Below, piece after piece: positions 1-44,923 of a stretch of DNA of 44,923 bases. The stretch spans positions 1 to 44,923 of the forward strand of contig QZIM01000022.1 of NCBI GenBank assembly GCA_003599055.1, written 5' to 3'. Position 1 is the first letter of the stretch, and each line of letters starts with the position of its first letter. The translations under genes were made by a program, and so were the position numbers. This stretch comes from Candidatus Woesearchaeota archaeon. GTDB lineage: Archaea; Nanobdellota; Nanobdellia; Woesearchaeales; ARS49. The notes below the pieces were generated by a model. That model had not been told where the DNA came from, did not search any database, and was given only the letters and a program-made list of their open reading frames with translations.

Positions 1-1626
1 CCACGTCGCATTACTCGTATTCGCAGGAATACTGCTCACAAACGTCACATTCTGCGGAAGCGTATCATTCACCGTCACATTAAACGCATCCTCATTTGAT
101 GCAGTTATCGTAATTGTGTACACGAGCGTCCCGCCCGCAAACACGTTTGCCGGCGCACCCTTTACCACCGTCACATTCGTATCCACCGGCGCAATCAATG
201 TTGTTTGCTCGCTTACCGGGAAAATGTACAAAATGCCATTCTCATCCTGCCACGTAATGTTTGCCGTGTTATTGATGATTGTGCCGTTCGCCTGACTGCT
301 CACGTTTACACTTATATTGATGACAAAGACCGTCCCATTTGACAAATTACCCAAAGACCACGTATTATTTGTCCCGCCATCAGGCGCAGGGTCAGAACTC
401 ACAAACGCCGCAATCTCCGGCGCATACGCATCAACCACGGTCACATTCGTGAAATTAAAATCACCCGACACGTTCACCGTAATCGTATAATTCAGCACAT
501 TTGACATTGACACGTTCAGCGGGTCAGGAGAATCATCCTTGCGCCCCGCGACAAAACACGTCGTATTCACGGTCAGACTTGTTGAATTTGACACAAAATC
601 ATCATCCTGCGTAAACCATCCCAACCCCACCCCGTCCCCTGTTGAAACAAAATCCTCCTCCTCGTACAACCAGAACACCGTCGTATTCGTCAAATTCACC
701 GTGCAATCAACTTCCGCAGTCACATTCACTATGAAAATCGTCCCGTTAGACAAGTTCCCAAGAGAAATATTCGTCCCATTCAACGACGAAGGAGATGAAT
801 TCAGAAAAGTCGCATTCGTCAACGTGTCATTCAAAGAGACGTTTGTCGCATTCGTCCCGTTGCTCGTCACGTTCAGAATGACTGCCCAAATCACAATCTT
901 GCGATGCCGCGTGAAATTAAACGCCGGCTGCTTGACAATGGAAATAGTCGGGAATCCGCTCGGAACAACCGCCTCAGTCTTACACGAACTGGTACACCCA
1001 TCCCCACTCACCTGATTATTATCATCACACTCCTCATCATCGGCAGTTCCCGACAAGTCATCAAGCCCCTCCGCATCCAACACTCCATCACCGCAGAACG
1101 TACAGCACCCAAAACCGCCCGAATCCGGCGGGTGAAACAACCCTCCAAGCGTCCCAATAAAAGACGTCGGCGCAAACGGCGGGAAATACACCGAACAGGC
1201 AAACGGATTGATACCAAGCGAACTGCTTGCGTGCTCCGCAGTACACTCAGACATCGTCCTGCACGGGCGCTGCTTTGGCGTACAACAATGCGATGCAGGA
1301 GACATAAAGACTGAATCGTGACACGGCGGAGCAGGACAGGTTGGCCCGACACACACAATCGGTGCAGGACCCAACACTGACGCAAAACTTGACGCAGGAG
1401 GAGTAACCCCTGCACCCGGCTGGTCACAATCCGCAGTTGAAACACACGACCCATCAGTATACGCGATAACCGAAATCGTCTTTCCGCCTCCTGATGCAAG
1501 CCCGCTTAACGGGCTGTGCGTCCCGTGCCCGCTGCTTGGCATTCCCTGCTGCGTTTCCACCACAAAAAACACTGCAGCTAACGCAGCAACAACCAAAACA
1601 ATTAGCGGAAGGGTTTGACCTCTCAA
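1..1626 (-). CDS. Large secreted/surface protein with DUF11-like repeats (3' end outside window)
   Basis: The frame stays open for 542 codons and runs off the window edge. It begins at a TTG preceded by AGGTG (1635-1639), with a TATA-like element at 1667-1679. Residues 5-23 form a hydrophobic signal/anchor segment. Residues 60-145 are cysteine-rich. Residues 178-215 form a C-G-D-G...E-C-D-D-N-N...G-D-G-C...C module like the Myxococcus cysteine-rich repeat. From about residue 225 it is beta-rich and packed with N-x-S/T sequons; the phrase LGNLSNGT occurs twice, as expected for DUF11/conserved-repeat domains. I infer an N-glycosylated cell-surface protein, possibly adhesive. It is divergent from secFD. 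The exact ligand or partner is unknown. Confidence 0.85.
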   Translation of the reverse strand, partial: MRGQTLPLIVLVVAALAAVFFVVETQQGMPSSGHGTHSPLSGLASGGGKTISVIAYTDGSCVSTADCDQPGAGVTPPASSFASVLGPAPIVCVGPTCPAPPCHDSVFMSPASHCCTPKQRPCRTMSECTAEHASSSLGINPFACSVYFPPFAPTSFIGTLGGLFHPPDSGGFGCCTFCGDGVLDAEGLDDLSGTADDEECDDNNQVSGDGCTSSCKTEAVVPSGFPTISIVKQPAFNFTRHRKIVIWAVILNVTSNGTNATNVSLNDTLTNATFLNSSPSSLNGTNISLGNLSNGTIFIVNVTAEVDCTVNLTNTTVFWLYEEEDFVSTGDGVGLGWFTQDDDFVSNSTSLTVNTTCFVAGRKDDSPDPLNVSMSNVLNYTITVNVSGDFNFTNVTVVDAYAPEIAAFVSSDPAPDGGTNNTWSLGNLSNGTVFVINISVNVSSQANGTIINNTANITWQDENGILYIFPVSEQTTLIAPVDTNVTVVKGAPANVFAGGTLVYTITITASNEDAFNVTVNDTLPQNVTFVSSIPANTSNATW

Positions 1627-1666
1627 GTTTCAGACACCTATTTTAAACCAAAAACAACCACTTCGA

Positions 1667-1722
1667 TATTAAAAAGCTATCTGTGCACCTCCACAAACTT
1701 TAAAAACACACGCCCGCGGAGG
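1667..1722. promoter_or_regulatory. Divergent promoter between surface protein and secF
   Basis: For the minus strand, an AT-rich TATA element at 1667-1679 would give a leader of about 20 nt carrying AGGTG. For the plus strand, CTTTAAAAAC at 1698-1707 lies about 28 nt before the secF ATG, and GGAGG sits at 1718-1722. The regions are adjacent but not overlapping. Confidence 0.6.
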
Positions 1723-1730
1723 CAAAGGCG

Positions 1731-2624
1731 ATGAAGCAAACCGCCCTGCGCCTCTATGATGCCCATTACAAAAAGCTGGCCCTCCTTGCGTTTGCCATCC
1801 TCATTGCAAGCACCATCTTTCTTGGCGCACGCTACGCGACAACCGGCGAACTCTTCAACCAAGGCGTTTCACTCAAAGGCGGCATCACGCTCACCATCCC
1901 CCTTTTGGAGCAGGTGAACGTTCAAGAACTCCAAACCGCCCTCTCCTCGTCCAACCCCGAAGCAGAAATCGCGGTCCGCGAAATAACCGAAGGCGGACGC
2001 ACAACCGCGCTCATCATTGAAGCCGCAGACATCAGCGCAGAAAACCTTGAAGCAAGCATCCGCGCAGCAGGCATCACCCTCACGGAAGGCACCTATAGTA
2101 TAGAGAACATGGGCTCATCACTTGGCCAACAATTCTTTGGTCAAACCATACGCGCAGTCCTCTACGCATTCATCGCCATGAGCATCGTCGTCTTCATCAC
2201 CTTTCGCTCACTCATCCCCTCAAGCTTCGTCATCCTTGCCGCACTCTCCGACATCATCAGCACCCTTGCCGTAGTCAACCTCCTTGACATCCGCCTCAGC
2301 ACGGCAGGCATCGCTGCGTTCCTTATGCTCATCGGCTACTCGGTCGACACGGACATCCTCCTCACCACGCGCGTCCTTAAACGCAAAGGAGAAGGCGGAA
2401 CCATCCTTGCCCGAACACTCTCCGCCATGAAAACAGGAGTGTTCATGACCCTCACCGCCCTTTCCGCAAGCATCATCGGACTCATTTTCACCCAATCAGA
2501 AACGATTCGCCAAATCATGCTTATCATCACCATCGGGCTCGTATTTGACCTCATTTACACCTGGATGCAAAACGCAGGCATCCTCCGCTGGTACCTTGAG
2601 AGGAAAGAACATGTCCAACCTTAA
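1731..2624 (+). CDS. secF: Protein-export membrane protein SecF
   Basis: SecF is half of the SecDF complex, an RND-family membrane protein that assists Sec-dependent export on the outer face of the membrane. This 297-aa protein has the archaeal layout: one N-terminal membrane segment (about 17-35), an external domain (about 50-130) containing LKGGITLT, then five membrane segments. The conserved fourth-segment motif GYSVDTDILLTTR (about 203-215) marks SecF. A GGAGG lies 8 nt before the ATG. The gene overlaps secD by 14 nt, the archaeal order F then D. No SecA or YajC gene is seen here, as expected for archaea. Confidence 0.95.
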   Translation: MKQTALRLYDAHYKKLALLAFAILIASTIFLGARYATTGELFNQGVSLKGGITLTIPLLEQVNVQELQTALSSSNPEAEIAVREITEGGRTTALIIEAADISAENLEASIRAAGITLTEGTYSIENMGSSLGQQFFGQTIRAVLYAFIAMSIVVFITFRSLIPSSFVILAALSDIISTLAVVNLLDIRLSTAGIAAFLMLIGYSVDTDILLTTRVLKRKGEGGTILARTLSAMKTGVFMTLTALSASIIGLIFTQSETIRQIMLIITIGLVFDLIYTWMQNAGILRWYLERKEHVQP

Positions 2625-4335
2625 AAAAATCCTCACCAACAGCAAAGTCGTCATCCTCCTCATTGCACTCGTCCTTGGAGCAATTGCAATCTATCCAAAC
2701 CCGTGGGCGGAAGGAGTCACCATCAAAGGCATTGCAAAAAACAGTTCCGCAGAACTTGGCGGAATGCAAAGCCCCAAAGGCAACGTTGCCCCCATGCAGC
2801 TCGAACGCATCATCGCCATCAACAATAAACCGCTCGCTTCACTTGAAGAATATTACACGCTCACCCGTGCCATCCAACCCAACCAAACCGTCCGCATCAA
2901 AACAACCACGACCACTTATACTCTTGTTGCAAAACCCATTTACCACATCACCGAAACAAACCAAACCACTGTCCGCCTTGTCAACGAAACATACGAAACA
3001 AACGAAACCATCAACGGAACAAACACCACCGTCACCAAAACCCGCACGGCCAAAATTGAAGAACCCGTTATCATCACTGAAATCATCGGCGCAGAACCGC
3101 TCGGAATATCGGTCGGCGAAACCCCCAAAAGCAACCTCCGCAAAGGCCTTGACCTTTCCGGCGGAACAAGAGTCGTCCTCAAACCCGCAGGACCCGCAAC
3201 CGCAGAACAAGTCACCGACGCCGTTGACACGCTCAAAGAACGCCTCAACGTCTACGGCCTTAGCGACGTCCTTGTCACCGAAGTTGCAACCCAACCGGAC
3301 CTCCTTGGCGGAGGCGATAGGTACATCCTTGTTGAAATTGCAGGAGCCACCGAAACCGAAGTTCGCGAACTCCTTGGCTCACAAGGCAAATTTGAAGCCC
3401 GCATCGGGAGCGAAACCGTCTTCTCCGGCGGAAACGACATCACCTACGTCTGCAGAACCGCACAATGCTCCGGCCTTGACCCCAACCGCGGCTGCGGAAC
3501 ATCCGGCGAAGGATGGGCGTGCCAATTCCTCTTCACCATCACCCTCGCTCCTGAAGCTGCAGAACGCCAAGCACGCATCACAAGCGGACTTCGCGTCGTC
3601 GGCGACAGGCTCTCCGAAAACATCACCCTCATCCTCGACGACCAACCGGTCGACGAACTCGGCATCGCCGCAGACCTCAAGGGCCGCGCGGTCACCGACA
3701 TCGCAATCACCGGCGGCGGAAGCGGCATCTCCGAACAGGCAGCAATCCAAAACACACTTGAAAACATGAAACGCCTGCAAACCGTCCTCAAAACCGGCTC
3801 GCTCCCCATCAAACTCGACATTGAACGCGTCGACACCATCTCACCCACCCTTGGCAAAGGATTCCTCACCAACGCACTCCTCGTCGGCCTTCTCTCCCTT
3901 GTTGCCGTCTCCAGCATCGTCTACATCCGCTACCGCAGATTCGCCGTCGCAATCCCCATCATGTTCACCGCAGTTTGCGAAATCTTCCTCACGCTCAGCC
4001 TTGCCGCACTCATCGGTTGGAACATCGACCTTGCCGCAGTCGCAGGAATCATCCTCGCAGTCGGCACCGGCGTCAACGACCAACTCATCATCACCGACGA
4101 AACCATCTCCGGAGAAGACGACAGCGGACGCTCCTGGAAAGAACGCGTCAAACGCGCATTCTTCATTATTATGAGCGCCTACTTCACCCTCTCCGTCGCA
4201 ATGATACCGCTTTTCTTCGCCGGCGCAGGGCTTTTGAAGGGTTTTGCACTGACGACAATTCTTGCCGTCTCCATCGGCGTCTTCATCACAAGACCTGCGT
4301 ACTCCGCAATTGTGCAAAAACTGGTCGAGCAGTAA
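2611..4335 (+). CDS. secD: Protein-export membrane protein SecD
   Basis: SecD partners SecF in protein export. I place the start at the ATG inside the secF 3' end, preceded by GAGAGGAAAG; an upstream in-frame ATG at 2545 would only add 22 residues encoded within secF. The 574-aa product has an N-terminal membrane segment (about 9-28), a PDZ-like region with repulsive polar/threonine stretches (about 35-160), the SecD P1 signature LRKGLDLSGGTR (about 176-187), a large external domain including a Cys-containing insert (about 270-310), and five C-terminal membrane segments with GTGVNDQLIITDE near residue 485. Translational coupling with secF is likely. Confidence 0.95.
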   Translation: MSNLKKILTNSKVVILLIALVLGAIAIYPNPWAEGVTIKGIAKNSSAELGGMQSPKGNVAPMQLERIIAINNKPLASLEEYYTLTRAIQPNQTVRIKTTTTTYTLVAKPIYHITETNQTTVRLVNETYETNETINGTNTTVTKTRTAKIEEPVIITEIIGAEPLGISVGETPKSNLRKGLDLSGGTRVVLKPAGPATAEQVTDAVDTLKERLNVYGLSDVLVTEVATQPDLLGGGDRYILVEIAGATETEVRELLGSQGKFEARIGSETVFSGGNDITYVCRTAQCSGLDPNRGCGTSGEGWACQFLFTITLAPEAAERQARITSGLRVVGDRLSENITLILDDQPVDELGIAADLKGRAVTDIAITGGGSGISEQAAIQNTLENMKRLQTVLKTGSLPIKLDIERVDTISPTLGKGFLTNALLVGLLSLVAVSSIVYIRYRRFAVAIPIMFTAVCEIFLTLSLAALIGWNIDLAAVAGIILAVGTGVNDQLIITDETISGEDDSGRSWKERVKRAFFIIMSAYFTLSVAMIPLFFAGAGLLKGFALTTILAVSIGVFITRPAYSAIVQKLVEQ

Positions 4336-4338
4336 GCG

Positions 4339-4394
4339 GTTATCGGTGCTCAGTTGTCAGTGTTCAGTTGCCCGTGTTCGGTGCTCATTTGTCA
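4339..4394. repeat. Heptanucleotide tandem repeat, array A (8 units)
   Basis: Directly after the secD stop there are eight consecutive 7-nt units in perfect register: GTTATCG, GTGCTCA, GTTGTCA, GTGTTCA, GTTGCCC, GTGTTCG, GTGCTCA, TTTGTCA. The shared core is GTNNTCA. The same unit occurs at three other gene borders (8.1, 12.8 and 16.2 kb). Confidence 0.8.
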
Positions 4395-4436
4395 GAACTA
4401 CTCCGTCCCTGCTTTTTTCCACCCTGCGCTCGCAAG

Positions 4437-4448
4437 GTTTTTAACACC
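4437..4448 (+). promoter_or_regulatory. TATA element for the NFACT gene
   Basis: GTTTTTAACACC lies about 27 nt before the ATG at 4469, so transcription should start at or next to the start codon (leaderless). Confidence 0.5.
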
Positions 4449-4468
4449 GCCCACTTCCTCCACACCTG

Positions 4469-5548
4469 ATGAAAACCGAAATCACTTCCCTTGACCTCCT
4501 TTTCCTTTGCCGTGAACTCCAAACCCTCGTCGGCTCACGCGTGGACAAAATATACCGGCCGGACGGCTTTCTCTTCCAACTCCACAAAACAGGCTCAGGA
4601 AAACTCTTCCTTCGCACGGAAAAAAACGCAGTTTGGCTCGCCGCAGCAAAAACCGAAACCCCCGAAACACCCGGAGGGCTTTGCAGCACCCTTCGCAAAT
4701 ACCTTGAAGGCAAAAAACTCACCTCGCTTGAACAAGTCAACGGCGAACGCATCCTCAAACTCACCTTCCAAACCCAACAAGACACCTATTCCCTGTACAT
4801 TGAACTCTTCAGCAACGGTAACATTGTTCTTGCCGACGAACACGGCATTGTCAAGGCAGCCCAAGAAGAACGCGCGTGGAAAGACCGCGAAATCAAACGC
4901 GGAAAACCCTACGCGCTCCCGCCCGCAAAAAAGAACTTCACCCAGATAAGCCCTGCAGACCTTGACAGCACCACTCCAATCAGTAAGCACCTTGCAACCT
5001 TAGGCCTTGGCAAAACATACGCCGAAGAACTCTGCCTTCGTGCAGGCACCGACCCAACCTCAAACTCGCTCACCGAAAACGAACGCATCACCCTTCACGC
5101 ATACCTGCAAAAACTGCTCAAAGAACCCATCAGCGCATTCGCATACCCCGACGGAGAAATAACTCCCTTTGCGCTCAGCGGCAAAACAGGAACCGCCTAC
5201 CCGTCCTTTAGCGCGGCAATCGACGCCAACCTCTCCAAAAGCGCAGCCCTCACCAAACTCGAAAAAAGCCGCGCACGCTTTGACTCAGAAAAAGAACGCA
5301 TCCAAAACGCGATAACCATACAGGAAAGAACCCTTACAAAAATCAACGAAGACGCAGCCAAACAACAACGCGCAGGAGAACTCATCTACGAACACTACCA
5401 AGAACTCAAAAACATCCTTGACCAACTCCACGCGGCAAAGAAAAAACACTCCCTCCAAGAAATCGCGCAAAAACTCAAAGGCCACGCCGTGATTAAACAC
5501 GTCAACCCGAAAACACAAGAAATCACCGTTGAGATTACAGATGACTGA
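4469..5548 (+). CDS. NFACT-N domain protein (RqcH/Tae2/NEMF-like), lacking NFACT-R
   Basis: NFACT proteins bind peptidyl-tRNA on stalled large ribosomal subunits and recruit tRNA for tail synthesis. Residues 7-140 match NFACT-N: SLDLLFLCREL, SRVDKIYRPDG, CSTLRKYLEGKKL and an E-R pair at 93-94 in place of the usual D-R. Residues about 255-335 form a charged coiled coil. The protein stops at residue 359, just after the strand that normally leads into the C-terminal NFACT-R (DUF814) domain, which is absent here; full-length archaeal homologues are much longer. It overlaps the next gene by 8 nt. Either NFACT-R is encoded elsewhere or the factor has been reduced. Confidence 0.85.
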   Translation: MKTEITSLDLLFLCRELQTLVGSRVDKIYRPDGFLFQLHKTGSGKLFLRTEKNAVWLAAAKTETPETPGGLCSTLRKYLEGKKLTSLEQVNGERILKLTFQTQQDTYSLYIELFSNGNIVLADEHGIVKAAQEERAWKDREIKRGKPYALPPAKKNFTQISPADLDSTTPISKHLATLGLGKTYAEELCLRAGTDPTSNSLTENERITLHAYLQKLLKEPISAFAYPDGEITPFALSGKTGTAYPSFSAAIDANLSKSAALTKLEKSRARFDSEKERIQNAITIQERTLTKINEDAAKQQRAGELIYEHYQELKNILDQLHAAKKKHSLQEIAQKLKGHAVIKHVNPKTQEITVEITDD

Positions 5549-5965
5549 ACCCAAACTCTTCCTTGCCACCAAAGCAATCATCGTGCACAACGGCAAAATC
5601 CTTCTCCTCAAAGAAAGCAAAAAATACACAGACGGCACAAACGCAGGACGCTACGACTTCCCCGGCGGCAGGCTCAAGCCCGGCGAACGATACGATGACG
5701 CGCTCCTTCGCGAAGTACGCGAAGAAACAGGACTTGACGTTGAAATCAGCAATACTCTTTGCGTTAACGAATGGCGCCCAACTGTCCGAGACGAACACTG
5801 GCACATCGTCGGCGTTTCTTTTTGTGCCGCGCAAAAACCAATACGGTTACCTTAAGCGAAGACCACTCTGAATACCTCTGGATATCGCCCGAAGAACACC
5901 GTGCGCACAACATCATTGAGACAAATTTGCCGGCGTTTGAATCCTACCTAAAACTGAACCGTTAA
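5541..5965 (+). pseudogene. Nudix hydrolase, interrupted by a -1 frameshift
   Basis: The first frame (5541-5855) encodes 104 residues with a clear Nudix box, GGRLKPGERYDDALLREVRE followed by ETG, which binds metal and hydrolyses nucleoside-diphosphate-X substrates. It then ends prematurely at AQKPIRLP. The correct C-terminal half continues in another frame (SEDHSEYLWISPEEH...LKLNR) up to 5965. Adding one A to the A5 run near 5833-5837 restores a continuous protein of about 141 aa. The ATG lies inside the end of the NFACT gene. This may be a real mutation, a sequencing or assembly error in the homopolymer, or slippage; the two halves are both well conserved in style, so the lesion is recent or artificial. 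Confidence 0.8.
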
Positions 5966-6726
5966 CGCCACGACAACTTCTCAATCGCCGCCCACGCCTT
6001 CTGCTCGTTATACCGTGCGAACCGCTCAAGCGCCTCCTTCCACCTTGGATGCAGCCGAACGTTCCCGCCCGTCCGTTCCATATTCGGAAAAAGCCTCATA
6101 AAAAGCACAATCAGCACTTCCGGATGCGCAAGCAAAACAGGAGAAACCTTCTCCGCAACACCCACCGGATACGCAACGGTATAATCAGTATGCGAGCCCT
6201 CACGGCTATCCCCGGTAAAATCATTAAATGACAACTTCACCCCAACAAAATCACCCACTTGCACCGGAGGAGTTATCTTTGCCAAATTCGGCGCCTTATC
6301 AAACGTCGCCTGAAAATAATTATCCCACGAGTCCATAAACAACGCCCGATGATGTATTTCACGCTCGGCAAACCGCGTAATAAACTTATCAGACGGGCCG
6401 CGATACCCCTGAATCCTGTGCCCCCTCGCTGAGGCCACCGCGCCAAACACCGCGTGAATCACTTGGTCATTTTCAAGCAAAAACTTCATTACCTGCTCAG
6501 GCGACCACTGCTTTTCCGCAACGCCCTGCAACGCGGGAGATTTTGAAAACGCCTCCCCTGCCGGCTGAAGCATCTGCCGCTCAATTTCCCCCTGCAATTC
6601 ACTTCCCGTACTCTTCAGCCAACTTTTCAGAATACCTGCTGCCTCCTCAGAAATTTTTCCCTCATTTTGCAAGTGCGGAATTAACTGCCCAACCCACCGC
6701 TCAACAAACGCGTCCACTGCCTTCAT
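5962..6726 (-). CDS. Conserved-looking hypothetical protein
   Basis: I do not recognise this 254-aa protein. It starts at an ATG preceded by GGAAGG; a TTG one codon upstream is less likely. The N-terminal third is helical and charged, the middle has a GHRIQGYRGPSDKF segment, and the C-terminal third has a hydrophobic helix (PVLLAHPEVLIVLFMRLFP) followed by an R-W-K-E basic tail. No signal peptide or clear enzyme motif is visible. Its stop shares a TTAA palindrome with the stop of the convergent Nudix gene. Confidence 0.65.
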   Translation of the reverse strand: MKAVDAFVERWVGQLIPHLQNEGKISEEAAGILKSWLKSTGSELQGEIERQMLQPAGEAFSKSPALQGVAEKQWSPEQVMKFLLENDQVIHAVFGAVASARGHRIQGYRGPSDKFITRFAEREIHHRALFMDSWDNYFQATFDKAPNLAKITPPVQVGDFVGVKLSFNDFTGDSREGSHTDYTVAYPVGVAEKVSPVLLAHPEVLIVLFMRLFPNMERTGGNVRLHPRWKEALERFARYNEQKAWAAIEKLSWR

Positions 6727-6805
6727 CAAGACCTTCCTCTTTTTTCCCTATATAATCATTCTGCCGTACTTCGCCGTGACATCACCACCGGCCAAACCCG
6801 AAAGC

Positions 6806-6813
6806 TTTATAAA
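6806..6813 (+). promoter_or_regulatory. TATA box of the 5S rRNA gene
   Basis: TTTATAAA lies about 27-28 nt before the predicted 5S 5' end, the normal archaeal spacing. The gene therefore has its own promoter rather than being part of a 16S-23S operon. Confidence 0.75.
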
Positions 6814-6835
6814 CCACCCCTTGTGGAAACGCGGT

Positions 6836-6947
6836 TAGGACGGCCATAGGAGCCGGGTTCCACCTGGTCTCATTCGAACCCAGCAGTTAAACCGGCTTCC
6901 GTCGCGGCCTGTACTCCGTTATGGGGGAAATCCGCGAAGCTGTCCAC
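6836..6947 (+). rRNA. rrf: 5S ribosomal RNA
   Basis: The ends pair as GGACGGC (6838-6844) with GCTGTCC (6939-6945), forming helix I. Helix II pairs GAGCCGG with CCGGCTT. The conserved loop segment CTCATTCGAACCCAGCAG and following GTTAAACC match the 5S loop B/C core. GTACTCCGTTATGGGGGA matches the helix IV/loop E region. Size is about 112 nt. The gene stands alone, with its own TATA box and a T-rich 3' flank; exact ends are approximate. Confidence 0.92.
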
Positions 6948-7155
6948 CTTTTCTTTCAAACTTTCTGCGGAAAGTTTGATCAAAATGCGCTCTTCTGCTC
7001 TGCTCGAGAAACAAATCATAAAGGTTCGCTTCGCGAACCTGTTTTAAACATTCTCTCGCATCGCAGATGTCGCGCTCTCTATCTTGCAACATCAGCAAGT
7101 GCAGCAGACGGCATCTTCACAATCATTAAATACCCAAATTGCCCCAAATTTTCTT
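6948..7155. other. Non-coding spacer with two perfect hairpins after 5S rRNA
   Basis: No credible gene is seen between 5S rRNA and the epimerase. Two hairpins are present: an 8-bp stem AAACTTTC/GAAAGTTT with loop TGCG (6958-6977), and an 8-bp stem AGGTTCGC/GCGAACCT with loop TTC (7022-7040) followed by GTTTT. They may terminate or process the 5S transcript. CATTAAATA at 7125-7133 is the likely TATA box of the downstream epimerase, 27 nt before its ATG. Confidence 0.6.
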
Positions 7156-8067
7156 ATGAAAATCCTCGTTACCGGCGGAGCAGGATTCATCGGCTCCCAC
7201 CTCACCGAAGCCCTCATCCTTGCAGGACACACCGTCACGGTCATCGATAATCTGCGCTCAGGACACGAACAAAACCTTGCCGCAGTAAAAGACAAAATTA
7301 ACTTCATCAAAGGCGACATTAACGATGAAAAAACACTCGCAACCGCGATGAACGGGCAAGAAGCAGTCTTCCACCTTGCCGCAATAGCATCAGTCCCTTA
7401 CTCCGTTGAACACCCGCTCGAAACACACGACGTCAACGCAACAGGAACCCTTCGCGTCCTTCTCGCTGCACGCGCGGCAGGCGTCAAAAAACTCATCTAC
7501 AGCTCAACCGCCGCAGTCTACGGCGACGAACCAACCCTTCCCAAAACAGAACTTTCCCCACTCAAGCCCCAAACACCCTACGCGCTCACCAAACTCGCAG
7601 GTGAACACTATGCCCGTATGTTCCACACTCTTTACGGCATGCACACCACAGCCCTTCGCTATTTCAACGTCTACGGACCCCGCCAAGACCCAACCTCGCC
7701 CTACAGCGGCGTCATCACCAAATTCATCACCGCACTCAAAACAGGAAAACAGCCCGTCATCTTCGGTGACGGCATGCAAACAAGAGACTTTGTCTTTGTC
7801 GGCGACGTTGTGCAGGCAAATCTCAAAGCACTGGAGTCAAGCCAAACAGGAGTCTTTAACATCGGAACCGGCGTTCAAGCCAGCATCAACGAACTCTATG
7901 CACACCTCACCGAGGCACTCGGCAAAGAGGTCATCGCACGCTACGAAGCCCGCGCCGCAGGAGACATCCTCCACTCGGTTGCCGACATCACCTCCGCAAA
8001 AAAAATACTCAGCTATTCACCCCAAACAACCCTGCACGAAGGGATTGAACGCACGGTCAAACACTGA
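7156..8067 (+). CDS. NAD-dependent epimerase/dehydratase (UDP-glucose/UDP-GlcNAc 4-epimerase type)
   Basis: This extended SDR-family enzyme interconverts or modifies nucleotide sugars, probably for glycan synthesis. The 303-aa protein has the Rossmann motif TGGAGFIG (6-13), HLAA (about 73-76), the catalytic Ser region YSSTAAVYG (about 115-123), the Y-x3-K pair in YALTK (about 142-146) and RYFNVYGPRQDP. PYSGVITKF is typical of UDP-hexose 4-epimerases of archaea and bacteria. The start at 7156 lies 27 nt from a TATA box, so the mRNA is probably leaderless. It may feed glycosylation of the sequon-rich surface proteins here. The exact sugar cannot be decided. Confidence 0.88.
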   Translation: MKILVTGGAGFIGSHLTEALILAGHTVTVIDNLRSGHEQNLAAVKDKINFIKGDINDEKTLATAMNGQEAVFHLAAIASVPYSVEHPLETHDVNATGTLRVLLAARAAGVKKLIYSSTAAVYGDEPTLPKTELSPLKPQTPYALTKLAGEHYARMFHTLYGMHTTALRYFNVYGPRQDPTSPYSGVITKFITALKTGKQPVIFGDGMQTRDFVFVGDVVQANLKALESSQTGVFNIGTGVQASINELYAHLTEALGKEVIARYEARAAGDILHSVADITSAKKILSYSPQTTLHEGIERTVKH

Positions 8068-8073
8068 ACGGCG

Positions 8074-8168
8074 GCTCGTCGTTGGCAGTTATTCACTGAT
8101 TATTTGTAATCAGTTCTCAGTTATCGGTCGTCAGTTATCAGTCATTGGTTGTTGGCCCTTGGTTTCTG
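8074..8168. repeat. Heptanucleotide tandem repeat, array B
   Basis: After the epimerase stop, eight units run in register from 8113: GTTCTCA, GTTATCG, GTCGTCA, GTTATCA, GTCATTG, GTTGTTG, GCCCTTG, GTTTCTG. A more degenerate 7-nt series (GTTGGCA, GTTATTC...) lies at 8074-8108, offset by 4 nt. The unit is the same as in the arrays at 4.3, 12.8 and 16.2 kb. Confidence 0.75.
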
Positions 8169-8216
8169 TCCGACGAGACACAATACCTTTAAATCCTCAT
8201 CATTGCAAAAAAACAC

Positions 8217-9539
8217 ATGCTTCCCCCGTTTGCCAAAACCGACGTTTGGAAACAACAGCTTGACGCCCTTGCCGCGCACCTTGGCACGGCAATCATCTCC
8301 GGCGCGGCCATCTACGGCAAACTCCCCTTCTTTCAGGAAATACGCAACCGCGAAGACCCCGCACCATACACTCCCGTTCCCGGCATCACTTATTATCACG
8401 TCACCACCAACCAGACCACGCTCACCTGCGGGCCGTTCAAAACAAACGACCCGCACACCCTCTCCGAAGAACTTGCCGAAGCGCGCGAAAAACTCCCCTC
8501 CTGGCACGACCACTTCACCGAACTCATCACGTTCACCATCCAAAATACCGCGCTCATTGCAGAACAACACCTCCACCTCACCGAAGCCCTTAACCGCGCA
8601 AAACTCCTCCTCGAATACACCAAAGCAGTCAGCGCAAGCAAATCCCTTGACCACGCACTCCACAACACCGTCCAATTCCTCAGCCACAAATTCAAGCTCT
8701 CCAACGTCCACATCACCGCCCTTGGCAAAACATCGCGCAATTTCGACCTCACCCCTTCCGGCAAAGAAGTGGAACAGCGCATCCTTGCCAACCTTCGCGG
8801 AACAAACACCGCAGTCACCATCAACAACGTCCAAACAGACTTCCTCCTTGAAGGAATCAAAGACAGAGACAAACTTCCCACACACGCACTCGGGCTCCCC
8901 CTCATCCTTAACCGCGAACACATCGGGCACTGCACCATCACCTCGGAACACCCCGTCCCCCTTGAAAACATCACCGAAGTACTCTACGAGCTTCACAATT
9001 ACCTTGGCCGCCTCTCTGAATTTGAACAAGCACAAACATCCGCCGTAACCGACGCACTCACCGGGCTTCCCAACCGCGCCCAACTCGTTAAGACCGCCGA
9101 AAAAATCCTCAAAGAACAACACGGAACCGCGCCCATCACCGTCGTCATGATAGATGCGGACAACTTCAAAAAATACAACGACACCAACGGCCACCCTGCA
9201 GGCGATGAAGTATTACGCATTATCGCAAAAACTCTTGCCGCGCACACCCCGCCCGGAGGACTCTCCGCCCGCTACGGCGGCGAAGAATTCACCCTCGTCC
9301 TCCCCTTACTCTCCCCCCAAGACGCCAAACAACACGCCGAAAACATCCGCTCCGCAATCGAAGAAACCAGCCCCCTTACCGCAAGCTTTGGCATGATAAC
9401 CAACCTTAACAGCACCGCAAGCTTTGAACGCCTGCTCAAGGAAGCAGACGATGCGCTCTACCGCGCGAAAACACTCGGCAAAAACAAAGTTGTTGCCAAG
9501 ATAATGCTTGACCGGAATATGGGCGTGATTGACGGTTAG
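8217..9539 (+). CDS. GAF-like sensor with GGDEF diguanylate cyclase domain
   Basis: GGDEF domains make cyclic di-GMP from two GTP. In this 440-aa soluble protein, the N-terminal 110 residues are of unknown fold, residues about 120-270 look like a GAF sensor, and residues about 275-435 are a GGDEF domain. Key elements are intact: DALTGLPNRA, DADNFKKYNDTNGHPAGDE, and the active loop RYGGEEF (about 356-362). The inhibitory RxxD site normally five residues upstream is replaced by PPGG. No EAL, HD-GYP or PilZ protein is seen nearby. A TATA element CCTTTAAATC at 8186-8195 implies a leaderless mRNA. GGDEF proteins are rare in archaea, so bacterial origin is possible. Confidence 0.9.
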   Translation: MLPPFAKTDVWKQQLDALAAHLGTAIISGAAIYGKLPFFQEIRNREDPAPYTPVPGITYYHVTTNQTTLTCGPFKTNDPHTLSEELAEAREKLPSWHDHFTELITFTIQNTALIAEQHLHLTEALNRAKLLLEYTKAVSASKSLDHALHNTVQFLSHKFKLSNVHITALGKTSRNFDLTPSGKEVEQRILANLRGTNTAVTINNVQTDFLLEGIKDRDKLPTHALGLPLILNREHIGHCTITSEHPVPLENITEVLYELHNYLGRLSEFEQAQTSAVTDALTGLPNRAQLVKTAEKILKEQHGTAPITVVMIDADNFKKYNDTNGHPAGDEVLRIIAKTLAAHTPPGGLSARYGGEEFTLVLPLLSPQDAKQHAENIRSAIEETSPLTASFGMITNLNSTASFERLLKEADDALYRAKTLGKNKVVAKIMLDRNMGVIDG

Positions 9540-9623
9540 CAAATTAATTCCCTATTTTTTTCCGTAAAATTTCCGGCTTTTTTGACGATAGATATAAAAA
9601 GAAAAAATCCCTCAAGTTCATCC

Positions 9624-9890
9624 ATGGAAATCAAAAAGTGGCTTGAAAGCGTCCTTTTGCCCACCGTTCAGGACGTCAAATTTGAGCTCCTGGCAGTCAA
9701 AAAAGACGTTGAATCTCTTAGACGAGAAATAACATCGGACACTACATTACTCCGAAAAGACCTTGCCCACCTTGAAAAAGAAATGCTCCTTCGCTTCGAC
9801 CACGTTAATATGAGACTCAACCATCTTGAAACACACATCACCGACGGACCACGGCAAGAACGCAGATTTGGCGCGGTCAAGAATGCGTAG
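9624..9890 (+). CDS. Small coiled-coil protein
   Basis: This 88-aa protein starts at an ATG about 31 nt after a TATA-like AGATATAAAAAG (9587-9598); an upstream start at 9582 would precede the promoter and is unlikely. After an MEIKKWLESVLLP head, it is almost entirely a heptad-patterned helix (leucine/isoleucine and charged residues) ending in a basic tail. It resembles many small coiled-coil proteins of no known function. It ends 1 nt before the stop of the convergent GTPase gene. Confidence 0.65.
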   Translation: MEIKKWLESVLLPTVQDVKFELLAVKKDVESLRREITSDTTLLRKDLAHLEKEMLLRFDHVNMRLNHLETHITDGPRQERRFGAVKNA

Positions 9891-9891
9891 C

Positions 9892-11076
9892 TTATTTAGC
9901 CGTCATAATCTCAATCACATCACGGTGCTTTAGGAGTGTATCCCTTGCGATTTTCCGCTTTGACTTGACATCAATTGCAGCAACAAAATTCTTCTGCAAG
10001 TCCGTGTGAATCCTGCCCGCAAAGTCAAACGCAGTGCTTCCCGGCGGAAGCAGGAAACAGTCCGGCAAAATATTCCCAAACTGGTCGCCGAGCTTTCCAA
10101 CCCCTCCTGGAAAAATCGCCATATATTTGAGCATCTCAAGCACGGCAACATCCAGCGCCTTTTGCACACCCGTCCCGCCCCATTTGTCCAAAACATTCTT
10201 CTGCATAAACTCCAACGCTGCACGCTGCTTGTCCGATAAATCCCCTATAATTTCAAACTTTGATTCCCCCGGAACGTACTTAATCAGCTTCTTTTGCGCA
10301 GCCTCTTTTAGCGCAAGCTCGCACTCCGCACTCACCGGCACAAACACATACTCCGGAAACAACTGTTTGCACCTCTCCAAATGCGCGGCAGCAGCAGGAA
10401 CATCCACCTTATTTGCCACAATCACCATCGGCTTGGTCTTCCTGCGCACCAAAACCGCAAGCTTGAGCAACTGGTCCTCAGTCCACGAACTCGGCTTTGC
10501 TTGGTCCATCTTAAACTCATTCAGCGCAGCCTTAATCGTGTTCTCAGAAACCTTCAAGCCCGACAACTGCTTTGCCATTGCCGCAAGCGCACCACCCTCG
10601 TGCTCGGCCTGCCGCGCCAAACGGTCCCATCCCTTCTTGATGATGGACAAAATCCACAAGTCAAGTTCCAACTCCAAAAAACGAATATCAAACGCAGGGT
10701 CGCCCGAACCCACCGGCTCGCCCCGCTCATTCGTCGCCCCGCTCATATCCACCACGTGCAAAAACACATCCGCCTGACGCAAGTCATCCAAAAACTGATT
10801 CCCCATCCCCTTGCCCTCGTGCGCGCCCGGAACAAGACCGGCAACATCCATCACTTCCACCGGAACAAACCTCGTCCCATTCACACACATTCCCACCCGC
10901 GGATTACACTGCGCACCCAATTCACGGTCCACACACTCGACCCGCACAAACCCAACCCCGTGGTTTGGCTTAATTGTCGCGAACGGATAATTCGCAATCA
11001 GAATGTCCGCAAGCGTAATCGACTTGAAGAATGTGCTCTTCCCCACATTCGCTTTTCCCACAATCCCAACCAGCAT
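9892..11076 (-). CDS. OBG-family GTPase of the Ygr210/MJ1332 type
   Basis: This is a TRAFAC GTPase related to YchF/OLA1, probably ribosome-associated. G1 is GKANVGKS (7-14), G3 is DVAGLVPGAHEGKGMGNQFL with the following DDLRQAD, and G4 is NKVD, unlike the altered G4 of YchF, which points to the archaeal/fungal Ygr210 subgroup. The C-terminal 70 residues (GGVGKLGDQFGNILPD...HTDLQKNFVAAIDVKS) form a TGS domain. I choose the ATG at 11076 because it begins exactly at the G1 strand and sits about 28 nt from TATA element GGTATATAACC (11097-11107); longer starts would cover the promoter. Length is 394 aa. Confidence 0.9.
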   Translation of the reverse strand: MLVGIVGKANVGKSTFFKSITLADILIANYPFATIKPNHGVGFVRVECVDRELGAQCNPRVGMCVNGTRFVPVEVMDVAGLVPGAHEGKGMGNQFLDDLRQADVFLHVVDMSGATNERGEPVGSGDPAFDIRFLELELDLWILSIIKKGWDRLARQAEHEGGALAAMAKQLSGLKVSENTIKAALNEFKMDQAKPSSWTEDQLLKLAVLVRRKTKPMVIVANKVDVPAAAAHLERCKQLFPEYVFVPVSAECELALKEAAQKKLIKYVPGESKFEIIGDLSDKQRAALEFMQKNVLDKWGGTGVQKALDVAVLEMLKYMAIFPGGVGKLGDQFGNILPDCFLLPPGSTAFDFAGRIHTDLQKNFVAAIDVKSKRKIARDTLLKHRDVIEIMTAK

Positions 11077-11165
11077 AAAACACCGCCTTAAAACGCGGTA
11101 TATAACCTTATCGCTCTCGAACGCCATATTTATAAACAATTCCGCATTTAAATACCAAAAAGAGA

Positions 11166-11789
11166 ATGGCGCACCAACACCCAACCGACAACCCGGTCAA
11201 ACACCGGCTCACCGAACTCGGAAACGACCGCCTTGAAATTGCAAAATGGAAAGTTGTCTTTAAGGAAAGCTTCAACCTTCAATATTTTTACCAAATATTC
11301 CACGACTTTCTCATTGAAGAAGGATGGGCAACCAAAGACGACCACGACTTTGGCGAAACCTACTACGTCCAACGCGACAACCCCAACTTCGGCAAAGAAC
11401 TGCGCATCCGCTGGCGATTCGAACGCAAAGCACCCGGCACCAAAAGCAAACTCTTCACCTACACCCTTGACATTGACTGGTACGCCCTTGGCATCAAGGA
11501 TACTGACGTCGTCGTCAAAGGGCAAAAAGTCAAAGCGCAAAAAGGAGAGCTTGAACTCACCGTTGCAGGCGCGCTCATCTTAGACAAAGAACGCGAATGG
11601 GAAAAAAGCGCCCTTCGACCCCTTCGCAACATCTTCATCAACCGCGTCCTCAAAAACCAGTTCCTCATGCACAAGCGCGAAGTGTGGGAAAGCACCTACA
11701 AGGTCCGCGACTTTGTCACCAACTACTTCAAAATGCCCGTCATCTTCCCCGGAGAGGAAGAATTCCACGCACGCAGGACACTCGAGTAA
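11166..11789 (+). CDS. Tandem paralogue family, member 1 (unknown function)
   Basis: This 207-aa protein is the first of three adjacent homologues. The shared core is an alternating beta pattern with F-x-D-F-L-x-E-x-G-W (about 45-55), Y-x-x-x-D-I-D-W-Y, a basic K-G-Q-K-V-K-A-Q-K-G turn and a long amphipathic C-terminal helix rich in K/W/Y. No signal peptide or membrane segment is present. It is about 40 residues longer than its neighbours because of N- and C-terminal extensions. TATA-like ATATTTATAAAC (11128-11139) drives it, divergent from the GTPase. No function can be assigned; a role as a small binding or structural complex subunit is only a guess. Confidence 0.8.
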   Translation: MAHQHPTDNPVKHRLTELGNDRLEIAKWKVVFKESFNLQYFYQIFHDFLIEEGWATKDDHDFGETYYVQRDNPNFGKELRIRWRFERKAPGTKSKLFTYTLDIDWYALGIKDTDVVVKGQKVKAQKGELELTVAGALILDKEREWEKSALRPLRNIFINRVLKNQFLMHKREVWESTYKVRDFVTNYFKMPVIFPGEEEFHARRTLE

Positions 11790-11790
11790 A

Positions 11791-12285
11791 ATGGGAAAAA
11801 ACCCCGCATTCGGCACAATAATTCGGCACCGCGGCTTCTTCAACTACAATGAACTCCTTACCTCAATCCAAGGATGGTACTCCCAATACGACTTCACCTT
11901 CCAAGTCAGCGAACTCAAACAAAAAATGGGGGACACCGGCTTTGAAGTCCGCGGAATCTATGAAGCGGACAAAAAAATCACCAATTACATCAAATACCAC
12001 ATCAAAATCCGCTTCACCATCCTCAACATGAAAGACGTTGAACTTGCCGAAGACGGCAAAAAGAAAAAAATGCAGGAAGGAACCGTCTGGGCCGAAATCA
12101 GCTCAGAACTTGAAACCGACTGGCAAGGCCGCTACAAAGGCCACAAATTCACCGAATGGATGGGAGAAGTCCTTGAAAAGTATATCCTTAAATACAAGAT
12201 AGCCGACTATTACGACGATGCACTCACTGCCCTTTGCCTCTCCCTTGCGGGCAGCATCAAAAAAGCACTCAAACAGGAACTCTGA
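11791..12285 (+). CDS. Tandem paralogue family, member 2 (unknown function)
   Basis: This 164-aa protein starts 1 nt after member 1 stops, so the two should be translationally coupled. Core correspondences with member 3 are strong: NYIKYHIKIRF / DYAKSIIKLHV, MKDVELAEDGKKKKMQEG / VKDVTVERDGKKQKLQEG and ELETDWQGRYKG / ILETDYEHRWET. The DGKK-x-K-x-QEG turn is the most recognisable family signature. The protein is soluble, lysine- and aromatic-rich, without cysteine. Function is unknown. Confidence 0.82.
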   Translation: MGKNPAFGTIIRHRGFFNYNELLTSIQGWYSQYDFTFQVSELKQKMGDTGFEVRGIYEADKKITNYIKYHIKIRFTILNMKDVELAEDGKKKKMQEGTVWAEISSELETDWQGRYKGHKFTEWMGEVLEKYILKYKIADYYDDALTALCLSLAGSIKKALKQEL

Positions 12286-12288
12286 CCA

Positions 12289-12795
12289 ATGGCAGAACGC
12301 GAAATCATCGTGGACCGGGAAACACTCACCTACGAAGGGCTCTTCAACGCAAAAGACTTCAGCAAAATGGTTTTCGGATGGCTCAAAGACCACCGCTACA
12401 TCCCTGTCGAGAAAAGACACTCCGAAAACCTCCGTCCCGAAGGAAAATACTACGTCCTTGAATTCGAGCCGTTCCTCAAACTCAGCGACTACGCAAAAAG
12501 CATTATCAAACTCCACGTTGAATTCCAGCAGGTCAAAGACGTCACGGTTGAACGCGACGGCAAAAAACAAAAACTCCAAGAAGGCAAAATCCTCATCCAA
12601 ACCATGGGCATCCTTGAAACCGACTACGAACACCGCTGGGAAACCAAGCCCGTCTATTACTTCGTCCGCACCATCTGGGAAAAATACGTCTACGCACCGT
12701 TCATCTCCGGACACCAAAAACGCGTCAAATCAGACGTTATGAGCCTTAAAAGCCACCTCAAAAGCTACCTGAACTTAGAAACGTTTCAACCTTAA
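12289..12795 (+). CDS. Tandem paralogue family, member 3 (unknown function)
   Basis: This 168-aa protein begins 3 nt after member 2 stops. It has the same order of elements: N-terminal helix, EYY/FEFEPF strand region, DGKKQKLQEG turn, LETDYEHRW strand and a C-terminal helix ending SLKSHLKSYLNLE. It closes a three-gene operon whose 3' flank is heptad repeat array C. The three products probably occur together, perhaps as a heteromer, but nothing in the sequence states the partner. Confidence 0.82.
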   Translation: MAEREIIVDRETLTYEGLFNAKDFSKMVFGWLKDHRYIPVEKRHSENLRPEGKYYVLEFEPFLKLSDYAKSIIKLHVEFQQVKDVTVERDGKKQKLQEGKILIQTMGILETDYEHRWETKPVYYFVRTIWEKYVYAPFISGHQKRVKSDVMSLKSHLKSYLNLETFQP

Positions 12796-12797
12796 AC

Positions 12798-12825
12798 GTT
12801 CTCAGTTCTCGGTTGTCAGTTCTCA
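12798..12825. repeat. Heptanucleotide tandem repeat, array C (4 units)
   Basis: Two nt after the stop of the third paralogue are four near-perfect units: GTTCTCA, GTTCTCG, GTTGTCA, GTTCTCA. It lies between convergent genes and is the cleanest copy of the family. Confidence 0.8.
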
Positions 12826-12832
12826 GAAGACG

Positions 12833-13468
12833 CTACCAAAACCAGCCGCCCTTTTGCCTTTGCACCAATTTTTGCAGTTCCTTTTCCAACTCCGCCGCCC
12901 TTGGAAACCTCGCTTCATCTTCACGGAACTTCGCACTGTGATGAGTTGTCCTTTGCACACCTTCCTTGTACTGGTGCTTCTTGTGCAAAAGCTCGTGATA
13001 CATCACGTAATCCATAAGCTCAGGATATTCAAGCAAGTACTCGGCAATTCTCACAGTATCGCTTGTGTACTCGTACGTTCCGAGCCGGTTGATTCCCTTC
13101 CCAAGACGCAAATTCGGACGCTGCATAAGCCCGCCAAATAACTGCTCATTTACACGATTAAAACTTTCTTCCAAAACAGGATGATTGTGCTTTTTTGGCA
13201 TCACTTTGGGCAAACTACGCACAAAATGATGATACAAATCCATACTCACCGTCTTTTGTTTCACCTTAAACAGACGCGCAAACAAGACCTGCACAAGCCC
13301 CTTTTGAATCTCAGGCGACACCTCCTTCCACTGCCTTGATGCGCGCACCTCAATTCTTGACGGCGACATCCTGATTGCCGCATTATAGCCGCGCAACCTG
13401 CCATACGTGATTACCAACTCGCGCTCACTCGATTTCCCAAAAAATTCCTCATACGCTTCGTGAATCAT
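12833..13468 (-). CDS. SprT/M48-like zinc metalloprotease-domain protein
   Basis: The 211-aa protein carries YHELLHKKH (about 157-165), an HExxH zinc motif, followed about 16 residues later by HHSAKFREDEARFP, which supplies a third histidine ligand as in SprT-like and DUF45-type proteins. No membrane segment is present, so it is probably cytoplasmic. The N-terminal 100 residues are basic and may bind nucleic acid or protein. SprT family members process DNA-protein crosslinks, but that role is not demonstrated here. Its ATG overlaps the aRF1 stop by 4 nt, so the two genes are coupled. Confidence 0.8.
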   Translation of the reverse strand: MIHEAYEEFFGKSSERELVITYGRLRGYNAAIRMSPSRIEVRASRQWKEVSPEIQKGLVQVLFARLFKVKQKTVSMDLYHHFVRSLPKVMPKKHNHPVLEESFNRVNEQLFGGLMQRPNLRLGKGINRLGTYEYTSDTVRIAEYLLEYPELMDYVMYHELLHKKHQYKEGVQRTTHHSAKFREDEARFPRAAELEKELQKLVQRQKGGWFW

Positions 13469-14562
13469 ACCAGCGGATACCGCAAAATCGCCCCAATTTT
13501 TCCCACATCACGGAGCTGAACACCCTCGCGCGTCTCAACCGAGATAATAAGCACTTCCGTACTGAACGCCTTTGCCGTAATCTCAAACTGCTCAATCTTC
13601 TGCTCATCCAGCGACTCGCTCAACAAAAGCGTCGCAACCGCCCCCATTTCCAGCGCACGCAACGTATTCTTCTCACCATACGTTACCATCTCCGGCTTTG
13701 TTGCAAGCAACTCAAAGAACTTCCCCACAACCTTCTTTTCCGCCATCACCCCTTCCTGCGCAAGCTCATCCTGACATTTTTCGAGAAGCTCCTCAAGACC
13801 GAACTCTTCCGTATAGCTCAAATCCTTAATCGCGATAATCTTCTTACGCACATCCGCCGTAATATGTCCGCTCTCCACAAAATCATACTTCGTTGGGCCG
13901 GGACCGCCCACCATAATGCCCTTTAGCCCCTCCAAATGCAAAAACTGGTCCTTGAGCAAATCCGCCACCTTCTTGAAATGCTCATTGACCGCAATCTCGC
14001 GATTCCTTGCAAAACGAACACTCGACTGCCCGCCCGCCTTAAACTTCCCCGGAATATGCGAGTGCGTCGTCACCAGCGGAATAATCGTCTTGCCCTTCAG
14101 AATCGCGATTGTTGCATCCCGCGAATCAACCACCACCATCCCATACACTTCCTTACTCTCAATCATATCCCGCAGGATGTCCAGCTGGAAATTCTTGTCA
14201 CACCGGTACATCTTTGTCTGCACGGGAACCGGCGGCTCAATACTCCAAACACGCACGTCCGAACGCCCTTCCAAACTCGCAATGTTCCCGCTGAACACCG
14301 CAAGACCGTTCTTTGGCGTCCCCTTAAAGAGCTTGAGATGCTGAATCATCCGCTCAAGCGCATCAATCACGTTATTCCGCGTCTGCGCACTCTTAATGTT
14401 CGTCGCCGTCCCCTGCTCCTGCGCAAGCTGCTGGATGATTTTACTCAAGTCATACCCTGCCGGAACATACACCGTCACAAACTCCGTATGGCGCGCACTA
14501 TAACTGTCCAATTCCTTCACCATTTTCTTCAAATGGAACCGCTCGTTCTCCGAAAGCGCCAT
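13465..14562 (-). CDS. prf1: Peptide chain release factor aRF1
   Basis: aRF1 reads all three stop codons and triggers peptide release on the ribosome. Diagnostic motifs are NIKS (55-58, in TATNIKSAQTRNNV) for stop-codon decoding and GGQ (177-179, in FKAGGQSSVRFARNRE) for hydrolysis. The C-terminal domain ends in the typical IGAILRY. At 365 aa it is shorter than the roughly 400-420 aa common in archaea, so the third domain is reduced. TATA element GGTATAAAAAGG (14584-14595) lies 28 nt upstream of the ATG, implying a leaderless mRNA. It is divergent from the eL43 operon. Confidence 0.95.
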   Translation of the reverse strand: MALSENERFHLKKMVKELDSYSARHTEFVTVYVPAGYDLSKIIQQLAQEQGTATNIKSAQTRNNVIDALERMIQHLKLFKGTPKNGLAVFSGNIASLEGRSDVRVWSIEPPVPVQTKMYRCDKNFQLDILRDMIESKEVYGMVVVDSRDATIAILKGKTIIPLVTTHSHIPGKFKAGGQSSVRFARNREIAVNEHFKKVADLLKDQFLHLEGLKGIMVGGPGPTKYDFVESGHITADVRKKIIAIKDLSYTEEFGLEELLEKCQDELAQEGVMAEKKVVGKFFELLATKPEMVTYGEKNTLRALEMGAVATLLLSESLDEQKIEQFEITAKAFSTEVLIISVETREGVQLRDVGKIGAILRYPLV

Positions 14563-14583
14563 AGCAGAACAAGCCTCGCGGAG

Positions 14584-14655
14584 GGTATAAAAAGGTTGTT
14601 AGTCCTCGGACCGCTTCGCACCTTCCCCTTCCCTTCCAGCAAAAGCTTTTTAAAG
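14584..14655. promoter_or_regulatory. Divergent TATA elements for aRF1 and the eL43 operon
   Basis: The minus-strand TATA at 14584-14595 serves aRF1 and the plus-strand GCTTTTTAAAG at 14645-14655 serves eL43. Each is 27-28 nt from its start codon. Confidence 0.65.
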
Positions 14656-14677
14656 GGGTCGCCGTTTCGCTTGCCCT

Positions 14678-14977
14678 ATGGCAGCTGCACAAAAAGGACT
14701 CGGTTCTGTCAAACGATTCGGCACCCGATACGGACGAACCACCAAGCTCAAACTCGCAAAAATAGAAGCAGAACAAAGAAAAGACCACGAATGCCCCTAC
14801 TGCGGCAAAACCAAAGTCTCCCGCATCAGCTACGGCATCTGGCAATGCTCAAAATGCACAAGCAAGTTCGCCGCACGCGCATACACCGTTGGCAAGCGCG
14901 CAACCGTCCAAGAAAGCGCAACACAACTCGTCGCGGAAGCGCCACACCTCAAAATGCGCCACGAGGCAGAGGAATAA
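14678..14977 (+). CDS. rpl37ae: 50S ribosomal protein eL43 (L37Ae)
   Basis: This is a small zinc-ribbon protein of the large ribosomal subunit. The 99-aa sequence has the family N-terminus (GSVKRFGTRYGRTTKLKLAKIE), zinc cysteines C39, C42, C57 and C60, and the conserved GIWQCSKC with FAARAYT. It is the first gene of an operon with rpoP, prefoldin beta and a UPF0147 gene, an arrangement often seen in archaea. The C-terminal 20 residues are acidic and longer than in some homologues. Confidence 0.95.
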   Translation: MAAAQKGLGSVKRFGTRYGRTTKLKLAKIEAEQRKDHECPYCGKTKVSRISYGIWQCSKCTSKFAARAYTVGKRATVQESATQLVAEAPHLKMRHEAEE

Positions 14978-14980
14978 ACA

Positions 14981-15118
14981 ATGGTCAAATACACCTGCTT
15001 TCTTTGCAGCAAAAAAATCAGCGAAGAAATGATGGGCAAGCGCGTCCGTTGCCCCTATTGCGGCAGCAAAATCCTTTACAAAAGCAGGACTGCAACCACC
15101 AAAGTAAAGGCAGTATGA
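14981..15118 (+). CDS. rpoP: DNA-directed RNA polymerase subunit P (Rpo12)
   Basis: Rpo12 is a tiny zinc-ribbon subunit of archaeal RNA polymerase (RPB12/RPC10 homologue) that helps hold the Rpo3/Rpo10 platform. The 45-aa product has cysteines C6, C9, C24 and C27 in YTCFLCSKKI and RVRCPYCGSKILYK, exactly the expected spacing and size. It begins 3 nt after the eL43 stop, and its stop overlaps the prefoldin start (ATGA-type). It is too short for usual ORF thresholds and easily missed. Confidence 0.93.
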   Translation: MVKYTCFLCSKKISEEMMGKRVRCPYCGSKILYKSRTATTKVKAV

Positions 15119-15426
15119 CTTCTGAATCCGATATGCAAAAACTGCAGATGTTCGAACAGAACCTGCAAAACCTCGCCCAGCAAAAACAACAATTTCAGGC
15201 ACAACTCTTTGAAATCGAAGGCGCGCTCAAAGAAATCGCAACCGCCAAAAGCACCTACAAGCTCATCGGCGGCATTATGGTACACACCGACACGCAAACA
15301 CTCAAAACCGAACTCGAAAGCAAAAAAGAACTTATGGAACTCCGCGTCCAAACCCTTGAAAAACAAGAAAAACAGCTCAAGGAAAAAGCAACCAAGCTCC
15401 AACACTCCCTTTTGGGAAAAGAGTGA
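15115..15426 (+). CDS. pfdB: Prefoldin subunit beta
   Basis: Prefoldin is a hexameric jellyfish-shaped chaperone that holds unfolded proteins for the thermosome; beta subunits form four of its six tentacles. The 103-aa product is two coiled-coil helices flanking the beta hairpin region KLIGGIMVHTDTQTLKTEL, as in all beta subunits. The ATG overlaps the rpoP stop. A longer open frame upstream is a chance extension through aRF1 antisense and was not used. Confidence 0.92.
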   Translation: MTSESDMQKLQMFEQNLQNLAQQKQQFQAQLFEIEGALKEIATAKSTYKLIGGIMVHTDTQTLKTELESKKELMELRVQTLEKQEKQLKEKATKLQHSLLGKE

Positions 15427-15430
15427 CCCT

Positions 15431-15670
15431 ATGGACCAATTGCAGAGCGCAATACTCCAACTGCAAGAACTTGAATCCGACGAAGCGCTCCCGCGAAACA
15501 TCCGCCAAAAACTGCACGCTGCCGCAACAATACTCTTAACCCAAACAGAACCCAACATCAAAATCAGCAAAGCACTCGCAGAACTCGAATCCTTAACCGA
15601 CGACTGCACGGTTGAAGCACAAACAAGAACCCAACTCTTCTCTATCGTCAGCCTGCTCGAAGTACTCTGA
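15431..15670 (+). CDS. UPF0147 family protein
   Basis: The 79-aa all-helical protein matches the small archaeal UPF0147 family: an N-terminal helix with LQELESDEALPRNIRQKL, an alanine-rich centre, a KAL-x-x-LESLTDD region and a final amphipathic helix. Function is unknown. It is the last gene of the eL43-rpoP-pfdB operon, and its 3' end overlaps the convergent MscS-like gene by 23 nt. Confidence 0.82.
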   Translation: MDQLQSAILQLQELESDEALPRNIRQKLHAAATILLTQTEPNIKISKALAELESLTDDCTVEAQTRTQLFSIVSLLEVL

Positions 15671-16154
15671 ACTTCGCCGTTCGCACATACCGATACGGCA
15701 GCGCAAACACCTGCTTTTGCTTCACCACAATATCAAGCCAGCCAACACTCACCAACTCGCCCTCCGCCAAGCCCACGCGAACCCGCTTCCCCACGTGCCG
15801 TGACAATTCCCGATGCATCAGCAGCCCAAGCAGAAGATTCGGAAGCACATCCGCCAATGCGAACAACACCAAAACAGCCAGCACAAGCAAAAACAACCCG
15901 CCCGCCCCAAGCAGCACAAAACGGGTTACGCGGAACTGCTGCAAAACCAAAACAACCGTAATCCCGTACACCACCGAAGAAACAAAATAACCCATCACAT
16001 CAGAAATCCCTTCCGCAATCTGCTCAAACTCAAGCTCGCGACACACCCGCGCACACGCCTTCCCCGCAAGCCGCCCCAAAACGAGCCCGGCAAACAGCGT
16101 AATAAACGCCGCCTCCACCCGCTTTGCCACCTCAATTGCCTGAAAAAGCACCAT
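15648..16154 (-). CDS. Small MscS-like membrane protein
   Basis: The 168-aa protein has three hydrophobic segments (about 12-32, 55-75 and 78-105), then LPNLLLGLLMHRELSRHVGK and a short beta domain VRVGLAEGELVSVGWLDIVV...LPYRYV. This matches the pore helix and beta domain of small-conductance mechanosensitive channels, but is shorter than typical family members and lacks the large cytoplasmic C-terminal part. GGAGGTGG precedes the ATG. It may be a minimal channel or a related scaffold. Confidence 0.65.
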   Translation of the reverse strand: MVLFQAIEVAKRVEAAFITLFAGLVLGRLAGKACARVCRELEFEQIAEGISDVMGYFVSSVVYGITVVLVLQQFRVTRFVLLGAGGLFLLVLAVLVLFALADVLPNLLLGLLMHRELSRHVGKRVRVGLAEGELVSVGWLDIVVKQKQVFALPYRYVRTAKFRVLRAG

Positions 16155-16204
16155 CCACCTCCTGTTTTCCCAAGACGCCTATAAAAGCTTTTATACGGTT
16201 CGGG

Positions 16205-16225
16205 GTTTTCAGTCTTCAGTTATCA
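16205..16225. repeat. Heptanucleotide tandem repeat, array D (3 units)
   Basis: Three in-register units GTTTTCA, GTCTTCA, GTTATCA lie just before the DRG GTPase start (16236). They occupy the position where the 5' end of the mRNA would be, unlike arrays A-C, which follow stop codons. Confidence 0.7.
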
Positions 16226-16235
16226 GAATACCCTT

Positions 16236-17330
16236 ATGGACGAACACGCAAAAATAAAAGACCTTGAAGCCCAAATGAGTAAGGCCAAATACAACAAGGC
16301 CACCGAACACTGGTTTGGCCTCCTTAAGAGCCAGATTGCCAAGCTCCGCGAAAAAATCGAGAAAAAACAGGCAGGCAAAGGCGGCGGCGAAGGATGGTTC
16401 GTCAAAAAAACCGGCGACTCAACCGTGATTCTCGTCGGGTTCCCGTCCGTCGGAAAATCAACCCTCCTTAACGTCCTTTGCGGAACCGAGTCAAAAACCG
16501 CAGCGTACGAGTTCACCACCCTTACCTGCATTCCCGGAACACTCAACTACCGCAACGCAAAAATCCAGGTCCTTGACGTCCCCGGCATCATCGAAGGCGC
16601 CGCATCAGGCAGAGGGCGCGGCAAAGAAGTCCTTGCAATGGCACGCAACGCCAACTTAGTCCTCTTTGTCGTAGACGCCCTGCACCCCGACCACCTCCCG
16701 CTCCTCCAAAAAGAAGTCTTTGACGTCGGCATCCGCCCAACCCTTCGCAAGCCCGACGTCAAAATCGTCCGCAAAATCAAAGGCGGAATCTCCATTCACA
16801 GCACGGTCAAACTCACCAAAGTCAGCGTTGAGACCCTGACCGCGATTCTTAAGGAATTCAAATGGGTCAACGCCGACGTCGTCATCCGCGAAGACATCGA
16901 CATCGACCAATTCATCGACTGCATCGAAGGGAACCGCTCTTACGTCCCCCCGCTTGTCTGCATCAGCAAAGCAGACCTCCTTGACCCCATCCAGAAAAAA
17001 CACATTGCCGAACAAATCCCCTCCTGCGTCTTTGTCAGCGCAGAGAAAAAACAAGGAATCGACGAGCTTAAGGAAGCAATCTTTGAAAACCTCAACTTCA
17101 TCCGCGTGTACCTCAAAGAAATCAACAAAAAACCGGACCTCGATGAGCCCATGATTTTAACCAAGCCCGCCACCTTGCGGGCAGTCTGCGAACACATCCA
17201 CCGCGACTTCGCCAAAAAATTCAAGTACGCACGCGTCTGGGGCCCATCCGCCAAATTCGAAGGCCAAATGTTCAGAAACCTCGACAAAGAATTAAGTGAC
17301 ACGGATGTCGTGGAGATTCACATCCGCTGA
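16236..17330 (+). CDS. DRG-family GTPase
   Basis: DRG proteins are ribosome-associated translational GTPases conserved in archaea and eukaryotes. The 364-aa product has an N-terminal helical region (KAKYNKATEHWFGLLKSQIAKLREK), G1 GFPSVGKST (68-76), the TT-containing G2 (FTTLTCIPG), G3 DVPGIIEGAASGRGRGKEV, a helical S5D2L insertion and a C-terminal TGS domain (ILTKPATLRAVCEHIHRDF...VWGPSAKFEGQ). G4 reads SKAD instead of NKxD. Gene ends overlap the convergent asparagine-synthase-like gene by 13 nt. Heptad array D lies immediately upstream. Confidence 0.93.
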   Translation: MDEHAKIKDLEAQMSKAKYNKATEHWFGLLKSQIAKLREKIEKKQAGKGGGEGWFVKKTGDSTVILVGFPSVGKSTLLNVLCGTESKTAAYEFTTLTCIPGTLNYRNAKIQVLDVPGIIEGAASGRGRGKEVLAMARNANLVLFVVDALHPDHLPLLQKEVFDVGIRPTLRKPDVKIVRKIKGGISIHSTVKLTKVSVETLTAILKEFKWVNADVVIREDIDIDQFIDCIEGNRSYVPPLVCISKADLLDPIQKKHIAEQIPSCVFVSAEKKQGIDELKEAIFENLNFIRVYLKEINKKPDLDEPMILTKPATLRAVCEHIHRDFAKKFKYARVWGPSAKFEGQMFRNLDKELSDTDVVEIHIR

Positions 17331-18178
17331 GCGATAACACCTTTTTGAACACCTTTCTTCTTTGCAATCCGCTCAAGCGCCTTGTCAAACCCGCTCCCGT
17401 ACTGCGCCGCAAGACGCTTTCTCCACGCCCACTCTTTTGGCAAACCAAGCCCTTCTGCAATTTCCCGCAGCACAAACTTCTTTTGACCGTCGCGATATTT
17501 TTCAGACGCCGGAATCCCCATCGCTGATACGATTACTTTGTCGTCAAGGAACGGGCAGCGCACGCTGATACCAAGCGCGCTGCCGAGCGCGGCATCTCTT
17601 GTCAAATCACGGTCGTGCAACCGGTCCATCATTCCCGCCCAGCACGCCTCGTTTATGTCCTTTGCAACAATGTGCTCTTTATAGCCCGCGAAAATCTCCT
17701 CACTGCCCAGCCCGCCGAAGAACAGCGAAACGCCGTGCTCTTTGCCAAGCCTTGCCGCAGCCAATTCCACTGCGCCCACACTCAGATTCACGATATCCTT
17801 TTGCGGAATCATCTTTGACACTTCCTTTGCCAATTGCGCGACCTCCTCGTCAGTACATTCGCGCACAGCCCAACTTAACTCCAGTTCCTTTGCCAACCTT
17901 CCTGCAGACTCAACATCAGGACTGCCCCTAATCCCAACGCTTACCGCAACAAAATCCGCGCCCTCTTTTTTGAGCAAAAACGCAAGCAAGCTGCTGTCAA
18001 GCCCGCCGCTCAGCATAAGCCCGAACTTTCCCTTCGGAATCCGCTCCCTGACTGCGGCGAGCAATGCATCACGCACCGCTTCCTTTCCTGCAGGAACAGT
18101 CCTTGATTTCAACGCAGAAATGTGCGACTGCCACTCTGCCTTTGCCGGAAGCACCCCTGCCTCGAACCGCTCAATCAT
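17318..18178 (-). CDS. Asparagine-synthetase-domain protein without glutaminase domain
   Basis: The 286-aa protein contains the ATP pyrophosphatase P-loop LSGGLDSS (56-63) and the downstream GLGSEEIFAGY of the asparagine synthetase B C-terminal domain, which adenylates a carboxylate for amide formation. The N-terminal cysteine amidotransferase domain is missing, so ammonia or another donor must be used. I start at ATG 18178 because longer reading would cross the promoter and start of the divergent DUF371 gene. Stand-alone domains of this kind occur in several archaea; the substrate is not known to be aspartate. Confidence 0.8.
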   Translation of the reverse strand: MIERFEAGVLPAKAEWQSHISALKSRTVPAGKEAVRDALLAAVRERIPKGKFGLMLSGGLDSSLLAFLLKKEGADFVAVSVGIRGSPDVESAGRLAKELELSWAVRECTDEEVAQLAKEVSKMIPQKDIVNLSVGAVELAAARLGKEHGVSLFFGGLGSEEIFAGYKEHIVAKDINEACWAGMMDRLHDRDLTRDAALGSALGISVRCPFLDDKVIVSAMGIPASEKYRDGQKKFVLREIAEGLGLPKEWAWRKRLAAQYGSGFDKALERIAKKKGVQKGVIAQRM

Positions 18179-18199
18179 ACCCTGCCTGCCTTGGCAACA

Positions 18200-18210
18200 T
18201 TTTTTAAAAC
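18200..18210 (+). promoter_or_regulatory. TATA element of the DUF371 gene
   Basis: TTTTTTAAAAC lies about 28 nt before ATG 18233. It fixes that start and leaves only about 54 nt between the two divergent start codons. Confidence 0.6.
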
Positions 18211-18232
18211 TATTGCCCTTTGCAGCACTATT

Positions 18233-18637
18233 ATGCACTTTCACGCACAAGGTCACCCGAACATCAAAGGAACCCACAAGAACACTTTTGAGTTCACCAA
18301 AGCAGACCACGTCACGCCCGCAGGCGACTGCATCATCGGCATCAACGCCAATTACGACCTTGACGAACTGAAACACTTTGCCCAAAATAACGCCCGATGC
18401 AAAATAACCCTTATTGCTGACGGAACCACCGAAACACTCACCGCGCAAACAAACCCTGACTTTCACGACGACCACGAGCTGGTCGTTCGCATCGGAGAAC
18501 ACACCGACAAAAGAACATTTGCCTTTCGCGCAGAAAAATCAGCAAAATACTTACGCCGCGACCTCATAGAAAAACTCAAAACAGGAGCAAAAATCGAAAT
18601 ACACATTGAACCTGCAGAGCAACAACGAAATGAATAA
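18233..18637 (+). CDS. DUF371 family protein
   Basis: The 134-aa protein fits the archaeal DUF371 family in length and motifs: GHPNIKGTHKNTFEFTK, LTPAGDCIIGI-like VTPAGDCIIGINA, an acidic middle region and RAEKSAKYLRRDLIEKL near the end. The family is widespread in archaea and of unknown function. No membrane segment is present. It is followed by the structured leader of the PUA gene and may share a transcript with it. Confidence 0.85.
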   Translation: MHFHAQGHPNIKGTHKNTFEFTKADHVTPAGDCIIGINANYDLDELKHFAQNNARCKITLIADGTTETLTAQTNPDFHDDHELVVRIGEHTDKRTFAFRAEKSAKYLRRDLIEKLKTGAKIEIHIEPAEQQRNE

Positions 18638-18655
18638 ATCAAGGATACGTTCAGC

Positions 18656-18766
18656 GAGGCGAATCTTGAAACCGCGCAGCCATATGGGACAGAATACATC
18701 AGGCATATGCCTTCGAGATTTCAAGTTCCACAAGACTTATCAAACAAGAGAGGCGAAACTTGAAAC
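18656..18766 (+). promoter_or_regulatory. Candidate cis-regulatory leader of the PUA gene with duplicated start region
   Basis: GAGGCGAATCTTGAAAC (18656-18672) is repeated as GAGGCGAAACTTGAAAC (18750-18766), the second copy being the ribosome-binding site and TTG start of the PUA gene. Between them TTTCAAGTT (18719-18727) can pair for 9 bp with the real start copy (18757-18765), or for 7 bp with the first copy (18665-18671). CATATG occurs at 18681 and 18704. The first copy also opens a 35-codon frame (TTG 18666 to TAA 18773) that overlaps the PUA start in another frame. Alternative pairing that hides or frees the start is an inference. Confidence 0.45.
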
Positions 18767-19227
18767 AGCTTAACAAACAGGAAATCGACGCGCTCAACCA
18801 GCAGATTCAGACCGTTACCGGAAAAGCAGACTACTTCCACAAAAAAGATAACATCAAGGAAGGAACACACGACGGCAAAACCATCATCCTGCGCGACAGG
18901 GAACTCCTGTTCTTCATTTATGACGGGAAACCGGTCCCCGCACTCAAACTCCTCCTCAAAGAGCCGCTCCTTAAGACGGTTACCGTTGACATGGGCGCAG
19001 TCAAATTCGTCGCCGGCGGAGCAGACGTCATGCGCCCAGGCATCAAAACCGCCGACGCGCACGTGAAAAAAGACGACCTTGTCGCGGTCGTTGATGAGAC
19101 CCACAAAAAACCCCTTGCGGTCTGCCAAGCCCTGTTCTCGTCCGAAGAATTCCTGAATATGGACAAGGGCAAAGTGCTCAAGAACATTCACCGCGTCGGG
19201 GACGCGATTTGGACATTTGAACCCTAA
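18760..19227 (+). CDS. PUA-domain RNA-binding protein (archaeal MCT-1-like)
   Basis: The 155-aa protein has an N-terminal alpha/beta domain (about 1-75, KQEIDALNQQIQTVTGKADY...LLFFIYDGKPVPAL) and a C-terminal PUA domain (about 78-152) with VKFVAGGADVMRPGI, VKKDDLVAVVDETHKKPLAV and KGKVLKNIHRVGDAIW. This is the layout of archaeal MCT-1/Tma20-type proteins, which bind RNA and in eukaryotes act in ribosome recycling and re-initiation. It starts with TTG behind GAGAGGCG. Neighbouring aIF5B and a second PUA protein support a translation role. The stop shares a CTAA with the convergent gene. Confidence 0.85.
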   Translation: MKQLNKQEIDALNQQIQTVTGKADYFHKKDNIKEGTHDGKTIILRDRELLFFIYDGKPVPALKLLLKEPLLKTVTVDMGAVKFVAGGADVMRPGIKTADAHVKKDDLVAVVDETHKKPLAVCQALFSSEEFLNMDKGKVLKNIHRVGDAIWTFEP

Positions 19228-19685
19228 TGAATCTCAACCAATCGCCGCGCCTTCGGAACAAAGTTCAAAATCCTGCCCTCTTTCCACTTGCACGTGCCCA
19301 AGAAATCATCACCGCACTTAATGATTGAAAATCCCTGAAACTCCTCCCCGCGCGGCATATCCTCGCCCCTGAGCCACGCCTTTGCCTCATCGCGCGTGAA
19401 CTCGATTACGTTCTTTGTCGCCACTTCGCCAACCAGCCGCGACCCCTCGATGCTCAAGCGCACCTGCTCGTCCTTCACTTCAGCTATGTAGAGCCCGATA
19501 TTATTGATGCGCAATTTGTTTAGCGGAACACCGTCAATTCCTCTGGAAATCAAATAAATTTTTTCCTTGCCCTTAACCAACACCTGCTCCTTGAATGCCT
19601 TCGGATGACTGCCCCACTGCGCGTCAATTTTCTGCAAAAAAACCTTCACTTCCCTGCTTGCCATAAACTCGTAATTGCGCTTCAT
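19224..19685 (-). CDS. PUA-like protein of the RsmF C-terminal/COG3270 type
   Basis: The 153-aa protein resembles the C-terminal domain of NOL1/NOP2/Sun methyltransferases as a stand-alone unit: LRINNIGLYIAEVKDEQVRLS, NVIEFTRDEAKAWLRGEDM and a closing GFSIIKCGDDFLGTCKWKEGRILNFVPKARR strand set (shown in pieces). These proteins are thought to bind rRNA or tRNA; no methyltransferase domain is present. The ATG lies 2 nt after the aIF5B stop, so it is in that operon. A GTG five codons upstream would overlap aIF5B and is less likely. Confidence 0.75.
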   Translation of the reverse strand: MKRNYEFMASREVKVFLQKIDAQWGSHPKAFKEQVLVKGKEKIYLISRGIDGVPLNKLRINNIGLYIAEVKDEQVRLSIEGSRLVGEVATKNVIEFTRDEAKAWLRGEDMPRGEEFQGFSIIKCGDDFLGTCKWKEGRILNFVPKARRLVEIH

Positions 19686-19687
19686 TA

Positions 19688-21433
19688 TCAGATTCCCCAC
19701 ACGGCATTCTTTACCCGCATAATCTCCGCGATTTCCTTGAGCACATTTTTCTCATCATCAGTCAGATGGTCCTTATACGCCTTGTATTCACGGAAATGCT
19801 CCTCAGGAATCGCACTGTATAATATGTCGCCCTCCTGCACCTGCCGCCCAACCGTCACGTCCGGAAGGCTTGCCGCCACGCGCTTGCCCTTCTCAGCCCT
19901 ATCCACGTTCTCCTGCTCAAGCTGAATGCCTTTTACCTGCGTGAGTGTTTGCCCTTGCTTATTCATCAGCGGACAGCCAGACTTTAGCAGTCCCGCCAAG
20001 ACTTCCACACCCACAATCGCAGGATTATTCTGGCGGAACACATACCCCTTAAGCAGCTCAATCTTACACGGGCGCACCAGCACGTCGAGCTTTGCAAGCT
20101 CAATATTCTTCTTTTGCGACTCCTTCCACTCCGCGTACTGCTCAATGAGGCGGTAAATGACATCACTCACAATCACGGGAACATTGGTCTGAAAATCAGG
20201 CTTTGAAATATTAAACCCGACAATAACCCCGTGCAGCGGGTCCTTTGCCCGCAATGCCTCCGCATCACTTACGTCCTTTTTCGTAATCGGCCCGATACTG
20301 CTCTTGCGCACGGGAATCCCCGCTTCCTTCAAAAGAACCATCAGCGCCTCCAAACTGCCCAAACTGTCCGCCTTGATAATAATCCCGTCGCTATCGGTTT
20401 CAATGAGCACTTCGCCGACTTCCTTTCGCAGCTGCTCTTGCGCCTCTTCCACGTTTGCACCAACACCCAACAGTGGCATTCCTGACGCTGCGCCCTCTGT
20501 TCCCGGCGCAACCACGCGAACCCCGGTTGCCGCGCGCACCTCCCTTACCTGCACGAACTGCGCCTTCTTCTCCCGCATCTCCGCCATCCCTGACGGCTCG
20601 AGCATCGTCTTTACCTTTGCCTCGATAATACCGTTTTGCGTTGCTACCACAATCTGGTCGCCCACTTTGAGCTTTCCATCATAAATGATGACGTCAAGCA
20701 CGGTGCCGAGCCCTTTTTGCTCCTTTACCTCAAGAATCGTCCCCTTTGCCGGGCCATCCGTTGCCTTCAGCGATTCCTCAAGATATTTTTGCGCGAGCGC
20801 TGCGAGCACCATCAGCACCTCCGCAACCCCCTCGCCCGTCTTTGCGCTCACCGGAACAAGCGCCACCTGCTTTGTATAGTCTGAGACGCGGTCAAAACGG
20901 TCTGCATTGATGCCTAACTCAAACACCTGGCTCACGATGTTGTACAGTTTTGTCTCAAACCTTCGCGTCGTCTCTTCGGACTGCCTTGCAATATTCGGAA
21001 CAACCGGCCCCCTGTCCGAACGCCAACCCTCAACCATATCCACCTTATTGCACGCCACAATAAACGGCGTCCGGTACTTCTTCAGAATCTCAATACTTTC
21101 CTTTGTTTGCGGCATCACGCCCTCATTAATGTCCACCACGAGAATCGCAATATCTGCAAGATTGCCGCCGCGCCTTCGCAAATTCGTGAACGCCGCGTGC
21201 CCGGGTGTATCAATAAACAGCAGCCCCGGAATGGTTATATTGAATTTGAGCTTTGCCAGCAAATCGCCGCAGATTTGCTGAATCGTCGGGAGCGGAATGA
21301 TGCTTGCACCGATTGCCTGCGTAATCCCGCCCGCTTCCCTTGCCGCAATACCACTCCCCCGAATCTTATCCAGAATTGAGGTCTTCCCGTGGTCCACGTG
21401 GCCCATCACTGCAACAATCGGCTGGCGCAACAT
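19688..21433 (-). CDS. infB: Translation initiation factor aIF5B (IF2-like)
   Basis: aIF5B promotes ribosomal subunit joining during initiation. The 581-aa protein starts directly at the G domain: GHVDHGKTS (11-19), DTPGHAAF (about 75-82), NKVD (about 129-132) and SAKTGEGV. Domains II, III and IV follow, ending with the C-terminal helices VLKEIAEIMRVKN. This is the short archaeal form without the eukaryotic N-terminal extension. TATA-like CCTTTTAAAGAG sits 27 nt upstream of the ATG. Confidence 0.95.
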   Translation of the reverse strand: MLRQPIVAVMGHVDHGKTSILDKIRGSGIAAREAGGITQAIGASIIPLPTIQQICGDLLAKLKFNITIPGLLFIDTPGHAAFTNLRRRGGNLADIAILVVDINEGVMPQTKESIEILKKYRTPFIVACNKVDMVEGWRSDRGPVVPNIARQSEETTRRFETKLYNIVSQVFELGINADRFDRVSDYTKQVALVPVSAKTGEGVAEVLMVLAALAQKYLEESLKATDGPAKGTILEVKEQKGLGTVLDVIIYDGKLKVGDQIVVATQNGIIEAKVKTMLEPSGMAEMREKKAQFVQVREVRAATGVRVVAPGTEGAASGMPLLGVGANVEEAQEQLRKEVGEVLIETDSDGIIIKADSLGSLEALMVLLKEAGIPVRKSSIGPITKKDVSDAEALRAKDPLHGVIVGFNISKPDFQTNVPVIVSDVIYRLIEQYAEWKESQKKNIELAKLDVLVRPCKIELLKGYVFRQNNPAIVGVEVLAGLLKSGCPLMNKQGQTLTQVKGIQLEQENVDRAEKGKRVAASLPDVTVGRQVQEGDILYSAIPEEHFREYKAYKDHLTDDEKNVLKEIAEIMRVKNAVWGI

Positions 21434-21562
21434 ACCTTTGCGTCAGCTTGGGCTCTTTAAAAGGGTTTCGCAGGCCCTCTTTTCGCCGTTCTCCGACGAG
21501 CAAACAGTCACCACTGGTCTTTTGGAATATTAGTTGTTACTCTCTGATAAAGAAAACAGTAA

Positions 21563-21641
21563 CCTTTAAATATGGGTTGCACTTTTCGAGTAGTAACAAC
21601 CTACGATTCGCGATACTATATCGTCGGGGGGAACATACACA
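21563..21641 (+). promoter_or_regulatory. Promoter and structured 5' leader of the surface-protein gene
   Basis: CCTTTAAATATG at 21563-21574 should start transcription near 21594, giving an unusually long leader of nearly 50 nt for this window. The leader holds the hairpin CGATA-CTA-TATCG (21611-21623) followed by a G6 run and ATG 21642. The leader may stabilise an abundant mRNA. Confidence 0.5.
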
Positions 21642-22583
21642 ATGAAGGCAAAGATTGCATTTGGATTGCTGCTCATCCTTGCAGCGACACTGGTCCACGC
21701 ACAAAGCGTCCCGGTCTTTATCGAGGAAGCAGAACTTGAAGGCACCGAAATCTGGCCATTTGGCCTGAACCAGCTTGACATCGAGCGCGGCCAAAAAGTC
21801 GAGCTCCGGCTTGAACTTTTTGCATACGCTGACGCCCGCGACGTAGAAATCCGCGCATACGTTTCCGGATACGAGTACAGCTCATCCGATGACGTCTCTG
21901 TCCGCGCAGGACCATACGACTTTGATGAAAACACGACCTATGTCCGCAAGCTCACGTTCACCCTCCCAGACGACGTTGACCTTGACGACTACAAGCTTCG
22001 TGTCGTTATCGCGGACCGAAACAGCTTCTCCCAAGAATACAACTACGACCTTCAAATCAATGCACCGCGCCACGCAATGAAGATTACCGACGTAACCTTC
22101 AACCCGGGCAGCACGGTGAAGGCAGGCCAGTCACTTTTGGGGCGCGTCCGCCTTGAAAACAAGGGACAGCGCGACCAGGAAGATGTCCGTGTCACCATGA
22201 GCATCCCCGGCCTTGACCTTTCCGCAACCCAGTACATTGAAGAAGTCGAAAACGGCGACGAACAAGAAGAAACCGAAGAGTTCTTCCTGCGCATCCCGCG
22301 CTGTGCAGAACCCGGCGTCTATGACGTTCGCGTCGAAGCAAGCTACAACAAGAACCACGACAAAGTATCGGGCGCAGGCAAAATAACCGTCCTTGAAAAC
22401 GAGGACTGCCGCGAGCCGGAACCGGTCGTGGTCGTGCAGCAAAACGTCACGCAGCCCGTGACCCAAGAGCAGCCCCAGGCAAGCGGCCTTCGCACTGCCC
22501 TTGAAGTCATCCTGCTCGTGCTCGTCGCACTCCTCATTGTTGTCGGCCTTGTCATTGGCTTCACAAGAATGAAGGAAGAGTAA
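21642..22583 (+). CDS. Secreted, membrane-anchored surface protein with CARDB-like domains
   Basis: The 313-aa product has a signal peptide (1-20, ending VHAQS), two beta-sandwich domains (about 25-140 and 145-250), the second with PGSTVKAGQSLLGRVRLENKG typical of CARDB/S-layer-associated folds, a QP/T-rich linker (about 258-280) and one C-terminal membrane helix (about 287-307) with an R-M-K-E-E tail. It is acidic. The architecture fits a single-pass cell-surface or S-layer-associated protein. It has its own strong-looking promoter and a T-rich terminator, so it is probably monocistronic and abundant. Confidence 0.8.
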   Translation: MKAKIAFGLLLILAATLVHAQSVPVFIEEAELEGTEIWPFGLNQLDIERGQKVELRLELFAYADARDVEIRAYVSGYEYSSSDDVSVRAGPYDFDENTTYVRKLTFTLPDDVDLDDYKLRVVIADRNSFSQEYNYDLQINAPRHAMKITDVTFNPGSTVKAGQSLLGRVRLENKGQRDQEDVRVTMSIPGLDLSATQYIEEVENGDEQEETEEFFLRIPRCAEPGVYDVRVEASYNKNHDKVSGAGKITVLENEDCREPEPVVVVQQNVTQPVTQEQPQASGLRTALEVILLVLVALLIVVGLVIGFTRMKEE

Positions 22584-22610
22584 TTTTTTATTTTTTTCAT
22601 CATTTTTTTC
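22584..22610 (+). terminator. T-run terminator after the surface-protein gene
   Basis: Three T-runs (T6, T7 and T7, separated by A, CATCA) follow the stop codon directly on the coding strand. Oligo-T is the usual archaeal termination signal. Confidence 0.65.
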
Positions 22611-22612
22611 TT

Positions 22613-23158
22613 ATGCTGCTTCACATCATCCACCCCTACACCTACCTTGCTTCTCCCGATACGAAACGTGACAAGTCCGTGCGTGAACTCACTTCCCTTT
22701 TCCTTGACCACGGACAGCCAACCCTTCATTCCTGGCACGTCCCGCACGGCAGCCAAGAACACCTTGCAACATTTGCCGGGCTTCGCGACCACCCTCACCT
22801 TGCCCTCACCCTTGCCGCAAAATACCACGTTTACACGCCGCAAACAGGCAGGCCGCTTATACGCGAAACCGGAATGAATGAGCGCAAATTGCAGGAATTA
22901 TCCGCACAATACACCCCGCTTGAAGAAGTCATCTCCCTTGCCCGCCCGCACCCAACACACCTCCTCATCGGCGGCTATTTCGAATCCTGCGTCCTTGACG
23001 CAGCACTCTTCTTACGAGAACACCAGCCGCGCGCCACCATCTTTGCTGTTCCCGAACTGTGCGCTGCCAAATCAAATACCTTTGCCGCAAAATCACGGCT
23101 CTTCGCCCACAAAATCGCGTGCATCAGCGCACGCGATGCAGAACGGCTCGTTTCCTGA
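22613..23158 (+). CDS. Hypothetical protein, possibly cysteine-hydrolase-like
   Basis: I do not recognise this 181-aa protein with certainty. It alternates beta strands and helices, with LLIGGYFESCVLDAALFL (about 122-139) where a Cys follows a strand and G-x-F/Y. This recalls the nucleophile region of isochorismatase-type hydrolases. The N-terminal Asp motif of that family is not obvious (LLHIIHPYTYLASPDTKRD instead). Histidines are frequent in the first 80 residues. It begins only 29 nt after the previous stop, across T-runs, and has no clear TATA box of its own. Confidence 0.55.
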   Translation: MLLHIIHPYTYLASPDTKRDKSVRELTSLFLDHGQPTLHSWHVPHGSQEHLATFAGLRDHPHLALTLAAKYHVYTPQTGRPLIRETGMNERKLQELSAQYTPLEEVISLARPHPTHLLIGGYFESCVLDAALFLREHQPRATIFAVPELCAAKSNTFAAKSRLFAHKIACISARDAERLVS

Positions 23159-23226
23159 ACACCCCTTTTTCTCACTGAAAAGTTTCACGAAACCATTTTA
23201 ATCCAAACTCGTGCATTGCCAATGCA

Positions 23227-23964
23227 ATGGCATTACCCCGAAAAAAACTCGCAATCGGAGCGCTCGCCCTTGCACTTGCAGGAGGCATCGCAGCACTCTT
23301 TCCCCAATCCGGCTCCAAAACAGAAGGAAAATACGAAAAAACAGCCGCCGCAGTCACGGCAGAAATTGCAGACGTTTCCTCAAGCGCAGTCGTTCAACAA
23401 CTCTTTAGCCGCGTCAACTCAGATGTGGAACGCCTCGCCACCCAAATTCGAAGCGGAAACGGCGTCATCGATACCACCCAACTCCACGCAGACATTGCCC
23501 GCGTCGGCTCCGCCCTTCACACCGCAATGCAGCAAGACCTCACAACACAAACCCGCGCTGAACGAAGCAGGCTCACCCGCGAACTTGTCGACCTCCAATC
23601 ACGCCTCCACGCCCTTGACTCAGACGCAGAATTCCTGCGCGGCTACGCGCGCATGCACCAAGACAAACTCACCAACCTGCAACGCATTTACGCCACAAAC
23701 CCCAATTTCGTCAGCTTTTGCACTGCATTTACCGGATACATCAACACCACGCTGCGCGCGCCCCCCGCACAACACCCCGACTGGCCAAACCTTATGCTCA
23801 TCCTGCACAACGACTTCATTACCGGACTTGTCGCCCTTGCAGAACGCAATGCAGGCCCATTACGCATACAGGACAAATCAGCCCTCAGCCGGCTCTTGCG
23901 CACATACCCGCAGGTTATGGAACGCGTACCCGCATTTCGCGACGCCATCGCACGCAAGCTCTAA
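23227..23964 (+). CDS. Hypothetical protein with N-terminal membrane anchor
   Basis: The 245-aa protein has a basic start (MALPRKK) and one hydrophobic stretch (about 8-25), then a mainly helical, Arg-rich body with heptad character at about 90-160. One Cys is present (in SFCTAFTGY). No family is recognised. It is probably anchored in the membrane with the helical domain outside or in the cytoplasm; topology cannot be decided. TTTTAATCC at about 23196-23205 may be its TATA element. Confidence 0.6.
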   Translation: MALPRKKLAIGALALALAGGIAALFPQSGSKTEGKYEKTAAAVTAEIADVSSSAVVQQLFSRVNSDVERLATQIRSGNGVIDTTQLHADIARVGSALHTAMQQDLTTQTRAERSRLTRELVDLQSRLHALDSDAEFLRGYARMHQDKLTNLQRIYATNPNFVSFCTAFTGYINTTLRAPPAQHPDWPNLMLILHNDFITGLVALAERNAGPLRIQDKSALSRLLRTYPQVMERVPAFRDAIARKL

Positions 23965-24006
23965 ACTCCCGATATTCTTTTAAACACCCCCTATCTCGGC
24001 GGGACT

Positions 24007-26532
24007 ATGGACGAGAAAACCGTCAAAAAACAAGTCCTTTTGGAAGCATCCGCACACCCCGAAGACTATTTCCCCATCAAAACACTCAAAGAAAAAGGGT
24101 TCATCCGCGGCAAATGCACCAATACTTCCTGCGGCAGATATTTTTGGAGCCAACACCGCGCCCAAAAAACCTGCGGCGACCCCGCCTGCTTTGGCGGCTT
24201 TCGCTTCATCGGCAAAAAAGTCACGACCAAACAACTCGACTACATCGAAACGTGGAAACAATTCTCAGCCATCCACAAAAAACTTGGCTACACCCCAATC
24301 AAACGATACCCTGTCGTCGCCCGCTGGAACCCCACGGTCGACTTCACCATTGCAGACATTGCCGCATTCCAACCCTACGTTGTCTCCGGCGAAATTGCGC
24401 CGCCCGCCAATCCCCTTGTGATTCCACAATTCTGCCTGCGCTTTGGCGACATTGACAACGTCGGCATCACCGGCCACCACGTCGGATTCGTTATGATGGG
24501 AGAAAAAGAATTCGTCGCCCCTGAACACTACAACGTTGAACGCTATATGGCAGACCACTTAACCTGGCTCACCGAAGGAATGGGAGTCAAACTCGCTGAT
24601 TTGACCATCCACGAAGACGTCTGGGCAGGCGGCGGCAACCTCGGACCCTGTATGGAATTCTTCGCCTTCGGCCTTGAACTCTCCAACCAAGTCTATATGC
24701 AGTACGAAATCACCCCAACCGGCGAACTCAAAGAACTCAAACTCAAAGTCCTCGATATGGGCCAAGGAATGGAACGCGTTCCCTGGTTCACCTCCGGCGC
24801 CGCTTCCATTTACGAATGCTCACTTGGGCCCATCCCCAAAAAACTCCGCGAAATCACCGGCGTTGCATACGATGAAAAATTTATGCAACAATTCACCCCA
24901 CTCGCCCCGCAACTGAACACCGGGGAAGTATCAGACATTCACGCTGCGTGGAACAACGTTGCTTCTGCACTCAAGATGAGCGTCGAAGACGTGCAGGCGA
25001 AAATCCTTCCCCTTGCAGCCCTTTACTCCGTTGCCGAACACAGCCGCGCACTCCTCGTTGCAATCAACGACGGCGGCCTTCCCTCAAACGTCGGCGGCAT
25101 GTACAACCTTCGCGTCATTTTGCGCCGCGCCCTTCGCTTCATCGCAGAATACAACTGGAACATCGACCTTGCCGACGTCATCGAATGGCACGCTGATTAT
25201 TTGAAGCCACTCTTCCCCGAATTATCCGAAAACCTCCCGAATATCCGTAAAATCATTGAGGTTGAGAAGAAAAAATACCTTGCGACCATTGAAAAACAAA
25301 AAAACTGGTTCACCCCCGGCTTCTTTGATAAGCCAATCAGCGCAGAACAACTCGTCAGCGTTTACGACATTATGGGCATCTCACCCGATGATGTAAGGCG
25401 AGAGGCAATCGCGCGAGGCAAAACCCCTCCCACAATCCCTGGCGACTTTTACGCGCTTGTCGCCCAAAGGCACGCGCACAAAGAACAAGAACACGCAACC
25501 GAACGCAAAGAAACACTCCCAATACCCGCATCCGTTGCTCCCACAAAAGCATTATACTTTGACGACTACGAAAAAAGCAGCTTCGAAGGCAAAGTCCTTG
25601 AAATCACCGGAACAAACGTCATCTTAGACCAAACCGCATTCTACCCGACCAGCGGCGGACAACTCTCTGACCGCGGCCTTTTGAACGGAGAAAAAGTGGT
25701 TGACGTCTTTAAGCAAGGCCCTTATATCGTTCACGTGCTTGAATCAACACCCAAATTCCACGCAGGCGACACTGTCCGAGGCGAAATCGACTTTCACCGC
25801 AGAATACAACTCGCACAACACCACACGGCAACACACATCATCAACGCAGCCGCGCGCGAAGTCCTTGGCCCTCACTGTAATCAGGCAGGCGCCAAAAAAG
25901 ACACGGACAAAGCACACATCGACATCACCCACTACGAATCACTTAGCGACGAACAACTTGCCGCAATCGAAAAAGCAGCCAACACAATCGTCCAAAAAGG
26001 CATCAAAACCGAACTCACCTTTATGCCCCGCGAGGAAGCAGAAAAAAAATACGGCATGGCAATCTATCAGGGAGGAGCAGTTCCCGGCAAACAACTCCGC
26101 ATCGTCAACATCCCCGGAATCGACGTTGAAGCCTGCGGAGGCACACACCTGAAGAGCACCCTTGAAACCGGCGAAATCAAGATACTCAAGTCAAACAAAG
26201 TTAAAGACGGCATCGTGCGCATCACGTTCGCCTCCGGCGCCGCCGCCAAAAAAATCAAAGAAGAAGAAAAACAACTCCTTGACAAAACCGCTGCGCTCCT
26301 TGGCTGTGCAATTCGGCAAATCCCCGGCAGAGCAGAAGAACTCTTTACCAAATGGAAAAAAGCACGCAAGGCAAAAACCGCGGATGAAACACTCAAGACG
26401 CTCACTTCCACTGCAGAATACACCGGAGACACCCTTGCAAAGACCGCCGAAATCCTCCAAACACAACCCGAAAACATCCCAAAAACAATCGAACGCTTCA
26501 AAAACGACATACAACAGTTCGGAGGGAAATAA
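24007..26532 (+). CDS. alaS: Alanyl-tRNA synthetase, archaeal type, shortened C-terminus
   Basis: AlaRS attaches alanine to tRNA-Ala and edits mischarged serine. The 841-aa protein has the archaeal N-terminal zinc element (FIRGKCTNTSCGRYFW), a class II catalytic core, a helical tRNA-recognition domain, and an editing domain with HTATH near residue 606 and CGGTH near 709. After the helices ending PENIPKTIERF the protein stops, leaving little or no room for the C-terminal oligomerisation (C-Ala) domain; archaeal enzymes of about 900 aa normally have it. TATA TTCTTTTAAAC at 23976-23986 is about 27 nt upstream. The DUF1761 gene follows after 3 nt. Confidence 0.95.
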   Translation: MDEKTVKKQVLLEASAHPEDYFPIKTLKEKGFIRGKCTNTSCGRYFWSQHRAQKTCGDPACFGGFRFIGKKVTTKQLDYIETWKQFSAIHKKLGYTPIKRYPVVARWNPTVDFTIADIAAFQPYVVSGEIAPPANPLVIPQFCLRFGDIDNVGITGHHVGFVMMGEKEFVAPEHYNVERYMADHLTWLTEGMGVKLADLTIHEDVWAGGGNLGPCMEFFAFGLELSNQVYMQYEITPTGELKELKLKVLDMGQGMERVPWFTSGAASIYECSLGPIPKKLREITGVAYDEKFMQQFTPLAPQLNTGEVSDIHAAWNNVASALKMSVEDVQAKILPLAALYSVAEHSRALLVAINDGGLPSNVGGMYNLRVILRRALRFIAEYNWNIDLADVIEWHADYLKPLFPELSENLPNIRKIIEVEKKKYLATIEKQKNWFTPGFFDKPISAEQLVSVYDIMGISPDDVRREAIARGKTPPTIPGDFYALVAQRHAHKEQEHATERKETLPIPASVAPTKALYFDDYEKSSFEGKVLEITGTNVILDQTAFYPTSGGQLSDRGLLNGEKVVDVFKQGPYIVHVLESTPKFHAGDTVRGEIDFHRRIQLAQHHTATHIINAAAREVLGPHCNQAGAKKDTDKAHIDITHYESLSDEQLAAIEKAANTIVQKGIKTELTFMPREEAEKKYGMAIYQGGAVPGKQLRIVNIPGIDVEACGGTHLKSTLETGEIKILKSNKVKDGIVRITFASGAAAKKIKEEEKQLLDKTAALLGCAIRQIPGRAEELFTKWKKARKAKTADETLKTLTSTAEYTGDTLAKTAEILQTQPENIPKTIERFKNDIQQFGGK

Positions 26533-26535
26533 AAA

Positions 26536-26940
26536 ATGGCAGTAAACTACATCGCCGTCCTCATCGCGGCACTCGCATATATGATTGTGGGCATGCTCTG
26601 GTACGGCCCGCTCTTTGGCAAACACTGGATGTCCCTTGTCGGCTTCACCGACAAAGACGCCAAAAAAATGAAAAACAAGAAAATGGGCGCCATCTTCGGG
26701 CTCACGTTCTTAAGCGGAATTGTGACCGCGTACGCACTCGGGTTCACCCTTGCCTATTTGGAAGTGCGCAGCATCTGGCTTGCCTTCCAAGTCGCGTTCT
26801 GGCTCTGGCTCGCCTTTGCCGCAATGGTCCAACTGCCCCACTACCTGCACGAGAGAAAAAGCATCAAACTGTACCTCATTACCGTCGGGTATGAACTTGT
26901 CTATTTCCTTGCAATGGCGCTCGTATTTGCGGTGTGGTAA
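26536..26940 (+). CDS. DUF1761 family membrane protein
   Basis: The 134-aa protein has four hydrophobic segments (about 5-25, 52-72, 78-98 and 110-132) and the family signature NYIAVLIAALAYMIVGMLWY followed by GPLFGKHWM near the N-terminus. DUF1761 proteins are small integral membrane proteins of unknown function. It is encoded 3 nt after alaS and ends 1 nt from the convergent ABC operon. Confidence 0.85.
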   Translation: MAVNYIAVLIAALAYMIVGMLWYGPLFGKHWMSLVGFTDKDAKKMKNKKMGAIFGLTFLSGIVTAYALGFTLAYLEVRSIWLAFQVAFWLWLAFAAMVQLPHYLHERKSIKLYLITVGYELVYFLAMALVFAVW

Positions 26941-26941
26941 G

Positions 26942-27937
26942 TTATTTTTCTTTTTCTTTATAGATTTCTTTAATAACATGCTCGAGGCGCGATTCATGTA
27001 CGGTTAAATCAACAACATCTGCGGCATTCATAAGCTGTTTCAGCACACTTGGAATGTCCACGTCCTTGCGCTCAAAACGAACAGACTTGAAAAACTTCCT
27101 GTCTTCAAGAACAGTTCCCTTTGAAAGTATCGTGGCAAATTCTTTCTGATTCTTTATTTTGGTAAACTCGACATCAACAGTCTTGCAGGTCAGATACTTC
27201 TTTTTGACCTTTTCCAAATTTCCGTCGTAGACAATTGTCCCGTTGTCAATGATGATGATGCGCTCGCAAATTTCCTCAATATCGTCCATATCATGCGTTG
27301 TGAGTAAAATCGTTGTCCTGAATTTTTTATTCACTTCCACCAAAAACTCGCGAATTTCATCCTTCGCAATTGCGTCAACGCCGATCGTTGGTTCATCGAG
27401 GAAAAGAACCTGCGGGTTATGCAAAAGTGCCATAATAAACTCGCACTTCATCCGTTCACCCAAGCTGAGCTCTCTTGTCGGGCGATACATGACTTTCTCA
27501 ACTGCAAGCAGATTTGTTAATGTCCTCAGGCGCTCTTCAAATTCCTGTGCAGGAATGGCATACATTTCCCTGCTTAATTGAAATGAGTCAGCAGGCGGCA
27601 AATCCCACCACAGTTGAGATTTTTGACCGAATACTGCGCCGATATGCTTCACGTACTTTCTTCGCTCGAGCCAAGGAGTATAACCAAGAACTCTCACGTC
27701 GCCTTCAGATGGGTAAAGCACACCGCTTAAAATCTTAATTGTTGTTGATTTTCCCGCACCATTCGGACCCACAAAACCGACAATCTCGCCCTGATTAATA
27801 GTAAAGTTGATTCCTTTGAGTGCTTCAGAAATAACTTTCTTTCTTGCAACAAGTGACTTAATTGCCGCGACAAAACCCTCTTTTCTTTCATGACCTTTGT
27901 ACACTCTTCTTAATTTTTTAACGGTGATTGCTTCCAT
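26942..27937 (-). CDS. ABC-2 transporter ATP-binding protein (COG4586 type)
   Basis: This is the ATPase of an exporter made with the two permeases upstream. The 331-aa protein has Walker A GPNGAGKST (57-65), Q-loop GQKSQLWWDLP, signature LSLGE, Walker B VLFLDEPTIGVD and H-loop TTHD. The region between strand 1 and Walker A is extended (about 12-40), as in this subfamily. I start at ATG 27937, which has GGAGGGT 4 nt upstream; a GTG five codons earlier is inside the permease gene. Codon use and base composition are more AT-rich than the surroundings. Confidence 0.92.
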   Translation of the reverse strand: MEAITVKKLRRVYKGHERKEGFVAAIKSLVARKKVISEALKGINFTINQGEIVGFVGPNGAGKSTTIKILSGVLYPSEGDVRVLGYTPWLERRKYVKHIGAVFGQKSQLWWDLPPADSFQLSREMYAIPAQEFEERLRTLTNLLAVEKVMYRPTRELSLGERMKCEFIMALLHNPQVLFLDEPTIGVDAIAKDEIREFLVEVNKKFRTTILLTTHDMDDIEEICERIIIIDNGTIVYDGNLEKVKKKYLTCKTVDVEFTKIKNQKEFATILSKGTVLEDRKFFKSVRFERKDVDIPSVLKQLMNAADVVDLTVHESRLEHVIKEIYKEKEK

Positions 27938-27938
27938 A

Positions 27939-28712
27939 TTACCCTCCTGCACTGCTGTATTTCCTGAGTGTCCTATACCAGAACCAGATGCTTACCGTGA
28001 CAAGCACACAAACGGATACTATTGCAATTAAAATACCGTTCATTGCAAAGCCCAGCAATGCAGATGCGGGATAATGCGCAACGATAAGAAGCGGAACAAC
28101 TGTTGAAAAGACTATTGATAGCTTTTTGCCGTAAATTGAACCAGGATAACTTGCATACATCTGCACCAAATTCACAATCTCATAGAGCCGCGTTCTTATG
28201 AATCGAAGGGTTAATGCAGAACATATAACTGCGAGCGAAAGATAGAATAAGATTCCAAAAAACATAAGCAGAATTGCAATAGTCAATGAGCCAGATATGT
28301 CTATATGATACAATGCAAGTACTATCAATGTAAGTCCTGAGACAATCCTTGCCCCGTCCTCCTCATCAAATCCGCCCATAATCATAAGCCACAACGAATT
28401 TACCGGGCGCATAAGAATGATATCAAGCTTCCCCTCGCGAACCATATTCTCCGTAAACCACAGCAACCCGAAAAAAGACATATACGAAACTCCTATTATC
28501 GTTGAGAGAATGCCTTGCAACAACAACACTTGATATATTGTCCAACCCGGAAATTCACCTCCTGCAAAGTAAATTACTCCTGCAAATATAGGTGCTGCAA
28601 GTTGCACCAAAAAGAACGCAACCAAACTTAGCGCAAGGTCCCCGCGGTATGCCATTCGTGATGCCAACCTGAGTTTGGCATGCCGTACGTGCAAACGAAC
28701 GTGCCGCATCAT
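27939..28712 (-). CDS. ABC-2 transporter permease (COG3694-like)
   Basis: The permease has six hydrophobic segments over about 257 aa and a FTENMVREGKLDIILMRPVN motif between segments 2 and 3, the typical cytoplasmic coupling loop of this family. It starts at an ATG overlapping the stop of the upstream permease by 4 nt; the open frame reaches further but into the neighbour. It pairs with the ATPase just downstream (ATG one nt after this stop). Confidence 0.85.
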   Translation of the reverse strand: MMRHVRLHVRHAKLRLASRMAYRGDLALSLVAFFLVQLAAPIFAGVIYFAGGEFPGWTIYQVLLLQGILSTIIGVSYMSFFGLLWFTENMVREGKLDIILMRPVNSLWLMIMGGFDEEDGARIVSGLTLIVLALYHIDISGSLTIAILLMFFGILFYLSLAVICSALTLRFIRTRLYEIVNLVQMYASYPGSIYGKKLSIVFSTVVPLLIVAHYPASALLGFAMNGILIAIVSVCVLVTVSIWFWYRTLRKYSSAGG

Positions 28713-29518
28713 GCGCCCGCCCCTGCAAAACGACGCACTGCTCTTTTCCAAATGAGTAAAATAAGCAGAAAGAACAGCAACAAATAGATAACCCCAAATA
28801 AGAGCGTTTGCACGGGGTTAAACGTCACCCCTCCCAACGAATATTCGCCCAAGAATACCCTTGCAGGCACAAACCCAAGAAACTGGAATGGCAACAAAAA
28901 GAAAACCTTTTGCGCCCACTCAGGGTATAAGGACAATGGTAAAACCCCTCCTGCAAGCAACCAACTCACTGAGCCATACAAACGTCTTAACCCTCTGCTC
29001 TTGGTAAGCCAAAACGCACTTAACCCAATGAGCAAATTTATCAAGAAATACGCTGTGGTTCCTATCAGTGCTGAGGCAAGGTACATTAACCATGACCCTC
29101 CAGTATAAACATTAAAACCAACAAGTAATCCGCAAATAAAAATGACAGGTACAAACTCAATGAGGAATGCCAGCACGCGGTGACCCAACTTTACTGCAAA
29201 TTCATACCGCCAAAAATCAACTGGCTTGAGCAGGTATGCAACGAGTGAACCCGACTCAACTGCCTTATCAAGCACTTGGTCTACATTATCCCACAACAAA
29301 AAGAACGTCACAATACCAATCACAATGTGCGTGAGCATCTGCTCAAATGTGTATCCTCCGATGATAGTTTTTCCAGATGTTTCGAATACTGCCTTCCAGA
29401 TGATGTAGTTTGTCAGAACAACCAGCGGTCCAGTCACTAATGAAAACAACATGCTGAACTTGTACGCAGTCGCTTCCTTAAACGATGTAAATGCGATTTG
29501 ACGGTCTTGCGCGAACAT
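28709..29518 (-). CDS. ABC-2 transporter permease (COG4587-like)
   Basis: The 269-aa protein has six hydrophobic segments and the coupling sequence VESGSLVAYLLKPVDFWRY. This mirrors the second permease, so the two probably form a heterodimer over an ATPase dimer. It is the first gene of the operon. AT-rich sequence with TTTAAATAG (about 29554-29562) upstream may be the promoter. The substrate is unknown; related systems export drugs or lipophilic compounds. Confidence 0.87.
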   Translation of the reverse strand: MFAQDRQIAFTSFKEATAYKFSMLFSLVTGPLVVLTNYIIWKAVFETSGKTIIGGYTFEQMLTHIVIGIVTFFLLWDNVDQVLDKAVESGSLVAYLLKPVDFWRYEFAVKLGHRVLAFLIEFVPVIFICGLLVGFNVYTGGSWLMYLASALIGTTAYFLINLLIGLSAFWLTKSRGLRRLYGSVSWLLAGGVLPLSLYPEWAQKVFFLLPFQFLGFVPARVFLGEYSLGGVTFNPVQTLLFGVIYLLLFFLLILLIWKRAVRRFAGAGA

Positions 29519-29569
29519 ATGGTCTCTTTAAATTAATTGAACCTTACTTCCCTATTTAAACCTGTAGAC

Positions 29570-30226
29570 TCACTTAAACAACTTCTCCAAAATGTCCAGC
29601 GTGTACAGCACAATCGCCTCGGCCTGCAATTTGGTCGGCGTGAAGGCCTGCTGTTTGGTGTGCACGCTGAACACGCGCACCTGATTGATAAGATGAATCT
29701 GATTCGGCAACCCGGGGTCAAGCTGAACACCCTTTTCCGCAAGCTTTGCGATAAGATTCCCAAGCCCGGTTCCCGGGGCCTTCTCGAGCAAGTCCTGGCC
29801 GGTCGCGTCAAAATACTTCCTGTGCAGCGCGGTCTCAAGCACTCTTCCGCACAAAATCATCGCACTCCGATAACACTGCGCGTTCATACACGACTGAACC
29901 TCCTGTAAGTCAACCGTAATCACGTCACGCACATCCGCCGGCACAAAATGCGCGCTAAAGTTGGTTGTTGATTCCTTCCTTTCGGACACATTACCCGCGA
30001 TTTGCTCTAAAATGCGGGGCATATCCTCTTCCCTGCTCTCTGAAAGCTTCAGCGCAAGCGGGTGAAGTGCAGGGTCGCCTTTTGTACTTTCCACAAGCCT
30101 TTTTAGCGCGCCCTGAAGCAGCATCCGCGCGCCCTCCCTGCGTTTGTGCTGAAACGAAGACTCCGCAGGGCTTTTTAACTGACGAAGCGCATCCTGAATG
30201 TCTCCCACAATATGACGCACGCTCAT
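29570..30226 (-). CDS. DUF4145-like domain protein
   Basis: The 218-aa protein is all helical. The C-terminal half (CMNAQCYRSAMILCGRVLETALHRKY...IHLINQVRVFSVH...VLYTLDILEKLF) resembles DUF4145, a helical domain found in stress, defence and HEPN-like contexts. The N-terminal half is basic. I choose ATG 30226, 26 nt from the shared TATA element; the longer frame to 30271 would include that TATA. The function is unknown. Confidence 0.7.
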   Translation of the reverse strand: MSVRHIVGDIQDALRQLKSPAESSFQHKRREGARMLLQGALKRLVESTKGDPALHPLALKLSESREEDMPRILEQIAGNVSERKESTTNFSAHFVPADVRDVITVDLQEVQSCMNAQCYRSAMILCGRVLETALHRKYFDATGQDLLEKAPGTGLGNLIAKLAEKGVQLDPGLPNQIHLINQVRVFSVHTKQQAFTPTKLQAEAIVLYTLDILEKLFK

Positions 30227-30247
30227 CCCCTTTTGTTTCCCGCAAAT

Positions 30248-30257
30248 CTTTATATAG
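30248..30257. promoter_or_regulatory. Single symmetric TATA element serving two divergent genes
   Basis: CTTTATATAG is 27 nt before ATG 30280 on the plus strand and, read as CTATATAAAG, 26 nt before ATG 30226 on the minus strand. No second TATA candidate exists in the 53-nt gap, so both genes seem to use the same element in opposite directions. Confidence 0.6.
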
Positions 30258-30279
30258 TTATATGCAGCCAAGAAGCGAT

Positions 30280-30891
30280 ATGAAACGACTTATCGCATTG
30301 CTCCTGGTGCTCGCAATCGCCTGCACGGCCCCTGCACCCGCGCCAACAACGACCCAGACGCCCGAGGCGCCTCAAGTTACCGCATCCGAAGAAAGCGCAG
30401 GAACAGTACCCGTTCCCGAACTCAAAGAAGAAGCTTCTGAAGAAACCGTTATGAGCGAACCGGTTGAGAGCGCACTTGAAATCATCCCGTACACGCAACT
30501 TGGCTGCGAAAGCCTCCTCACCGTCGAACAATTCGCGTCGTCCTGTAACAATGTTTCGGACGAATTCATCGTCACCTACAAAGTCGGCACGCGCAACTGC
30601 TTTGTCAACATCAAAGCAAACAAGAACGAGCGCCTTACCGCAGGAATCACCCTCACTGCGCTCAAGGACGGAACGACCGCCATGACTGAATTTGAGCGAC
30701 GCCTCAAAGTCTTTAACGTCGGCGCAGACAAGTCCGTGGGCGAGCGCGCATACGAATTCCCAAAACAAGACCGCGCAACCATTAACTTCGTTCGGGACGA
30801 ATTCCTCGTTGAAGTCGGAAGCGACACGCGGCTTTGCTCCAAAGAAGGACTCCTTGCAGTCGCCAAAACCGTCGATGGGCACATCGACTGA
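30280..30891 (+). CDS. Putative lipoprotein
   Basis: The 203-aa protein has a lipoprotein-type signal: basic start, hydrophobic core and LAIAC with the acceptor Cys at residue 15. A low-complexity Pro/Thr/Glu spacer (16-70) links to a globular domain (about 72-203) with four Cys (in LGCESLL, FASSCN, RNCFVN, RLCSKE) that could form two disulfides. I do not recognise the domain. It is probably held on the outer face of the membrane. T-runs after the stop end both this and the convergent nre transcript. Confidence 0.75.
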   Translation: MKRLIALLLVLAIACTAPAPAPTTTQTPEAPQVTASEESAGTVPVPELKEEASEETVMSEPVESALEIIPYTQLGCESLLTVEQFASSCNNVSDEFIVTYKVGTRNCFVNIKANKNERLTAGITLTALKDGTTAMTEFERRLKVFNVGADKSVGERAYEFPKQDRATINFVRDEFLVEVGSDTRLCSKEGLLAVAKTVDGHID

Positions 30892-30909
30892 TTCTTTTTT
30901 CTCCTTTTT

Positions 30910-32088
30910 TTAGAACCACTTCTTCAAACTTGAACCTTGCCGCCTGAGAAGCCAGCTCTTGCCCAAGATGTGATTTAGGTCAATCCCGAACTTCCTTCTT
31001 GCCAACTGCCTTGCGTACGTCAGCATCAACTCCCTGCTTGCAAACGTAATCGGTTTTGCGCTTAAGGCATTTCTTGTCGCCTCTCTTGTAACCCAAACTC
31101 CCAGCGGAAGCACGTATTCATCGGTAATGAACCTTAATGCAAGAACACTTCCCTGCCGCTTTTGACCCTTCATATGTTCTGCCAATGCCAGCCGCACCGT
31201 GTAAAAACCACCCGCGCACTGCTCAGCATATGACTTTCTTCCTTCAAACGGCTCTGCATCGGTGCTGTATTCTAAAACAGGGCTTTTGGTATAGCTTGGC
31301 GTGTACATCTCGAAAAGCTCGTAACTCCATTTTTCGGGAAAGAACAAAAGCAAGTAATAATTGCCAAGATGACTGCCAAAATACGCTTTATGCTCGCCCT
31401 CCGGCAACAGCTTTACGCCTTCCAGCAGGTGGTCGCCCAGCATATCATCCGTTGCCGTAATACTCCACCTCGTCGGAACCAGCTTTCTTTGCTTTCCGAA
31501 CACGCCCACGCTCAGCATCCGCGAGAGTTGGTTCTCATCAACAGTTCCGAATAGTTCCGTCACTGCCTCCTTGGCTTTGATATCCGTGTCATCGAAATAC
31601 TTTTGCACCTTCGTGTGAATCCTTGGATTGCCCGCTAATTCCGCCTTTTGCAGCCTTGCCTGCGGGCCCATCGGCGCCACCCACTGGTCTGTTGAAATAT
31701 TCACCTTCGGCCTTGATTTCAGCGTCACGTCCAAATCCACCGGGCGCTTTGCCATTGCCATTTCCTGCGCGATACTGACCAACTTATCCGGCCGCTTCAC
31801 ATCAGACTCAAACTTCCCCTGCACAAGACCCGAGCGGAGCTGCACGACATCATTAATTGGCAGCTTCTCTTTTGCCCACAACGTTGGCGCATCAAAACGA
31901 AACGCATCCTCCCTCACTTCCGGCGGAGCCAACAGGCCTACGTTTACCTTAGGATAGCCAAACTTTCCAACAAACGGCGCAACACCACTCCCCTGAAACT
32001 CTGCCTTTTCCGCAAGCGGCTTTGCCATACTCATTGCGTTTAGGAGAATTCGCTCTTTTTCCTTATAAGAAACAGATTTGACAAACAT
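30910..32088 (-). CDS. nreA: Archaeal DNA-repair protein NreA-like
   Basis: Nre proteins are archaeal proteins linked to DNA-damage tolerance and PCNA binding. The 392-aa sequence has the characteristic VGKFGYPKVNVGLLAPPE (about 40-57), VQLRSGLVQGKF, STDQWVAPMGP and the C-terminal part RWSITATDDMLGDHLL. The very end, SSLKKWF, resembles the hydrophobic/aromatic part of a PIP box without its glutamine in standard position. The N-terminal zinc-binding cysteines usual in the family are not present: the first 38 residues contain no Cys. A TATA element TTCTTTTATAACC lies about 28 nt upstream. Confidence 0.85.
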   Translation of the reverse strand: MFVKSVSYKEKERILLNAMSMAKPLAEKAEFQGSGVAPFVGKFGYPKVNVGLLAPPEVREDAFRFDAPTLWAKEKLPINDVVQLRSGLVQGKFESDVKRPDKLVSIAQEMAMAKRPVDLDVTLKSRPKVNISTDQWVAPMGPQARLQKAELAGNPRIHTKVQKYFDDTDIKAKEAVTELFGTVDENQLSRMLSVGVFGKQRKLVPTRWSITATDDMLGDHLLEGVKLLPEGEHKAYFGSHLGNYYLLLFFPEKWSYELFEMYTPSYTKSPVLEYSTDAEPFEGRKSYAEQCAGGFYTVRLALAEHMKGQKRQGSVLALRFITDEYVLPLGVWVTREATRNALSAKPITFASRELMLTYARQLARRKFGIDLNHILGKSWLLRRQGSSLKKWF

Positions 32089-32141
32089 ACCCGCTGAAAA
32101 CTTTCGAGGTTATAAAAGAATTATTGCGACCCTCAAGACAG

Positions 32142-32669
32142 TCACCCGCCCGGATAGGTAATCTTCCTACCCTTCACCCGCGCAAAACCCGTGATTACGT
32201 GCTCTCTTGAGCCACTCCTGCTCGTTATGTGATACACTTTTGCCCCTCTTATACTGAGCGCGTCCGCAACAAGAGACCGATGACACCTGAACGGATTCCC
32301 CTCCGCACACATCATCGCAACCGTCCTCTTCCCTGCCAATTGCGTCAGCCTCTTTAGTCCTGCAACGAACTCACCCGTCTGCATATAATCCGCAAAACCC
32401 CGAAAACTCGCATTTCTCCAACCCGTATTGACCGAATCCTTTCTTGCCTTCCTCAGGCCCCCAAGCTCCCCAAGATGCACGTAACCGATTCCCCGCTTCC
32501 TTAGCATCACTCTCAGATTCCCTTCATTGAACTGAGGATTATGACGAGACCTTGGAAACGTGCGGATATCAACCAAACACTTCACCCCGTGCGCCTGCAG
32601 CATATCCAACAAGTCCCTTACCTGCCTGTTCGAATGACCGATAGCGAACAAAACGGGCTGTTTTGGCAT
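32142..32669 (-). CDS. DUF488 family protein
   Basis: The 175-aa protein has the DUF488 features: GHSNRQVRDLLDML at the N-terminus, LVDIRTFPRSRHNPQFN, YVHLGELGGLR and the Cys-containing MMCAEGNPFRCHRSLVADAL. The family is widespread and of uncertain function; the conserved Arg/Cys/His residues suggest an enzyme or nucleotide/phosphate binding. TATA-like ACATTTATATC lies about 27 nt upstream. Confidence 0.9.
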   Translation of the reverse strand: MPKQPVLFAIGHSNRQVRDLLDMLQAHGVKCLVDIRTFPRSRHNPQFNEGNLRVMLRKRGIGYVHLGELGGLRKARKDSVNTGWRNASFRGFADYMQTGEFVAGLKRLTQLAGKRTVAMMCAEGNPFRCHRSLVADALSIRGAKVYHITSRSGSREHVITGFARVKGRKITYPGG

Positions 32670-32735
32670 CAGCTATGAACAATCACGCAATTGATATAAA
32701 TGTTCTGCAGCCAATTCCTGCCGCTCTGCTTCCTC

Positions 32736-32885
32736 TCAGAACCGTATCTGAACCAAATCTTCCTCAAAATGCGGCTCGTCATCCTGCGTTCGCCTGAACT
32801 GGCTGCACTTTCTCTTCCCCTGCCAGTAAAACCAACACTTCTCGCCAAACATCTTAAACGCCGCGCAATCGTCACACACTGCCAT
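32736..32885 (-). CDS. 49-aa four-cysteine (zinc-finger-like) protein
   Basis: This short frame was found by reading the 220-nt gap between DUF488 and the DHH gene. It encodes MAVCDDCAAFKMFGEKCWFY at the start, with cysteines at 4, 7, 17 and 27 (C-x2-C-x9-C-x9-C), aromatics around the third Cys and an acidic C-terminal tail. The pattern would bind one zinc ion. TATA element CTATTTAAAAAG at 32905-32916 lies 26 nt upstream of the ATG, and the gene has no overlapping competitor with better features. Role unknown; gene order nreA-DUF488-this suggests a possible repair link, but that is speculative. Confidence 0.75.
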   Translation of the reverse strand: MAVCDDCAAFKMFGEKCWFYWQGKRKCSQFRRTQDDEPHFEEDLVQIRF

Positions 32886-32904
32886 AATTCAGTGCTCTTC
32901 TGCG

Positions 32905-32937
32905 CTTTTTAAATAGATTTCGGCAGTTTTTTAAATG
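32905..32937. promoter_or_regulatory. Two TATA elements between the 49-aa gene and the DHH gene
   Basis: CTTTTTAAATAG (32905-32916) suits the minus-strand 49-aa gene. GTTTTTTAAATG (32926-32937) is centred about 27 nt before ATG 32959 of the DHH gene and overlaps the earlier ATG at 32935, arguing against that longer start. Confidence 0.55.
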
Positions 32938-32958
32938 CCGCCTTGGGAAATCGACGAT

Positions 32959-34002
32959 ATGCTCACCCCAAAAGAAGCCCTTGCGCTCAAGGAAAAACTT
33001 GATTCAAGCCAGCGACCGCTCTTCATCTACCACGACGACCCGGACGGCCTTGCCAGTTTCCTTCTTTGCTATCGCTACCTTGAGCGCGGAAAAGGGTTTC
33101 CTTTGAAAGCACACCCGCGCATTTACCGCGACCCGTGGGCGCGCAAAGTCACCGAAAACGACCCCGACCACGTATTTATCCTAGACATCGCAATGGTTGA
33201 ACAAGACTTCATTGATGCGGTCAACGCACCCATAACGTGGGTCGACCACCACACCGTACAAGAAAAAGAACGCGTGACCTACTATAACCCCCAAAAACGA
33301 GGGGTGAACGTTCCGACTCCTGAACTGATATGGCAAGCAATCGGAACAGAGAAGCCAAACGACTTGTGGATAGCCACCGTCGGAGCCATCGGTGATTGGC
33401 ACTACCCTCATTATGCACCTTCATTTTCAGAACAAATGCCGGACATACTTCCGCTTGATGCAAAAACCGTCCAGCAAGCACTCTATGAGAGCCCGCTTGG
33501 AACGCTTGTGAAACTGTTCAGCTTTTGCCTCAAAGGACCAACCAAAGAAGTCTACACCAACGTCAAAATACTCACGCGCATCGAACACCCTTCCGAAATC
33601 CTCCTGCAGACAACCCCTGCAGGAAAACACTTGTGGAAAACATACGAATACTTCAACAAGCACTACGAGGCACTCAAGGAAAAAGCGCTTGCGCACAAGA
33701 GCGCTGATAAACTGTTCATTTGGACATACGAAGAAGATAAATTGTCTTTAACCAAAGACTTGGCAAATGAGCTCCTTTATACGTTCAAGGATAAAATCAT
33801 CATCTTAGGCCGGCGCAAAGACGGAGAATACCGCTGCTCGCTCCGCGCACCCGCAGGAGTATTACTCAGCAAAGCACTTGAGAAAGCACTCATCGGCGTT
33901 GAAGGCTACGGAGGCGGACACGAACAAGCCTGCGGATGTGCTGTCAAGGAATCAGACTGGGAACGGTTTTTGGAGAATTTGAGACGGGAATTGAAACTTT
34001 AA
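32959..34002 (+). CDS. DHH-family phosphoesterase (RecJ-like)
   Basis: DHH proteins hydrolyse phosphodiesters, often single-stranded DNA, RNA or cyclic dinucleotides, with two metal ions. The 347-aa product has HDDPDG (25-30), D-I-A with the next metal Asp (FILDIAM), DHH in WVDHHT (about 95-99), an Asp in GAIGDWHY and the C-terminal DHHA1 motif GYGGGHEQACG. The start at 32959 gives the usual N-terminus MLTPKEALALKEKL; an ATG at 32935 overlaps the TATA box. It could be a GINS-associated-nuclease-like or nano-RNase enzyme; the substrate cannot be told. Confidence 0.88.
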   Translation: MLTPKEALALKEKLDSSQRPLFIYHDDPDGLASFLLCYRYLERGKGFPLKAHPRIYRDPWARKVTENDPDHVFILDIAMVEQDFIDAVNAPITWVDHHTVQEKERVTYYNPQKRGVNVPTPELIWQAIGTEKPNDLWIATVGAIGDWHYPHYAPSFSEQMPDILPLDAKTVQQALYESPLGTLVKLFSFCLKGPTKEVYTNVKILTRIEHPSEILLQTTPAGKHLWKTYEYFNKHYEALKEKALAHKSADKLFIWTYEEDKLSLTKDLANELLYTFKDKIIILGRRKDGEYRCSLRAPAGVLLSKALEKALIGVEGYGGGHEQACGCAVKESDWERFLENLRRELKL

Positions 34003-34116
34003 CCGCCGTTCTTGTAAACTTTCCTGATTTTTCTGCGAAAGACATTTTAACCATCCAAATTAATTCTTGTTGTGCACAACATCCACTCTGCCCTTCTCCT
34101 CCTCAAACACTGCACG

Positions 34117-34377
34117 ATGAGCAAAATCATCATCACGCCCTCCTTTCAGCGAAAAGCCCTTGGGCGCGCGTACCACGACGGGCTTATCAAGAACACATTC
34201 TGCACACAAAAAATCTTCGGCATCACCGACCAGGAAAACGACACGTTCAAACTGCTCTATCAGCACACAACCGAAAATGACCTTTGCATTGCCTGCAGAA
34301 TACAGGCAGACCACATCATTCCGATAACTATTTATCCCTCCAAACGCTCAAAACGCATACGAAATGACGAACACTAA
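34117..34377 (+). CDS. Small toxin-like protein (DUF4258/RelE-like), partner of DUF2283
   Basis: The 86-aa protein begins KIIITPSFQRKALGRAY, like the KI-x-x-T-x-H/F-x-R-K opening of DUF4258/RelE-fold toxins, and ends in a hydrophobic ADHIIPITIYPSKRSKR strand typical of that fold. It overlaps the following DUF2283 gene by 14 nt. A GTG at 34072 in the same frame, 26 nt from ACATTTTAACC, is an alternative start that adds 15 residues. The assignment as an mRNA-interferase-type toxin is inferred from the pairing. Confidence 0.6.
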   Translation: MSKIIITPSFQRKALGRAYHDGLIKNTFCTQKIFGITDQENDTFKLLYQHTTENDLCIACRIQADHIIPITIYPSKRSKRIRNDEH

Positions 34378-34723
34378 AAACGCCAACTACCAGTACGACG
34401 CTGAAAACGACATCCTCTTTATCAGAGTCCAACACGCAACCTATGAATCATCCTGCGAAAAAGATGCGGCAGTCATTGATTATAACCAACACAAGAAAAT
34501 CATCGGCATTGAGTTCTTCAACGCCAGCACACGCCTTCACATTTCCAAAGAATCCCTCAAAAACATCACCCGCGGACTTGCCAAGGCAAAAGTCACCAAG
34601 CACGCAATACACATCACGCTTACCCTTTTCTCCCGCATCGGAACCAAGGAAGTTAAAACAATCGGAACTCACGAGCTCACCAATGAAGAACTCCCCCCGC
34701 AAGTACTTGCCTATGCACTCTGA
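34364..34723 (+). CDS. DUF2283 family protein (antitoxin-like)
   Basis: The first 65 residues match DUF2283: YDAENDILFIRVQHATYE, AAVIDYNQHKKIIGIEFFNASTRL. DUF2283 proteins are commonly encoded with DUF4258-type partners and treated as antitoxins. A 50-residue C-terminal extension (ESLKNITRGLAKAK...HELTNEELPPQVLAYAL) is not part of the domain. Overlap with the upstream gene suggests coupled translation. The gene ends just before tRNA-Gly. Confidence 0.7.
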   Translation: MTNTKNANYQYDAENDILFIRVQHATYESSCEKDAAVIDYNQHKKIIGIEFFNASTRLHISKESLKNITRGLAKAKVTKHAIHITLTLFSRIGTKEVKTIGTHELTNEELPPQVLAYAL

Positions 34724-34771
34724 CGTTTGCCGATACCTTTTTAAACCACTTCTGGGCGATATTCACCAAAC

Positions 34772-34842
34772 GCGCCGATAGTATAGTGGTAGTACCTCAC
34801 CCTTCCAAGGTGATTGCCTGGGTTCGAATCCCAGTCGGCGCA
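34772..34842 (+). tRNA. tRNA-Gly (anticodon UCC)
   Basis: The acceptor stem pairs GCGCCGA with TCGGCGC exactly, followed by discriminator A. The anticodon loop is CTTCCAA with anticodon TCC, on stem CACC/GGTG. The T-arm reads CTGGGTTCGAATCCCAG. No intron, and CCA is not encoded. TTTTTAAACC at about 34738-34747 fits its TATA box. Confidence 0.95.
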
Positions 34843-34994
34843 TCAGGAGGCAGTTAATTTTTCTTTTATTGATTGTGCAGGAATCCTGAAGTGGGAACGC
34901 TCACCTTGGTGAGCAAACTGATTCACAGGTATTTGGGTTTTTACCATTTATACTGTGACTTTTTTGGCTAAAGAGTACATTTTATGGGTGTGCC
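34843..34994. other. Non-coding AT-rich spacer with a nested hairpin
   Basis: No gene is seen. A perfect 7-bp hairpin GCTCACC-TT-GGTGAGC (34899-34914) is nested in a 5-bp stem GAATC/GATTC (34881-34885 with 34920-34924), separated by an asymmetric internal loop (13 and 5 nt) and followed by ACA. Composition drops to AT-rich here and stays so through the HNH gene. Confidence 0.5.
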
Positions 34995-35834
34995 CTAATT
35001 GACTGCGTATCTATTGTCTTTAATCGACATTTTTCTCACATATTCTATCACTCGTATAGGTTCTTGGTAGCCTTTGAGTCTACAGTAAACAATTAAGTGC
35101 TTGTTATACATTTTTTTATTGCATTGTTCACATAGCGCGATTAAGTTTTCCGATTCAAAAGCAAGTTCTTTGAATAAAGAGAGAGGGTAAATGTGTCCTA
35201 TAGTTGCTTGTCGGATAGTCATCAACGGCTTTTTGCACAAGGGACATTTGCCCTTGATTTCTTCATAGAGTGACTCTAAGAGAGTTGTTTTATATCTGTG
35301 ACTTTCAGTTTCATTTTCCTTGATTTTCAGTCGCTGGAGGTGACTCCTCATCCTATTGGCAGTGATTCCCTTTGGAGATTTTCGATATCTCAATAGCCTT
35401 TCTTTGGCTTTTTGAGGGTTCTTTTCAATATATCTCCTGCTATACTCTGCGGATTTAGCAGGGTTATTCGCAAGCCAACGTCTCACTTGAAGGCGCTTTG
35501 ATTTAGCGTGTTTTTTCCTTAGACATATTCTTTTTTCAGATTTATCGAATTTTTGCATTATCGCTTTGCGTTTCTCAGGATTTTTAAGTATCCAGTTTCT
35601 CTGACGGTTATTATTTCCACATTGTCTGCTGCAGAATTTTTTGTATGGAACAAATTTCTCTGGATGAAAACTAGTTTCACATTCAATACACTGGTTAGTT
35701 CTCTCAGAACTCCATAACTGTCCGCTGCGTCCTGATCTCAACCTATATGAGGCGAATTTGCAAATATTGCTGCAATATCTTGCTTGTGTATTGATGCGCA
35801 GATTTGGCTTTTTACAGTGTAGGCAGAACTGCAT
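34995..35834 (-). CDS. HNH endonuclease with N-terminal zinc ribbons, probably mobile
   Basis: The 279-aa basic protein has two N-terminal Cys4 ribbons (FCLHC...YCSNIC at about 3-25; QCIEC...FCSRQC at about 48-72), a repeated lysine/arginine-rich helix motif with NPxK (KNPEKRKAIM, NNPAKSAEYSRRY, KNPQKAKERLLRY), and a C-terminal HNH domain (CPLCKKPL, IGHIYPLSLF, NLIALCEQCNKKM). This layout is common in phage and homing-type HNH nucleases. It lies beside tRNA-Gly, and its base composition is clearly more AT-rich than neighbours, signs of transfer. TATA-like ATTATAAAAAGC lies 25 nt upstream. Confidence 0.85.
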   Translation of the reverse strand: MQFCLHCKKPNLRINTQARYCSNICKFASYRLRSGRSGQLWSSERTNQCIECETSFHPEKFVPYKKFCSRQCGNNNRQRNWILKNPEKRKAIMQKFDKSEKRICLRKKHAKSKRLQVRRWLANNPAKSAEYSRRYIEKNPQKAKERLLRYRKSPKGITANRMRSHLQRLKIKENETESHRYKTTLLESLYEEIKGKCPLCKKPLMTIRQATIGHIYPLSLFKELAFESENLIALCEQCNKKMYNKHLIVYCRLKGYQEPIRVIEYVRKMSIKDNRYAVN

Positions 35835-35924
35835 TGAAGCAGGTACTACCTTAGCTTTTTATAATCATTTGCAGCGTTCAGGTTTGTCAACCGCTTTCCC
35901 AACATTTCGGACTATGAAAACAAA

Positions 35925-36236
35925 GTGATTAACGGACAACGGGTTTGCCGTAATTGCGACTCTTTCGTTTCACAGGGAAGACGGCATTATTGCAGCTCCC
36001 GCTGTATGCACGCGTTTGTGCGCAACCATACGTGGATGTTTGTTCGCGAAGACGTCTTGCGGCGTGATAACTGGCGGTGCTGCATTTGCCAAAAGCGAAA
36101 AGGGCGCGCAGGCCTTGACATCGACCACATCATCCCAGTCCGTTCAGGCATAGACCCGTATGACAAAAACAACCTGCGCACACTGTGCAAAGACTGCCAC
36201 AAAGCGAAAACGAAACTGGAACTTGGGTCATTCTGA
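35925..36236 (+). CDS. HNH endonuclease domain protein
   Basis: The 103-aa protein has an N-terminal Cys ribbon (CRNCDSFV...YCSSRC) and a compact HNH domain: CCICQKRKG, DIDHIIPV, NNLRTLCKDCHKAKT. The Asp-His pair and the four zinc Cys are intact, so it may be an active nickase or endonuclease. The start is a GTG; no ATG exists upstream in frame before a stop at 35862. Base use resembles the resident genome more than that of the adjacent HNH gene. The two HNH genes share a divergent AT-rich promoter. Confidence 0.8.
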   Translation: MINGQRVCRNCDSFVSQGRRHYCSSRCMHAFVRNHTWMFVREDVLRRDNWRCCICQKRKGRAGLDIDHIIPVRSGIDPYDKNNLRTLCKDCHKAKTKLELGSF

Positions 36237-36275
36237 CGCAATAGGTTTAAAAACAGCATCTTCAGCAATAGAACT

Positions 36276-36896
36276 ATGAAAGACACCATCATCGTCGTGG
36301 TCGCACACAACTCAGACCACGTCATTGCGGCAGGAGGAACGATTGCCAAAAAAGCAAAGTTCGGCCACAAAGTAATCACGATTATCTGCAGCTACGGCGT
36401 CAAAAGCCAGCCGCACCTGCGCGAAGACGTCGTCATCAAGCAACGCGAACGGGAAACACACAAGGCAAGCCAGCTCCTTGGCATCAAAGACGTCATCCAC
36501 CTCGAACAAGCACGATACCAAGACAAAACCATCCTCAAAAACATCGTCGACATCGTGAAACGCGAAAAACCAACCATGGTCCTTACCCACCCGCAATCCC
36601 TTCGGCCCGACCACCGCGCAGTCAACCACCTCGTTGTCGACATGATACGCAATAAAGTCCTCTCGTGCCCTGTCTACACCTTCCACTCCCGCGGCATCAC
36701 CGGCATCCGAAAGCCACGGCCGCTCCTTGTCATCAACACCACCAAACACTTTCCCACCAAAGCCCAAGCACTCCTCACACACAAGAGCAGAAAACTTTTC
36801 ACCTCCCTTTATTTATGGAAAATCATCCTCACTGACCGCTACACCGGGTTCCTGCACCGCTATAAATACGCAGAAGTCTTTGACCGAATATTTTAA
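36276..36896 (+). CDS. PIG-L/LmbE-family deacetylase-like protein, altered active site
   Basis: PIG-L enzymes deacetylate N-acetylglucosaminyl groups. The 206-aa protein follows the fold: VVVAHNSDHVIAAGGTIAK, HKVITIICSYG, ERETHKASQLLGI, THPQSLRPDHRAVNHLV. The canonical A-H-P-D-D-E is here A-H-N-S-D-H (10-15): the zinc His and second Asp remain, while the first Asp, the general base in MshB-type enzymes, is Ser, and Glu is His. A later His (RPDHRAV) is present. It may use a different mechanism or be inactive. The stop shares TTAA with smc. Confidence 0.8.
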   Translation: MKDTIIVVVAHNSDHVIAAGGTIAKKAKFGHKVITIICSYGVKSQPHLREDVVIKQRERETHKASQLLGIKDVIHLEQARYQDKTILKNIVDIVKREKPTMVLTHPQSLRPDHRAVNHLVVDMIRNKVLSCPVYTFHSRGITGIRKPRPLLVINTTKHFPTKAQALLTHKSRKLFTSLYLWKIILTDRYTGFLHRYKYAEVFDRIF

Positions 36897-39800
36897 ATTT
36901 TCAAACTGACCACATTACTCAAACCCGCTTCCTGATTCATACTCACGCCATACAGGATATCCCCTTCGGCAATCAATGCGTCATTGTGCGAAATCACAAT
37001 GTACTGCGCGCGGTCACAATACGCACGAATCAACTTTGCGAGCTTCTCGCTGTTATGCTTATCCAGCGCGGCATCAACCTCATCAAGCACATAGAATGTT
37101 GCCGGCTCATACTCCTGAAGCGCAAACAAGAACGCAAGCGCAGTCATCGTCTTCTCCCCGCCGCTTAAGCTGCGAATATCCAAAAACTTATTTCCCGTGA
37201 GCTTCACATTAATATGCAATCCGCCCGCAAAGGGCTCCTCAGGATTCTCCAGTTCAAGATACGATGAGCCTTTTGTCATCAGCTGGCCGAAAATGCGCTG
37301 GAACTCATCATCAATCGACTTTAACGTGCCGAGGAACAAACTCTTCTTGTTTGACTCAATCTCATCCATCAACTTCACCACATCATCCTTCTCCACAAGC
37401 AACACCTTCTTTTTTTCCATCAACACCTGATACTCTCGCTCAACCGCATCATAAATCTCAAGCGCGCGCAAATTCACGCTCCCAATCCCCGCCATCATCC
37501 GCTCAAACTCATTAATCTCCTTTTTGAGCTGCTCTTCGGGCGCCTCCACATCAAGCTCAACCCCCTGATACTGCTCAAACTCCGCAGCGAGCCCTGCAAG
37601 CTCTGCCTTCATCCTTGCCTCCTCAATGGACAGCGTGTTCAGCGTTAACTCCTCCTTTCTTGACGCCTCCTCACTTTGCAAAACCTTCAGCTCGCGCTCA
37701 TTAATCTCCTCACTCAGCCTGTTTCTGCGCTCAAAAAGCTCCTTGAACATACTGAAAAACGCGGCCTGCTCTTTTTCCTTCTTCGCCAGCTCATTCTCCT
37801 CGGCTGCCATCTCCTTTGCCAGCACTTCTTGGTCTTTCCCAAATGCCGCCTCTTCCTTTTCCATCGCCTCAAGCAGATTCTCAATATTTTGCCGGTCTCT
37901 CCCAAACACGCTCTCAAGCTGCATCTCAACACCCTTTATCTCCGCATCAAGGCGCACACTCTCGCTTTGGAGCTGCCTTCGCTTTTCCTCAAACGCGTTC
38001 AACTCCGCAAGAACACGGGGATTTCTCATCTGCGTCATCTTGTCGCGCAGCTGCTGGCGCTCAATTTTCATCTGCGTTAGCGCCCCGGTCTCATCACCAA
38101 TCTTTTCCTCAAGCGACTGCAACTCATCCGCTATCTGCTTAATCGTCTTTTGCAAATCATCCTTAAATCCGCGCGTTGTCTCCACATCGCCCGTCTCCAA
38201 ATGCAGGCTCTTCTCCTGCCTGATAATGTCACCTTCAAGATTCGCCTTTGTTTCGCGCAACTTTGCAATCCTGTCCTCATTTTGCCTTCTGCGCTTCTCA
38301 ATCGAGGACAACTCGTCCTCAAGCTCGGAAATCCTTGCTCTTGCCGCGCTCAGCTTCGTTTCAATCTCCTTCTCCTTAAACACGCCGGACTTCTTTGCAC
38401 GAAAACCACCCGTCATTGCACCCGACGTCTCACACAAGTCGCCCTCGAGCGTCACCATCCTTGCCGCGCCAATGCCAATCTTCCTTGCCGTCTCAATTGT
38501 ATCAACAATAACCGTGCTCCCGAACACGTGCGAAAACACGTCCGTAAACTTCGGGTCAAAATCAATCAAGTCAATCGCAAGCCCAAACGCGCCCTTCTCC
38601 TTACTTGCCTTCCGCACATCATCCTTCACCTGCGCAGGCCGCACCTTATTCATCGGCAAAAACGTCGCAAAACCCAATTTTTGGTCCTTCAAATACTTAA
38701 TCGCCAAAGCCGCCGTCCGGTCACTGTCAACTACCACGCTGTGAATCTTTTGCGCAGCCGCAATCTCAAGCGCAACCGCGAACTTGGAATCGCTGCTCGC
38801 CAATTCCGCAACCGTGCCATACACCTCGCCGAACTTCTGGCGGTTCTCCAAGACTTTCTTTACGCCGATATTCGTCGACATATGCTCCTGAACCGCACTC
38901 TGCTTAATCTGCAATTTATGCTCCTCCTCAGTCATATGGTGCAACTCAACCCTGCTCTTTGCCATCGTGTTCGCATCCTTACTGTCCTGATTGAGCAATT
39001 CGTTTAACTCAAGAACAACCTTCCTGAACTCCTCTTTCTTCTGCCGCAAGCCCTTCAATTCACCCTCGTTTGCCTTCTCCAACTCCTCAATTTTCGCAAT
39101 CTTCTCGTCAATTGTCGCCAACTGGAACTCCGCCTTGTCCTTCTCGCGAATAAGCGCTTGCTGTTTTTCCCTCAGACCCTGAATCTCGCGCTGCTTCTCC
39201 TCAGACTTCTTATCCATCTCCTCGAACTGCGCGTCAATTTCCCCCTCATCCTTCAAGTCGTGCTTTTTCTTAAACTCCGCAATTGTCCTCTCCAAATCCT
39301 TCAGCGTCTTCTCAACCGCCTCCCGCTGCGCCGCGAGCCGGCCCTTTTGCTCATTGAGGCCCTCCATCTTCCCCTCAACCTCGCCCGCACTCTTTTGCAT
39401 ACTCTCCCGACGCTGCTTTACCCGCTCAATTTCCGTTGCGAGCGAACTGATTTTGGTCCGCTTGGTTGCAACCTCCACCTTCAGGCGCTCAACTTCCTTT
39501 TGAATCTGAACCTGCTCAACTTCGCCCTTCTTCTCAATTTCCGCATTCATCTGCGCAATCTCACTTTTGCGCTTTTGAATCTCTTCGCGGAACTCCCGCA
39601 CCTTTGCAAGCAGCTTATCCAACTTTTCCTTATGCCCCGAACTTCGTCCCTCAACCTTCTTTTGCTCATCCTGCCTGCGGTCAATTTGGCGCTTGAGATA
39701 ACTCGCCTTATTGCGCTTCACCTTATCCGCAAGCTCCTTATACTTGAGCGCCTGGTCGCGGTCCTTCTTCAAGTCCTTCAAATACGACTCGCGCTCCTTG

Positions 39801-40438
39801 AGAATAATTTCCGCCTCGTTCAACTTTTGCCCAACCTTTTCCAACTCATTTAACGCCTGCTGCTTTTTCTCCTCATACATCCCAATCCCCGCAATCTCCT
39901 CAATAATTTGCCTTCGCTCAACCGGGCTCATCTCAACTAACCGCACGATATCCCCCTGCAAAATAACATTATACCCATCCGGGTCAATTTTTGCCATACT
40001 TAAAAGCTCCACCACTTCCTGGCGCGTCTTTGTCTCGTTATTGATTTTGTACTTTGACGCACCATCGCCCCTTACGATTCTGCTCACCTTAATTTCCGGC
40101 GCGTCAATCGGGAACACCTTTGCACTGTTATCAAAAACAATACTCACTTCCGCCGCCTTACCCGGCTGCTTTGACTTGCCCCCGTTGTAAATAAGATTCG
40201 CAGACTTCTCCGCCCTCAATTGCTTACTGCTTGACTTCCCAAGAACAAAACACAACGCATCAAGCACGTTGGACTTTCCGCTCCCATTTGGGCCCACAAT
40301 CACGTTAAAATCATCTCCGAAAAGAAGCTCCGTGTGCTTGCCAAAACTCTTGAACCCATCAAGAACTAGCTTGGTAATCTTTGTTCCCTGCCCCTTTTTC
40401 GGCGCCGGCGCTTCCACCGGCGCTGCCGCTGCTTCCAT
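36893..40438 (-). CDS. smc: Chromosome segregation protein SMC
   Basis: SMC dimers organise and separate chromosomes using ATP. The 1181-aa protein has an Ala/Pro-rich leader (1-18), Walker A GPNGSGKS (49-56), two long coiled coils, a central hinge (about 510-680, with KFGEVYGTVAELA, GFATFLPMNK and TSGAMTGGFR), then signature LSGGEKTMTALAFLFAL and Walker B FYVLDEVDAALD near the C-terminus. I start at ATG 40438: TATA element 40459-40471 lies 27 nt upstream and contains the next ATG (40462). No ScpA/ScpB genes are nearby. Confidence 0.96.
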   Translation of the reverse strand: MEAAAAPVEAPAPKKGQGTKITKLVLDGFKSFGKHTELLFGDDFNVIVGPNGSGKSNVLDALCFVLGKSSSKQLRAEKSANLIYNGGKSKQPGKAAEVSIVFDNSAKVFPIDAPEIKVSRIVRGDGASKYKINNETKTRQEVVELLSMAKIDPDGYNVILQGDIVRLVEMSPVERRQIIEEIAGIGMYEEKKQQALNELEKVGQKLNEAEIILKERESYLKDLKKDRDQALKYKELADKVKRNKASYLKRQIDRRQDEQKKVEGRSSGHKEKLDKLLAKVREFREEIQKRKSEIAQMNAEIEKKGEVEQVQIQKEVERLKVEVATKRTKISSLATEIERVKQRRESMQKSAGEVEGKMEGLNEQKGRLAAQREAVEKTLKDLERTIAEFKKKHDLKDEGEIDAQFEEMDKKSEEKQREIQGLREKQQALIREKDKAEFQLATIDEKIAKIEELEKANEGELKGLRQKKEEFRKVVLELNELLNQDSKDANTMAKSRVELHHMTEEEHKLQIKQSAVQEHMSTNIGVKKVLENRQKFGEVYGTVAELASSDSKFAVALEIAAAQKIHSVVVDSDRTAALAIKYLKDQKLGFATFLPMNKVRPAQVKDDVRKASKEKGAFGLAIDLIDFDPKFTDVFSHVFGSTVIVDTIETARKIGIGAARMVTLEGDLCETSGAMTGGFRAKKSGVFKEKEIETKLSAARARISELEDELSSIEKRRRQNEDRIAKLRETKANLEGDIIRQEKSLHLETGDVETTRGFKDDLQKTIKQIADELQSLEEKIGDETGALTQMKIERQQLRDKMTQMRNPRVLAELNAFEEKRRQLQSESVRLDAEIKGVEMQLESVFGRDRQNIENLLEAMEKEEAAFGKDQEVLAKEMAAEENELAKKEKEQAAFFSMFKELFERRNRLSEEINERELKVLQSEEASRKEELTLNTLSIEEARMKAELAGLAAEFEQYQGVELDVEAPEEQLKKEINEFERMMAGIGSVNLRALEIYDAVEREYQVLMEKKKVLLVEKDDVVKLMDEIESNKKSLFLGTLKSIDDEFQRIFGQLMTKGSSYLELENPEEPFAGGLHINVKLTGNKFLDIRSLSGGEKTMTALAFLFALQEYEPATFYVLDEVDAALDKHNSEKLAKLIRAYCDRAQYIVISHNDALIAEGDILYGVSMNQEAGLSNVVSLKI

Positions 40439-40458
40439 CACGAAAAAACACCCATCCG

Positions 40459-40492
40459 GCATTTAAAAAGGTTTGCAAGCGTTTAAATATTG
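40459..40492. promoter_or_regulatory. Back-to-back TATA elements for smc and the parvulin gene
   Basis: GCATTTAAAAAGG (40459-40471, complement) serves smc and CGTTTAAATATTG (40480-40492) serves the parvulin gene; each is about 27 nt from its start codon, and they are separated by only 8 nt. Confidence 0.6.
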
Positions 40493-40512
40493 ATTGCCGT
40501 CTTTTTGCCCGT

Positions 40513-40794
40513 ATGGCAACCAAAGTCCACGCAGCACACATCCTTGTCAAAACCGAAGCAGAAGCCCTTGGCATCCTCTACGACATCAAACACGGCAAAG
40601 ACTTCGGCCAAGCTGCCAAAGAAAAAAGCCTGTGCCCATCCGCCAAAAACGGCGGCGATTTAGGCACGTTCTCCCGCGGCCAAATGGTCAAAGAATTTGA
40701 AATCGCCGCCTTTGCCCTCAAGCCGGGCGAACTCTCAAAACCCGTCAAAACACAGTTTGGCTGGCACGTGATTAAATGCGTTGACACAAAATGA
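40513..40794 (+). CDS. Parvulin-type peptidyl-prolyl isomerase (PpiC)
   Basis: The 93-aa protein is a single parvulin domain: VHAAHILVKTEAEA, FGQAAKEKSLCPSAKNGGDL, FSRGQMVKEFEIAAFALKPGELSKPVKTQFGWHVIK (in pieces). It catalyses cis-trans isomerisation of prolyl bonds. No signal peptide is present, so it should be cytoplasmic. Stand-alone parvulins of this size are known in some archaea. The stop overlaps the next start (ATGA). Confidence 0.92.
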   Translation: MATKVHAAHILVKTEAEALGILYDIKHGKDFGQAAKEKSLCPSAKNGGDLGTFSRGQMVKEFEIAAFALKPGELSKPVKTQFGWHVIKCVDTK

Positions 40795-41183
40795 AACCGG
40801 AAATTGACTATTTCAAAACAGTCGGCCAAAAGCTTGCCACTACAACACCCCGAAGAGACGGCGACAAAACGTTCTTTGCACAACTGCTCCTCCTTCGCCA
40901 CATTCCTTCCGAAGGCATTTCATTTGAACACCTCTGCGACCGAATTAATGAAGATTTTCAAGCCCTTCGCGAAGAGCCAATCGGATTTGACTGGGGCTAC
41001 TGGTCAGGCTCAACCGTCCTTGGCGCGTGCGAATTCCTTGAACAATGCGATATGCTCTATGCGACGTACGAAGACCCAAGCGGAAGCATCCACCCCACGA
41101 TGAAAACGTATCGCCCGACCGAGAGAACCCAAGAATTTATGAACGCAATCAAACAATCGCTTGACCGAAAGATAAGCGACTAA
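40791..41183 (+). CDS. Hypothetical protein downstream of parvulin
   Basis: I do not recognise this 130-aa protein. It is soluble, mixed alpha/beta, with an acidic centre (INEDFQALREEPIGFDWGYW) and a SGSTVLGACEFLEQCDMLYATY segment that could be a winged-helix-like part. It is translationally coupled to the parvulin gene and shares CTAA with the convergent rnhB stop. Confidence 0.65.
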   Translation: MKPEIDYFKTVGQKLATTTPRRDGDKTFFAQLLLLRHIPSEGISFEHLCDRINEDFQALREEPIGFDWGYWSGSTVLGACEFLEQCDMLYATYEDPSGSIHPTMKTYRPTERTQEFMNAIKQSLDRKISD

Positions 41184-41836
41184 AAATCCCCAATCCTCTT
41201 CTGCCTTTTGAGGCCTGCCAGTTCCTGATACGGGGACCAGCTGTGGCGGAAGACGCCCGCGTGAACGTTCCACTTGCTCTTGAGAAAACTTTGCGTCTTC
41301 GGGTCGGTTAAGTAACCGCTGCCAAAATCCTCACCCACCTGCAATTTTATCCGCTCAATTTCCATATCGCGCGCAACTTTTGCAAGAATCGATGCGGCAC
41401 CCACAATCTTGTACTTGTGGTCCGCCTTGTGCTCTGCCCTGATTTCAACTTTTTTGTTGAGAAGCCGCTCGCGCATATAATCCTCATACGCCTTAATATT
41501 GGGGCTCGGACAATCCACAATTGCCTTATTTGGCGACAGCATACTGATAAGCTCAACACTCTTCTCCGCCTCAAGCCAGTTCAAATTCTTCGCACCCGAG
41601 CCATCCAGCACATACTCATCAATTTGGCTTGGCGGAACCAAAATGATTTGGTGCTTTACAAACTTGCGCAATTCTCCTGCAATCCTTACCCGTGCTGCAG
41701 GCGAGAGCAATTTACTGTCCTTGACCCCTAATGCATCCAGCTTCGGGAGGTCCTTCTCCTCAAGCATTGCGCCGCAAATAACCATCGGGCCCACAATGCA
41801 ACCGCGACCCGCCTCATCAATACCGCAAATGTTCAT
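41180..41836 (-). CDS. rnhB: Ribonuclease HII
   Basis: RNase HII cuts RNA in RNA/DNA hybrids, including single ribonucleotides in DNA. The 218-aa protein has DEAGRG (7-12), the DSK of VKDSKLL, an Asp in AIVDCPSPN, and IVGAASILAKVARD, the active-site set of the archaeal enzyme. I choose ATG 41836, 27 nt from TATA CTTTTTTATAATG; upstream starts would contain the promoter. It shares a 78-nt divergent gap with the next gene. Confidence 0.95.
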   Translation of the reverse strand: MNICGIDEAGRGCIVGPMVICGAMLEEKDLPKLDALGVKDSKLLSPAARVRIAGELRKFVKHQIILVPPSQIDEYVLDGSGAKNLNWLEAEKSVELISMLSPNKAIVDCPSPNIKAYEDYMRERLLNKKVEIRAEHKADHKYKIVGAASILAKVARDMEIERIKLQVGEDFGSGYLTDPKTQSFLKSKWNVHAGVFRHSWSPYQELAGLKRQKRIGDF

Positions 41837-41914
41837 TCGAGAGAAGTTGCGCGCCTCATTATAAAAAACTGTTGCACGGAAATCTTTAAATACGCCACCT
41901 ATTGCAATCAGCAT

Positions 41915-42268
41915 ATGTCGTCAGGAACACCACGAGAAAAAGCAGAACTCATCCAATACATCGGCGTCTCAGCACTCTCGCCCGAAGAACAGGACACGGT
42001 CAACACGATTGCCACAGAACATTACGAAAAAATCAAGCGCGGCGTCCACAACGACACCAGCCTGGTTGTCCACGTCAAAACACACAACGCAGAAGGCAAC
42101 CGCAAAAAATACTCCATGCACGTTCGCGTCATCACGCCAACCAAACAACAATTTGACAGCTCAAACGCGGACGACTGGGAACTGCCCCGCGCACTCCACA
42201 AGGCATTCGAAGACGTGCAAAACCAAATCCGGCACAAACTCCACACGGACACCACGCGCCCGCGATAA
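41915..42268 (+). CDS. Possible ribosome-hibernation (HPF/RaiA-like) protein
   Basis: The 117-aa protein has a helix-strand-strand-helix pattern with LVVHVKTHNAEGNRKKYSMH, VRVITPTKQQF, DDWELPRALHKAFEDVQNQI. This resembles the beta-alpha-beta-beta-beta-alpha fold of HPF/RaiA proteins, in which a basic K/R-Y-x-H strand and D-W-D-L-x-x-A helix are typical. The match is by eye only. TATA TCTTTAAATACG lies 28 nt upstream (leaderless). Confidence 0.5.
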   Translation: MSSGTPREKAELIQYIGVSALSPEEQDTVNTIATEHYEKIKRGVHNDTSLVVHVKTHNAEGNRKKYSMHVRVITPTKQQFDSSNADDWELPRALHKAFEDVQNQIRHKLHTDTTRPR

Positions 42269-42312
42269 ATTTTTTCTAGAATTATTTAATTAAAAAAGCA
42301 AAAGAAGAAAAA
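42269..42312. terminator. Convergent AT-rich termination region
   Basis: AAATTTTTTCTAG and the following A-rich strand (T-rich on the other strand) lie between two convergent stops and can end both transcripts. Confidence 0.5.
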
Positions 42313-42885
42313 TTACTGCCTGTCAATCACTTGAGCCCTGATGCGATTCAAACGCACTTCGAGGTCAAGCGGCTCAGAACCGCTTGGCGGCAGCGAGTAA
42401 AACTTTCCCGTACCGTCTCCATAGCGAGGCTCAATTTTGCCATCTGCGTATGAAATGACCACGTCAGCGTGCGCGTCATCATCAAGATGGCCGGCACCAA
42501 CGCTGAACACCCCTCTTACCTCACGCCGCGGGCCGTTTTGCGTTCCTGCGTGATATGTTGCATAGTATGATGCACCAATTCCTCCCGCAACCGCAAGCGG
42601 AGCCAGTACAAACTTTGCCGCACCCTTTGCATACCTTCCTATCTTTTGCCACGTGCTCGCCTCAGGATTTACTGCGTGCACAAAATGACGCCCTGCATCA
42701 TACAGGTCAACAATAGGGTCCCTTACTACCTTTGCCAAACTCTTTCCCGCTTCCTTCAATTCCGCTTTTCGATACGCTGCGGAAGGAGCAGTTGCGTCAG
42801 CTTGCGTCGTAGATTCCTGCGGTGCTGCTTCGCTTCCTTGTGCCTGATTTGCAGGCGGCGTTGATTGTGTAGATTCTTCAGTCAT
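42313..42885 (-). CDS. Hypothetical membrane-associated protein
   Basis: The 190-aa protein starts at an ATG with GGAGG 8 nt upstream; seven codons earlier is another start that would lose that site. The N-terminal 40 residues are Gln/Thr/Ala-rich and disordered-looking. A hydrophobic, glycine-rich segment at about 95-117 (FVLAPLAVAGGIGASYYATY) may cross the membrane. The C-terminal part contains DDDAHADVVISYADGKIEP, like a single FG-GAP/VCBS-type beta unit. No known family is assigned. TATA TTTTATATAG lies about 35 nt upstream. Confidence 0.6.
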   Translation of the reverse strand: MTEESTQSTPPANQAQGSEAAPQESTTQADATAPSAAYRKAELKEAGKSLAKVVRDPIVDLYDAGRHFVHAVNPEASTWQKIGRYAKGAAKFVLAPLAVAGGIGASYYATYHAGTQNGPRREVRGVFSVGAGHLDDDAHADVVISYADGKIEPRYGDGTGKFYSLPPSGSEPLDLEVRLNRIRAQVIDRQ

Positions 42886-42958
42886 TGTGTATTCCTCCAC
42901 GAGCATTGCCCTATCAGTACTATATAAAACTTGCTTCTTTCACTACTGGGGAATGGTT

Positions 42959-43489
42959 TTAATCCCTTAGGAAATAGCGTGCCACATCCTGCCAAGAACC
43001 ATTCCGTCTTGCAAGCACAATCTCGCCCACCCTAAACGACCTGCCTTCAAGCGGGCTTTCCGAGCCGCGCAAGAACCCATACCCCACGGTCACGTGCGGA
43101 GACCAATTCTCGCCCGCATAACCCCAACCAAACTCAGCATAGGCAGGAACGAGCGCCTCATCCTTTGGAGGAACTTCCTTTTTTGCAAAAACCTTCAAAC
43201 GCTCGGCAACCTTGTAATGCAGCACGGTCAAATCACTATCAGGCCTGACCCGCGAAACAACCGCATCATTATCAAACAACGCAAGGCCATCAAGCCTTGC
43301 CGGAAAGCTGTGCTGCACAATTGACGCCAAACTCTCCCGCATTTCCCACTCATCCCTTTCAGAAAAGGAACCATAAAACAACGTGCAATGCGGCGCCAGC
43401 GCACGCTCGCGAAGGCCCCAAACCCTTCGCCAAAAATCGACCTCTCCTGCAAGCTGCCCTTCTACCGGAACATACACTACATAATCCAT
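42959..43489 (-). CDS. 2H phosphoesterase / RNA 2',3'-cyclic phosphodiesterase-like protein
   Basis: The 176-aa protein has the paired H-x-T/S motifs of the 2H superfamily: APHCTLFYG (33-41) and SPHVTVGYG (about 129-137), separated by the usual distance. Members (ThpR, LigT, AKAP7-like) hydrolyse or form 2'-linked or cyclic phosphates in RNA. I use ATG 43489 because GTGAGGGTG lies just upstream; the open frame extends nine codons more from a TTG. CATTTAAAG at about 43523-43531 is the TATA candidate. Confidence 0.8.
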   Translation of the reverse strand: MDYVVYVPVEGQLAGEVDFWRRVWGLRERALAPHCTLFYGSFSERDEWEMRESLASIVQHSFPARLDGLALFDNDAVVSRVRPDSDLTVLHYKVAERLKVFAKKEVPPKDEALVPAYAEFGWGYAGENWSPHVTVGYGFLRGSESPLEGRSFRVGEIVLARRNGSWQDVARYFLRD

Positions 43490-43563
43490 TGTCTTCACCC
43501 TCACAAGATCGGCCAACGCATCACTTTAAATGCGTTTCTCTTACCCCAACCAAAACCATCAAG

Positions 43564-43587
43564 AAAAAAGGGGGCCTGGAGACCCCC
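43564..43587 (-). terminator. GC-rich hairpin plus T-run ending the initiator-tRNA/ncRNA unit
   Basis: On the minus strand GGGGGTC-TCCA-GGCCCCC (43587-43570) forms a 7-bp stem with one G-T pair and is followed by six T. It resembles an intrinsic terminator, unusual among the plain T-run terminators of archaea. Confidence 0.6.
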
Positions 43588-43604
43588 AAATAGCGGGAGG
43601 TGGA
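43585..43604. repeat. Distal copy of the initiator-tRNA 3' end
   Basis: CCCAAATAGCGGGAGGTGGA repeats the tRNA 3' end and flank at 43683-43703 (one A fewer), 99 nt away. On the minus strand it reads as T-stem, acceptor 3' strand and following T's and G's. Confidence 0.85.
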
Positions 43605-43678
43605 CGTTCAGCCCGTGCACCAAAGCACTGAACGGCGTTTGAACTCAAACCACTTGCGTGGCTGGAGTTCAAATCCAC
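43600..43678 (-). ncRNA. Candidate structured RNA downstream of initiator tRNA-Met
   Basis: Read on the minus strand, it folds as a three-way junction: P1 GTGGA/TCCAC (43678-43674 with 43604-43600); P3 TTTGAACTC/GAGTTCAAA (43673-43665 with 43646-43638), capped by CCAC-GCAA-GTGG, a GNRA tetraloop on this strand only; P2 CGTTCA/TGAACG (43634-43629 with 43610-43605), topped by GTGC-TTTGGT-GCAC. Linkers are minimal (CGC). GTGGATTTGAAC is complementary to 12 nt of the tRNA T-arm. It lies between tRNA-iMet and a terminator-like hairpin, so co-transcription is likely. It may be a functional RNA or the relic of tRNA duplication or integration. Confidence 0.5.
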
Positions 43679-43689
43679 TGTGCCCAAAA

Positions 43690-43764
43690 TAGCGGGAGGT
43701 GGATTTGAACCACCGAGCTATGGGTTATGAGCCCATCGGGAACTCCAGACTTCCCTACCCCGCT
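43690..43764 (-). tRNA. Initiator tRNA-Met (anticodon CAU)
   Basis: The acceptor stem pairs AGCGGGG with TCCCGCT, then discriminator A. The anticodon loop is CTCATAA on stem ATGGG/CCCAT, with the three G-C pairs that mark initiator tRNA. The A1-T72 type start AGCGGG and T-arm GGTGGTTCAAATCCACC agree with archaeal initiators. TATA TTTATAAA at 43790-43797 is 29 nt upstream. CCA is not encoded. Confidence 0.93.
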
Positions 43765-43789
43765 GTAGTTTAACCGCGCTTCTTGACGC

Positions 43790-43797
43790 TTTATAAA
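43790..43797 (-). promoter_or_regulatory. TATA box of initiator tRNA-Met
   Basis: TTTATAAA in the context GCAATATTTATAAAGC (complement) lies 29 nt from the tRNA 5' end, the expected spacing. Confidence 0.7.
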
Positions 43798-43858
43798 TAT
43801 TGCTGTTACTTGCTCCTCACAGCACAGGATTAAATACCGCAATTCCCTTATTTTTTTC

Positions 43859-44422
43859 ATGGACCTTTCCGCATTTCCACAACACCTCCCCCAACAATAT
43901 CACGACTGCCTTGCACTCCTAAAACCAATCCTTATCGGCCAAGTTGACCTCATCGGAGGCACCGTATACGGAACACTTGCAAAAACAATACACGGCACGT
44001 CCTGCACACACAAAGATTTTGACTTCTTGGTTGACGGAATCAAAGAACCGCTTGCCTTCTCAGGATTCAAAACAGGAATGTCCCGCCTTGGAAACCCCCG
44101 CCTCACCGGCCCTGACATTATGATTGACTTACTTCTCATCACAAACGTGCACTCAATCCACCGAAGAGGACTTGCACCCAGCCGCGAAAACTACCTGAGC
44201 GGAGTTCCTCTCACCGTACAATCAATCGCGTACGATACTGTGGAAGGGCGTCTCATCGGCGAAGTGGGAATTTCTTCTGTCCTTGAAAAAACCGTCGGCG
44301 CCAACAACCCCGAAGAAGCAGAATTTGAAGCACAAAGAAAAGGATTCGGACGGGTTGAGGAATACATAGACAGCATTGCAGAAAAGCTCGGCTTCACCCC
44401 TATCTATCCGCGAAAGACTTAA
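43859..44422 (+). CDS. Nucleotidyltransferase-fold protein
   Basis: The 187-aa protein resembles small minimal nucleotidyltransferases: LIGGTVYGTLAK (about 36-47), then KDFDFLVDGI (about 57-66), matching G-G...D-x-D of the fold, and a later acidic IMIDLLLI (about 87-94). Cys at 53 (TSCTHKDFD) is near the active site. The substrate is unknown; it could modify a tRNA or sugar, or act as a MNT-like toxin/antitoxin part. TATA GGATTAAATACC at about 43827-43838 suggests a leaderless mRNA. Confidence 0.6.
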   Translation: MDLSAFPQHLPQQYHDCLALLKPILIGQVDLIGGTVYGTLAKTIHGTSCTHKDFDFLVDGIKEPLAFSGFKTGMSRLGNPRLTGPDIMIDLLLITNVHSIHRRGLAPSRENYLSGVPLTVQSIAYDTVEGRLIGEVGISSVLEKTVGANNPEEAEFEAQRKGFGRVEEYIDSIAEKLGFTPIYPRKT

Positions 44423-44447
44423 AATCAACCTGCTGCCCGGCAATGCC

Positions 44448-44923
44448 GTGACTAAGAAACTCTACATCGAGGACGCGTACATTGACCGCTGCACGGCAAA
44501 AGTGCAAAAAGTTAACGGAAACACCGTTGTCCTTGACCAAACCGTCCTCTTTGCCTTCAGCGGCGGACAAGCAACCGACAAAGGAACCATCGGCGGCATT
44601 GACGTTGCCCACGCGCAGGACCTTGGGGATACTATTGTTTACACGCTCGCTCAAGAGCCACCTTTTAGCGCAGGCGATACCGTTGACGTTATCATTGACA
44701 CTCAAAACAGAAACACCATCAGAAAACTCCACAGCGCAGCACATATTGTTGCCCACTTTTTCGAACAAAAGACAGGAATTACCGAAACAATCGGCAGCAA
44801 TGTAGACGCAACCAAAGCACGTCTTGACTATCCGAGCGAGACGCCCATCACTCCCTTGCTTTCAGAACTGGCTATCAAGACCAATGAATTTATCCGCTCA
44901 GCACAACCCGTCAAACGATACCT
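44448..44923 (+). CDS. Alanyl-tRNA editing protein AlaX (3' end outside window)
   Basis: AlaX proteins are free-standing versions of the AlaRS editing domain that remove serine (or glycine) from tRNA-Ala. The visible 158 residues contain VLDQTVLFAFSGGQATDKGTI (in pieces) and HSAAH (95-99), the H-x3-H zinc motif. The start is a GTG giving VTKKLYIEDAYIDRC, a normal AlaX N-terminus; no ATG is in frame nearby. The C-x3-H part of the site would lie beyond the window. AlaRS itself is encoded 20 kb away. Confidence 0.88.
   Translation, partial: MTKKLYIEDAYIDRCTAKVQKVNGNTVVLDQTVLFAFSGGQATDKGTIGGIDVAHAQDLGDTIVYTLAQEPPFSAGDTVDVIIDTQNRNTIRKLHSAAHIVAHFFEQKTGITETIGSNVDATKARLDYPSETPITPLLSELAIKTNEFIRSAQPVKRY

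Follow-up and report, generated by a model that had tools for sequence, protein, structure and literature searches.

In the archaeal genome studied here, small folded and apparently non-coding units lie downstream of approximately half of the tRNA genes, and each unit ends in a copy of the tail of its tRNA. We consider it likely that the initiator tRNA-Met locus is an archaeal tRNA-linked repeat (TLR), in which a structured non-coding unit has been inserted at T-loop position 59/60, displacing an older, intron-bearing tail. The locus lies on a stretch of 44,923 nt (contig QZIM01000022.1, Candidatus Woesearchaeota archaeon) that is referred to as the window. The window genome (G000), of which the window is contig 12, is 1.15 Mb in size and 88.7% complete. 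Its relatives include G001 from the same genus, G009 and G014 from the same family, and G242 from another family; G001 and G009 are listed at 100% completeness. What we observed concerns the anatomy of the units, their occurrence across the genome, covariation, the sharing of modules between loci and the displacement of an intron.

The initiator tRNA-Met locus

The tRNA-Met gene (Table 1) is of the initiator type, with G-C pairs in the anticodon stem (GGGCTCATAACCC), and is without an intron as it stands. A preliminary description of the locus had reported that the tRNA 3' end recurs 99 nt downstream. Indeed, the 14-nt tail TCCACCTCCCGCTA is exact in both copies at this offset, and the flanks TATTTTGGG and TATTTGGGG lengthen the repeat imperfectly to about 20 nt. 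Between the copies lies the antisense arm GTGGATTTGAAC, which by direct reading is the exact complement of GTTCAAATCCAC in the tRNA, as had been claimed, but it does not form the first 12 nt of the unit, since the 11-nt linker TTTTGGGCACA precedes it. The minus strand folds into the three-way junction previously proposed, consisting of GTGGA/TCCAC, TTTGAACTC/GAGTTCAAA with a GCAA cap, and GTTCAGTGC/GCACGGGCTGAAC. The folding energy of the unit is −36.6 kcal/mol (z −3.7), or −54.4 with the terminator included (z −4.35), hence a z of about −4; folded as DNA, the unit gives a z of −2.8. The second copy, read at 43644–43591, was also described correctly as GTTCAAA, a 33-nt hairpin at 59/60 and then the tail, as was the end of the unit in a GC hairpin and T6.

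Table 1. Features of the initiator tRNA-Met locus in the window.
Feature	Position	Strand	Basis
tRNA-Met(CAT)	43690..43764	-	ARAGORN; Rfam tRNA 55.3 bits
First 14-nt tail copy TCCACCTCCCGCTA (tRNA positions 60-73)	43690..43703	-	
T-loop/T-stem GTTCAAATCCAC, complemented by the antisense arm	43699..43710	-	sequence reading
Linker TTTTGGGCACA, 11 nt	43679..43689	-	sequence reading
Antisense arm GTGGATTTGAAC, 12 nt	43667..43678	-	
Type A hairpin (C)CAGCCAC-GCAA-GTGGTTTG	43645..43666	-	
Second T-loop GTTCAAA, up to the 59/60 joint	43638..43644	-	
33-nt piece, putative remnant of the ancestral intron at 59/60	43605..43637	-	homology to iMet intron of G001
14-nt tail TCCACCTCCCGCTA, second and apparently displaced copy	43591..43604	-	
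GC hairpin and T6, putative original tRNA terminator	43564..43587 (hairpin 43587-43570)	-	likeness to G001/G014 hairpin
TATA-like box (ATATTTATAAA region), 5' of tRNA, approximate	43787..43800	-	sequence only

The initiator tRNA genes of G001 and G014 carry introns at 59/60 (31 nt and 26 nt, respectively), removal of which leaves a proper tRNA in both. The 33-nt hairpin in the second tail copy resembles the G001 intron, a likeness reached in 0 of 2000 shuffles. The earlier suggestion that the locus contains the relic of an intron-containing tRNA copy thus holds for this hairpin. Read for a bulge-helix-bulge, the 33-nt piece has the central TTCA/TGAA helix, and it looks like a relic because its outer T-stem partner is not adjacent. 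Furthermore, a hairpin similar to the GC hairpin that follows the second copy lies directly behind the initiator tRNA in G001 and G014. Owing to these two likenesses, the second copy, intron and terminator together appear to be the original tail of the gene, and the first tail appears to have arrived with the inserted unit. The 33-nt piece shares its position with the archaeal T-loop 59/60 introns and is homologous to one of them; the unit differs from such introns in holding a whole tRNA tail and in being dispensable for a complete tRNA. The initiator tRNA of G009 has an apparent intron at another T-arm position, approximately 53/54.

On the TLR reading, a unit composed of a new 14-nt tail, linker, antisense arm, hairpin and T-loop copy would have entered the initiator tRNA gene at its 59/60 joint. 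Its intronless tail would then complete the tRNA, with the old tail, 59/60 intron and terminator pushed 99 nt downstream.

Occurrence of tail copies behind tRNA genes

Scanning for tail copies with up to two mismatches within 300 nt of a tRNA detected downstream copies at 21 of 39 tRNAs in G000, 12 of 34 in G001 and 16 of 42 in G009. Over the same length upstream, none of the 115 tRNAs in these three genomes had a copy (0/39 in G000). Given 21/39 downstream against 0/39 upstream, the recurrence of the tail at the initiator tRNA is more than chance. The 21 unit-bearing loci in G000 possess one to three copies each, and behind tRNA-Leu genes of G009 the antisense-hairpin segment recurs, with the 14-nt tail found four times in a row.

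Order-wide, tail copies were present at 6 of 36 tRNAs from the first-hit loci, five of the six being tRNA-Ser(GCT). In the distant, single-contig genome G035, one of the 12 tRNAs read (tRNA-Cys) has a single tail copy with a hairpin before it, and the class therefore extends beyond the family of the window genome. At the initiator tRNA of G053, from another family, a tail copy 114 nt downstream is followed by a repeat of the flank, which is a tandem duplication. Conservation downstream of tRNA-Met, which the preliminary description had put forward as a check on its fold, is divided: the sister genome G001 lacks the unit, and G242 carries it behind a tRNA-Met with an exact tail copy.

Anatomy and folding of the units

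In total, 63 units of 65–212 nt were collected, some in tandem arrays. The repeated block begins at position 60 in most units and the joint is nearly always at T-loop 59/60; in a few units (Arg, Cys and Pro-CGG) the repeated part of the tRNA reaches back towards the anticodon arm. Five module types, A–E, were named by eye. Type A, to which the initiator tRNA hairpin belongs, has a hairpin between an antisense and a sense T-loop, and type B carries a long hairpin tipped by CTGAYGNAGTC. Branching is seen in types C and D, the latter ending in GTAA before the tail, and type E follows a T-loop in three distal G009 units. The second unit at tRNA-Glu CTC of G009 is of type C and appears to hold another insertion, a long inverted repeat of about 140 nt.

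Type A units (n = 24) were aligned without structure and the structure was then drawn by hand on that alignment; a MAFFT alignment of the initiator tRNA loci was excluded from structure work as it misplaced the G242 unit. Both sides vary in 12 of 18 pairs, and the covariation score is 0.351 against 0.182 when shuffled and at most 0.127 when slid. The covariance model used for type A is R2, R1 having been dropped because its outer helix was lost. G-U pairs outnumber A-C mismatches (40 vs 18), and the sense strand has a slight folding advantage over the antisense strand (p 0.02), so it is probably the tRNA-sense strand that folds. An Rfam search of the units matched no family.

Hairpins with a C(GNA)G triloop, a loop that is exceptionally stable in DNA, were found 13 times in 8.2 kb of units (0.03 expected), and 0 times in the window and nine other loci. 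Matching of antisense arms to their tails is modest across all units, with a mean exact run of 5.3 nt against 4.4 nt when tails were swapped. A tRNA on the opposite strand, where GTTCAAATCCAC reads as a T-arm, was considered as the source of the antisense arm and dropped, as the arm is common to many units.

Sharing of modules between loci and genomes

Modules recur behind unrelated tRNAs. The Pro(TGG) module of the window genome is 95% identical over 42 nt to that of Leu(TAA) in G009, type B modules lie at Ser, Glu, Gly and Leu, and in G001 at Asp, and type A units were found behind tRNA-Gln in G003, G004 and G018. Seven genomes of the window's family account for most of type A, and a strong match was also obtained in G242. 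Within the window genome, the arrays at Leu(TAG) and Leu(CAG) are alike, and so are those within G009, but there with other modules; where the same tRNA was compared between relatives, both the presence and type of unit differed. As hairpin modules from different tRNA loci, and from different genera, resemble one another, the pattern speaks for movement or conversion of modules between tRNA loci rather than pure descent; gene conversion between tRNA loci could be a partial cause. Hairpin modules may thus spread between tRNA loci by recombination or by insertion at the 59/60 joint, with antisense arms that would retain or acquire a match to the local tRNA. The exact type A pattern was not found in viral contigs.

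At tRNA-Leu TAA of G014, the downstream tail matches other Leu tRNAs and not its own, as if it came from another locus. In the window itself, a structured stretch at 6949–7130 (+) lies 3' of the 5S rRNA gene (6836–6948) and is homologous to a long tRNA-Cys unit (75% over 83 nt with that of G009, 0/500 shuffles); this stretch has no copy of the 5S 3' end.

Comparison with E. coli tRNA-linked repeats

Escherichia coli K-12 contains 22 TLRs at ten loci, whose function is unknown (Egan and Landy 1978; Rudd 1999, as cited in PMC8144298). Each ends in 18–19 bp identical to the 3' end of the tRNA or rRNA gene that precedes it, and they also occur behind 5S genes (PMC8144298). There are one to five per locus, and transcription with the gene followed by processing has been shown for the rRNA-linked ones. 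The archaeal units are alike in lying directly 3' of a tRNA or rRNA gene, ending in the gene tail, occurring once to several times per locus and being structured. The initiator tRNA unit likewise lies immediately downstream of its tRNA on the same strand, with such units at several loci in the genome.

We read the E. coli tyrT-tyrV locus in the same way and found the tail TCCTTCCCCCACCA exact three times behind tyrV, with a period of 178, and once more between the two tRNAs. In the tyrT repeat the joint falls at position 60; the repeat also contains C(GNA)G hairpins, the antisense stretch GGGGAAGGA and GAGTAA|TCC, and across the locus GTAA or ATAA stands at the joint. The archaeal units share the position-60 joint, the antisense arm and the C(GNA)G hairpins, and GTAA|TCC is as in archaeal type D. 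The tail copy covers positions 60–73 as in E. coli but measures 14 nt, compared to 18–19 bp there, because CCA is not encoded. The archaeal units differ further in occurring at about half of all tRNAs rather than at few loci, in their additional module types (A, B, C and E) and in the displaced tRNA intron. The RtT RNA (Rfam RF00391), which represents the tyrT TLR, has the same anatomy; its covariance model gave four matches at the control tyrT-tyrV locus and none in the window or at seven archaeal tRNA loci. Kinship with the E. coli TLRs rests on anatomy because this match is absent, and we would class the window unit as a TLR by its positional features, not as RtT. The likeness could be convergence. 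Within collections of phages and plasmids, only enterobacterial records contained the E. coli unit. Arrays linked to tRNAs and called SPARTA have reportedly been described in DPANN archaea; if so, part of this pattern could already be known.

Function and origin of the units

The unit was initially proposed to be a co-transcribed regulator of the initiator tRNA, which is unsupported as stated since nothing in it is specific to that tRNA. In a broader form, it would be a functional structured RNA regulating its own tRNA, the antisense arm switching between the own and the second tail and so controlling maturation. The direct-inverted-direct layout would suit such a switch, as would the covarying helices, the slight advantage of the sense strand in folding and a minimum-energy fold of the whole 205 nt that pairs the 5' strand of the tRNA with the second tail. 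However, co-transcriptional folding would form the tRNA first, the initiator tRNA of same-genus G001 has no unit, units turn over among close relatives and unrelated tRNAs have modules in common, hence we regard a regulatory role as doubtful. For a TLR, transcription with the tRNA followed by tRNase Z cuts at the repeated tails would release both tRNA and unit, which may be tolerated or selfish because the tRNA is left intact.

The units might also be mobile, gene-less, integron-like cassettes that recombine at tRNA T-loops in a folded, single-stranded form, with the tRNA itself as attachment site, and that form one cross-domain class with the E. coli TLRs. Integron attC sites and cassettes similarly involve a folded single-strand hairpin, inverted arms, tandem arrangement and growth at the proximal end. 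The archaeal units are unlike cassettes in having no genes and in having arms which match the tRNA, and we think this explanation unlikely.

Less probable again is the scar of a larger element, whereby a tyrosine integrase placed the element at the 3' end of the tRNA and deletion then removed all but attL and attR. Such integration usually yields one complete and one partial tRNA copy (PMC9897764), as is the case here, and tyrosine integrases are common in these genomes and often adjoin tRNAs. On contigs C11 and C4 of G000, integrase and DNA methyltransferase-like genes lie directly behind tRNA-Thr(TGT) and tRNA-Gly(TCC), and these are probable genomic islands. Against a scar, all 63 units are small, with conserved hairpins and tandem occurrence, and this uniform size together with the covariation weakens it; the integrase-adjacent tRNAs that were read have no units nearby, and G004 carries a unit and gave no Phage_integrase match. 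The preliminary suggestion, a scar from integration of an element at the 3' end of the tRNA, came near, the element being a small structured unit found at about half of the tRNAs.

A CRISPR- or casposon-like, Cas1-type insertion with a 14-bp target site duplication is highly improbable and was rejected: the 14-bp duplication at the tRNA 3' end and the use of tRNA genes by family 2 casposons (PMC6614799) would fit, but Cas1 is absent in G000, G001 and G009, the register of the A. boonei casposase differs (TCAAATC approximately 8 bp upstream of its duplication; PMC6614799), and the intron is in the distal copy, which speaks against duplication of the tail because the proximal copy would have kept the intron, unless it was lost there.

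Implications

TLRs have so far been an unexplained curiosity of E. coli and its enterobacterial relatives since 1978. The units can be misread by tRNA finders, which affects the annotation of tRNAs in archaeal genomes such as these; ARAGORN made some spurious calls here and missed some tRNAs. The locus further suggests that a tRNA gene can shed an intron by gaining a new tail. A lineage in which TLRs occur at about half of the tRNAs, and whose members differ from their neighbours in the presence and type of unit, would make the origin and movement of these repeats testable by comparison.
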